Source: Hyalangium gracile
Lineage (GTDB): Bacteria; Myxococcota; Myxococcia; Myxococcales; Myxococcaceae
Length of the DNA: 38,269 nt
Direction: 5' to 3'
NCBI RefSeq assembly: GCF_020103725.1
Contig: NZ_JAHXBG010000048.1
Coordinates: forward strand, 1 to 38,269
Below are positions 1 through 38,269 of this stretch, piece after piece. Below the pieces are notes generated by a model that saw only the letters and a list, made by a program, of their open reading frames with translations, did no database searches and was not told the DNA's origin. The stretch's first letter is position 1. Each line of letters begins with the position of its first letter. Position numbers and translations under genes: made by a program.

Positions 1-362
1 ACAAGAAGACGCTGAATGGCGCCAAGGTGCTGTGCCTGGGCGCGGCCTACAAGAAGGACATCGACGACATGCGTGAGAGCCCGAGCCTCCGGGTCATCTC
101 GCTGCTCAAGGAGAAGGGCGCCGAGGTCAGCTACCACGATCCGTACGTGCCGAAGCTGGAGAAGGGCCACGGCTTCCACTACGAGATGACGTCGGTGCCG
201 CTGTCTCCGGAGATGCTGGGCGAGTACGACGCGGTGGTCATCCTCACGGACCACTCGTCCATCGACTACGCGACGGTGGTGCAGAAGTCCCAGTGTGTCA
301 TCGACACGCGCAACGCCACGAAGCTGGTGGGCCCGGGGCGTGAGAAGGTGACGAAGGCCTAG
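1..362 (+). CDS. Nucleotide-sugar 6-dehydrogenase (UDP-GlcNAc dehydrogenase-like), C-terminal part, 5' truncated by window edge
   Basis: The open frame enters from the left edge (first full codon at 3) and stops with TAG at 360-362, so only about 119 C-terminal residues are present. The motif GAAYKKDIDDMRESPSL and the following YHDPYVP and VVILTDHS segments belong to the C-terminal UDP-binding domain of the UDP-glucose/GDP-mannose dehydrogenase family. The KKDIDDMRESPS form is closest to WbpA-type UDP-N-acetylglucosamine 6-dehydrogenases, which make the uronic acid precursor of surface polysaccharides. The NAD-binding domain and catalytic cysteine lie outside the window. A GTG at 27 is an internal valine, not a credible start. 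Over the shared 111 residues it matches the inverted copy at the right end at 100 positions. Substrate is inferred, not shown. Confidence 0.85.
   Translation, partial: KKTLNGAKVLCLGAAYKKDIDDMRESPSLRVISLLKEKGAEVSYHDPYVPKLEKGHGFHYEMTSVPLSPEMLGEYDAVVILTDHSSIDYATVVQKSQCVIDTRNATKLVGPGREKVTKA
1..362. repeat. Left arm of a long inverted repeat at the window ends
   Basis: This segment is an inverted copy of 37908-38269. Read inward from both ends, the sequences are identical from base 2 to base 73 and differ at base 1 (a against g) and at base 74, then diverge gradually over the dehydrogenase 3' end. Both arms finish at the gene's stop codon at the same distance from the edge. Confidence 0.9.
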
Positions 363-391
363 CCACACGGCTCGATTGCCTTGCAGGCGAG

Positions 392-426
392 GGTCCTCGC
401 CGCTCCAGTCCGGGGCGGTGAGGACC
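392..426 (+). terminator. Strong stem-loop downstream of the left dehydrogenase gene
   Basis: Bases 392-403 (GGTCCTCGCCGC) pair with 415-426 (GCGGTGAGGACC) over 12 positions with a single G-U pair, around an 11-base loop. It begins 30 bases after the dehydrogenase stop and ends 40 bases before the next gene. There is no U-run, only TTCG, as is common in very GC-rich genomes. It probably ends the dehydrogenase transcript. Confidence 0.55.
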
Positions 427-465
427 TTCGATGCATTGCGGGATGGCTCGGGTACAGTGGGGCGC

Positions 466-2190
466 GTGAGACTTCCCTGCCTGCCTGCCCTCCCTCTACT
501 GGCCGCCTCCGCCTTCCTCTTCGCCGCCACGCCTCCGGCCGACCCGCGCGAGACGTTGATGGAGGCGATGGTGGCCGAGCTGACCCGCAACCAGCAGCAG
601 CTCCAGCTCAAGGGCCACGAGTCGCCGTACTTCGTGAGCTACCAGCTCAAGGACTACGATCAGTACGCCATCTCCGCGCGGTATGGCGCGCTCTTCCAGG
701 ATGCCACCGGCCACGAGCGCCGGCTGTCGGCGGACGTGCGGGTGGGCACCTACGACTTCGACAGCTCGGTCCCCGAGGCGATGGACTTCCTGGTCTCCAC
801 GAAGGGGACCAGCTTCTTCGCGCGGCCGGATGGCCCCATCGATGACTCGCCGGTGGCGCTGCGCACGGCGCTGTGGCTGCTGACGGACGAGAAGTACAAG
901 TCGGCGCTCGCCCAGTTCCTCAAGAAGAAGGGCGAGGATGTGTACACGGTGGAGGACCCGAAGCGTCCGCCGTCCTTCTCCCGGGAGAAGCCGAACACCT
1001 ACGTGCAGCCGCCCGTCGCGTTCCCGTTCGATCGGGAGAAGTGGCGGAAGGTGGCTCGGACGCTGTCCGCCCGCTTCAACGCCCACCCGGAGCTCTTCGA
1101 CTCGGACGTGCGGATCACCGCGGACAAGGTGATGCGCATCTTCGTGTCCTCCGAGGGCAGCCGCATCATCACCGAGGAGACGCTCTACGGGCTGCACATC
1201 ACCGCGGTGACGCGCGCGGATGATGGCCAGCTGCTGGACGACTCGCGGGACTTCTACTCGCCCACGGAGGCGGGCCTGCCGGACGAGGCGAAGCTGGCCG
1301 AGGCCGCGGACAAGGTGATCTCGGAGCTGCTGACGCTGCGCAAGGCGCCCGCGATCGATCCGTACACGGGGCCGGCCATCCTGGCGCCGGAGGCCTCCGG
1401 GGTGCTCTTCCACGAGGCCGTGGGGCACCGGCTCGAGGGCCACCGGCAGGATGATGACCGGGAGGGCAAGACGTTCCGCGGGCAGGAGGGCAAGCAGGTG
1501 CTGCCGACCTTCCTCTCCATCCATGACGACCCGTCCACGCGGGTGCTGAACGGGGAGATGCTCAACGGCTACTACCAGTTCGACGAGGAGGGCGTGAAGG
1601 GACAGCGGGTGGTGCTGGTGGAGAAGGGCGTGCTGAGGAGCTACCTGCTGTCACGCCAGCCGGTGGAGGGCTTCCTGCAGTCGAACGGGCACGGCCGGAG
1701 CCAGGGCACGCAGCGGCCCGTGGCGCGCATGGCCAACCTGGTCGTGAGCTCCACGAAGCAGGTCAGCGACACCGAGCTGAAGCGGCAGCTCATCGCCGAG
1801 GCGAAGCGGCAGGGCAAGCCCTACGGCCTCATCATCCGGGACATCACCGGCGGCAACACCAACACCGCCAGCTATGGCTACCAGGCGTTCAAGGGGGTGC
1901 CTCGGATGGTGTACCGCGTGGATGTGCGGGACGGGAAGGAGACGCTCGTGCGCGGAGTGGAGATCGTCGGCACGCCGCTGTCCGCGATCAACCGCGTCAT
2001 GGCCACGGGACAGAAGCAGGGCATCTTCAACGGCTTCTGCGGCGCGGAGAGCGGCATGGTGCCCGTGTCCACCGTGGCCCCCGCGGTGCTCCTGCAGGAG
2101 ATCGAGCTGCAGCGCACGATGGAGGGCAAGGATCGTCCGCCGCTCCTCACCAGCCCGGCGGCGGCCTCCGCTCCCGCGGCCAAGAACTGA
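466..2190 (+). CDS. TldD/PmbA-family zinc metalloprotease with N-terminal signal peptide
   Basis: A 574-residue protein of the TldD/PmbA family, whose characterised members are metalloproteases acting on modified peptides and unfolded substrates. The TldD signature is HEAVGHRLE, with H316, E317 and H321 as HExxxH, and a candidate third ligand C525 in the segment NGFCGAESG. The GTG at 466 is chosen because it opens directly on a hydrophobic signal-like stretch (PALPLLAASAFLFAA) ending before TPPADP; the frame stays open upstream to 376, which would add 30 unconvincing residues. It is about 100 residues longer than cytoplasmic TldD (around 480), and the signal peptide implies an envelope location. 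No PmbA partner is adjacent. It converges with the next gene, 8 bases away. Confidence 0.88.
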   Translation: MRLPCLPALPLLAASAFLFAATPPADPRETLMEAMVAELTRNQQQLQLKGHESPYFVSYQLKDYDQYAISARYGALFQDATGHERRLSADVRVGTYDFDSSVPEAMDFLVSTKGTSFFARPDGPIDDSPVALRTALWLLTDEKYKSALAQFLKKKGEDVYTVEDPKRPPSFSREKPNTYVQPPVAFPFDREKWRKVARTLSARFNAHPELFDSDVRITADKVMRIFVSSEGSRIITEETLYGLHITAVTRADDGQLLDDSRDFYSPTEAGLPDEAKLAEAADKVISELLTLRKAPAIDPYTGPAILAPEASGVLFHEAVGHRLEGHRQDDDREGKTFRGQEGKQVLPTFLSIHDDPSTRVLNGEMLNGYYQFDEEGVKGQRVVLVEKGVLRSYLLSRQPVEGFLQSNGHGRSQGTQRPVARMANLVVSSTKQVSDTELKRQLIAEAKRQGKPYGLIIRDITGGNTNTASYGYQAFKGVPRMVYRVDVRDGKETLVRGVEIVGTPLSAINRVMATGQKQGIFNGFCGAESGMVPVSTVAPAVLLQEIELQRTMEGKDRPPLLTSPAAASAPAAKN

Positions 2191-2198
2191 GCGAGCGG

Positions 2199-2966
2199 CT
2201 ACCGGATGTAGCTCGTGTGGGAGACGAGGCCGGAGTCCTCGCTCCACAGATGGAGCTGGCAGGCTGGCGGATCATCGTTGATCGCCAGCCGGCCCTCGCG
2301 GCGCAGATCGAGCACCACCTGGTGCGCGGTGCTCGGGCAGGTGCTGGCCACCGTGCCCGCGAAGCGCTTCACGATGGGGCGGTGCAGGTGTCCGCACAGG
2401 ATGCGCTCGACCTGCGGGTGCTTCTGGATGATCTCCGCCAGCGCCTCGCTCCCGTCGAGTCCCATCTCGTCCATGCGCACGATGCCGGTGCGGAAGGGCG
2501 GGTGGTGCATCATCACCAGCGTGGGTCGCCGGGGCGCCTCCGCCAGACGTGCGTCGAGCCAGCTCAACCGCTCCGGGCAGAGCCTCCCGCCGGGCGCTCC
2601 GGGCACCAGGGTGTCCAGCGCGATGAGGCGCAGCGGGCCCAGGTCCACCGCGTACTGCAGGAAGCCCTGCCTGGGCAGGTAGCTGTGGCTGGCGAAGGCC
2701 TCCCGCAGGTTCTCCCGGTGGTCGTGATTGCCCGGGACGATGAAGCAGGGCATCGGCAGCTGCGCCATCATGCCGGCGAGCACGGCGTACTCCCGCGGGT
2801 GTCCCTCGTCGACCAGGTCGCCGGTGCACAGCACCACATCGGGCCGCGGGTCCAGACGGCACAGGTGCTGGACGGCCTTCTCGAGCTGCACGGCGGTGCG
2901 GCACTGAAGGTCGACGTTCGAGCCGGGGACACCGACGTGGAGATCCGTGATTTGCGCCAGGAGCAC
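2199..2966 (-). CDS. Calcineurin-like metallophosphoesterase, CpdA-like cyclic-nucleotide phosphodiesterase
   Basis: A 255-residue single-domain metallophosphoesterase with the dinuclear-metal motifs in order: D8-x-H10 (ITDLH), GD at 49-50 (CTGDLV), GNHD at 79-82, then HHPP and GHLH further on. This set and size fit the CpdA branch (3',5'-cAMP phosphodiesterase), although substrates vary in the family, so cAMP activity is an inference. It would be cytoplasmic. The start is GTG at 2966, directly before the LLAQITDLH strand. It follows the lipoprotein peptidase gene by 36 bases on the same strand and is probably the last gene of a three-gene leftward unit. The window also encodes an adenylate cyclase and a second, unrelated phosphodiesterase near 31 kb. 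Confidence 0.85.
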   Translation of the reverse strand: MLLAQITDLHVGVPGSNVDLQCRTAVQLEKAVQHLCRLDPRPDVVLCTGDLVDEGHPREYAVLAGMMAQLPMPCFIVPGNHDHRENLREAFASHSYLPRQGFLQYAVDLGPLRLIALDTLVPGAPGGRLCPERLSWLDARLAEAPRRPTLVMMHHPPFRTGIVRMDEMGLDGSEALAEIIQKHPQVERILCGHLHRPIVKRFAGTVASTCPSTAHQVVLDLRREGRLAINDDPPACQLHLWSEDSGLVSHTSYIR

Positions 2967-3002
2967 AGGGGCAGGCTATCAGACTCCCTGCCCGAAGGCT
3001 GC

Positions 3003-3899
3003 TCAGGGGCCTGACGGATCAGGGCTCTCCGGAGCCGCCGGCGCCTGCTCGGGGCCTCGCAGCAGCCGTCCTCCCCTGAAGCCCCGCAAGCGAAGGTAGC
3101 GCGTGAAGTCCCGGAGGAACGCCTCCGGCGGCAGCCCCACCGTCGTCGTGAAGGCCACCGGGAAGTCCGGGCCCCGGCTCATCTCCTCCAGCAGCGCGCG
3201 CACCGTCTCCTCCCCGTACCGGTTCACCAGGAAGGTGAAGGCGTGGTGGGCCGCTCCATACGCCACGGGCATCTGCTTCTGGTAGAGCGCCTCGGGGCGC
3301 AGCAGCGGCTCCCACGTCGGGTTCTCCTCCAGCGTTCGCGCGAGCTGCTCCAGCGTCGGCCTGCGGTAGCCCTGCTCCGCCGTGTACGAGGCCATCCCCT
3401 CGCGGAACCACCCGGGGATCTTCTTCTGCCGCCAGCCTCCGAGATCCGCCGCCGCCTGGTACATCACCGCGTGCGTCAGCTCGTGCAGCATCGTCTCATC
3501 CAGATCCCGCTGCGTGGCGGGGAGCGGGCTCCAGGTGCTCGGCGCCTGCACATCCATGACGTTGTAGCGCGTCCACGCCCGCAGCCACTCGTAGCCGGAG
3601 CGCCTCGCCGCATCCTCGAGGTCCTCATGATCCCGGTGGATGCGCACCGTGACGGGCTCCTGGAGCCTGCCCCACCTGGCGAGCCGGTGCCCGGCCTTCT
3701 CGATGGAGGCTCGGACCATGGCCGCATCCTGGGTGTCCGCGGGCGGGTACTCCAGGAGGAACGTCCCCACCTCCGTCTGCACGGGCACCGCGTCCGCCTT
3801 CAGCGCCGCCCGAGACCCCACGCACCCCGCCCCCAGCATCAGCGCGAGCACCACGCCGACTCCCGGTCCCCTCTGGCTCCGACCCACCGTCACGCTCAT
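3003..3899 (-). CDS. Lipoprotein with peptidase MA-like (gluzincin) domain
   Basis: A 298-residue predicted lipoprotein: an N-terminal hydrophobic stretch ends in the lipobox LGAGC with C26 as the acylated residue. The central region holds HELTH (H139, E140, H143) and, 24 residues later, WFREGMASY, whose glutamate E167 is the expected third zinc ligand of the gluzincin fold. This arrangement is typical of the peptidase MA-like family of envelope metallopeptidases with unknown substrates. The C-terminal half is helical and ends in a proline-rich tail. The ATG at 3899 lies one base after the stop of the upstream gene, so the two are almost surely co-transcribed and translationally coupled. Substrate unknown. 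Confidence 0.82.
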   Translation of the reverse strand: MSVTVGRSQRGPGVGVVLALMLGAGCVGSRAALKADAVPVQTEVGTFLLEYPPADTQDAAMVRASIEKAGHRLARWGRLQEPVTVRIHRDHEDLEDAARRSGYEWLRAWTRYNVMDVQAPSTWSPLPATQRDLDETMLHELTHAVMYQAAADLGGWRQKKIPGWFREGMASYTAEQGYRRPTLEQLARTLEENPTWEPLLRPEALYQKQMPVAYGAAHHAFTFLVNRYGEETVRALLEEMSRGPDFPVAFTTTVGLPPEAFLRDFTRYLRLRGFRGGRLLRGPEQAPAAPESPDPSGP

Positions 3900-3900
3900 C

Positions 3901-4836
3901 TCACTCCGCGTTCAGCCAGCGCAGCACCGTGCGCCCCACATCGGCCACGGTCGCAAGCGCTTCCACCTCTGGCGCTGGCGGGCCGAAGTAGAGCACGGGC
4001 ACGGGGTTCAGGGTGTGGCTCCGTGTCGAGAGATCCTCCACGTTGCCATGATCACTACAGATGAGCACCCGCGCATCCTCGGGCCGCGTGGCCACCACGG
4101 CCCGGGCGAAGGCGTCGAAGGTGTCCAGCGCCCGGAGCGCCGCCTCGAAGTCCCGCGCGTGTCCGGCCTCGTCCGCCAGGTAGTGCTCGAAGAAGGTGAA
4201 GTCCATCCCCTCGGCCACCCGCCAGAAGATCTCCGCCGCCTCCTCGGGGGTGCGCTGGGGCACGGACAGGCCTCGGTTCATCGCATGGGCGCCCGTGATG
4301 TCGTGCGTGAGGCCCTGCCCGGCGCGAGCGTCATCCAGCGTCCGCAGCGGCACCTGTCCCGCGGCGAAGGCCAGGGTGGACGCCGACGGCTTCAGGCGCC
4401 GCTGCATGGCCGGCGGGAAGGTGAACTCCGGCGGAGTGGTGGACTCGCGGCGGCGCAGCTTCAGCGCGTCCAGGTACGGCGCCGGGTAGCTGTTGGCGAA
4501 GGTTGCCGTGCGCCCGGAGGTCATCAGCCGCTTGACGAGCGAGCGCTCCGCCAGCAGGTCTCGCAGGGGCGCGTTGGGGTAGCCCAGCACGTGCCCCTGG
4601 ATGAGGACCGGCGCGGGCTCTCCGGTGAGGATGGCCGTCTGGTTGGACGCCGATTGGGGACGCCCCTCGACGCCGAAGGTCGTGTCCACTGGGACACATC
4701 TTCCTTCCTCGGGTAGGAGTGTTCCGGGCGCGTCCGCGAACTGGGAGAGCAGGTGGACCCTCCCCGCAAGCGGGTTCACGGCCGGGTCCTTCCGGCCTAC
4801 ACCCACACCATCGATGAACAGGAGCGCGACGCGCAC
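3901..4836 (-). CDS. Alkaline-phosphatase-superfamily metalloenzyme (phosphoglycerate mutase/phosphopentomutase-like)
   Basis: A protein of about 311 residues of the binuclear-metal alkaline phosphatase/iPGM superfamily. It opens with VALLFIDGVGVG, whose aspartate is a metal ligand, has a candidate nucleophile in the SNQTAILTG segment, and carries two further metal motifs, ADEAGH and CSDHGN. The order matches phosphopentomutase and cofactor-independent phosphoglycerate mutase cores, but the protein is much shorter than iPGM (about 510), so the reaction is open. The GTG at 4836 is preferred because it opens on the first beta-strand; a GTG at 4875 in the same frame would add 13 polar residues reaching to within 3 bases of the divergent gene. 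It heads the unit 4836->2199. Confidence 0.75.
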   Translation of the reverse strand: MRVALLFIDGVGVGRKDPAVNPLAGRVHLLSQFADAPGTLLPEEGRCVPVDTTFGVEGRPQSASNQTAILTGEPAPVLIQGHVLGYPNAPLRDLLAERSLVKRLMTSGRTATFANSYPAPYLDALKLRRRESTTPPEFTFPPAMQRRLKPSASTLAFAAGQVPLRTLDDARAGQGLTHDITGAHAMNRGLSVPQRTPEEAAEIFWRVAEGMDFTFFEHYLADEAGHARDFEAALRALDTFDAFARAVVATRPEDARVLICSDHGNVEDLSTRSHTLNPVPVLYFGPPAPEVEALATVADVGRTVLRWLNAE

Positions 4837-4877
4837 GGCTACTGACTGTATCCTTGAATTTCTGGAATCCGTCACCC

Positions 4878-5966
4878 ATGGCCCTTCACGGCGACCTCTT
4901 CAGCTATCCGCTTCCTGAACTCCTGCAGTGGCTCGATGGATCCCGCAAGACGGGGACGTTGCAGCTGTCGTGGGAGGCCGGGGAGCGCAAGATCTTCGTC
5001 CTCTCCGGCCAGGTGATCGCCACCGCCAGCCGGGGACTGCGCGAGCGCGTGGCCCGCCTGCTGGAGCTGGCCCGGCTGTGCGCGGGCAGCCGGGTGCTCG
5101 CCTCCTTCGACGAGCTGCAGCGCACCCCGGACGTGGAGCAGGCCTTCTCCTCGCACGGCGTGGACGTGCGCCTGGTCCGCGAGATGGGCCGCGAGGAGCT
5201 GTTCAGCTCGATGATGGACCTGACCATCGCGGGCCGCGGCACCTTCCACTGGACGGAGGACGCGGACCGCACGGGCGAGGACTGGGTGCCCTCGGACATG
5301 AGCATCCGCGAGCTGCTCTTCGAGTCCCTGCGCTGGGTGGACGAGCACGGGGACGTGGAGCAGGCCCTGCCCATCGACGCGATGAGCGTGCGCGCGGTGG
5401 CGCCGCCCAGCTCGAGCCAGCCGCTGCTGCACCGGGTCATCCTCACGCTGTGCACCTCGCCGCAGAACCTGGGCCGGCTGCGGCTGTCCATGGGGATGTC
5501 GCGCTCGGCCGTCACCCGGCGCGTCTTCGATCTGCTGCGCCTGAAGCAGGTGGAGGTAGAGGGCGCTCCGCAGGTGGAGGCCGACCCCGTGGCGGAGATG
5601 CTGGAGAAGGGCGGGGTGCTGGTGCGCGAGGGGCAGTACGACTCGGCCGGCATCATCTGCGCCTCGCTGCTCGCCAGCGATCCGGCGGACCGGCGCGTGC
5701 GCGAGTTCGCCCGCATGGTCCAGCGCGAGCACGTGGCGGCACTCTACTCGGAGCTGCCTCCGGTGGCGGTGCCGGTGCCGGTGCACGATCCGGAGGGCAT
5801 GGCGCTGCTCAAGCCCGAGGAGCGGCAGATCGCCGGGCTGGTGAACGGCGGCTGGGATGTGTCCACGCTGGTGCTGGCGGTGCCAGCGCGCGAGCTGGAC
5901 ACCCTGCGCACGCTGGCGAAGCTGGTGCGCATGGGCCTGGTCCAGCTCACCATGCCCATGCGCTGA
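4878..5966 (+). CDS. DUF4388 (PATAN-like) domain protein
   Basis: A 362-residue protein beginning MALHGDLFSYPLPELLQWL, the typical opening of DUF4388, continuing through SRKTGTLQLSW, ERKIFVLSGQVIATAS and a helical segment over roughly residues 1-100. The domain is common in myxobacteria and is often tied to signalling or gliding-related response regulators, but no biochemical activity is established. The rest is largely helical without a recognised catalytic motif; the C-terminal region near residues 300-350 resembles a winged-helix-like segment repeated in related proteins, which is a weak impression. The ATG at 4878 is used; a TTG at 4854 in frame is less likely. Transcription diverges from the phosphomutase-like gene across about 40 bases and converges with the CHAT gene. 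Confidence 0.8.
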   Translation: MALHGDLFSYPLPELLQWLDGSRKTGTLQLSWEAGERKIFVLSGQVIATASRGLRERVARLLELARLCAGSRVLASFDELQRTPDVEQAFSSHGVDVRLVREMGREELFSSMMDLTIAGRGTFHWTEDADRTGEDWVPSDMSIRELLFESLRWVDEHGDVEQALPIDAMSVRAVAPPSSSQPLLHRVILTLCTSPQNLGRLRLSMGMSRSAVTRRVFDLLRLKQVEVEGAPQVEADPVAEMLEKGGVLVREGQYDSAGIICASLLASDPADRRVREFARMVQREHVAALYSELPPVAVPVPVHDPEGMALLKPEERQIAGLVNGGWDVSTLVLAVPARELDTLRTLAKLVRMGLVQLTMPMR

Positions 5967-5980
5967 GCCGCTCCAGGTCG

Positions 5981-7909
5981 CTACGGCGTGGAGGGCTGCG
6001 TGGGGAGGAACCCGAGCGAGCGCAGCGGCCCGTCCCGGCCGAGCGTGATGAAGGGCGCCCAGTAGTAGGGGTGGGGGTGCGTCTCGCGCAAGGCGCGCAT
6101 GGCGTCATGGAGGGCCTCCGTCCGTCCCTTTCCCGCCAGCAGGTGGCGGTAGTAGCTCTCCATGAGGAGGCGGGTCGTTTCGTCGTTGACCTGCCACAGG
6201 CTCATGACGACGGTCTCCGCGCCCGCGATGACGAGGGCCCGGCGCAGGCCGTGGACGCCCTGTCCGAGCTCGACGGCCCCTCGGCCCGTGTCGCAGGCGG
6301 ACAGGACGACGAGCTCGGTGCCCCACAGGTCGAGGCCCGCCAGCTCGAGCGCGGTCACCGGGGCGGCCTCGGAGCGACGCCCACCGCTGGGGACTTCCGC
6401 CTTCCGAGCGCCTTCGCTGGCGAGCAGGAGGCCGGAGCTCAGCATGGAGGACTGGGGGAGTTGAACGGAGGCCTGCGCGCTGAAGGTACCGACGTGGGTC
6501 AGGGCGCGCGCTCCCGGGGTGAGGGCGACATCCTCGTGAGAGAAGCCGTGCGTCGCCACATGGAGGATGCTGGGAGCGTTCAGTCCCAGGAGCCTCTCTT
6601 TCGTGGCCTCGGCGCCGAGAAAGAGCTGGGCCTTGGGGAACAGGCGCCGGATGGCCTCGGCTTCCTGGCGAGTCCCGGGGAGCGGCAGCCAGGCCGTGTC
6701 GCCCAGCACTCCGCGCCAGAGTTCGCGCGGATCGGGAAGGGTCATGCGCAGGGCCAGCGCGGACTTCATCGACTCGGAGAAGTCAGGCACGGGCGCTGGC
6801 GAGCCGAGGTCGGGATCGGCCAGGACGACCATCGGGCCTGAAAAGGCAGGCGCCTCGGGCCGGGGCAGCAGATCCCTGCCGGAGGTCAGCAAGGTGAACG
6901 TGAAGGCCTCGGTGAGGAAGTCCTTGCCGTCGTGGAGCGCGTGGAAGGGCACGAGGCCCAGCTGGCCATCGGGACTGAGGTAGATGCGGCGCGCCTTGCC
7001 GAGGACCGGTCGCAGGGGCTCGAAGGCCAGGGCGTAGAGCGTGCGGGCCGGGGCCTGGTAGGCCGCGTCGCGGATGGCGAAGGCGTCCACCAGGGCGGAG
7101 GCGGCGCTGTCGATGGGCTCCGCGGGGCCCAGGTCGATCGCGTGGAGGCGGCCGTCCGGGAAGAGCACCAGGGCCAGGTAGCGCAGCGGGCCGCGCCCCT
7201 GAGCCGTGGGCTGCCCCTGCTCGGAGCTGTGCCCACGGGCTTCATAGGCAATGAACTCGATCAGCGCCCCGTCCCGCGGGAGGGAGGCCGCCACGCGGTC
7301 GACGATCCGCCCGGGTGGAGGGAGCGCCGTGCGCGCACGCTGGGGAGCGGAGCGTCGGACGAGCTCGGCTTCGAGGGCGTCTGTCTGCTCGGCGAGAGCC
7401 GAGAGTCGCCGCTGATGCTCGGCTGCTGGGAGCGAGCCCGCGCCCTGGAGTGACAGCATGGCCAGCCTGGTGCGCAGAGCGCGCAGCTGCTCGAAGGATT
7501 CGTGGTCCCGAGGGTCGATGCCACGGGAGAGGGAGCGAAACCTGCTGGAGGACTCCTCGAGAAAGCGCCCCTTGCGCAGCAGCACCGCGGTCATGGCCAG
7601 ACGGCGTACACGGGCGTCGTCCGGGTGGGCCTGGAGCAGGGCGTAGATGCGCTCCTCGTCGGTGCGCAGGAGCCGCAGGTGGCTCATCAGGCGCGGTGCG
7701 GAGAGGTCGACCGCCTCTCTCCGGAGGTGCTCCTCGGAGAGATCGAGCGCACGAGAGAGGATTGGCAGGGCCTCGTCCAGACGACGCTGGGCCTCATCCA
7801 GCGCCGTCCGAGCCGCGATCCGCCGCGGCTCCGTTGACTCCTGGCCGGCCTCCACCCCCACCGCGCAGCACAGGCCGACCACCAACGTCCATCCGATTGC
7901 TCGCCACAT
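5981..7909 (-). CDS. Secreted CHAT-domain (caspase-like) protease
   Basis: A 642-residue protein with a signal peptide (WTLVVGLCCAVGVEAG) and a C-terminal CHAT domain, a caspase-fold cysteine peptidase. The catalytic dyad is intact: H454 in HVATHG and C539 in LSACDTGRG, followed by the conserved GLRRALVIAGA and SLWQVND segments. Residues 30-250 are helical and leucine/arginine-rich, like degenerate TPR repeats, though no clean TPR was counted. A good ribosome-binding site (GGGGGGAA) sits about 7 bases before the ATG at 7909. It is the last gene of the kinase-ADYC-CHAT series, 56 bases after the ADYC stop. Most studied CHAT proteases are cytoplasmic effectors, so the signal peptide is notable. 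Target unknown. Confidence 0.87.
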   Translation of the reverse strand: MWRAIGWTLVVGLCCAVGVEAGQESTEPRRIAARTALDEAQRRLDEALPILSRALDLSEEHLRREAVDLSAPRLMSHLRLLRTDEERIYALLQAHPDDARVRRLAMTAVLLRKGRFLEESSSRFRSLSRGIDPRDHESFEQLRALRTRLAMLSLQGAGSLPAAEHQRRLSALAEQTDALEAELVRRSAPQRARTALPPPGRIVDRVAASLPRDGALIEFIAYEARGHSSEQGQPTAQGRGPLRYLALVLFPDGRLHAIDLGPAEPIDSAASALVDAFAIRDAAYQAPARTLYALAFEPLRPVLGKARRIYLSPDGQLGLVPFHALHDGKDFLTEAFTFTLLTSGRDLLPRPEAPAFSGPMVVLADPDLGSPAPVPDFSESMKSALALRMTLPDPRELWRGVLGDTAWLPLPGTRQEAEAIRRLFPKAQLFLGAEATKERLLGLNAPSILHVATHGFSHEDVALTPGARALTHVGTFSAQASVQLPQSSMLSSGLLLASEGARKAEVPSGGRRSEAAPVTALELAGLDLWGTELVVLSACDTGRGAVELGQGVHGLRRALVIAGAETVVMSLWQVNDETTRLLMESYYRHLLAGKGRTEALHDAMRALRETHPHPYYWAPFITLGRDGPLRSLGFLPTQPSTP

Positions 7910-7930
7910 GGTATTTCCCCCCTACGGTTC

Positions 7931-7953
7931 GTTGCGGTCCATGGGCCCGCAAC
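7931..7953 (-). promoter_or_regulatory. Inverted repeat in the ADYC-CHAT gap
   Basis: GTTGCGG (7931-7937) and CCGCAAC (7947-7953) form a perfect 7-bp dyad with a 9-base centre, 21 bases upstream of the CHAT start codon. As RNA it would be a hairpin just 5' of the CHAT ribosome-binding site; as DNA it could be an operator. Which role applies cannot be told from sequence. Confidence 0.4.
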
Positions 7954-7965
7954 CCCCCTCGCTGC

Positions 7966-9057
7966 CTATTGGCTTCGAGGGGAGCTGCCGGAACTCCTGG
8001 GCTCTCCGTACGACTGGTTGCGCAGCAACGCCGTCTCGGCGGTCACGCCTTCGCGTCGCGCGGCGCAGCGGCTTCCGTGGGCTCGCTCCACCTCCGTGGT
8101 GGCGCGGAGGCGCTCGGGGCACTCCTGGAGGATCGTCTCCAGCGCGCGCCCGTCCCGGGTATGCGCCAGGCACGTGGCACCGTCCGTCGTCCAGTCCGCC
8201 TCGAACGACGCCAGGGCGGGATTCCAGGTAGCCGAGGCCTCCGTCGTCGGCGTGAGCAGGCCGAGCTGGTCAGACACGTCGATGAGCGTGTCCGCACGGG
8301 TATGGGTGCGACCGTTGCCGCAGTAGTCGGCGCGGGCCATGCGGGTGCAGGCCTGATGCAGCGCGCTCAGCGACTGCCCCTTGTGGCTGGCCCAGGGCTT
8401 GTAGCCCCAGGTGATGCACTTGCTGATGACGCCCGTCTCGCAGGCCAGGGTGAACCTGTTCGCCGCGTCATGGCGCGCTCCGCTCTCGTCCCAGACGCCG
8501 CTCACCGCCAGCGCCCGCGGATCCGGCACGCGGCGGGTCGCCACGCACGGGTTCTCCCAGTCCTGGGCCACCGGGTTCCAGGCCTCGATGCGGTACCAGA
8601 CCATGGAGGGATCCTCCGGAGAGGGCTCGGCGCCGCAGATGGCGATCTCCATGGGCTTGCCGTCGCTGGAGGTTCCCTGGAGCACGGTGCCCGTGAGGCT
8701 GAGGGAGGCGTCGGGTGAGGCCACCAGCCGGCCGTCCTTCAGCGTCAGGGCCGCCACCTGGGAGCCGACGTCGGACCGAGGGGTGACATCCACCGAGACG
8801 AGCACGCTGCGCTGCTCATCGCTCCCCGCTCGCGCGCCCCAGGTCTGCCGGGTACCCCAGAGCATCGTGCCCTGGGCATGGCCTCCTCGGCTGGGAGCGC
8901 GGCTCTGGCACCGGCGCGAGTACCGCTCGGAATCAGCGGCCTGGGCAACGGCCGGGTGGGACTGCTTCGGCGTGGACGGCTCCGCGAATGCCAGAGCGGA
9001 GAGCAGCAGGGACAGGGAGGCCAGCAGGAACCGGGTCGACCTGGTCAGCGGTATCAT
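7966..9057 (-). CDS. Secreted ADYC-domain protein
   Basis: A 363-residue protein with a clear signal peptide (FLLASLSLLLSALAFA) cleaved near AFA-EPS. The middle carries KGQSLSALHQACTRMARADYCGNG followed by RADTLIDVSD, the hallmark of the ADYC domain, an uncharacterised secreted domain common in myxobacteria that is rich in conserved cysteines and often borne on lipoproteins. Here there is no lipobox, so it is predicted soluble in the periplasm or exported. About ten cysteines are spread through the mature part, suggesting disulfides. The ATG at 9057 has a GAGAGG ribosome-binding site that lies inside a long hairpin. It sits between the kinase and the CHAT protease genes. No enzymatic motif was seen; the role is unknown. 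Confidence 0.82.
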   Translation of the reverse strand: MIPLTRSTRFLLASLSLLLSALAFAEPSTPKQSHPAVAQAADSERYSRRCQSRAPSRGGHAQGTMLWGTRQTWGARAGSDEQRSVLVSVDVTPRSDVGSQVAALTLKDGRLVASPDASLSLTGTVLQGTSSDGKPMEIAICGAEPSPEDPSMVWYRIEAWNPVAQDWENPCVATRRVPDPRALAVSGVWDESGARHDAANRFTLACETGVISKCITWGYKPWASHKGQSLSALHQACTRMARADYCGNGRTHTRADTLIDVSDQLGLLTPTTEASATWNPALASFEADWTTDGATCLAHTRDGRALETILQECPERLRATTEVERAHGSRCAARREGVTAETALLRNQSYGEPRSSGSSPRSQ

Positions 9058-9064
9058 CGATGAA

Positions 9065-9102
9065 CCTCTCGGTTGGAGTTGGGACGACTTTCCAACGAGA
9101 GG
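9065..9102 (-). promoter_or_regulatory. Hairpin burying the ADYC ribosome-binding site
   Basis: Bases 9065-9077 (CCTCTCGGTTGGA) and 9091-9102 (TCCAACGAGAGG) are complementary over 12 pairs with one bulged base and a 13-base loop. On the transcript the 3' arm contains GAGAGG, the Shine-Dalgarno sequence 7 bases before the ADYC start at 9057. Folding would block ribosome access, so translation is probably controlled here. Confidence 0.5.
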
Positions 9103-9112
9103 CTCGAAGTCG

Positions 9113-9166
9113 CTGTGAGCCTCCTCACAGGTTGCAAGTGAGGAGCGTCACGCCTTTCCCGGCGTG
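9113..9166 (-). promoter_or_regulatory. Cluster of alternative hairpins after the kinase gene
   Basis: Three dyads fill the space between the kinase stop and the ADYC leader hairpin. CACGCC/GGCGTG (9149-9154 and 9161-9166) directly abuts the kinase stop. CTCCTCAC/GTGAGGAG (9121-9128 and 9138-9145) and CTGTGAG/CTCACAG (9113-9119 and 9124-9130) share bases and so exclude each other. This could be a processing site, an attenuator or a switch; no known riboswitch class was recognised. Confidence 0.4.
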
Positions 9167-12100
9167 TTACCGAAGTGGGGGCGAGCCACAGACGCGGACG
9201 CCAATGACCGCGTCACGCAGAGTGGGATCGCCGGGGGCGCGGTTGGCGGTTCGTGCGTCGATGTAGTGGTAGTACCAACCTCCACCCTTCAGGACGATGC
9301 GTCCGAGCTCCGGCGTCGCGGGCCGTGTCATCTCCATTGCGTTGCCAGCCATGTCCGAGAGGCCGAAGGGGCTGTTCGAGGCCGGATGGGCTCCCACCTC
9401 GTCGGGCCCGAACGACACGGGCTGCCGATCGTAGGTGAGGTCGAAGTTGGCGTCGTCCGGCTGCATCCGGCTCCCATGCGGGAAGGCGCGACCGTCGGCG
9501 CCGCGTGCAGCGAACTCCCACTCGTGCTCGGTGCACAGGCGGGCTCCCGGCAGTGCTCCCGAGCGATCGAGCCAGTAGAAGTAACCCGCGAGGTCCTCGG
9601 CGGAGACGCCGGACAGGGGGAATCGACGCCAGTCGGCCTCTTTACGCCGGGACCGCTCGGGATATTGAAAGCGCTCGTATTCGGTCGCCCTGAAGACGGT
9701 GCTCTGGCGATGAAAGGAGAAGCGCCATCCGGTTCCGAGCGAGTAACGAAGCGTGACTGCTCCCGCGGAGTTGATGTGCGGTTGCGTGAGTATGTCTCTC
9801 GCAGGAGCTTCTGGAGGTAGGGAGTCGAGATACTTGATCCAATCTCCGAAGGTGACCTCCGTCTTCCCGATCAGGAACCCCTCGTCGAGACACACACGGT
9901 GGAGCGGCGCGGTGGCCAGGAACTCCCGCACCTCCTCAGGATCATTGCTGCCCTGGAGAAAGCAGCCTTGCGGGATGTAGACGTAGCCAGGGGGAACAGT
10001 GGAGGGGAGTGCGATGTCGAGGGCTTGGGTCTTGCCGCGCGTGAGGAGCAGGGGAAGAACCACCGGAGCGCGATCAGCTCGTGTGATGCGGAGCCGGTAG
10101 GAGCCAGCGGGCAGCTGCTTTCCGGTGATGGGAGTCACGCCGAGCGGTGGCATGGGCTCAAGGCGAAGTCCCTGGGCATCACTGACATAGCGCTCGATCT
10201 CCACCTGAGCGCCTGGAGGATCGGTCACGAGCCCGAGCTCGGCGGGCGCATGGAGTCTCTGCCGCCACACCGCACCCTCGGGCGCCAGGTCCAGCAGCAG
10301 TTCGAGGCGCAACATCAGCTCGTCGCGGGAGCGTTGCTGGTGGAAGAACTCGGCGAGGACCAGTCGCTCGTAGAGGGCCTCAATGCGGAGTTGGCGCGCA
10401 ACTCGATTGTCTCTCGCACGATCGAGCACCTTCTCGAGCGACTGGTCCGCGCGAGCGTAGGCTGTGTCTGCTTTTTCAAGCAGTAAGAGCGCATCGCTCC
10501 ATTTCCGCTCAGCGGCTTTCCAGGAGGCCTGCGGGTCCGATGACGTCTCGAGACTGGGGGATGGAGGCGTCTTGCGCTCGAACAGCGCGAGCGCCTCCTC
10601 GCGGCGTGCCCGGGCCAGATCTCCAAGCCTGTACCCCTCGGCCATCTCGGCCCGCGCGGCGTCGAGCTCTTTCGCGACGAGGTGCTCATTCTCGAAGTAG
10701 GCCTGCAGGCGAAGACCCAGATAGAGGAAGCCGAGGGCGAGCACCACCCCGAGCACGGTGAGAGACCGGCCCCAGCGCTGGAGCCTCAAGGCACGGCGGG
10801 AGCCGGAGAGAAAGGCGCGGGCTCTCGGCGTCAGGGTGCTGGGATCGAGCGGGCGCGCTTCGTCCACCAGTCGCTGCCCCCACAAGGCATCCCTGGCCCG
10901 ACCCAGGCGCTCCCACTCGGCGCTCGCCGCCTCGACCCGCTGTCGCACCGCGCGATGGCCGATGTCGTCGTCGAGCCAGTTGCGCAGCGTGCCCCAGCTC
11001 ACCATGAGCGCGTCGTGGGCGATCTCGTACCGGGCCTTGCCACCCTCGGTGTGCACCTGGAGCAGCCGGCCCTCGGAGAGCGCGTGGAGGGCGGCCCGGG
11101 AGGCCGCGGACGGTGTCCCGATGAGCTCCTCCTCGCTGCGCAGGAGCCGCGTCCCACCGGTCGTCACTAGCTGGACGAGGAGCCGCCGTGCCGCCTGCTG
11201 CTCCTCCGGCCTCAGCTGTGCAATCACCCCATCCGCGTGTCGCGACAGCGCCCCGGCCACGCCTCCCATCTCGTAGAGCACCTGCCGCGTGATGCGGCCC
11301 TGCGCGGGATCTCTGCGCTCCCACAGCTCGGTGAGCGCGAACTGGAGGAGGGGCAGGTTGCCCGTGCCGTGCAGCGTGGACGCGATGAGCGTCTGGATGA
11401 ACTCCTCGGACTCGAAGACGACGCCGCGGCTGCGCGCCGGACCGACGATGGCCTCGTGCACGCCTTCGGGCGACATGGCGTGGAGGATGTAGAGCGCTCG
11501 CTCGGCCTCGGTCGCCAGCCCAGGCAGTGCGCAGACGCTCGTCAGGAAGTTGCCGCGCATCGCCAGGAGCACCCGGACGCCGGTGGACGGCAGCGCGAGC
11601 TCGCCGAGGACCGCGGCGAAGCTGGCGGCCTGGGCGGGATCGGCCTGGGTGACGAGCTCCTCGAGCTGATCGATGAACAGCAGCAGCCCGCGCTGCCCCT
11701 GGAAGGTCTCTCGCAGCGCCTGCGCGACCGCGGCGGGAGTGTCCTTCAGCGCGCTCAGGAGCTCCGCCTCCTTCCGCCCCAACAGCGGCGCGAGCGCGGA
11801 GGCAAGCGCGTGGAGCGGCCGGTGTCCGGGCCAGAGCGTGACCGTGGAGACCTCGCGGCCCTCGGCCTCGGCATACGAGCTCACCCGGGGCAGCACCCCC
11901 GCGCGGCACAGCGAGGACTTGCCGATGCCAGGGTCTCCCACGACGAGGACCAGGGGCTGGCGGTGCAGGCGATCGAGCACGGCGCAGATATCGGCGTCGC
12001 GCCCGAAGAAGAGGGCCTGGTGCTCCGCCTCGAAGGGCGCGAGCCCTCGGTAGGGATTGGTGGTGAGCGGCGCGGAGGCGTGGGTGTGCTCGAGCCGCTC

Positions 12101-13126
12101 CAGGGCCTCGCACAGCAGGTCGGCGGAGGCGAAGCGCTCGGCAGGGTCTGGCGCCAGGCAGCGCATGATGATCGCGGCGAAGTCCGGATCGACGTGCGCC
12201 TCGGGACGGATCGGCGGCGGCACCTCTCCCGGGTCGATGGCCTCCGCCGTCGCGCGTGGAGCCATGGCCTCCGGCATCTTCTGGGCGAGCGCATGCGGCG
12301 GGAGGCTGCCCGTGCACAGCTCATAGAGGGTGAGGCCGAGCGAATAGAGGTCGCTCTGCGGGGTTGCCGGGGCACCGCGCAGCAGCTCGGGGGCCATGTA
12401 CCGCGGCGTGCCCGCCAGCGTCTTCGTGCCGAGCGCGCGCAGGGACAGGCTTCGATCGATGCGCTCCGCCAGACCGAAGTCCAGCAGCTTCACCTCACCT
12501 CGCTCGGTGACGAGCGCGTTGGCGGGCTTGATGTCCCGGTGGAGGATGCCCTGGCGATGGGCCGCCGCGAGCCCTCGGGCCAGGCCCAGGCCGAGCGTCA
12601 GGAGCTGTCGCCAGGGCAGGGGCCTGGGCAGCTGCCCGAGGCTCCGGCCCACCACGTGCTCGGAGACGATGTAGGGATGTCCGCTGACCGAGCCGACACG
12701 GAACACCGTGACGACGTTGGGGTGCTGCAGGCGGGCGATGGTGCGCGCCTCGGTCTCGAAGTACTCGAGCAACGTCGGATCCGGCTCTCGCGAGGCGAGG
12801 AACTTCACCGCGACGAGCCGGCCCAGGGAGACATCCTGCGCGAGGTAGACGACGCCCATGCCTCCGTGGCCGAGCACCCGCAGCAGGCGGAACTCGTCGA
12901 ACTCGGAGGGGGGCGTCCAGGGAGGCTCGGACTTTTTCGCCTCGGAGCTGGGAGGTGCTCCCCCCGGGTCTGCTCCCGGCAACGTCTGGGTGTTGTCCTC
13001 CGGGCGGAGCTCCCGCGCGGCAGGGGGGGGCACTGCCGCATCCTGCCCATGCCCCCCAGGCAGGACGACGGCGGGCTGGCCAACGGGAGCGCCAGCCTCC
13101 GCCTCGCGAGATTTGGACGAGTCCAT
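9167..13126 (-). CDS. Membrane Ser/Thr protein kinase fused to nSTAND NTPase and SUMF1-like domain
   Basis: A 1319-residue multidomain protein. A Hanks-type kinase spans about 79-345: glycine loop GHGGMG, VAVK with K108, HRDIKPAN with D198, DFG at 216-218, so it looks active. NPYRGLAPFEAEHQALFFGR then opens an nSTAND NTPase with Walker A GDPGIGKS at 397-404 and Walker B LLLFIDQLEEL. An arginine-rich stretch and one membrane helix (LTVLGVVLALGFLYLGL) lie near residue 785, followed by a helical linker, a PEGA-like strand region (about 950-1040) and a SUMF1/FGE-like domain (about 1045-1315). The basic flank puts kinase and STAND inside and the SUMF1 domain outside. That domain has GGGWYYHY where formylglycine enzymes keep cysteines, so it is probably a binding module. 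The ATG at 13126 overlaps a 10-bp dyad. Ligand and substrates are unknown. Confidence 0.9.
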   Translation of the reverse strand: MDSSKSREAEAGAPVGQPAVVLPGGHGQDAAVPPPAARELRPEDNTQTLPGADPGGAPPSSEAKKSEPPWTPPSEFDEFRLLRVLGHGGMGVVYLAQDVSLGRLVAVKFLASREPDPTLLEYFETEARTIARLQHPNVVTVFRVGSVSGHPYIVSEHVVGRSLGQLPRPLPWRQLLTLGLGLARGLAAAHRQGILHRDIKPANALVTERGEVKLLDFGLAERIDRSLSLRALGTKTLAGTPRYMAPELLRGAPATPQSDLYSLGLTLYELCTGSLPPHALAQKMPEAMAPRATAEAIDPGEVPPPIRPEAHVDPDFAAIIMRCLAPDPAERFASADLLCEALERLEHTHASAPLTTNPYRGLAPFEAEHQALFFGRDADICAVLDRLHRQPLVLVVGDPGIGKSSLCRAGVLPRVSSYAEAEGREVSTVTLWPGHRPLHALASALAPLLGRKEAELLSALKDTPAAVAQALRETFQGQRGLLLFIDQLEELVTQADPAQAASFAAVLGELALPSTGVRVLLAMRGNFLTSVCALPGLATEAERALYILHAMSPEGVHEAIVGPARSRGVVFESEEFIQTLIASTLHGTGNLPLLQFALTELWERRDPAQGRITRQVLYEMGGVAGALSRHADGVIAQLRPEEQQAARRLLVQLVTTGGTRLLRSEEELIGTPSAASRAALHALSEGRLLQVHTEGGKARYEIAHDALMVSWGTLRNWLDDDIGHRAVRQRVEAASAEWERLGRARDALWGQRLVDEARPLDPSTLTPRARAFLSGSRRALRLQRWGRSLTVLGVVLALGFLYLGLRLQAYFENEHLVAKELDAARAEMAEGYRLGDLARARREEALALFERKTPPSPSLETSSDPQASWKAAERKWSDALLLLEKADTAYARADQSLEKVLDRARDNRVARQLRIEALYERLVLAEFFHQQRSRDELMLRLELLLDLAPEGAVWRQRLHAPAELGLVTDPPGAQVEIERYVSDAQGLRLEPMPPLGVTPITGKQLPAGSYRLRITRADRAPVVLPLLLTRGKTQALDIALPSTVPPGYVYIPQGCFLQGSNDPEEVREFLATAPLHRVCLDEGFLIGKTEVTFGDWIKYLDSLPPEAPARDILTQPHINSAGAVTLRYSLGTGWRFSFHRQSTVFRATEYERFQYPERSRRKEADWRRFPLSGVSAEDLAGYFYWLDRSGALPGARLCTEHEWEFAARGADGRAFPHGSRMQPDDANFDLTYDRQPVSFGPDEVGAHPASNSPFGLSDMAGNAMEMTRPATPELGRIVLKGGGWYYHYIDARTANRAPGDPTLRDAVIGVRVCGSPPLR

Positions 13127-13166
13127 GGAACTGGAGCCCAGTCTCTCACAGACGGGTCCAGTTCCA
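13126..13166 (-). promoter_or_regulatory. 10-bp perfect inverted repeat at the kinase start codon
   Basis: TGGAACTGGA (13126-13135) and TCCAGTTCCA (13157-13166) are exact inverted copies around a 21-base centre. The inner arm touches the kinase ATG (13124-13126). In RNA the start region would sit at the foot of a hairpin; in DNA it could be an operator. The position suggests control of kinase expression separate from the upstream GTPase gene. Confidence 0.45.
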
Positions 13167-13207
13167 CGAGCCCGCGGCTGCTACCCTGGAGGGCGGGTGA
13201 GCGAGGC

Positions 13208-14377
13208 TCAGGCCGTCTCGGGCAGCCCCGCGGCGTTCAGCCGGGTGAACACCTGCATGACGAAGTAGAGCGCGAAGGCCGCGTCATCCACCCGCACGGT
13301 GTCTACCCTGTTGGACAGCCCCTGCAGCCGCAGCAGGTCGCTGCCATCCACCCGGAGCAGGAAGCCCTGCTGCGCCAGCGTGCCCTCTCCCGCGAGCGCC
13401 AGCGCTCGCCGCACCGCGTCCATGCACGCCGTCACGCAGGCCCCGTACTGACCGCTGGCGAAGGACGCCTCCGCGGCGCGGGCATGATCGAAGAGCTCTC
13501 CCGGCGCCAGCGCCGTCGCTGGCCCCAGCACGCGCTGGCCCACCGTCCGAGGCACCGACGTCCCCGTGGGCGTCAGCTCCATGCGAGAGGGAGGCATCGC
13601 CGCGGCGGCCGGAGCCGGGGCAGGGGCCGCGGGCATGCTCGAGGACGCAGGGCTCTGCCGGGGCGTCATCGCCGGCGGCTGCACCGTGGGCATCGTCTGG
13701 GACTGGCGCACCGGCAGGTGCTGGCTCAGCTGCGCCTCCAGTCCCGCTCCAGGGGCCACCGGGGTGGGGGTGGCTCGCGGCGCAGGGACGATGCGCTTGG
13801 CCCGCAGATCCTTGATCACCAGCCGGGTGATGGCCTTGAGCGCGTCCAGCACGCCCCGGCCGCTGGTGGCGGACGTCTCGAACTCGGGGGCGCCGCGCGT
13901 GTTCAGCGTCGCCCGGAGCTGCTCCACCGGCAGCGCCTTGTCGATGTCCCGCTTGTTCCACTGCATCACCAGCGGGAAGCGGTCCAGGCGGATGCCCTGC
14001 TCCAGCAGGTTCTCCTCCAGGTTCTGCAGCGACTCGCGGTTGGAGTCCAGCGCCTCCGGCTGCGAGTCCGCCACGAACACCACCCCGTCCGCCCCCTGCA
14101 GCACCAGCTTGCGCGTGGCGTTGTAGAAGACCTGCCCGGGCACGGTGTACAGCGCCAGCCGCACCGAGCAGTCGTTGACCCGCTCCACCTTCACCGGGAG
14201 GAAGTCGAAGAACAGGGTTCGATCTCCCTCCGTGGCGATGGACATCATCTCTCCGCGGTGGGCCGGCCGGACCGTCTCGTAGATCTTCCGCAGGGTCGTC
14301 GTCTTCCCCGACAGGCCCGGTCCGTAGAAAACGATCTTCGCGGCCACTTCGCGGGCCAACAGGTTCACGCTGCTCAC
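13208..14377 (-). CDS. MglA-like small GTPase with C-terminal extension
   Basis: A 389-residue protein whose first 195 residues are an MglA-type Ras-like GTPase: P-loop GPGLSGKT at 19-26, TVPGQ at 78-82 with threonine at 78 in place of the usual aspartate as in MglA, and NKRD at 141-144. MglA sets cell polarity and motility in Myxococcus. Here a Pro/Ala/Met-rich linker (about 200-290) and a helical C-terminal domain are added, so this is a paralogue, not mglA itself. The GTG at 14377 gives an N-terminus that lines up with MglA and overlaps the anmK stop by four bases (GTGA), implying coupled translation. No MglB/roadblock gene is adjacent. The effector is unknown. Confidence 0.85.
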   Translation of the reverse strand: MSSVNLLAREVAAKIVFYGPGLSGKTTTLRKIYETVRPAHRGEMMSIATEGDRTLFFDFLPVKVERVNDCSVRLALYTVPGQVFYNATRKLVLQGADGVVFVADSQPEALDSNRESLQNLEENLLEQGIRLDRFPLVMQWNKRDIDKALPVEQLRATLNTRGAPEFETSATSGRGVLDALKAITRLVIKDLRAKRIVPAPRATPTPVAPGAGLEAQLSQHLPVRQSQTMPTVQPPAMTPRQSPASSSMPAAPAPAPAAAAMPPSRMELTPTGTSVPRTVGQRVLGPATALAPGELFDHARAAEASFASGQYGACVTACMDAVRRALALAGEGTLAQQGFLLRVDGSDLLRLQGLSNRVDTVRVDDAAFALYFVMQVFTRLNAAGLPETA

Positions 14378-15531
14378 GGTGTGAGCTTACCTAGAACGAC
14401 TTGGCGCCTCGCGCCAGTTGCCGACGGCACATTCGCTGGAGTTCCTACCAGGTGCTCGGCCGCCAGCAGGGCGAAGCAGGCCGCCTCCTTGGCCCCCTCC
14501 GGGAACCCCAGGGCGTCCAGCGTCCGCACCGGCAGAGGGGCCAGCCGAGCCGAGAACCGCTCCATCAGCGCAGGATTCCGGCTTCCACCTCCAGAGACGT
14601 ACACCGCCTCCAAGGACTTGAAACGGGGCAGGACGTAGGCCTCGTAGGCCCGGGCCGTGGCCTCCACCGTGAACTCGAGCGCCGTGGCGATCAGGTCCTC
14701 GGGCCGATCCGGGCGCTGCTCCCAGAGGAAGGAGACGAGCGGCTCGCCGAACCCCTCGCGCCCGGCGCTGCGAGGCGGGGGCAGGGCGAAGAACGGGTGT
14801 GTCAGCAGCTCCGCCAGCAGCGAGGGGATGACGGTGCCCTTGCGGGACAGCTGCCCGTCCAGATCGCACTGGAGCCGCCCATTCGTCATCCGCCGCGCCA
14901 GCCCGTCCAGCACCATGTTGCCCGGCCCGGTGTCGAAGGCGAGCACGTCGTCGATGCGCTCGCCCACCACGCTCACGTTGGCGATGCCGCCGATGTTCTG
15001 GAACGCGCGCACCGCCCCCGGCTTCCGGAACGCCGCCCAGTCGAAGTACGGCACCAGGGGCGCTCCCTGGCCCCCCGCGGCCATGTCCCGTGTACGGAAG
15101 TCGCTCACCACGGGGAGGCCGGTGCGCTCGGCGATGACGGAGGGCTCGCCGAGCTGCAGGGTGGAGGGGGTGGTGGAGAGGCTCGAGGGCAGGTGCGCCA
15201 CCGTCTGCCCGTGCGAGCCGATGACATCCACGTCCCCGGAGCGCAGGCCGGCGCGGGTGATGACGGCCTGGGCGGCCTCGGCGAAGCGCTCGCCCAGCTC
15301 GAAGTTGAGCTCGCACAGGGTGCGCGCGTCGTGGGGGCCGAGGACGCGCTGGATGAACTCGGGCGGGAAGGGCCGGGAGATGTGGGCCAGCAGCTTGAGC
15401 TGCACCGAGGGGCCCGTGCCTTCGATCTTGCAGAGCACCGCCTCCACCGCGTCCACGCTGGTGCCGGAGATCAACCCCACGCAAAGGCGGGGACGGCTCG
15501 GATCCACTCGGATGAAGGGGCGCGGGCTCAT
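14374..15531 (-). CDS. anmK: Anhydro-N-acetylmuramic acid kinase
   Basis: A 385-residue protein that phosphorylates and opens 1,6-anhydroMurNAc to MurNAc-6-phosphate during peptidoglycan recycling. Family landmarks appear in order: GLISGTSVDAVEA, GSHGQTVAHLP, LQLGEPSVIAERTGLPVV, DFRTRDMAAGGQGAPLVPYFD, NIGGIANVSVV, FDTGPGNMVLD and VSGGGSRNP, followed by EGAKEAACFALLA. The start codon is ATG at 15531, before SPRPFIRVDPSRPRLCVGLISGT; the frame remains open far upstream but that part has no family match. The next enzyme of the pathway, murQ, lies about 1.5 kb away at 17041-17949 on the same strand, separated by an opposite-strand gene. The stop overlaps the MglA-like start. The length is normal for the family. 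Confidence 0.93.
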   Translation of the reverse strand: MSPRPFIRVDPSRPRLCVGLISGTSVDAVEAVLCKIEGTGPSVQLKLLAHISRPFPPEFIQRVLGPHDARTLCELNFELGERFAEAAQAVITRAGLRSGDVDVIGSHGQTVAHLPSSLSTTPSTLQLGEPSVIAERTGLPVVSDFRTRDMAAGGQGAPLVPYFDWAAFRKPGAVRAFQNIGGIANVSVVGERIDDVLAFDTGPGNMVLDGLARRMTNGRLQCDLDGQLSRKGTVIPSLLAELLTHPFFALPPPRSAGREGFGEPLVSFLWEQRPDRPEDLIATALEFTVEATARAYEAYVLPRFKSLEAVYVSGGGSRNPALMERFSARLAPLPVRTLDALGFPEGAKEAACFALLAAEHLVGTPANVPSATGARRQVVLGKLTP

Positions 15532-15627
15532 GATCCCCAGTGTAAGCCGAGGGGCCCACGGTCGCCTGGAGGAGTGCGGGCTCGTCTTCCAGGCACGCGA
15601 GGAGGCCCCTCGTGGCATGCTCGGGCC

Positions 15628-17010
15628 ATGCGTTCTCTTCGCGTGCCCGAGGCACGTTGGCTGTTCGTCCTGGCGTGGCTCGTCCTGACTCCCCTGGCGC
15701 TGGCTGGAAAGCCGGCCGCCGCGCCTCCCACCCCGGCGGTGAACCTCTTCCCGAGGGCCCAGCTGCGCGCCTCGGAGTTCACCTGGTCGGTGCTGCTGTT
15801 CCACCCTGTAGCACCCAAGGGCGATATCGGGGCCGGCGCGCGCAAGCTGATGGCCTCCAAGTACCCGCGGCTGAACGCCGCGCCCGCGCCCGGGAAGCCC
15901 AGGGCCGAGGCCATCGTCCAGCCCGCGCCGGACGAGGAGCTGGAGCCCATCGATGAGGAGCTGTTGCAGTACTTCGGCCGGACGCTGAATGCCGAGGAGC
16001 GCAAGCGGCTCGTCGGGGCGCGTCAGGCCACGCTGCTGTCGTTCCGGGTGCTGTTCGAGCTGCGCCACGAGGTGCTCCTGGACGCCACGCGCTTCGCCCA
16101 CCAGCTCGCCACGGAGCAGGACGCCTTCCTGTGGGACGCCGAGACGCGCGAGTACTTCTCGCCTCGCAGCTGGAAGGAGGCCCGGCTGGACGGATGGAAC
16201 GGAGGCGTGCCTTTCCTCCCGGCGCACATCACGTTCCATGTCTACCGGAGGAGTGGCGAGGACCTGCGCGTCGTCAGCCTCGGCATGGCGAAGCTGGGCC
16301 TGCCGGATCTCGTGGTGGAGCAGGTGTCGCCGTCGCTGTCCCAGGACATGGGGCGCCTGGCCAACGTGGTGGCGCAGCTGCTGGCCGAGGGGCTCGCGCT
16401 CTCCGCCGATGGGACACTGGAGGTGGACCTGGCGAAGCTGAAGGACGCCCGGCTGCGCGGCCAGCTCGAGTCACGCGTGCAGAAGGGAGCCTTGCGGCGC
16501 GTGAAGCTGCGCGCGCTCGCGGGCCGGCGGGAGCAGGGTGATCCGGACAACCCGCTGCTGGAGCTGGACTTCCCTGGCAAGGGCGATGTCCACGCGCGTC
16601 ACGTGGCGGCGCTGGATGCGCTCTTCGGGCAGCAGCCGGACGATGTCGTCCACGTGGCGCCGGGCGATCCGGAGCTGGAGGCGGTGACGCGCAAGGCGCT
16701 CGCGCGGCTCGTCGAGCTGCGGCCGCGCGTGGAGAAGGGGCTGCGGCCTCCCGAGCAGCTGCTGCTCAAGGCGGGGTTCCGCACGGACAGGGGGGGCACC
16801 GAGTTCATGTGGCTGGAGGTCACCGGCTGGGAGGCGGGGAAGTGGCGCGGCACGCTCGCCAACGAGCCGGAGTCCGTGAGCAGCCTGCGGGTGGGCTCGC
16901 GCGTGCAGGTCGCCGAGTCCGAGGTGGTCGATTACCTCTACGTGGGCCCTCGGGGCGAGCGGGAAGGCGGCGAGAGCAGCCTCATCCTGATGCGCCGCCA
17001 GGGGCACTGA
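15628..17010 (+). CDS. Secreted protein with C-terminal DUF2314-like domain
   Basis: A 460-residue protein with a signal peptide (WLFVLAWLVLTPLALAGKPAAA). The mature part has no catalytic motif I recognise. The last 75 residues, TEFMWLEVTGWEAGKWRGTL followed by NEPESVSSLRVGSRVQVAESEVVDYLYV, look like DUF2314, an uncharacterised domain found in exported or cytoplasmic proteins such as YegJ. An acidic stretch (DEELEPIDEELLQYFG) sits near residue 115. The ATG at 15628 is preferred since it starts the signal peptide; the open frame upstream is antisense to anmK. It diverges from anmK across 96 bases and converges with murQ at a hairpin. Function unknown. Confidence 0.72.
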   Translation: MRSLRVPEARWLFVLAWLVLTPLALAGKPAAAPPTPAVNLFPRAQLRASEFTWSVLLFHPVAPKGDIGAGARKLMASKYPRLNAAPAPGKPRAEAIVQPAPDEELEPIDEELLQYFGRTLNAEERKRLVGARQATLLSFRVLFELRHEVLLDATRFAHQLATEQDAFLWDAETREYFSPRSWKEARLDGWNGGVPFLPAHITFHVYRRSGEDLRVVSLGMAKLGLPDLVVEQVSPSLSQDMGRLANVVAQLLAEGLALSADGTLEVDLAKLKDARLRGQLESRVQKGALRRVKLRALAGRREQGDPDNPLLELDFPGKGDVHARHVAALDALFGQQPDDVVHVAPGDPELEAVTRKALARLVELRPRVEKGLRPPEQLLLKAGFRTDRGGTEFMWLEVTGWEAGKWRGTLANEPESVSSLRVGSRVQVAESEVVDYLYVGPRGEREGGESSLILMRRQGH

Positions 17011-17017
17011 GCCCGTT

Positions 17018-17037
17018 CCGCCAGCCCGGCCTGGCGG
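17018..17037. terminator. Bidirectional terminator-like hairpin between convergent genes
   Basis: CCGCCAG (17018-17024) pairs perfectly with CTGGCGG (17031-17037) around a 6-base loop, in the 30-base gap between the DUF2314 gene and the murQ stop. No U-run follows on either strand, so it may act as a blocking hairpin rather than a classic intrinsic terminator. Confidence 0.5.
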
Positions 17038-17040
17038 GGG

Positions 17041-17949
17041 TTAGCGCGGAGTCTTCCGCAGCTCGCGCAGCGAGGAACCCTGGAGTCGCTCCTGGGCCTC
17101 CTCGCGGCCCAGCCCGGTGAAGTGCATCGCGAGCGCCACCTTCACGGAGCCGCCCGCGGAGCCCAGCAGCTTGCGGGCCCTGGCGAGCGGCAGCTCCGTC
17201 AGCTCCGCCACCATCCGCACCGCCCGCGTCCGGAGCTTGGCGTTCGCGGGCTGCACGTCCACCATGCGCCCGCGGTACACCTTGCCCAGCGCCACGAACG
17301 CGGCCGTGGTGAGGGCGTTGAGGATCAGCTTGGTGGCCGTGCCCGCCTTCAGCCGCGTGGAGCCCGCCACCAGCTCCGGGCCCGTGGGCGCCAGGATCAG
17401 GATGTCCACCTTCGTGCGGGGCCCGGGAGGGTTGCAGCACACGAACACCGTGCGCGCCTTGCGCCGCCGCGCCTCGGCCAGCGCCCCCAGCACATAGGGA
17501 GTGGAGGCACTGGCGGAGATGCCGCACACCACGTCCCTGGGGCCCGCCCGGAAGCGGCGCACCGCCTGGGCTCCAGCGGCCTTGTCGTCCTCGGCGCCCT
17601 CGACGGCCTGCGTCAGCGCACGCCGGCCCCCGGCGATCACCGCCTGGACCTGGGATGGAGACGTACCGAAGGTAGGCGGGCACTCGCTGGCGTCGAGCAC
17701 GCCGAGCCGCCCGCTGGTGCCGGCGCCCACGTAGAGCAGCCGGCCGCCTGCCCGCAACGCATCCGCCACGGCCCGAGCCGCTTCCGCCACGGAGGGGAGC
17801 GCGACGCGGACCGCTCGAACGGCGGCCAGGTCTTCCTGATGCAGCCGGTGGACGACCGCCTCGATCGAGAGGAGGTCCAGGTCGTCCGCCCGGGGATGAA
17901 GCCGCTCGGTGGGCGGGGGCGCGAGCGGAATCGAACGCGGCCTTCCCAC
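17041..17949 (-). CDS. murQ: N-acetylmuramic acid 6-phosphate etherase
   Basis: A 302-residue SIS-domain lyase that cleaves MurNAc-6-phosphate into GlcNAc-6-phosphate and D-lactate, using the product of AnmK. Diagnostic segments are TERLHPRADDLDLLS near the N-terminus, the sugar-phosphate site LYVGAGTSGRLGVLDASECPPTFG (residues 72-95, with catalytic-type E89), EGAEDD near 117-122, and VVCGISASASTPYV. The helical C-terminal region ends in LARARKLL and a UBA-like GREEAQERLQGS segment usual for the family. The start is GTG at 17949. It follows rpmB by only 17 bases on the same strand, so it may ride on the ribosomal protein transcript. Confidence 0.93.
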   Translation of the reverse strand: MGRPRSIPLAPPPTERLHPRADDLDLLSIEAVVHRLHQEDLAAVRAVRVALPSVAEAARAVADALRAGGRLLYVGAGTSGRLGVLDASECPPTFGTSPSQVQAVIAGGRRALTQAVEGAEDDKAAGAQAVRRFRAGPRDVVCGISASASTPYVLGALAEARRRKARTVFVCCNPPGPRTKVDILILAPTGPELVAGSTRLKAGTATKLILNALTTAAFVALGKVYRGRMVDVQPANAKLRTRAVRMVAELTELPLARARKLLGSAGGSVKVALAMHFTGLGREEAQERLQGSSLRELRKTPR

Positions 17950-17966
17950 CCTCGAGTGCCTACGGA

Positions 17967-18158
17967 TCAGGCGGCCTTGACGACCTTGCCCGCCTTGATG
18001 CAGCGGGTGCAGGCCAGGACGCGCTCGGTCCGACCCTCGACGTTGGCCCGGATCTTCTGGAGGTTCGGCAGCGTCCGCTTCTTGGTCTTGTTGTTCGCGT
18101 GGGAGACGTTGTTACCCACGAGCGGCCGCTTGCCACAGATGTCGCACTTCCACGCCAT
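17967..18158 (-). CDS. rpmB: 50S ribosomal protein L28
   Basis: A 63-residue basic protein starting [20 protein letters not shown] and containing [17 protein letters not shown] and the second pair [10 protein letters not shown]. It keeps both CxxC pairs (C5, C8 and two near the C-terminus), so it is the zinc-binding form of L28. An ideal ribosome-binding site AAGGAG precedes the ATG at 18158 by 10 bases; the open frame runs further upstream but only this start gives L28. rpmG, a frequent neighbour, is absent; the flanking genes are an FAD enzyme and murQ. Confidence 0.95.
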
Positions 18159-18180
18159 GACAGCCAACTCCTTGAAAACA

Positions 18181-18202
18181 GGGGCTTTACAGGCTCTGCC
18201 CC
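18181..18202 (-). promoter_or_regulatory. Short stem-loop with following U-rich bases in the rpmB leader
   Basis: On the transcribed strand GGGGC and GCCCC (18198-18202 and 18181-18185) pair around a 12-base loop and are followed by TGTTTTC, then the AAGGAG site of rpmB. This resembles a small intrinsic terminator placed in a 5' leader, so it may end upstream transcription or act as an attenuator. The 5-bp stem is short, so confidence is low. Confidence 0.3.
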
Positions 18203-18258
18203 GAAAAGAGCGGCGGAACCTACCAGAATTCCCCTGAAAATCCACCCCGGTTTTGCCA

Positions 18259-19770
18259 TCACCCCTTGAGGGGGTTCTTCTTCTTGAGCATCTCCTGCAC
18301 GAGCCGCGCGGCGCGCATGCCCGCGAGGAACTCGCCCTCCAGGCCCAGGCCGGGGAGCACCTCACGGCCGGCGAGCAGGATGTTCTTCGCCGGCGTGCGC
18401 TGCTTCAAACCCGTGACGCCCAGGAAGGCTTCCGACTCGAAGCTGTAGAGGGGGTGGGGCATGAGCCTGCTGCCTCGCACGCCGCTGGCGTCCAGGTACG
18501 GCGCCGAGCGCAGTACCCGCTGAGCCTTCGTGAAGGGCATCAGCGCGTCCAACTGCGCGTCGATGCGCTGCGCCAGCGCCTGCATGTGCTCCTCGCCGAG
18601 ATCCCTCACGCTGGCCGGCACGAAGGCGCCTGCGCACACCACGCGCAGGGACTCGTCCTCCTTGCCTCCCGGGGTGCGCGCCGGGTGCACCTGGATCATC
18701 AGGGGCCGGAGCTCCGGGTCCTCGGTCTCCACCAGGAGCAGCTCGCCCATGCCGCGCGGCAGCGCGTTCACGGGCACCACCCAGTTTACCGAGAAGAGGA
18801 TGGATTTGGTGGAGGCCGCGTCGAGCTGCTCCAGCAGGCCGCGGTGCCGCTTGCGGTCCGTGACGAGCCGCCGCAGCGCCCCCGAGTCCATGGCGGCCAC
18901 CAGGCACGAGGCCCGGTAGATGACGTCCGAGCGCACCAGCTTCACTCCGGCGAAGCGGGCCCCATCGAAGGTGAGCTCCTCGACGACGAAGCTCTCGGAG
19001 TTCTCGCGGGTGAGCACGTCGCCGCCCAGCTCGGTCAGCCGTCGGACGAGCAGCTCGCGCAGGCCCTCGTTGCCGCCGGGGAAGCGCTGGGGGGCCTGGA
19101 GCGCCTGGGACAGGGGCCGGGCGAGCGCCAGGGGCGAGGAGGCCTCGTCCAGGTAGATGAGGAACGGCAGCATCCCTCGAAGCAGGGCGCCGGGCGGGGT
19201 GTTGTTGGACAGGCGCGGGTGCGTCTCCAGGCCCGGGTGCTGGCCGATCTTCTTCTTCAGGCCCCAGGCCTCGAAGAAGCCGTCGGGAGGCAGGGCGGGC
19301 TGCTCCTTGAAGAAGGCGTCGCTGGCCTCGTGCTGCGAGGCGGTGGCGTTGAGCGCCGAGAGCAGGCCCTCGGCGGTCTCGCCGAACTCCCGGGCCAGCT
19401 CGGCGCGGCGGCGCGTCGCGTCGGAGTGCAGATCCACGCGGTGCCGCGGGAGGATGAGCTGCAGCTCGGGGAGGTGGGGGCGCAGGGAGCGCTGGACGGC
19501 GGTGGTGAGGCCCAGCTCCGTGAAGGCCTCCTCCACCGCGGGCATCGTCTTGAGGGCGGGGGAGACGGAGGGCGCGTAGGGCAGCACGTAGCCGCCGTGC
19601 TCGTAGCCCGTGCCGGTGCCGTCATGATCGATGAGCAGCACCCGGTGGCTGCGCTTGGCCAGCAGCGCGGCCGCGAGCGCCCCGCCGATCTGGCTGCCCA
19701 GGATGATCACGTCATACACATGCCGGGAGGGACCCGAGGGGAGCTGGAGTCTGGCGGCTTGCGTGGCCAT
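18259..19770 (-). CDS. FAD-dependent oxidoreductase, phytoene-desaturase-like
   Basis: A 503-residue protein with an N-terminal dinucleotide-binding fold: [21 protein letters not shown] followed by HRVLLIDHD, a slightly altered GxGxxG (GSQIGG). The C-terminal [31 protein letters not shown] is the usual FAD-closing motif of the CrtI/amine-oxidase-like superfamily. The middle [22 protein letters not shown] also fits phytoene-desaturase relatives. Myxobacteria make carotenoids, but no other carotenoid gene is present here, so the substrate is open. The start ATG at 19770 is chosen over GTG at 19785, which would add five residues. It lies 100 bases upstream of rpmB on the same strand. Confidence 0.8.
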
Positions 19771-19896
19771 GCGAGGGACACACACTACACAACGTCCGGG
19801 CTCCTCGCGCCTTTCTGGTGCGCCGGGGCTGTTCTGTCGCTGTCCATGACTCCTGGCGTGTCCAGGTGCCCGGACTGGGGGAGGAGTCCCGCCGGA

Positions 19897-20595
19897 TCAG
19901 CACCCCGGGGCGCGAGAGGGGGTGATCAGCAGCCGCGCCTCCAACTCGGGCGGGAGCGTGGCGAAGTCCGGAGCTACGAAGTGGGCGCCCGCCTCCCGAA
20001 GCACCTCGGGGGGCGTGGTCGTGGTGATGCCCACCGCCGTCATCCCCGCCGAGCGCGCCGCGAGGATGCCGTTCACCGCGTCCTCGAAGACGACGCAGGA
20101 GGCGGGGTCCACCTCGAGGAACCGCGCGGCGGAGAGGAAGATGTCCGGTGCGGGCTTGCCCCGGGTCACCTCCTCGGCCCCGACGACGCGGGAGAAGAGG
20201 GAGCGGATGCCCAGCCCGTCGAGCACCAGCCGGCGATTCTCGGTGGGCGCGGCCGTGGCGACGGCGAGGCGGGCCCCGGCGCCTCGGAGGCGGGCGATGA
20301 AGGCCTCGGCCCCGCGCATGAGCGAGAGGTGAGGGGAGTAGAGGCTGCGGTAGTGGGTCTCCTTCTCCTCGGCCAGCCGGGTCAGCTCCTCGGGAGCCAC
20401 GGGCCGGCCGAGCAGGACGGGGAGGATCTCCTCGTTCTTCTTCCCGGCGAACTCCCGCTCGAACCGCTCCGCAGTGGCGTCCACCCCCAGGCGCTGGGAG
20501 AGGGCCACCCACGCCTCGGAGTGGTAGCGCATGTTGTCGACGAGGGTCCCGTCCATATCGAAGATGACGGCGTGCAGGAGCGCGGGCAGGGTCAT
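19897..20595 (-). CDS. HAD-superfamily phosphatase/phosphomutase (beta-phosphoglucomutase-like)
   Basis: A 232-residue HAD hydrolase of subfamily I. Motif I is FDMDGTLVDN with D13 as nucleophile and D15 as acid/base; motif II is ATAAPTENR; motif III is GKPAPDIFL with its lysine; motif IV is VFEDAVNG. The helical cap between motifs I and II and the order GKPAPDxF-x-VFEDAxxG match beta-phosphoglucomutase and related sugar-phosphate phosphatases. Substrate cannot be assigned. ATG at 20595. It diverges from the CARDB gene across 164 bases and lies upstream of the FAD enzyme with a 126-base gap. Confidence 0.85.
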   Translation of the reverse strand: MTLPALLHAVIFDMDGTLVDNMRYHSEAWVALSQRLGVDATAERFEREFAGKKNEEILPVLLGRPVAPEELTRLAEEKETHYRSLYSPHLSLMRGAEAFIARLRGAGARLAVATAAPTENRRLVLDGLGIRSLFSRVVGAEEVTRGKPAPDIFLSAARFLEVDPASCVVFEDAVNGILAARSAGMTAVGITTTTPPEVLREAGAHFVAPDFATLPPELEARLLITPSRAPGC

Positions 20596-20759
20596 GCCCC
20601 CCCATTACCGCGTCTGTCCCCCTACGTGGACCCAGATCAGCTCCGTGTAACGAAACTGTAAAAGCCCAATATCCTTGAAAATGTCACCCCATCCGCTTAA
20701 GGAGCAAAACCGGAAAACCGCCTGTGCGGTGGGATCCCATACAAGGACTGGGGGACTGC
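20596..20759. promoter_or_regulatory. AT-richer divergent intergenic region with two adjacent dyads before the CARDB gene
   Basis: This 164-base gap separates the HAD gene from the CARDB gene and is clearly richer in A/T (20645-20720) than its surroundings, as expected of a promoter. Two dyads lie side by side: ACCGC/GCGGT (20717-20721 and 20726-20730, 4-base loop) and the palindrome TGGGATCCCA (20730-20739). A TTGAAA box at 20675-20680 has no convincing -10 partner. I compared it with the c-di-GMP-I riboswitch consensus and found no match. Confidence 0.4.
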
Positions 20760-23700
20760 ATGAAGCGATGTCACAGAGAAGCCCTGCTGGGCGCTGTGCT
20801 TTTGAGCGCGGTGGGGTGTGGAGCGCCTGAGGAGGCGAAGCAGGGCCAGGGTGGCCCGAAGGTGACGCTGCAGCAGCTGGCGACGGATCCGGACTTCGTG
20901 GTGACGAAGGTGTCCGCGCCCACGAGCGCCACGCCGGGCAGCACGTTCCAGACGACGGTGGAGGTCTGCAACCGGGGCGGGTCGGGGAGCGGGGTGGACG
21001 TGAACCTCTACTTCTCGGATGACGGCGCCATCTCCCCGTCGGATTTCTGGGTGGAGAGCCTCTACGTGGCCTACCTGAGCCCCGGCCAGTGCCAGCGCGA
21101 GAGCCTCTGGATCTCCGCGTCCGTGCCCATGGACGGGCCCTGGTACCTGGGGGCGTACGCGGACCCCTACGGCAGCCAGCTCGAGGACAACGAGGACAAC
21201 AACGGCCTGGCCAGTCCGGTCATGGGCATCGGCTACGGCGCGGACTTCGTCATCACCTCGGTGACGGGCCCGGACAGCGCGACGATCGGCGCCCCGATGA
21301 CCGTTCAGGTCACGGTGTGCAACCGCGGCACGGAGCCGGACTCCACGGACGTGGAGCTGTACCTGTCCGAGGATGAGTTCATCTACCCCAACACCTCGCC
21401 CGGGCCGTACGAGGACTCCTATGTGGGCGACGCCCAGGTCGACTACCTGTTCCCTGGGCAGTGCCGAACGGTCCCCGTGTTCGGCCCCGCCAACCTCCCC
21501 AACTATCCCATGGTGGAGGGGGCGTATTACCTGGGCGCGGTGGTCGATCCGGATGGCAACCAGCAGGAGCTGATCGAGGACAACAACGCGCTGGCGGGCT
21601 ACCGGATGGGCGTGGGGCACGGGCCGGACTTCGTCATCCAGTCGGTGACGGGGCCCTCCGGCGCGGACGAGGGCCAGCCGATCTCCACGAAGGTGACGGT
21701 GTGCAACCGCGGCACGCAGCCGGACTCCACCGAAGTGGCGGTGTACCTGTCCGTGGATGACAGCATCAACCCCGGCGACCCGCCGGGGCCTGCCGAGGAC
21801 CTCTTCGTGGGCATGGCTTCCACCGACACCCTCCATCCGGGGCAGTGCCGGGCGGTGTCCGTGAACGGCCCCGCTCATGCGCCCGAGCCGGGCTTCGAGG
21901 GCCCGTACTACGTGGGCGCCGTGGCCGACCCGAATGGCAACCAGGAGGAGCTGATCGAGGACAACAACGCGCTCGCGGGCTATCGGATCGGCCTGGGGCA
22001 TGGCCCCGACTTCGTCGTCACCTCCGTGACGGGCCCTGCCAGCGCGGGGTTCGGCGCGCCGATCACCGCGCGGGTGACGGTATGCAACCGCGGCACGCAG
22101 CCTGGCTCCACGGAGGTGGAGGCGCTCCTGTCCGCCGATGACGTCATTCGCGCCCACGTGTCGCAGGGCCCGGCCGAGGACTATCCGCTGGGCTCGGCGC
22201 ACACGGACGTCCTCCCGCCGGGGCAGTGCGCGACGCTCTCCGTGAATGGCGGCGCCTATGCGCCTCCGCCGTTCACCTGGGGGCCGTACTTCCTGGGCGC
22301 GGTGACGGATCCGTACGGCAGCCAGGAGGAGCTGATCGAGGACAACAACGCGCTCGCGGGCTATCGGATCGGCCTGGGGGATGAACCCGACTTCGTCGTC
22401 ACCTCGGTGACGGGGCCTGCCAGCGCTCCGCATTCCCATCACTTCGTCGCGCAGGTGACGGTGTGCAACCGCGGCACGCGGCAGGGCTCCACGGAGGTGG
22501 AGACCTACGTGTCCGCGGATGACGTCATCCGATCCCACGCGCCGCCGGCCTATCCCGAGGACTATCCCATGGGCTCGGCCTACGTCGACAGCCTGTATCC
22601 CGGGCAGTGCCGCACGGTGCCCGTGGAAGGCGGAGCCTATGTGCCTCCGCCTGGGAACTCGGGCCCGTACTACGTGGGCGCGGTGGTGGATCCGCGCGAC
22701 GAGGATGAGGAGCTGATCGAGGACAACAACGCGAACGCGGGCTACCGGATGGGCGTGGGGTATGGCCCCGACTTCGTCGTCACCTCCGTGACGGGCCCCG
22801 CCAGCGCGCAGTTCGGCCAGTCAATCACCGCGCAGGTGACGGTGTGCAATCGCGGCACGGAGCCGGGCTCCACGGAGGTGGAGGCGTACCTGTCCGAGGA
22901 CGAGACCATCCGTGCCAACCTGCCGCCGTACTATTACTCCGAGGACTACCTCCTGGGCTGGACCTACGTCGACTTCCTGCATCCCGGGCAGTGCCGGACG
23001 GTCCCCGTGGAGGGCAACGCCTATCCGGCTCCGCCAGGCTTCGAGGGGGCGTACTACCTGGGCGCGGTGGTGGATGCGCAGGGCACCGAGCAGGAGCTGA
23101 TCGAGGACAACAACGCGCTCGCGGGCTACCGCATGGGCCTGGGGCATGAGCCGGACTTCGTCGTCACCTCGGTGACGGGCCCTGCCAGCGCGGAGAGTGG
23201 TGCTTCCTTCATCGCGCAGGCGACGGTGTGCAACCGTGGCACGCGGGCGATGTCCACGGAGGTGGAGGTGTACCTCTCCTTCGATGAGGTCATCCGGCCC
23301 TATGTGTTCCCGAACCCGCCCGAGGACGCGTATGTGGGCGTGGGCTCCACGAACATCCTCGCGCCGGGCCAGTGCGCGACGGTGCCCGTGCCGGCCACCG
23401 CGAATACGCCTCCGCCGGGCGGTCCGGGCCCCTATTACCTGGGAGCCGTGGTGGATCCGTATGGCAACCAGGAGGAGCTGATCGAGGACAACAACGCGCT
23501 GACGGGCTACCGGATGGGTGTGGGGCACGGGCCGGACTTCGTCATCCAGTCGGTGACGGGCCCCGCCAGTGCGACTCCAGGCCAGCTCATCACCGCGCAG
23601 GTGACGGTGTGCAACCAGGGCACGGCGCTGGAGTCCTCGGACGTGGAGGTCTACCTGTCCGCGGATGACGTCATCCGGACCCAGCTGTCGCCGGGCCCGG

Positions 23701-25799
23701 GCCAGAGCGAGGAATCGTATCTGGGCTCGGCTCCCACGGGAGGCCTCTACCCGGGGCAGTGCGCCACTGTGGCTGTGAGTGGCAATGCCCAAATTCCGTC
23801 GCCGGGGCTGCCGGGAGCCTTCTACGTGGGCGCGCTCGTCGATCCGTATGGCTTCGAGCAGGAGCTGAACGAGGACAACAACGCGCTGGCGGGCTACCGC
23901 ATGGGCCTGGGGAATGACGCGGACTTCATCGTCACCTCGGTGACGGGGCCCTTCAGTGCCGAGTACGGCGAGCAGTTCACCCCGCAGGTGACGGTGTGCA
24001 ACCAGGGAACGCGGCCGGACATCGCGTCCGTGGAGGTCTACTTCTCCGTGGATCAGGTCATCCGTCCCTACAGGCCGGAGGACAATCCGCCCGAGGATGG
24101 GTTCGTGGGCTCGGTGTCCACGGGCGAGCTCTACCCGGGCCAGTGCGCCACGGTGTCCGTGGAGGGCTACGCCCAGCCGCCCCCGCCGGAGGTGGAGGGC
24201 CCCTACTACGTGGGCGTGATCGTCGATCCGTACAACCACCGGCCGGAGCTGAACGAGGACAACAACGTGCACGTGGGCTACCGCATGGGCGTGGGGCACC
24301 AGACGGACTTCGTCGTCACCTCGGTGACGGGGCCCTTCAGTGCCCAGAACGGCCAGTCCATCACCCCGCAGGTGACGGTGTGCAACCGCGGCACGCAGAT
24401 CGGCTTGACGGATGTGGAGGTGTACCTGTCCGCGGATGAGATCATCCGTCCCCAGGGGCCGGAGAGCCCGCCCGAGGACTCGTTGGTGGGCGTGGCCGTC
24501 ACGGAGGAGCTCTACCCGGGCCAGTGCGTCACGGTGCCCGTGAGTGGCAGTGTCAATGCGCCGTCTCCGGGTGGCGAGGGTGCGTACTACGTGGGAGCCA
24601 TCGCTGATCCCTATGGCCAGCGGCCGGAGCTGATCGAGGACAACAACGCGCTGGCGGGCTACCGCATGGGCGTGGGGACGCAGGCGGACTTCGTCATCAC
24701 CTCGGTGACGGGGCCCTACAGCGCCCGGCCTGGTACGCCCTTCACGGCCAGCGTCGGCATCTGCAACCGCGGCCAGCAGTCGGGCACGACGGACGTGGAG
24801 CTGTACCTGTCCGCCGATGCCAACGTGCGGGTGTCCACGCCTCCCATTCCCCCCGAGGACTTCTTCCTGGGGGTGGTTCCGAGCGTCTCCCTGGCCGCGG
24901 GTGGTTGCACCACCCGGTCCCTGTCCGTGACGGCGCCCCCGGTTCCGGAGGGGGCTTATTACCTGGGCGGCGTGGCCGATCCGTATGGCAACCGGCCGGA
25001 GCTGATCGAGGACAACAACGCCAAGGCGGGCAGCGTCATCGGCGTGGGCACCAGGGCGGACTTCGTCGTCACCACGGTGGCGGGGCCGTCCAGCGCGAAG
25101 CCCGGCATGGCCTTCACGGCCAACGTCACCGTGTGCAACCGCGGCCAGCAGCAGGACACGGCGGATGTGGACGTGTACCTGTCGGCAGATACCACTGTGC
25201 GGGTGGTCGCGCCCCCGGCTCCTCCCGAGGACCACTACCTGGGGACGGTGACGGGCGTCTCCCTGGCGGCGGGTGCCTGCGCCACGCGGCCCCTGTCCGT
25301 GACGGCGCCTGAGATCGAGGAAGGTGCCTACTACCTGAGCGCCGTGGCCGATCCGTACGGCAACCGGCCGGAGCTGATCGAGGACAACAACGCCAAGGCC
25401 GGCAGTGTCATCGGTGTGGGCAACAAGGCGGACTTCGTCATCACCGCGGTGACGGGCCCCTCCAGCGTCAGGCCCGGCGCTACCTTCACGGCCAGTGTCA
25501 CGGTGTGCAACCGCGGCCGGCTGGCGGATGTGACGGACGTGGCCCTCTTCTTCTCCACGGACGCCGACATCCGCGTGCCCACGTCTCCAGCGCCGCACGA
25601 GGACATCCTTCTGGGCTCCCTGGCTGGCGTGTCGCTCGGGGTGGGGGCCTGCTCCACTCGCTCCATCGTGGTGAATGGCAACGTCCCCAGCCCCGGCACG
25701 TACTACCTGGGCGCCGTGGCGGACGCGTCCAATACACGCGTGGAGCTGATCGAGGACAACAACGCCAAGGCCGGCACCCAGATGTCCGTCGCGCCCTGA
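20760..25799 (+). CDS. Giant lipoprotein of 13 tandem CARDB repeats
   Basis: A 1679-residue protein. A signal sequence (ALLGAVLLSAVGCG) ends in a lipobox with C20 as the acylated residue; the ATG at 20760 is chosen because it starts this signal, while an in-frame ATG at 20724 is too far upstream. From about residue 45 to the end it consists of 13 CARDB-type (cell-adhesion-related, immunoglobulin-like) repeats of about 124-128 residues. Each opens with DFVVTSVTGP, has VTVCNRG, then PGQC, then YYVGAVxDP and closes with EDNNA-AGYRMGVG. Two cysteines recur in every repeat and could form an internal disulfide; the acidic EDNN turn may bind calcium, by analogy. No catalytic domain or cell-wall anchor is present. 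Likely an outer-surface fibre or adhesin; partner unknown. Confidence 0.88.
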   Translation: MKRCHREALLGAVLLSAVGCGAPEEAKQGQGGPKVTLQQLATDPDFVVTKVSAPTSATPGSTFQTTVEVCNRGGSGSGVDVNLYFSDDGAISPSDFWVESLYVAYLSPGQCQRESLWISASVPMDGPWYLGAYADPYGSQLEDNEDNNGLASPVMGIGYGADFVITSVTGPDSATIGAPMTVQVTVCNRGTEPDSTDVELYLSEDEFIYPNTSPGPYEDSYVGDAQVDYLFPGQCRTVPVFGPANLPNYPMVEGAYYLGAVVDPDGNQQELIEDNNALAGYRMGVGHGPDFVIQSVTGPSGADEGQPISTKVTVCNRGTQPDSTEVAVYLSVDDSINPGDPPGPAEDLFVGMASTDTLHPGQCRAVSVNGPAHAPEPGFEGPYYVGAVADPNGNQEELIEDNNALAGYRIGLGHGPDFVVTSVTGPASAGFGAPITARVTVCNRGTQPGSTEVEALLSADDVIRAHVSQGPAEDYPLGSAHTDVLPPGQCATLSVNGGAYAPPPFTWGPYFLGAVTDPYGSQEELIEDNNALAGYRIGLGDEPDFVVTSVTGPASAPHSHHFVAQVTVCNRGTRQGSTEVETYVSADDVIRSHAPPAYPEDYPMGSAYVDSLYPGQCRTVPVEGGAYVPPPGNSGPYYVGAVVDPRDEDEELIEDNNANAGYRMGVGYGPDFVVTSVTGPASAQFGQSITAQVTVCNRGTEPGSTEVEAYLSEDETIRANLPPYYYSEDYLLGWTYVDFLHPGQCRTVPVEGNAYPAPPGFEGAYYLGAVVDAQGTEQELIEDNNALAGYRMGLGHEPDFVVTSVTGPASAESGASFIAQATVCNRGTRAMSTEVEVYLSFDEVIRPYVFPNPPEDAYVGVGSTNILAPGQCATVPVPATANTPPPGGPGPYYLGAVVDPYGNQEELIEDNNALTGYRMGVGHGPDFVIQSVTGPASATPGQLITAQVTVCNQGTALESSDVEVYLSADDVIRTQLSPGPGQSEESYLGSAPTGGLYPGQCATVAVSGNAQIPSPGLPGAFYVGALVDPYGFEQELNEDNNALAGYRMGLGNDADFIVTSVTGPFSAEYGEQFTPQVTVCNQGTRPDIASVEVYFSVDQVIRPYRPEDNPPEDGFVGSVSTGELYPGQCATVSVEGYAQPPPPEVEGPYYVGVIVDPYNHRPELNEDNNVHVGYRMGVGHQTDFVVTSVTGPFSAQNGQSITPQVTVCNRGTQIGLTDVEVYLSADEIIRPQGPESPPEDSLVGVAVTEELYPGQCVTVPVSGSVNAPSPGGEGAYYVGAIADPYGQRPELIEDNNALAGYRMGVGTQADFVITSVTGPYSARPGTPFTASVGICNRGQQSGTTDVELYLSADANVRVSTPPIPPEDFFLGVVPSVSLAAGGCTTRSLSVTAPPVPEGAYYLGGVADPYGNRPELIEDNNAKAGSVIGVGTRADFVVTTVAGPSSAKPGMAFTANVTVCNRGQQQDTADVDVYLSADTTVRVVAPPAPPEDHYLGTVTGVSLAAGACATRPLSVTAPEIEEGAYYLSAVADPYGNRPELIEDNNAKAGSVIGVGNKADFVITAVTGPSSVRPGATFTASVTVCNRGRLADVTDVALFFSTDADIRVPTSPAPHEDILLGSLAGVSLGVGACSTRSIVVNGNVPSPGTYYLGAVADASNTRVELIEDNNAKAGTQMSVAP
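20892..25799 (+). repeat. 13 in-frame tandem DNA repeats of about 381 bp
   Basis: Repeat units start (GAC of DFV) at 20892, 21243, 21627, 22008, 22389, 22770, 23154, 23535, 23922, 24306, 24687, 25059 and 25431. Unit lengths are 351, then 381-387 for units 2-10, and 381, 372 and 369 for the last three. Blocks such as GAGGACAACAACGCG and GTCACCTCGGTGACGGG recur almost unchanged at DNA level, so unit number could change by recombination or slippage. Confidence 0.9.
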
Positions 25800-25817
25800 G
25801 GTGAGGCGGGATGCCCC

Positions 25818-25847
25818 CCCCGTCCTGGCCGGTGAGCTGGGACGGGG
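25818..25847 (+). terminator. GC-rich hairpin after the CARDB gene
   Basis: CCCCGTCC (25818-25825) pairs perfectly with GGACGGGG (25840-25847) around 14 bases, starting 19 bases after the CARDB stop. There is no U-run, only GGGCTTCTACT. It is the only strong dyad in the 125-base gap 25800-25924 and probably ends the CARDB transcript. Confidence 0.5.
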
Positions 25848-25924
25848 CGGGCTTCTACTGGGCCCATGTTTACATGGCGGTCCATTGGAAGAGCACCGAA
25901 GCGCTCCTGGCGAGGTAATGGCCT

Positions 25925-26122
25925 ATGCGGCGATTGGAGATCGTTGCGATTCCTCCTACGGAGCCGCAAGAAGCGAAGCAGCGGTTTCGTGATTGGGTAG
26001 AGGCGAATCGGCAGCTCCTGGGGGAACTGTCCGAGAAGGACGTAGTGCTCGACGTCATCCGGGCAAGCGATGGACGCACCTTGTATCGCTACCGGGTGTT
26101 CCTGACGGTCATTGACTCGTGA
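25925..26122 (+). CDS. Small hypothetical protein, 65 residues
   Basis: A short protein, MRRLEIVAIPPTEPQEAKQR at the start, with a charged amphipathic helix in the middle (FRDWVEANRQLLGELSEKD) and a strand-like end (TLYRYRVFLTVID). I do not recognise the family. Support for a real gene: a good ribosome-binding site (GAGGT) 8 bases before the ATG, a balanced amino-acid composition unlike antisense shadows here, and clean convergence with the DUF523 gene 9 bases downstream. Its codons are less GC-rich than those of its neighbours. Predicted cytoplasmic. Function unknown. Confidence 0.6.
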   Translation: MRRLEIVAIPPTEPQEAKQRFRDWVEANRQLLGELSEKDVVLDVIRASDGRTLYRYRVFLTVIDS

Positions 26123-26131
26123 CGGAGAACC

Positions 26132-26620
26132 TCAGAGCTCCTCGTCGCTGATGACGATGATTCCCGCGGAGTGGAGGAGGGCGGCCGCCACGCCCCGGCC
26201 GGGCACCACCACTCCGTCCACGTGAGTACCCTGCGTGCCACACGAGGGGCTGCGCTCCTTGAGTACCGCCACGGTGGCTCCGAACCGCTGAGCCGCCTTC
26301 AAGGCCAGCTCCGCGCCGTAACGGAACTCCTTCGTCCGATCCTCCCCCGTGGCCGCTACGACGGCCTGGGCCCGACCCTCCAGCACCGCCTCGCCTGTAC
26401 CTCCGCGCAGCTCCACCGCCGGCCGGGGAATACCGAGCCCCGCTCCCGTCTCCGGGCACATGGGCACCACCTCCTTGCCCTCCAGCGCCCGTATCACCGG
26501 ACTCGAGCCCTTCGACTTCCCGTCGTACCGGCACGCCTCGCCTAGCAGGCACGCGCTCACCAGCACCACCCGGGCCTCGCGCAGCGCCGCCAGCCGCTCC
26601 TCGCGCGTGCGCTCCATCAT
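26132..26620 (-). CDS. DUF523 (YbbK-like) protein
   Basis: A 162-residue DUF523 protein. The family signature is present: VVLVSACLLGEACRYDGKSK near the N-terminus, VVPMCPETGAGLGIPRPAVEL, then VAVLKERSPSCGT. The conserved cysteines (in SACLLG, EACRYDG, MCPE and SPSCG) suggest metal or cluster binding, but no function is established for the family. The ATG at 26620 overlaps the purN stop in ATGA (26617-26620), so it is translated from the purM-purN message. That linkage hints at, but does not prove, a link with purine metabolism. The length is typical. Confidence 0.88.
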   Translation of the reverse strand: MMERTREERLAALREARVVLVSACLLGEACRYDGKSKGSSPVIRALEGKEVVPMCPETGAGLGIPRPAVELRGGTGEAVLEGRAQAVVAATGEDRTKEFRYGAELALKAAQRFGATVAVLKERSPSCGTQGTHVDGVVVPGRGVAAALLHSAGIIVISDEEL

Positions 26621-27282
26621 CGCGGCGCTCCCGGGCTGCGCAGGCTCAGCTCGCCCACCGTGGGCTCGGCCTCCACCCGCGTGCGCGCCCCTTCCATCGT
26701 CACCTTGCCCGTCACCGCCAGCCGTACCGCCAGCGGGTAGAGCCGGTGCTCCTCCACGAGGATGCGCGCGCTCAGGCTCGCCTCGTCATCCCCCGGCAGC
26801 ACCGGCACCGCCGCCTGCGCGATGATCGGCCCCGTGTCCGTCCCCGCGTCCACGAAGTGCACCGTGCACCCGGCGATCTTCACCCCGCGCTCCAGCGCCT
26901 GCCGCTGCGCGTGCAGCCCCGTGAATGCCGGCAGCAGGGAAGGGTGGATGTTCAGCACGCGCCCTGGAAACCCCGCCAGGAACTCCCCGCTCAGCAGCCG
27001 CATGAAGCCGGCCAGGCACACCCACTCCACGCCCGCCTTGCGCAGTTGCTCCCCGAGCGCCCGCTCGAAGTCCACCCGGGAGGCGAACGCCTTGTGATCC
27101 ATCACCACCGCGGGCACTCGCGCCTTGCGCGCGCGCTCCAGCGCGAACGCCGTGGGCACGTTGGACACCACGCAGGCCACCTCGGCCGGGTAGTCCGCCT
27201 GCGCGCAGGCGTCCAGCAGCGCCTGCAGGTTGCTGCCGCTCCCGGAGACGAGCACGCCCAGCCGGGCCCGCCCCGCGCTCAT
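26617..27282 (-). CDS. purN: Phosphoribosylglycinamide formyltransferase (GART)
   Basis: A 221-residue enzyme that transfers a formyl group from 10-formyltetrahydrofolate to GAR in step three of purine synthesis. The GAR/phosphate loop [16 protein letters not shown] lies near the N-terminus; catalytic N and H are in [14 protein letters not shown], with [12 protein letters not shown] and [17 protein letters not shown] following and D in that last segment completing the triad. The ATG at 27282 overlaps the purM stop (ATGA, 27279-27282). The C-terminal 25 residues are longer than in E. coli PurN and basic/proline-rich. Middle gene of a three-gene overlapped operon. Confidence 0.95.
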
Positions 27283-28313
27283 GGCTCGATGACCGCCGTG
27301 GCCTCGCCCTGTCCCGACTCCACTCGCCCCACCTCCGTGGCCTTCACACCCCGAGCGTTCAACGTGCTCAGCGCCTGGGCCACATCCTCCTTCGCCACCA
27401 CCACGATGAGCCCCAGCCCCATGTTGAAGGTGGAGAACATCTCGTCCCGCGCCACGCCGCCCAGCCGGGCAATCACGTCGAAGATGGGCGGCCGTGCCCA
27501 CGCCTTCTCGCTCAGCACCGCCCGAGTCCCATCCGGCAGGCAGCGTGGCAGGTTGCCCGGAATCCCGCTCCCGGTGATGTGCGCCATCCCCTTCACCTTC
27601 ACCGCCTTCATCAGCGCCAGCACATCCTTCACGTAGATGCGCGTGGGCTCCAGCAGCGCGTCCGCCAGCGGCCGATCCAGGCCCTCGGGCGTCTCCGTCA
27701 GCGCCAGCTTCCGGTCCTCCAGCAGCACCTTGCGCGCCAGCGAGTAGCCGTTCGAGTGCAGCCCCGACGAAGGCAGGCCGATGAGCGCATCGCCCGGCGC
27801 CACCGTCCGCCCGTCGATGATCTCCGAGCGCTCCACCACGCCCACGCAGAAGCCGGCCAGGTCGTACTCGCCCCGCGTGTAGAAACCCGGCATCTCCGCC
27901 GTCTCGCCGCCGAGCAGCGTGCACCCGGCCAGCTCGCAGCCCTGCGCGATGCCCTTCACCACGTTGGCCGCCGCGTCCACCTCCAGCCGCGAGGTGGCGA
28001 AGTAGTCCAGGAAGAACAGGGGCTCGGCGCCACAGGTGAGGATGTCGTTCACCGACATGGCCACCAGGTCGATGCCCACCGTGTCGTGCCGCCCCGCCAG
28101 GAAGGCCACCTTCAGCTTCGTGCCCACCCCGTCCGTGCCCGACACCAGCACCGGCTCGCGGTACTTGCCCGGCGGCAGGGCGAACAGCCCTCCGAAGCCA
28201 CCCACTCCGGCCACCACCTCCGGACGCATCGTCCGCGCGGCATAGGGCTTGATCCGCTCGACGAACGCGTCGCCTGCCTCGATGTCCACTCCGGCCTGCT
28301 TGTAGGTCGTCAC
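27279..28313 (-). CDS. purM: Phosphoribosylformylglycinamidine cyclo-ligase (AIR synthetase)
   Basis: A 344-residue enzyme that closes the imidazole ring to AIR using ATP. Family landmarks: [20 protein letters not shown] at the N-terminus, [32 protein letters not shown] with [23 protein letters not shown] and [17 protein letters not shown], then [13 protein letters not shown]. The GTG at 28313 has AGAAGG six bases upstream and matches the usual PurM N-terminus; the frame is open further upstream, without similarity. It heads the operon purM-purN-DUF523 and diverges from the adenylate cyclase gene over 73 bases. Confidence 0.96.
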
Positions 28314-28386
28314 GGGCGGCCTTCTACCGGCAAGCCCCCGCCCTTGTCTCGCCCGCTGAAGCGGAGGTGTCGCGTTTGCGGCTACC

Positions 28387-30789
28387 ATGGGGCCTCCCTT
28401 CCGGATGAAGACACTTCTCTCCCGCAACCGCTTCGAGGCCCTCGCCCTGGGGCTCGCCGTCCTGTTCTGCGCCCTGCACGTGTGGGTGGACGACTCCCCC
28501 GTCATCGGGAGCCGCGGGGACGGCCGACAGACTCCCTTGCTCGTCCGAGCGGTGCAGATCGCCGAGGGCCGCGCCACGGACCTCCAGTTCGCCCTCCGGG
28601 GCCCGCGTCCCGCCCACCCGGATGTCGTCGTCGTGGCCGTGGACGAGCGGAGCGCCCAGCGCTACGGGCTCTGGCCCTGGCCGAGGGACCTGGTGGCCAA
28701 GGCCATCGACCGCCTGCGCGAGGCCGGGGCGGGAGCGGTGGGGCTGGACATGATCTTCGCCGACGAGGTCGCCGACGGCCGCGCCCAGGCCTACCAGGGT
28801 GCCCTCGAGGAGCTCGAGCGGGCGTTACAGCAGGCCCCCGAGAGCGCCTCCGCCCTCGACGCCTACCGGGACGAGCTGCGCCGCCGGGCCGCCATCAGCG
28901 CGGACGCCATGCTGGCTGCGGCGCTCGCCCGCTCCCCGCAGGTGGTCCAGGGCGTCATCGCCTATCCCGACACGGACCGGGAGCAGTTCGCCAGCAAGGC
29001 CGAGGAGTGGAAGCAGCAGCTCGAGTCCCACCTCATCCGCGAGTTCCGAGGGGAGATCCTCCGGAGCTCGCCCGACGGCAAGGTCCAGACGCCGCCGCTG
29101 GAGGTGGACCTCTCCCGGCTCCAGAGCTGGACCATGGAGTCCGCCCAGCTCCCGCTGCCCCTGTTCGTCAAGGCCAGCGAGCGCCTGGGCTTCTTCAACA
29201 TGGCCGCGGATCCGGACGGCACCCTGCGGCGCGTGCCGCTCTTCGCCCTGCTCCAGGGCCCCAAGGGGCTGATCCCCTCGCTGGAACTCCAGACTGCGGC
29301 CGCCTACCTGGGCTCCGAGGTGGAGGCGGTGGTCGTCCCCTCGGAGCACCTCGTCACAGGTGCCCGCCTGCGCCGGCCGGACGGCAAGGTGCTGCCCCTG
29401 CGCGTGCCCCTGCTGGAGGACGAGCCCTTCATGCTCATCAACTACCCGGGGCCCTCCAGCAGCTTCACCACCCTGAGCCTGTCCGACGTGGTGGACGGCT
29501 CCTTCGCGCCCGAGGCGGTGCGCGGCAAGGCGGTGCTCGTCGGCGTCACGCTGGTGGGCAACTTCGACCAGCGCGTCACCCCCTTCAGCGAGATCGAGCC
29601 CGGCGTCTTCGTCCACGCCGCCACGCTCTCCAACATGCTCGCCCAGGACTTCCTCACGCGGCCGTCGGAGGCGCAGCCGCTGGAGCTGCTGTTCATGTTC
29701 GGCGCCGCCGTGCTGCTGGCCCGCCTGCTGCCCCGCGTGCGCTTCGCCTGGAAGCTGGGGGCCATCACGCTCCTGGTGGCCGCCTGGCTCACCGTGGATC
29801 AGCTCCTCTTCACCCGGGGCATCCAGGTGGCCACCGTGCTGCCGCTGACCAGCCTGGTCACCTCCGCCTTCGCCGTCATCTTCCTGGGCTACTTCTCCGT
29901 GGACGCGGAGAAGGCCCGCCTGCGCGACACCTTCCAGCACTACCTGGACGCCAGCGTCATGGAGCAGGTGCTCCAGCACCCCGAGAAGCTCAAGCTGGGC
30001 GGCGAGCGCAAGGAGCTCACCGTCCTCTTCTCGGACATCCGCGGCTTCACCTCCATCTCGGAGCGCCTGTCTCCCGAGCAGCTCGTCGCCTTCATCAACG
30101 AGTACCTCACCCCCATGACGGGCGTCGTCTTCGAGAACGGGGGCACGCTCGACAAGTACATCGGCGACGCCATCATGGCCTTCTGGGGCGCGCCCGTGGA
30201 TCAGCCGGACCACGCCCTGCGCGCCTGCGCCACCGCCCTGGGCTTCCTGGAGAAGCTGGGCCCGCTGCGCTCCCGCTGGCGCGCCGCCGGCCTGCCCGAG
30301 GTGGACATCGGCGTGGGCATCAACACCGGCCTCATGAACGTGGGCCACATGGGCACGCAGAACCGCTTCAACTACACCGTCATGGGTGACGCGGTGAACC
30401 TGGCCTCCCGCCTCGAGGGCCTCACCAAGGCCTATGACACCCGGATCCTGATCTCCGCCGGCACCTACGCCCAGACGAAGGGCCACGTCACCGCCCGCCG
30501 CCTGGGCGTGGTGCGCGTCAAGGGCAAGCGCGAGCCCACCGACATCTACGAATTGCGCGCCATGGGGGCCCCCGCTGGCAGGGACGCCGACGCCATCCAG
30601 GCCTTCGAGGCCGGCGTGGCGCGCTTCCTCTCCCGGGACTTTCCCGAGGCCGAGGCCCACTTCCGCCAGGTGCTCGCCCTCTGGCCCGAGGACGCCCCCA
30701 GCCTCCGCTACCTGGAGGAGATCAATACGCTCAAGTGGAATCGTCCCGGACCGGACTGGGATGGGGTGTTCACCGCGACCACGAAGTAG
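28387..30789 (+). CDS. CHASE2-domain adenylate cyclase (class III)
   Basis: An 800-residue membrane cyclase. One N-terminal helix ([19 protein letters not shown]) leads to an extracytoplasmic CHASE2 sensor (about 45-400, with [27 protein letters not shown] and GLDMIFADE), three helices (about 435-510), then a class III catalytic domain. Metal-binding D550 (FSDIRGF) and D594 ([10 protein letters not shown]) are present, as are K590 and T664 for purine selection and N671 and R675 for the transition state. The Lys/Thr pair is the class IIIb pattern, favouring ATP. A TPR-like tail follows (near 735-790). An ATG at 28405 is an alternative start. The next two genes encode a cAMP-receptor-like protein and a phosphodiesterase, strengthening the cAMP assignment. 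Confidence 0.92.
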
Positions 30790-30866
30790 GCCCCCCGGGA
30801 GCAGGGCGTCAGAAAGCCCCTCGAAATTTGACCCCGGGGGTGGGGACTGGTTGACTCGGTCTCCAG

Positions 30867-31517
30867 ATGGGCGCCGAGGAAACCCTCTTTCAACGTTTCG
30901 GCAAGGAGTTTGCCAAGGGCACGGTCCTCTTCCAGGAGGGAGAGCCGGGCAAGGACATGTTCGTCCTTCAGTCCGGGAAGATCTCCATCTCCAAGAAGGT
31001 ACGGGACGTGGAGAAGGTGCTCGCCGTGCTCGGGCCCGGCGAGTTCTTCGGGGAGATGGCCATCATCTCCAACAAGCCCCGCAACGCCACCGCCACGGTG
31101 ATGGAGGACGCCAAGCTCCTCGTCATCGATCCCAAGACGTTCGAGGCGATGATCCGCGGCAACGCCGAGATCGCCGTGCGGATGATCAAGAAGCTGGCTG
31201 AGCGTCTGTCCGAGGCCGACGCCCAGATCGAGAACCTGCTGCTGTCCGATCCCGCCAGCCGCGTGGTCCACCAGGTGCTCCAGGTCTGCCAGACGCGCGG
31301 CCGGCCCATGGAAGAGGGCATCGAGGTGGACTTCCCCGTCCGCGAGCTCCCTCGCCTGATCGGTGTGGGTGAACCTGCCATCCGCCACATGCTCGATCGC
31401 CTGGAGCGCGCCGGGCTCATCGAGCGCAGCGGTGACAGACTGACCGTGTATGACACGGCGAGGCTGCACGACTTTCTGCAGTACCTCGAGATGAAGTGGA
31501 AGTTCGGAGACCTCTAG
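30867..31517 (+). CDS. CRP/FNR-family cyclic-nucleotide-binding regulator
   Basis: A 216-residue protein with an N-terminal cyclic-nucleotide-binding domain. The phosphate-binding cassette is GEFFGEMAIISNKPRNATA, with E63 and R72 nine residues apart, the spacing of PKA-type cassettes, so real ligand binding is likely. A dimerisation helix (FEAMIRGNAEIAVRMIKKLAERL) and a winged-helix part (VDFPVRELPRLIGVGEPAIRHMLDRLERAGLI) follow; the recognition helix is near GEPAIRHMLDRL. It starts at ATG 30867, 77 bases after the cyclase stop, and its own stop is one base before the next gene. Probably a cAMP-responsive transcription factor; targets unknown. Confidence 0.9.
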   Translation: MGAEETLFQRFGKEFAKGTVLFQEGEPGKDMFVLQSGKISISKKVRDVEKVLAVLGPGEFFGEMAIISNKPRNATATVMEDAKLLVIDPKTFEAMIRGNAEIAVRMIKKLAERLSEADAQIENLLLSDPASRVVHQVLQVCQTRGRPMEEGIEVDFPVRELPRLIGVGEPAIRHMLDRLERAGLIERSGDRLTVYDTARLHDFLQYLEMKWKFGDL

Positions 31518-31518
31518 T

Positions 31519-32274
31519 GTGAAGCTGCAAGTCCTCGGCTGTCACGGTGGCGAGCTGCCCTCGTGCCGGACCACATGCTTCCTCGTGGACGACGTGCTCG
31601 CGCTGGACGCGGGGGCGCTCACGAGCACGCTCACGCTCGATCAGCTCTGCAGGGTGGACGACATCCTCGTTGGCCACAGCCACTTCGACCACATCAAGGA
31701 CTTGCCGCTGTTGGCCGACCTGGTGATCGGCCGGCGGGACCGCCCCGTCACCATCCACGCCTCGCGCGAGTGCGCCCGGTCGCTGCGCGAGTACATGTTC
31801 AACAACTCGCTCTGGCCGGACTTCACCGCCATTCCCACCAAGAAGAACCCGGTGCTGCGCATCAAGGCGTTCCGCGCCGGCAGCACCTTCCAGGTGGGCC
31901 GCTACAGCGTGCAGTCCATCCCGGTGAGCCACCCGGTGGAGTCCTGCGGCTTCGTCATCTCCAACGGCCAGTCCTCCATGGCCATGAGCGGCGACACGGG
32001 GCCCACCGACAAGCTGTGGCAGGTGCTCAACGGGGTGAAGAACCTCAAGGCGCTGCTGCTGGAGACCAGCTTCCCCAACGCGCTGCAGGAGCTGGCGGAC
32101 CTGTCCGGCCACCTCACGCCCCGCACCGTGCAGCAGGAGCTGGCCAAGTTCGAGCGCAACGGCACCAGCGTGCTGCTCTACCACCTCAAGCCGGCCTTCG
32201 TGAGCCAGCTCAAGCGCGAGCTGTCCGGACTCCCAGTGGAAATCCTGGAGCTGGGCGACACCTTCGAGTTCTGA
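31519..32274 (+). CDS. MBL-fold 3',5'-cyclic-nucleotide phosphodiesterase (class II-like)
   Basis: A 251-residue metallo-beta-lactamase-fold protein. The metal motif HSHFDH (H53, H55, D57, H58) follows LTLDQLCRVDDILVG; then come VSHPVESCGFVI, SMAMSGDTGPTDKLW and LLLETSFPN. The opening GCHGGELPSCRTTCFLVDD and the general layout are those of class II cyclic phosphodiesterases (yeast PDE1, bacterial CpdP). It would remove cAMP made by the cyclase encoded two genes upstream. The GTG at 31519 begins one base after the regulator's TAG, so the two are translationally coupled. Substrate assigned from family and context. Confidence 0.85.
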   Translation: MKLQVLGCHGGELPSCRTTCFLVDDVLALDAGALTSTLTLDQLCRVDDILVGHSHFDHIKDLPLLADLVIGRRDRPVTIHASRECARSLREYMFNNSLWPDFTAIPTKKNPVLRIKAFRAGSTFQVGRYSVQSIPVSHPVESCGFVISNGQSSMAMSGDTGPTDKLWQVLNGVKNLKALLLETSFPNALQELADLSGHLTPRTVQQELAKFERNGTSVLLYHLKPAFVSQLKRELSGLPVEILELGDTFEF

Positions 32275-32341
32275 GCTTGACGGGCTGCGTCGTAGCCGGG
32301 GGTTGACGGACGCCCCCAGGCGGATTAACCCCGCGCCTCCC

Positions 32342-33193
32342 ATGGCCTGGTTCTCCAAGAAGCCCCGTATCTCCACCCGCCAGGAGCCCACCGCTGAAGA
32401 ACAGCCCTCGCGCATGCAGGGCTTGTGGGCCAAGTGCGAGAGCTGTGACGAGATCATCTACCGGCAGGAGCTGGAGAAGAACTGGATGGTGTGCCCGCAC
32501 TGCGAGCACCACCACCCGTGGACGGCGCGCGCCCGGCTGGGCGGCCTGCTGGATCCGGACAGCTTCGAGGAGTTCGACAAGGAGCTGGAGCCGCAGGATC
32601 CGCTCGGGTTCGCCGACTCGAAGAAGTACAAGGACCGGCTCAAGTCCACGCGCAAGAACCTGGGAGAGAACGACGCGTTCATCTCCGGGGTGGGCCGCAT
32701 CGAGGGCCACCAGGTGTCGGTGGGCTGCTTCGTGTTCGAGTTCATGGGCGGCTCCATGGGCTCGGTGGTGGGCGAGAAGGTGACGCGCGTGTTCGAGCGC
32801 GCGTACGAGCTGAAGTGCTCGGCGCTGATCTTCTCGGCCTCCGGCGGCGCGCGCATGCAGGAGGGCATCTTCTCGCTGATGCAGATGGCGAAGACGTCCG
32901 CGGCCATCGCGCGGTTCCGCACCGGCAACAAGCCCTACGTCTCGGTGATGCTGCACCCGACGACGGGCGGCGTGGCGGCCTCGTTCGCCTGGCTGGGGGA
33001 CATCATCCTGGCCGAGCCCAAGGCGCTCATCGGCTTCGCGGGCCCGCGCGTCATCGAGCAGACGATCCGCCAGAAGCTCCCGGAGGGCTTCCAGCGCTCG
33101 GAGTTCCTGCTGGAGCACGGGATGATCGACGCCATCGTCCCGCGCAAGGAATTGCGGACGAAGCTGGGGCAGGTCCTCGGCCTGCTGGGCTGA
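32342..33193 (+). CDS. accD: Acetyl-CoA carboxylase carboxyltransferase subunit beta
   Basis: A 283-residue subunit that, with AccA, transfers carboxyl from biotin to acetyl-CoA to give malonyl-CoA. It has the N-terminal four-cysteine zinc finger (C32, C35, C51, C54 in CESC and CPHC), RLGGLLDPDSFEEFD, FEFMGGSMGSVVGEK, FSASGGARMQEGIFSLMQMAKTSAA and IGFAGPRVIEQTIRQKLPEGFQ, all diagnostic. The ATG at 32342 (MAWFSKKPRI) is the usual start; a TTG 13 codons upstream is not needed. The message may be separate from the cAMP genes (67-base gap containing TTGACG at 32303). folC, a common partner, is absent. Confidence 0.95.
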   Translation: MAWFSKKPRISTRQEPTAEEQPSRMQGLWAKCESCDEIIYRQELEKNWMVCPHCEHHHPWTARARLGGLLDPDSFEEFDKELEPQDPLGFADSKKYKDRLKSTRKNLGENDAFISGVGRIEGHQVSVGCFVFEFMGGSMGSVVGEKVTRVFERAYELKCSALIFSASGGARMQEGIFSLMQMAKTSAAIARFRTGNKPYVSVMLHPTTGGVAASFAWLGDIILAEPKALIGFAGPRVIEQTIRQKLPEGFQRSEFLLEHGMIDAIVPRKELRTKLGQVLGLLG

Positions 33194-33222
33194 GCCCGCT
33201 CCTCTCTCCAAGAACCTGGGAA

Positions 33223-33415
33223 AGCGCTGCCCTGAGGGACGGGGTTGGCGCCCGGTGCCGTGCACGCGGCTCGTCTTCCGGTGCCAGCGCTCCAGGGCAG
33301 CTTGGAACCCGAGCGATCCCTCCCCACTGTCTGGCCGCCAATCGGGGGAAGCGCTGCGCGACGTTTCCCACCCGACGAGGCAGGGCGAGCCGGGTGGGGG
33401 GAATGTGCCAGCGCT
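33223..33415. promoter_or_regulatory. Four evenly spaced AGCGCT palindromes upstream of the nucleotide-sugar dehydratase
   Basis: AGCGCT occurs at 33223-33228, 33286-33291, 33350-33355 and 33410-33415, with spacings of 63, 64 and 60 bases, close to six helical turns. The second and fourth share GTGCCAGCGCT; the first and third share an AAGCGCTGC core. The array fills most of the 238-base gap 33194-33431, which holds no convincing gene. It may be an operator array; the binding protein is unknown. Confidence 0.35.
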
Positions 33416-33431
33416 TGGGGGAGGAGAACCG

Positions 33432-35396
33432 ATGGCGCAAGGAGTGATCGGAGAAGTTCTTCCGGGGGCCGATCGTCCAGGCGATCCGTGGGATGGGAGT
33501 CCACGGTGGTCGCCCCACTTCCGCTCGCTGTACGTCCTGGTGCTGGACGGGGCGATCACGGTGGGGGCCCTCTTCTGCGCGGCGCTGGTGCGCTTCGATG
33601 GGACGATGCCCGCGCAGTGGCAGGCGGCGCTCGAGCAGCGGTTGCCGTTGCTGCTCGCGCTGCGCCTGGCCGCGGTGATCGGGTTCGGGCTGCACCGCTG
33701 GTCCTTCCGCAGCTCGGGGCTGAGCGAGGCGGGGCGGCTCGTCATGGCCAACGCCCTGGCCACGGTGGCGTTCGAGGCCAGCCGGTCCTTCTTCCACTTC
33801 GAGCCCCTGCCGCGCTCGGTGATCGCGCTGGAGTTCTTCTTCACCACGACGCTGATGGGCGTCTACCGGTTCGCCCCGCGGATGGCGCGGCAGTGGTACC
33901 TGGATCAGCGGCGCTCGCGGGCGCGCGGCGCGCGGCGGACGATCATCGTCGGGGCGGGCAGCGCGGGAGATCTGCTGCTGCGCGATCTGCTGAGCACGCC
34001 GGAGGGCCCGTGGCACGTCATCGGGCTGGTGGACGACGATCCGGGCAAGCGCGGCACGTTCCTCAACGGCAAGCCGGTGCTCGGGTCCATCGAGGCGCTG
34101 CCGGAGCTGGTGACGAAGCACCGCGTGAGCCAGGTGCTGATCGCCATCCCCCGCCTGTCCCCCGAGCGCATCCGGCACATCCTGGGCCTGTGCAAGCACC
34201 AGAGCGTGAGCTTCAAGATCATCCCCGCCTCGTTCGCGTGGCTCGATCAGAAGATCACCGCGGCGATGCTGCACGATCTCAGCCCGGAGCACCTGCTGCC
34301 CCGGGACGCCATCGCGTTCGACCAGGAGGAGATGCACAAGCTGGTCGCGGGGCGCCGCATCCTCGTCACCGGAGGAGCGGGCTCCATCGGCAGTGAGATC
34401 GCGCGCCAGGTGGCGGGGCACGCGCCCGCCTCGCTCGTGCTGCTGGACATCAACGAGAACGAGCTCTACCTGCTGGTGCGCCAGCTCCAGGAGCGCCACC
34501 CGCAGCTGAAGGTGAGCTCCATCGTGGCGGACATCCGGGACCTGGACCGGCTGATGCGGGTGGGCCTGGAGCACCGGCCGCAGTACGTGTTCCACGCGGC
34601 GGCGCACAAGCACGTGCCGCTGATGGAGGACTCGCCCGAGGAGGCCATCAAGAACAACGTCTTCGGGACCCAGAACGTGGCGCTGATGGCGGACGCCTGT
34701 GGCGCGGAGCGCTTCGTGCTCATCTCCACGGACAAGGCGGTCCATCCCAGCTCGGTGATGGGGGCGTCCAAGCGGCTGGCGGAGATGGTCATCCGTGACA
34801 TCGCGAGCCACTCGCGCACGGCCTTCACGGCGGTCCGCTTCGGCAACGTGCTCGGCTCGGCCGGCAGCGTGGTGCCCCTGTTCAAGCAGCAGATCCAGCG
34901 CGGCGGGCCCGTCACGGTGACGCACCCGGACTGCACCCGCTACTTCATGACGATCCCCGAGGCGGTGGGGCTCGTGGTGATGGCGGGGCTGGGGGGCTAC
35001 GGGGAGCTGTGCATCCTCGACATGGGGGCGCCGGTGCGCATCGCCGAGCTCGCCGCGAACATGATCACCATGGCGGGCATGGTGGTGGGCAAGGACATCG
35101 CCATCGTCTACACGGGGCTGCGTCCCGGGGAGAAGCTCGAGGAGACGCTGCTGAGCGAGGAGGAGGAGCGCACCCACCAGGTGCGCAACCGCATCAAGGT
35201 GGCCCAGAGCCCGGCGCCGCCGCCGGACTTCCACGAGCGGCTCGAGCGGCTGGGGCGGGCCGCGCGCGCCGGTGACGTGCTGGGCGTGAAGCTCGCGCTC
35301 TGCGGCCTCATCCCGACGTACACCCCGTCGAAGCTCGGCGGTGCGGTCCCCGTGGCGGACCAGACCTCGAGCGCTCAGTTCCGGGTCGTGCAGTAG
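33432..35396 (+). CDS. WbpM/CapD-type membrane nucleotide-sugar 4,6-dehydratase
   Basis: A 654-residue protein of the WbpM/FlaA1/CapD group, which converts UDP-GlcNAc to 4-keto-6-deoxy intermediates for surface polysaccharides. Four N-terminal membrane helices (about 32-150) precede a CoA-binding-like Rossmann fold (TIIVGAGSAGD, 170-180) and a second SDR fold (ILVTGGAGSIGSE, about 309-321). The active site STDKAVHPSS-VMGASK gives M443 and K447, the Met-Lys version of the SDR YxxxK typical of this group. The ATG at 33432 is preceded by GGAGGAG; an earlier in-frame GTG gives no membrane helix. It lies in a polysaccharide context with the right-end dehydrogenase and acyltransferases. Confidence 0.92.
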   Translation: MAQGVIGEVLPGADRPGDPWDGSPRWSPHFRSLYVLVLDGAITVGALFCAALVRFDGTMPAQWQAALEQRLPLLLALRLAAVIGFGLHRWSFRSSGLSEAGRLVMANALATVAFEASRSFFHFEPLPRSVIALEFFFTTTLMGVYRFAPRMARQWYLDQRRSRARGARRTIIVGAGSAGDLLLRDLLSTPEGPWHVIGLVDDDPGKRGTFLNGKPVLGSIEALPELVTKHRVSQVLIAIPRLSPERIRHILGLCKHQSVSFKIIPASFAWLDQKITAAMLHDLSPEHLLPRDAIAFDQEEMHKLVAGRRILVTGGAGSIGSEIARQVAGHAPASLVLLDINENELYLLVRQLQERHPQLKVSSIVADIRDLDRLMRVGLEHRPQYVFHAAAHKHVPLMEDSPEEAIKNNVFGTQNVALMADACGAERFVLISTDKAVHPSSVMGASKRLAEMVIRDIASHSRTAFTAVRFGNVLGSAGSVVPLFKQQIQRGGPVTVTHPDCTRYFMTIPEAVGLVVMAGLGGYGELCILDMGAPVRIAELAANMITMAGMVVGKDIAIVYTGLRPGEKLEETLLSEEEERTHQVRNRIKVAQSPAPPPDFHERLERLGRAARAGDVLGVKLALCGLIPTYTPSKLGGAVPVADQTSSAQFRVVQ

Positions 35397-35406
35397 GCCG
35401 GAGCCC

Positions 35407-35418
35407 GGAGCCGGCTCC
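35407..35418. terminator. Palindrome after the dehydratase gene
   Basis: GGAGCCGGCTCC is a perfect 12-bp palindrome beginning 11 bases after the dehydratase stop; further GGAGCC copies (35428-35439) and a G/C run (about 35451-35466) fill the 83-base gap. The centre leaves no loop, so a real hairpin would use the outer copies. A terminator or processing role is possible but weakly supported. Confidence 0.3.
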
Positions 35419-35479
35419 AGACGGGCGGAGCCTGGAGCCCACGGCAGGGGGCCGGGGGGGCCCCGGAAGGGCAAGCGTC

Positions 35480-35887
35480 ATGCGTCGTACGCGAGGTTGG
35501 GTCACCGTCATCATGCGACTGACGGTGCTGGTGGCGGGAGCTGCATCCGGGCAGGAGGCGGTCGGAGCGGGAGAGAAGACGCTGCAGGAAGTGCGCTGTG
35601 GTGACACGATCACCCGGAGCACCCGGCTCACCCGAGATCTCGAGTGTCCAGGTACACCCGTGCCCGCGCGGCGGGTCGCCAGCGCGGGTGTCGTCCGCGA
35701 TCTCGGTGGCTATACCGTGCGCCGAACCGGGGAGGACACGTTCGGCACGGAGGGCATCGCCGTCGAGGCCGACAGCACGGTGAGGAACGGGACGATCCGA
35801 GGGTTCGGCCTGGGGTACGTGCTCGACGGCGGCAGCCACGTGACGCTGTCCCGGCTCACGTTCATCGACAACACGGTGGCCGCCTGA
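35480..35887 (+). CDS. Short secreted right-handed beta-helix-like protein, possibly truncated
   Basis: A 135-residue protein with a signal-like N-terminus (VIMRLTVLVAGAASGQEA; an ATG at 35513 is an alternative start). After CGDTITRSTRLTRDLECPG it shows GVVRDLGGYTVRR, VEADSTVRNGTIRGFGLGYVLDGGSHVTLSRLTFIDN, the repeating strand pattern of NosD/pectate-lyase-type parallel beta-helix proteins. Such proteins usually have many more coils; this one stops after about three, just past FIDN. It may be a 3'-truncated remnant. Two cysteines could bond near the N-terminal cap. It converges with the acyltransferase gene at a hairpin. Confidence 0.6.
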   Translation: MRRTRGWVTVIMRLTVLVAGAASGQEAVGAGEKTLQEVRCGDTITRSTRLTRDLECPGTPVPARRVASAGVVRDLGGYTVRRTGEDTFGTEGIAVEADSTVRNGTIRGFGLGYVLDGGSHVTLSRLTFIDNTVAA

Positions 35888-35896
35888 AGCATGGGA

Positions 35897-35931
35897 GGGT
35901 GCCTCGGTCCGCGCTCAGCGGCGAGGCACCC
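35897..35931. terminator. Hairpin between convergent beta-helix and acyltransferase genes
   Basis: GGGTGCCTCG (35897-35906) and CGAGGCACCC (35922-35931) form a perfect 10-bp stem around 15 bases. The loop contains the acyltransferase stop codon (35915-35917). The dyad sits just beyond the beta-helix stop and could terminate both transcripts; there is no U-run on either side. Confidence 0.55.
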
Positions 35932-36889
35932 GGTAGGCCGGGAAGTAGTTGTCGGCGGTGTGGGTCTCCGCGAGACGGGAGTACACCGCCGGCTCGCAGA
36001 TGATCTCGTGGGTGCGGAGGCGGAAGCTCGCGTTGGAGAAGCCCCGCTTGAAGTCCTCGAGGCCGTCCCCCGGCTGGATGCCTCCCCCCAGGTTGAGGGG
36101 GAGCCCGAGCTGGGAGGAGAGCTCGGTCAGCGCCACGAAGACGTTCTTGGCGGGGGAGCGGGCCAGGTCCGCGTTCGCCGTACCGCCCAGGTAGTAGTGC
36201 AGCACGCCGTCGCTGGCGACGCCGATCGCCGCGGAGGCGATGTGGCCCTCCGGCGCGCGAGTCATCGCCAGCCAGGCGGCGGGGGAGCAGAGCAGGCTCT
36301 CGAAGTACGCGTCCGAGAAGAAGTACCGGGAGCTCGCCTCGTCGCGGACCATGGTCTGCCGGTAGAGCTCCTTGAAGCACTCGCGCTCCTCGAGCGAGGC
36401 CTCGAGCACCGGGCGGCAGGTGTTCACGAAGCCCAGGCGGAAGTTGCGTCGCAGGTGCCGGCGGTGCGTCTCCCGGAAGGTGATGGGGCGGCGGGAGTCG
36501 ATGAAGAACACCTCGTTGCGCTCCGTGCCCTCCGCGAAGCAGCGGGGGCCCATGATGCGGTCGCGCACGAAGATGCTGACCAGCTCGGTGCCCTTCCAGT
36601 CCACCGCGTGCTTGGGCACCTCGCGCAGCCGGTCCATCACCCCACCGGGATAGCCATAGGGGGAGACGGCGTCGCGATAGGGCGTGCCCGGGATGGGCCG
36701 GACGATGAGCGGGAGGAACAGCGCGCCCTCCGGGCCGCCGTCGATGATGAGGGTGTGCGTGACGCCCTCCGCGCGCAGGTGGTGCTCCGAGCGGAAGTAG
36801 TCCGTGGACAGCGCCAGCTTGCCTTCATCGGGGCTCAGGATGGCCCTCAAGTGCGTCGTCACCATGTCCGCAGCTCTCTCCGTTCCCAT
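35915..36889 (-). CDS. GNAT/FemAB-like N-acyltransferase, paralogue 2
   Basis: A 324-residue protein of the FemAB-like GNAT (Acetyltransf_6) type. It has PYRDAVSPYGYPGGV and, towards the end, the family's typical NLGGGIQPGDGLEDFKRGFSN, which is the conserved acyl-CoA-fold part. Members acylate amino sugars or cell-wall/polysaccharide precursors; the substrate here is unknown. It is cytoplasmic by prediction. It lies 62 bases downstream of a close paralogue on the same strand and then a nucleotide-sugar dehydrogenase, which points to modification of a uronic-acid- or amino-sugar-containing glycan. The ATG at 36889 is used; another ATG at 36865 is possible. Confidence 0.78.
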   Translation of the reverse strand: MGTERAADMVTTHLRAILSPDEGKLALSTDYFRSEHHLRAEGVTHTLIIDGGPEGALFLPLIVRPIPGTPYRDAVSPYGYPGGVMDRLREVPKHAVDWKGTELVSIFVRDRIMGPRCFAEGTERNEVFFIDSRRPITFRETHRRHLRRNFRLGFVNTCRPVLEASLEERECFKELYRQTMVRDEASSRYFFSDAYFESLLCSPAAWLAMTRAPEGHIASAAIGVASDGVLHYYLGGTANADLARSPAKNVFVALTELSSQLGLPLNLGGGIQPGDGLEDFKRGFSNASFRLRTHEIICEPAVYSRLAETHTADNYFPAYRVPRR

Positions 36890-36951
36890 CGCAAGATCAC
36901 CGTCCGGACAAGCGCCCGGTTACGCACCGAGGCCGCGCTCGGCGTGGGGCT

Positions 36952-37905
36952 TCATCCGGGCCGCGGGGCACGGTAGGCGGGGAAGTAGTCCGTTCGCGCT
37001 CGCTCCGCCGACAGCCGCTCATACGTCTCTGGATCGCAGATGAGCTCGTGCGTGTAGAAGCGGGAGGTCGCGTTGGCGAAGCCCCGCTTGAACTTCTCGA
37101 TGCCATCTCCCGGGTGAACGCCTCCTCCCAGGTGCACCGGAGCCTTGAGCTTCGCGGAGAGCTCGACCATCACCGGGATGTCATTCTTGGCCGGCGACTG
37201 CGCGAGGTACGGATCCGAGGTCCCTCCGATGTAGTTGTGCAGGTAGCCGTCGCTGAGGACGGCGATGGCCGAGGAGGCGACCTGGCCATCCGGAGCGCGG
37301 GTCGTCACCAGCCAGGCGACGGGGGAGGAGAACGCCTCCGCGAACCACGTGTCCGAGAAGTAGTACCGGGCGGTCGCCTCGTTGCGGGCCATGGTCTGCC
37401 GGTAGACGCGCTTGAGCTCCTCGCGCTGCTCGGGCGAGGACTCCGGCGCGGGGCAGTACGTCGTCTCATAGCCGAGCCGGGCGTTGCGGCGGATGTCCGC
37501 GCCGTGGTCCTTGCGGAACTTCACGGGGAGACTGCTGTCGATGAGGCTCACCTCGATCCGGGCGGTTCCTCCCGCGAAGCAGCACGGGCCGCCGATGCGG
37601 TCACGGACGAAGATGCTGACCAGCTCGGTGGCTGTCCAGTCAACCGCGTGCTTGGGCACCTCGCGCAGCCCGTCCAGGACTCCGCCGGGGAAGCCATAGG
37701 GAGAGATGGCATCGCGGTAGGGCGTGCCCTCGATGGGCCGGACGACGAGGGGGATGCGCAGTGTGCCCTCCGGGCCGCCGTCGATGACGAGGGTGTGCGT
37801 GACACCCTCCGCGCGCAGGTGGTGCTCCGAGCGGAAGTAGTCCTCCGACCGGGCGGACCTTCCCGCGTCAGGGACCAGGAGGGCCCTCATTGGCGTCGTG
37901 CTCAT
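36952..37905 (-). CDS. GNAT/FemAB-like N-acyltransferase, paralogue 1
   Basis: A 317-residue protein of the same type as its downstream neighbour, with YFRSEHHLRAEGVTHTLVID, PYRDAISPYGFPGG, VDWTATELVSIFVRDR and the closing VHLGGGVHPGDGIEKFKRGFAN. The N-terminal half is nearly the same as the neighbour's while the middle and C-terminal half differ more, so the pair arose by duplication. The ATG at 37905 lies two bases after the dehydrogenase TAG (37908-37910), so it is translated from the dehydrogenase message. An internal ATG at 37890 is the alternative start. Likely acts on the nucleotide-sugar product or a later glycan; substrate unknown. Confidence 0.8.
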   Translation of the reverse strand: MSTTPMRALLVPDAGRSARSEDYFRSEHHLRAEGVTHTLVIDGGPEGTLRIPLVVRPIEGTPYRDAISPYGFPGGVLDGLREVPKHAVDWTATELVSIFVRDRIGGPCCFAGGTARIEVSLIDSSLPVKFRKDHGADIRRNARLGYETTYCPAPESSPEQREELKRVYRQTMARNEATARYYFSDTWFAEAFSSPVAWLVTTRAPDGQVASSAIAVLSDGYLHNYIGGTSDPYLAQSPAKNDIPVMVELSAKLKAPVHLGGGVHPGDGIEKFKRGFANATSRFYTHELICDPETYERLSAERARTDYFPAYRAPRPG

Positions 37906-37907
37906 GC

Positions 37908-38269
37908 CTAGGCCTTCATGATCTTCTCGCGCCCCAGGCCCACAGGCTTCGTGGCGTTGCGCGTGTCGATGACACACTGGGACCGCTGCACCACCATGGC
38001 GTAGTCGATGCACGAGTGGTCCGTGAGGATGACCACCGCGTCGTACTCGCCCAGCATCTCCGGAGACAGCGGCACCGACGTCAGCTCGTAGTGGAAGCCG
38101 TGGCCCTTCTCCAGCCTCGGCACGTACGGATCGTGGTAGCGGACCTCGGCGCCCCGCTCCTTGAGCAGCGAGATGACCCGGAGGCTCGGGCTCTCGCGCA
38201 TGTCGTCGATGTCCTTCTTGTAGGCCGCGCCCAGGCACAGCACCTTGGCGCCATTCAGCGTCTTCTTGC
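37908..38269 (-). CDS. Nucleotide-sugar 6-dehydrogenase (UDP-GlcNAc dehydrogenase-like), C-terminal part, 5' truncated by window edge
   Basis: The reverse-strand frame enters at the right edge and ends with TAG at 37908-37910, giving about 119 residues of the C-terminal UDP-binding domain (GAAYKKDIDDMRESPSL, YHDPYVPRL, VVILTDHS). It is the inverted counterpart of the left-end gene, with 11 differences in 111 shared residues (for example S/C at 78, T/M at 83 and L/P at 100, counting from the valine at 38243). This copy is followed two bases later by the acyltransferase pair, unlike the left copy, which is followed by a strong hairpin and the TldD gene. Catalytic residues lie outside the window. 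Confidence 0.85.
   Translation of the reverse strand, partial: KKTLNGAKVLCLGAAYKKDIDDMRESPSLRVISLLKERGAEVRYHDPYVPRLEKGHGFHYELTSVPLSPEMLGEYDAVVILTDHSCIDYAMVVQRSQCVIDTRNATKPVGLGREKIMKA
37908..38269. repeat. Right arm of the long inverted repeat at the window ends
   Basis: Inverted partner of 1-362. The outermost 72 bases after the first position match the left arm exactly; the arms then differ by scattered, mostly synonymous changes. The repeat ends with the gene's stop codon: sequence beyond it is unrelated on the two sides. Confidence 0.9.

Follow-up and report, generated by a model that had tools for sequence, protein, structure and literature searches.

A hairpin over the ribosome-binding site of an ADYC-domain gene in Hyalangium gracile overlaps a promoter-like element and may silence read-through RNA from the upstream kinase gene

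In Hyalangium gracile, a gene encoding an ADYC-domain protein follows a kinase gene on the same strand, and its ribosome-binding site (RBS) lies within an RNA hairpin. This raises the question of what the hairpin does and on which transcript it would do it. The window analyzed here is the whole stretch of 38,269 nucleotides from contig NZ_JAHXBG010000048.1; the features discussed are collected in Table 1. The hairpin is located inside the 109-nt gap between the kinase and ADYC genes, where a terminator scan covering positions 8800 to 9400 detected no terminator-like site, and we infer that any read-through RNA entering the ADYC gene would originate from the kinase gene. The N-terminus of the ADYC protein, judged by eye, contains a signal-peptide-like stretch, and a literature search for "ADYC domain" found no papers. 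The ADYC and kinase gene families are linked in the reverse order as well: in many loci (L007-L011, L022-L025, and others), the ADYC gene lies upstream of the kinase start. The kinase start of the window (ATG at 13126) is itself buried in a stronger hairpin of about 20 pairs (13115-13180, minus strand; core TGGAACTGGACCC / GGCTCCAGTTCCA; −38.6 kcal/mol, z = −4.57), with no clear Shine-Dalgarno (SD) sequence before this ATG, and five relatives (L031, L167-L170) showed no such hairpin where their kinase genes begin.

Table 1. Positions of features at the ADYC locus of the window and of dyad arrays in sister genomes
Feature	Position	Strand	Basis
Upstream gene, Ser/Thr kinase with Pkinase, nSTAND1 and FGE-sulfatase domains	9167..13126	-	Domain search
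Distal dyad GTGACGCTCCTCAC, Crp-like half sites	9138..9151	-	Leader alignment
Proximal dyad GTGAGGAGGCTCAC, centre 23 bp from distal, about -42 from predicted start	9115..9128	-	Leader alignment
Hairpin 5' arm CCTCTCGTTGGA	9102-9091	-	Sequence reading and RNA fold
-10-like hexamer AAAGTC, degenerate in the window	9086..9091	-	Leader alignment
Hairpin loop, 13 nt	9090-9078	-	RNA fold
Predicted transcription start (+/- 3), within hairpin loop	9079	-	Inferred from hexamer at -12 to -7
Hairpin 3' arm TCCAACcGAGAGG with bulged C	9077-9065	-	Sequence reading and RNA fold
Shine-Dalgarno GAGAGG, inside 3' arm	9070-9065	-	Sequence reading
ADYC-domain gene, ATG at 9057	7966..9057	-	PF20032, E 7e-53
Downstream CHAT-domain gene	5981..7909	-	Domain search
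GTGAA-type dyad array	G004:C2:4851466-4851610		
GTGAA-type dyad array	G005:C1:9596557-9596701		
GTGAA-type dyad array	G003:C15:120177-120320		
GTGAA-type dyad array	G001:C13:90672-90816		

An earlier note on this DNA had described a 12-bp stem with one bulge that holds the SD sequence GAGAGG in its 3' arm, 7 bases before the start codon. This description was confirmed, as positions 9102 to 9065 form 12 pairs with one bulged C and 7 nt separate GAGAGG from the ATG. The minimum-energy RNA fold consists of this stem and three extra outer pairs (−22.5 kcal/mol; z = −4.69), and none of 200 dinucleotide shuffles was equally stable. The hairpin persists in 142 nt of context (z = −3.57; 2 of 200 shuffles equally stable). 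The note's statement that the SD is hidden also held for RNA carrying both arms: the unpaired probability of the SD core GAGG on window read-through RNA is 0.00, and not one of 100 arm shuffles was as masked. Among 48 open reading frame starts with an SD-like motif, chosen mechanically from the window and six named loci, the ADYC start of the window has the second strongest SD-to-upstream duplex (z = −4.60), after its Hyalangium versicolor counterpart L031 (z = −4.87); z values of −3 or below were obtained at four of these starts. The hairpin was not among the 21 pairs found by an inverted-repeat search with ungapped arm extension, likely because of its bulge, and an Rfam scan of the window gave no match at gathering score and hence no described RNA family. 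The 64 nt between the kinase stop and the hairpin would be too long a distance for a terminating ribosome to melt the stem.

Related leaders were located through the ADYC protein and not through DNA similarity; a plain DNA search of 59 relatives with the 141-nt leader returned the leader itself (2.9e-68) and a next best match of only E 0.016, and thus no leader homologue. The protein search of 96 family genomes gave 81 matches at E <= 1e-60, all of which were checked, and in 35 of them the C-terminus of a kinase resembling the window's kinase lies upstream on the same strand (at L002, the kinase end is 728 bp away and a further reading frame separates the two genes). ADYC start codons were picked by eye from the SD and signal peptide. 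Six of the 35 kinase-linked leaders share the upstream sequence of the window and are referred to as class A: L001 (window), L005 (G020), L006 (identical with L031; G006, H. versicolor), L021 (G033), L055 (G062), and L073 (G013). The class was set by eye and confirmed by a sequence-only model, R1, itself trained on the same six leaders. On the kinase tree, class A does not form a single clade: it requires 4 changes, and 19 of 500 shuffles gave a count as low as this. Most other ADYC leaders (class B; L003, L007-L011, L026-L030, L059, L072, L096, and others) carry, as judged by eye, the motif TGCATRR-N14-GSCTCYTC at 60 to 110 nt before the start, which probably represents a second type of promoter for this gene family.

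The class A leaders can be aligned without reference to the hairpin. All six contain two GTGA-N6-TCAC dyads, neither of which departs from the pattern at more than one of its eight positions, and the dyad centres are exactly 23 bp apart. A −10-like hexamer follows TCACA after 21 nt (four leaders) or 22 nt (two leaders) and begins 30 to 31 nt from the centre of the proximal dyad in all six. The hexamer is TACTTC, TACTCC, or TAATTC in the five relatives, and AAAGTC of the window is the poorest of the six. At class II Crp promoters, the activator site is found at about −41.5, and the hexamer then occupies −12 to −7. The class A leaders would fit this geometry, with a candidate site at about −41.5; a sigma-70 scan found no promoter. 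The 5' arm of the hairpin (9102-9091) overlaps this conserved promoter-like −10 region, and its GTTGG abuts the position of the relatives' hexamer. With a predicted start at about 9079, a transcript initiated on site would lack the 5' arm, and the hairpin could form only on kinase-derived RNA. The earlier note had named a transcription start downstream of 9102 as refuting its interpretation; the predicted start would indeed remove the 5' arm from on-site transcripts, but not from kinase read-through.

The same layout recurs at other genes. Run over the 96 genomes, R1 returned its six training leaders at E 6e-19 to 1e-14, as expected by construction, and the next match at 3.6e-6 (strict filters with 53 candidates per genome were used, and weak sites may be missed). 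Four of the 22 weaker hits keep a TA-N2-pyrimidine-pyrimidine hexamer at 21 to 22 nt, and the other 18 lack a −10-like hexamer at the right spacing. These four held-out sites precede a TPR gene (L144; TACTTC), TPR and CHAT genes (L146 and L147; TAATTT), and a short open reading frame followed by a CHAT gene (L112:2756; TAATTC), so the layout also exists independently of the ADYC RBS. Exact tandem dyads with a gap of 0 to 30 occur in 56 of the 96 family genomes, and the backward-pattern control gave, among the matches listed, at most one match per strand in few genomes. The genome of the window (G000) has seven tandem-dyad sites and no backward controls; five of the seven, including the window leader, have the 23-bp spacing. 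Sister genomes have other dyad spacings (34 to 35 and 44 to 58 bp in total), which seem to belong to distinct repeat families. In four sister genomes, conserved arrays repeat a GTGAA-type dyad four to five times, once every 31 to 34 bp (Table 1).

Of 10 genomes searched, 5 (G000, G006, G004, G005, and G072) also have tandem dyads 23 bp apart upstream of a Crp-family gene. The copy in G000, L155 (G000:C6:288153-288830), matches the Pfam domains cNMP_binding (1.7e-28) and HTH_Crp_2 (4e-14), and its orthologues are L151-L153 and L156. Judged from these sites, the L155 regulator is likely autoregulated, with a regulon that could be defined by the tandem site. The gene has no upstream tandem dyads in G020, G013, G033, G062, and G034, yet the first four of these genomes carry class A leaders; the six paralogues of the gene have no upstream tandem dyads. 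A Crp-family activator, for which the L155 protein would be one candidate, is therefore likely at the class A leaders.

We tentatively propose that a promoter overlaps the hairpin and that the hairpin masks the ADYC RBS only on kinase read-through RNA, while mRNA initiated on site is translated. The DNA from 9151 to 9086 would act as a class II activator-type promoter composed of two Crp-like dyads and a −10-like element. On-site transcription would begin near 9079, downstream of the 5' arm, which would be encoded in the −10 region. RNA derived from the kinase gene would contain both arms and fold, hiding the ADYC SD, and on-site RNA, with a leader of about 22 nt and without the 5' arm, would be translated. 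Promoter and hairpin would be mutually exclusive on one transcript, and the hairpin would uncouple ADYC translation from kinase transcription with no terminator required. The stem, the SD masking on window read-through RNA, the conservation of dyads and spacing, and the covariation of the arms are computed parts of this proposal, to which it adds an active promoter with the start site given above, binding of a Crp-family protein, and the occurrence of read-through.

Computed accessibilities are higher from the predicted start than on read-through RNA in most class A leaders. In the window, RBS accessibility (−20 to +3) averages 0.13 for read-through RNA, 0.36 when the 5' arm is shuffled, and 0.56 from the predicted start (the value of 0.00 for a start shifted 3 nt later is the indexing limit of the 20-nt window). 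Accessibility increases from 0.27 to 0.36 on read-through RNA to 0.45 to 0.59 from the predicted start in L005, L006, L021, and L073, and barely changes in L055 (0.29 on read-through RNA, 0.31 from its own start). The freed class A RBSs are only partly open (0.31 to 0.59). The 5' arm clearly causes the masking in L021, as it does in the window (again 0 of 100 arm shuffles as masked), and probably in L006 (6 of 100). Its effect is not clear in L073 (18 of 100) and was not detected in L005 (88 of 100) and L055 (54 of 100), so only two to three of the six class A leaders show masking that clearly depends on the 5' arm.

The absence of a 5' arm effect in L005 and L055 would suit another explanation, in which GTTGG is part of a promoter and CCAACGGAGAGG part of a conserved RBS, and their complementarity is largely incidental. 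Pyrimidine-rich −10 regions easily pair with purine-rich SDs, and the RBS arm is kept in class B leaders that have no 5' arm (e.g., L072, L086, L096, and L097), which suggests that part of the complementarity may be chance inheritance. In RNA folds, arm pairing is strong in L001, L005, L021, and, via an internal loop, L006; it is weak in L073, which favors an alternative fold pairing the SD with the hexamer region, and a matching stem is absent from L055. A duplex test of the RBS arm against the 76 nt upstream, with 300 shuffles, covered 31 of the 35 leaders (L100, L101, and L107 were excluded because the intergenic gap is very short or the genes overlap, and L013 because its row is distant). 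Two of the 25 class B leaders were also in the top 1% of shuffles, L029 beating all 300 and L086 being equaled by 3. Against an incidental match, however, four of the six class A leaders (L001, L005, L006, and L021) beat all 300 shuffles, with 14 and 202 shuffles equally good in L073 and L055, and the pairing in the window is among the two strongest of the 48 starts.

Covariation between the arms, which the earlier note had put forward as a check, likewise argues against a purely incidental match. Although six class A leaders are a small set for a covariation test, RNAalifold of five of them gave 12 pairs, two of which have both sides changed and are still paired; its covariation term is unfavorable (+1.28) because bulges are misaligned. 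In L021, both arms were altered together (CTCTTG with CAAGAG). Cognate arms outdid swapped ones in a permutation test of 30 leaders (L002, a near-copy of L003, was also dropped): combinations as low as the cognate one arose in 198 of 20,000 permutations for class A and in 2 of 20,000 for 16 clade-1 leaders. The clade-1 class B leaders alone were marginal (928 of 20,000), and the other clade had no cognate preference (13,116 of 20,000). With narrow arms, 16 of 720 permutations were as low when all six class A leaders were used, and 2 of 24 when the set was limited to the four with strong pairing. Arm pairing has thus probably been maintained in one part of the leader group and lost in another, and we regard a largely incidental complementarity as a serious possibility but a doubtful one.

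Less probable still is a translational switch, in which the hairpin would sit on a long mRNA, derived either from kinase transcription or from some promoter located upstream of 9102, and be opened by a condition or a partner. The strong stem, the full masking of the SD, and the compensatory changes among relatives would all suit a switch. However, its 5' arm coincides with the conserved promoter-like −10 region, the pairing is lost in L055, and neither an opener, a ligand-binding element, a conserved alternative fold, nor an Rfam match was found. Helices of the window's leader that exclude one another (GAGGCTC with GAGCCTC and similar) were considered as the switching element and rejected, as by eye they have no counterpart in the other five leaders. 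The earlier claim that translation needs the hairpin to open accordingly found no support in a switching partner, ligand site, or Rfam family. The related suggestion that the ADYC protein is made under different conditions from the kinase found no support as hairpin opening, but would survive as translation of ADYC from its own promoter and not from kinase read-through.

The inverted repeat could also be a DNA operator for a dimeric regulator, and it does overlap the −10 region and the predicted start. This is very improbable, as the position of the bulge differs between leaders, a variation compatible with an RNA helix but not with a DNA dyad, and the loop length varies widely. An intrinsic terminator of the kinase gene, for which the location past the kinase stop would be suitable, was rejected as the most remote explanation, since no T run follows the stem and the terminator scan was negative.

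The hairpin is therefore most likely a filter against read-through RNA rather than a condition-sensed switch. If this is true, a bacterial chromosome uses the arrangement of phage T4 gene e, with core promoter DNA serving as the masking arm, and the choice of promoter decides translation. A compact rule for predicting which internal promoters are insulated from upstream transcription in dense, terminator-poor, GC-rich genomes would follow. The secreted ADYC protein would then be tied to a Crp-like regulator and not to the upstream kinase gene. More broadly, complementarity between promoter and SD might serve as insulation throughout these multi-gene loci of myxobacteria, an extension that we consider unlikely on present indications. 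The −10 and start region of an internal promoter would then co-evolve with the downstream SD, so that only mRNAs from the gene's own promoter would be translated and stray read-through would be silenced without a terminator. Such a device would extend past class A to part of the clade-1 class B leaders.

The closest known system is found in phage T4. Long early transcripts of gene e, soc, 49, and I-TevI form structures that sequester the SD and/or AUG; late promoters just upstream of the RBS yield transcripts from which the 5' portion is missing and whose translation is efficient; and in T4-related phages, a late promoter is located where the 5' strand is encoded (PMC3014915). Gene e (lysozyme) thus has the anatomy proposed here for the ADYC leader. 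In contrast to gene e, the ADYC leader is part of a bacterial chromosome, with no phage genes seen nearby, and would use a Crp-type activator promoter where T4 uses late sigma; and arm pairing is weak or absent in two of six ADYC relatives. No bacterial case of the T4-type arrangement was recognized in a literature search, which is not proof of absence from print.

In the transposase genes of IS10 and IS50, RNA transcribed in from flanking DNA includes an inverted repeat that covers the RBS, and the element's own promoter starts inside the repeat (fold-back inhibition). The likeness lies in read-through RNA folding over an RBS; unlike these elements, the ADYC locus is without a transposon. Fold-back over the IS10/IS50 RBS is not described in the accessible part of PMC4265352. 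With class II promoters of the Crp/Fnr family, the ADYC leader shares the TGTGA-N6-TCACA dyad and a hexamer 30 to 31 nt from its centre, and it differs from them in its second dyad 23 bp upstream and in that the binding protein is putative. Within the myxobacteria, the Crp-family regulator MrpC of Myxococcus xanthus is similar in recognizing a Crp-like palindrome, of which a promoter can have more than one (PMC4320627); its motif, TGTYN8RAC, differs from the pairs of GTGA-N6-TCAC 23 bp apart in the ADYC leader.
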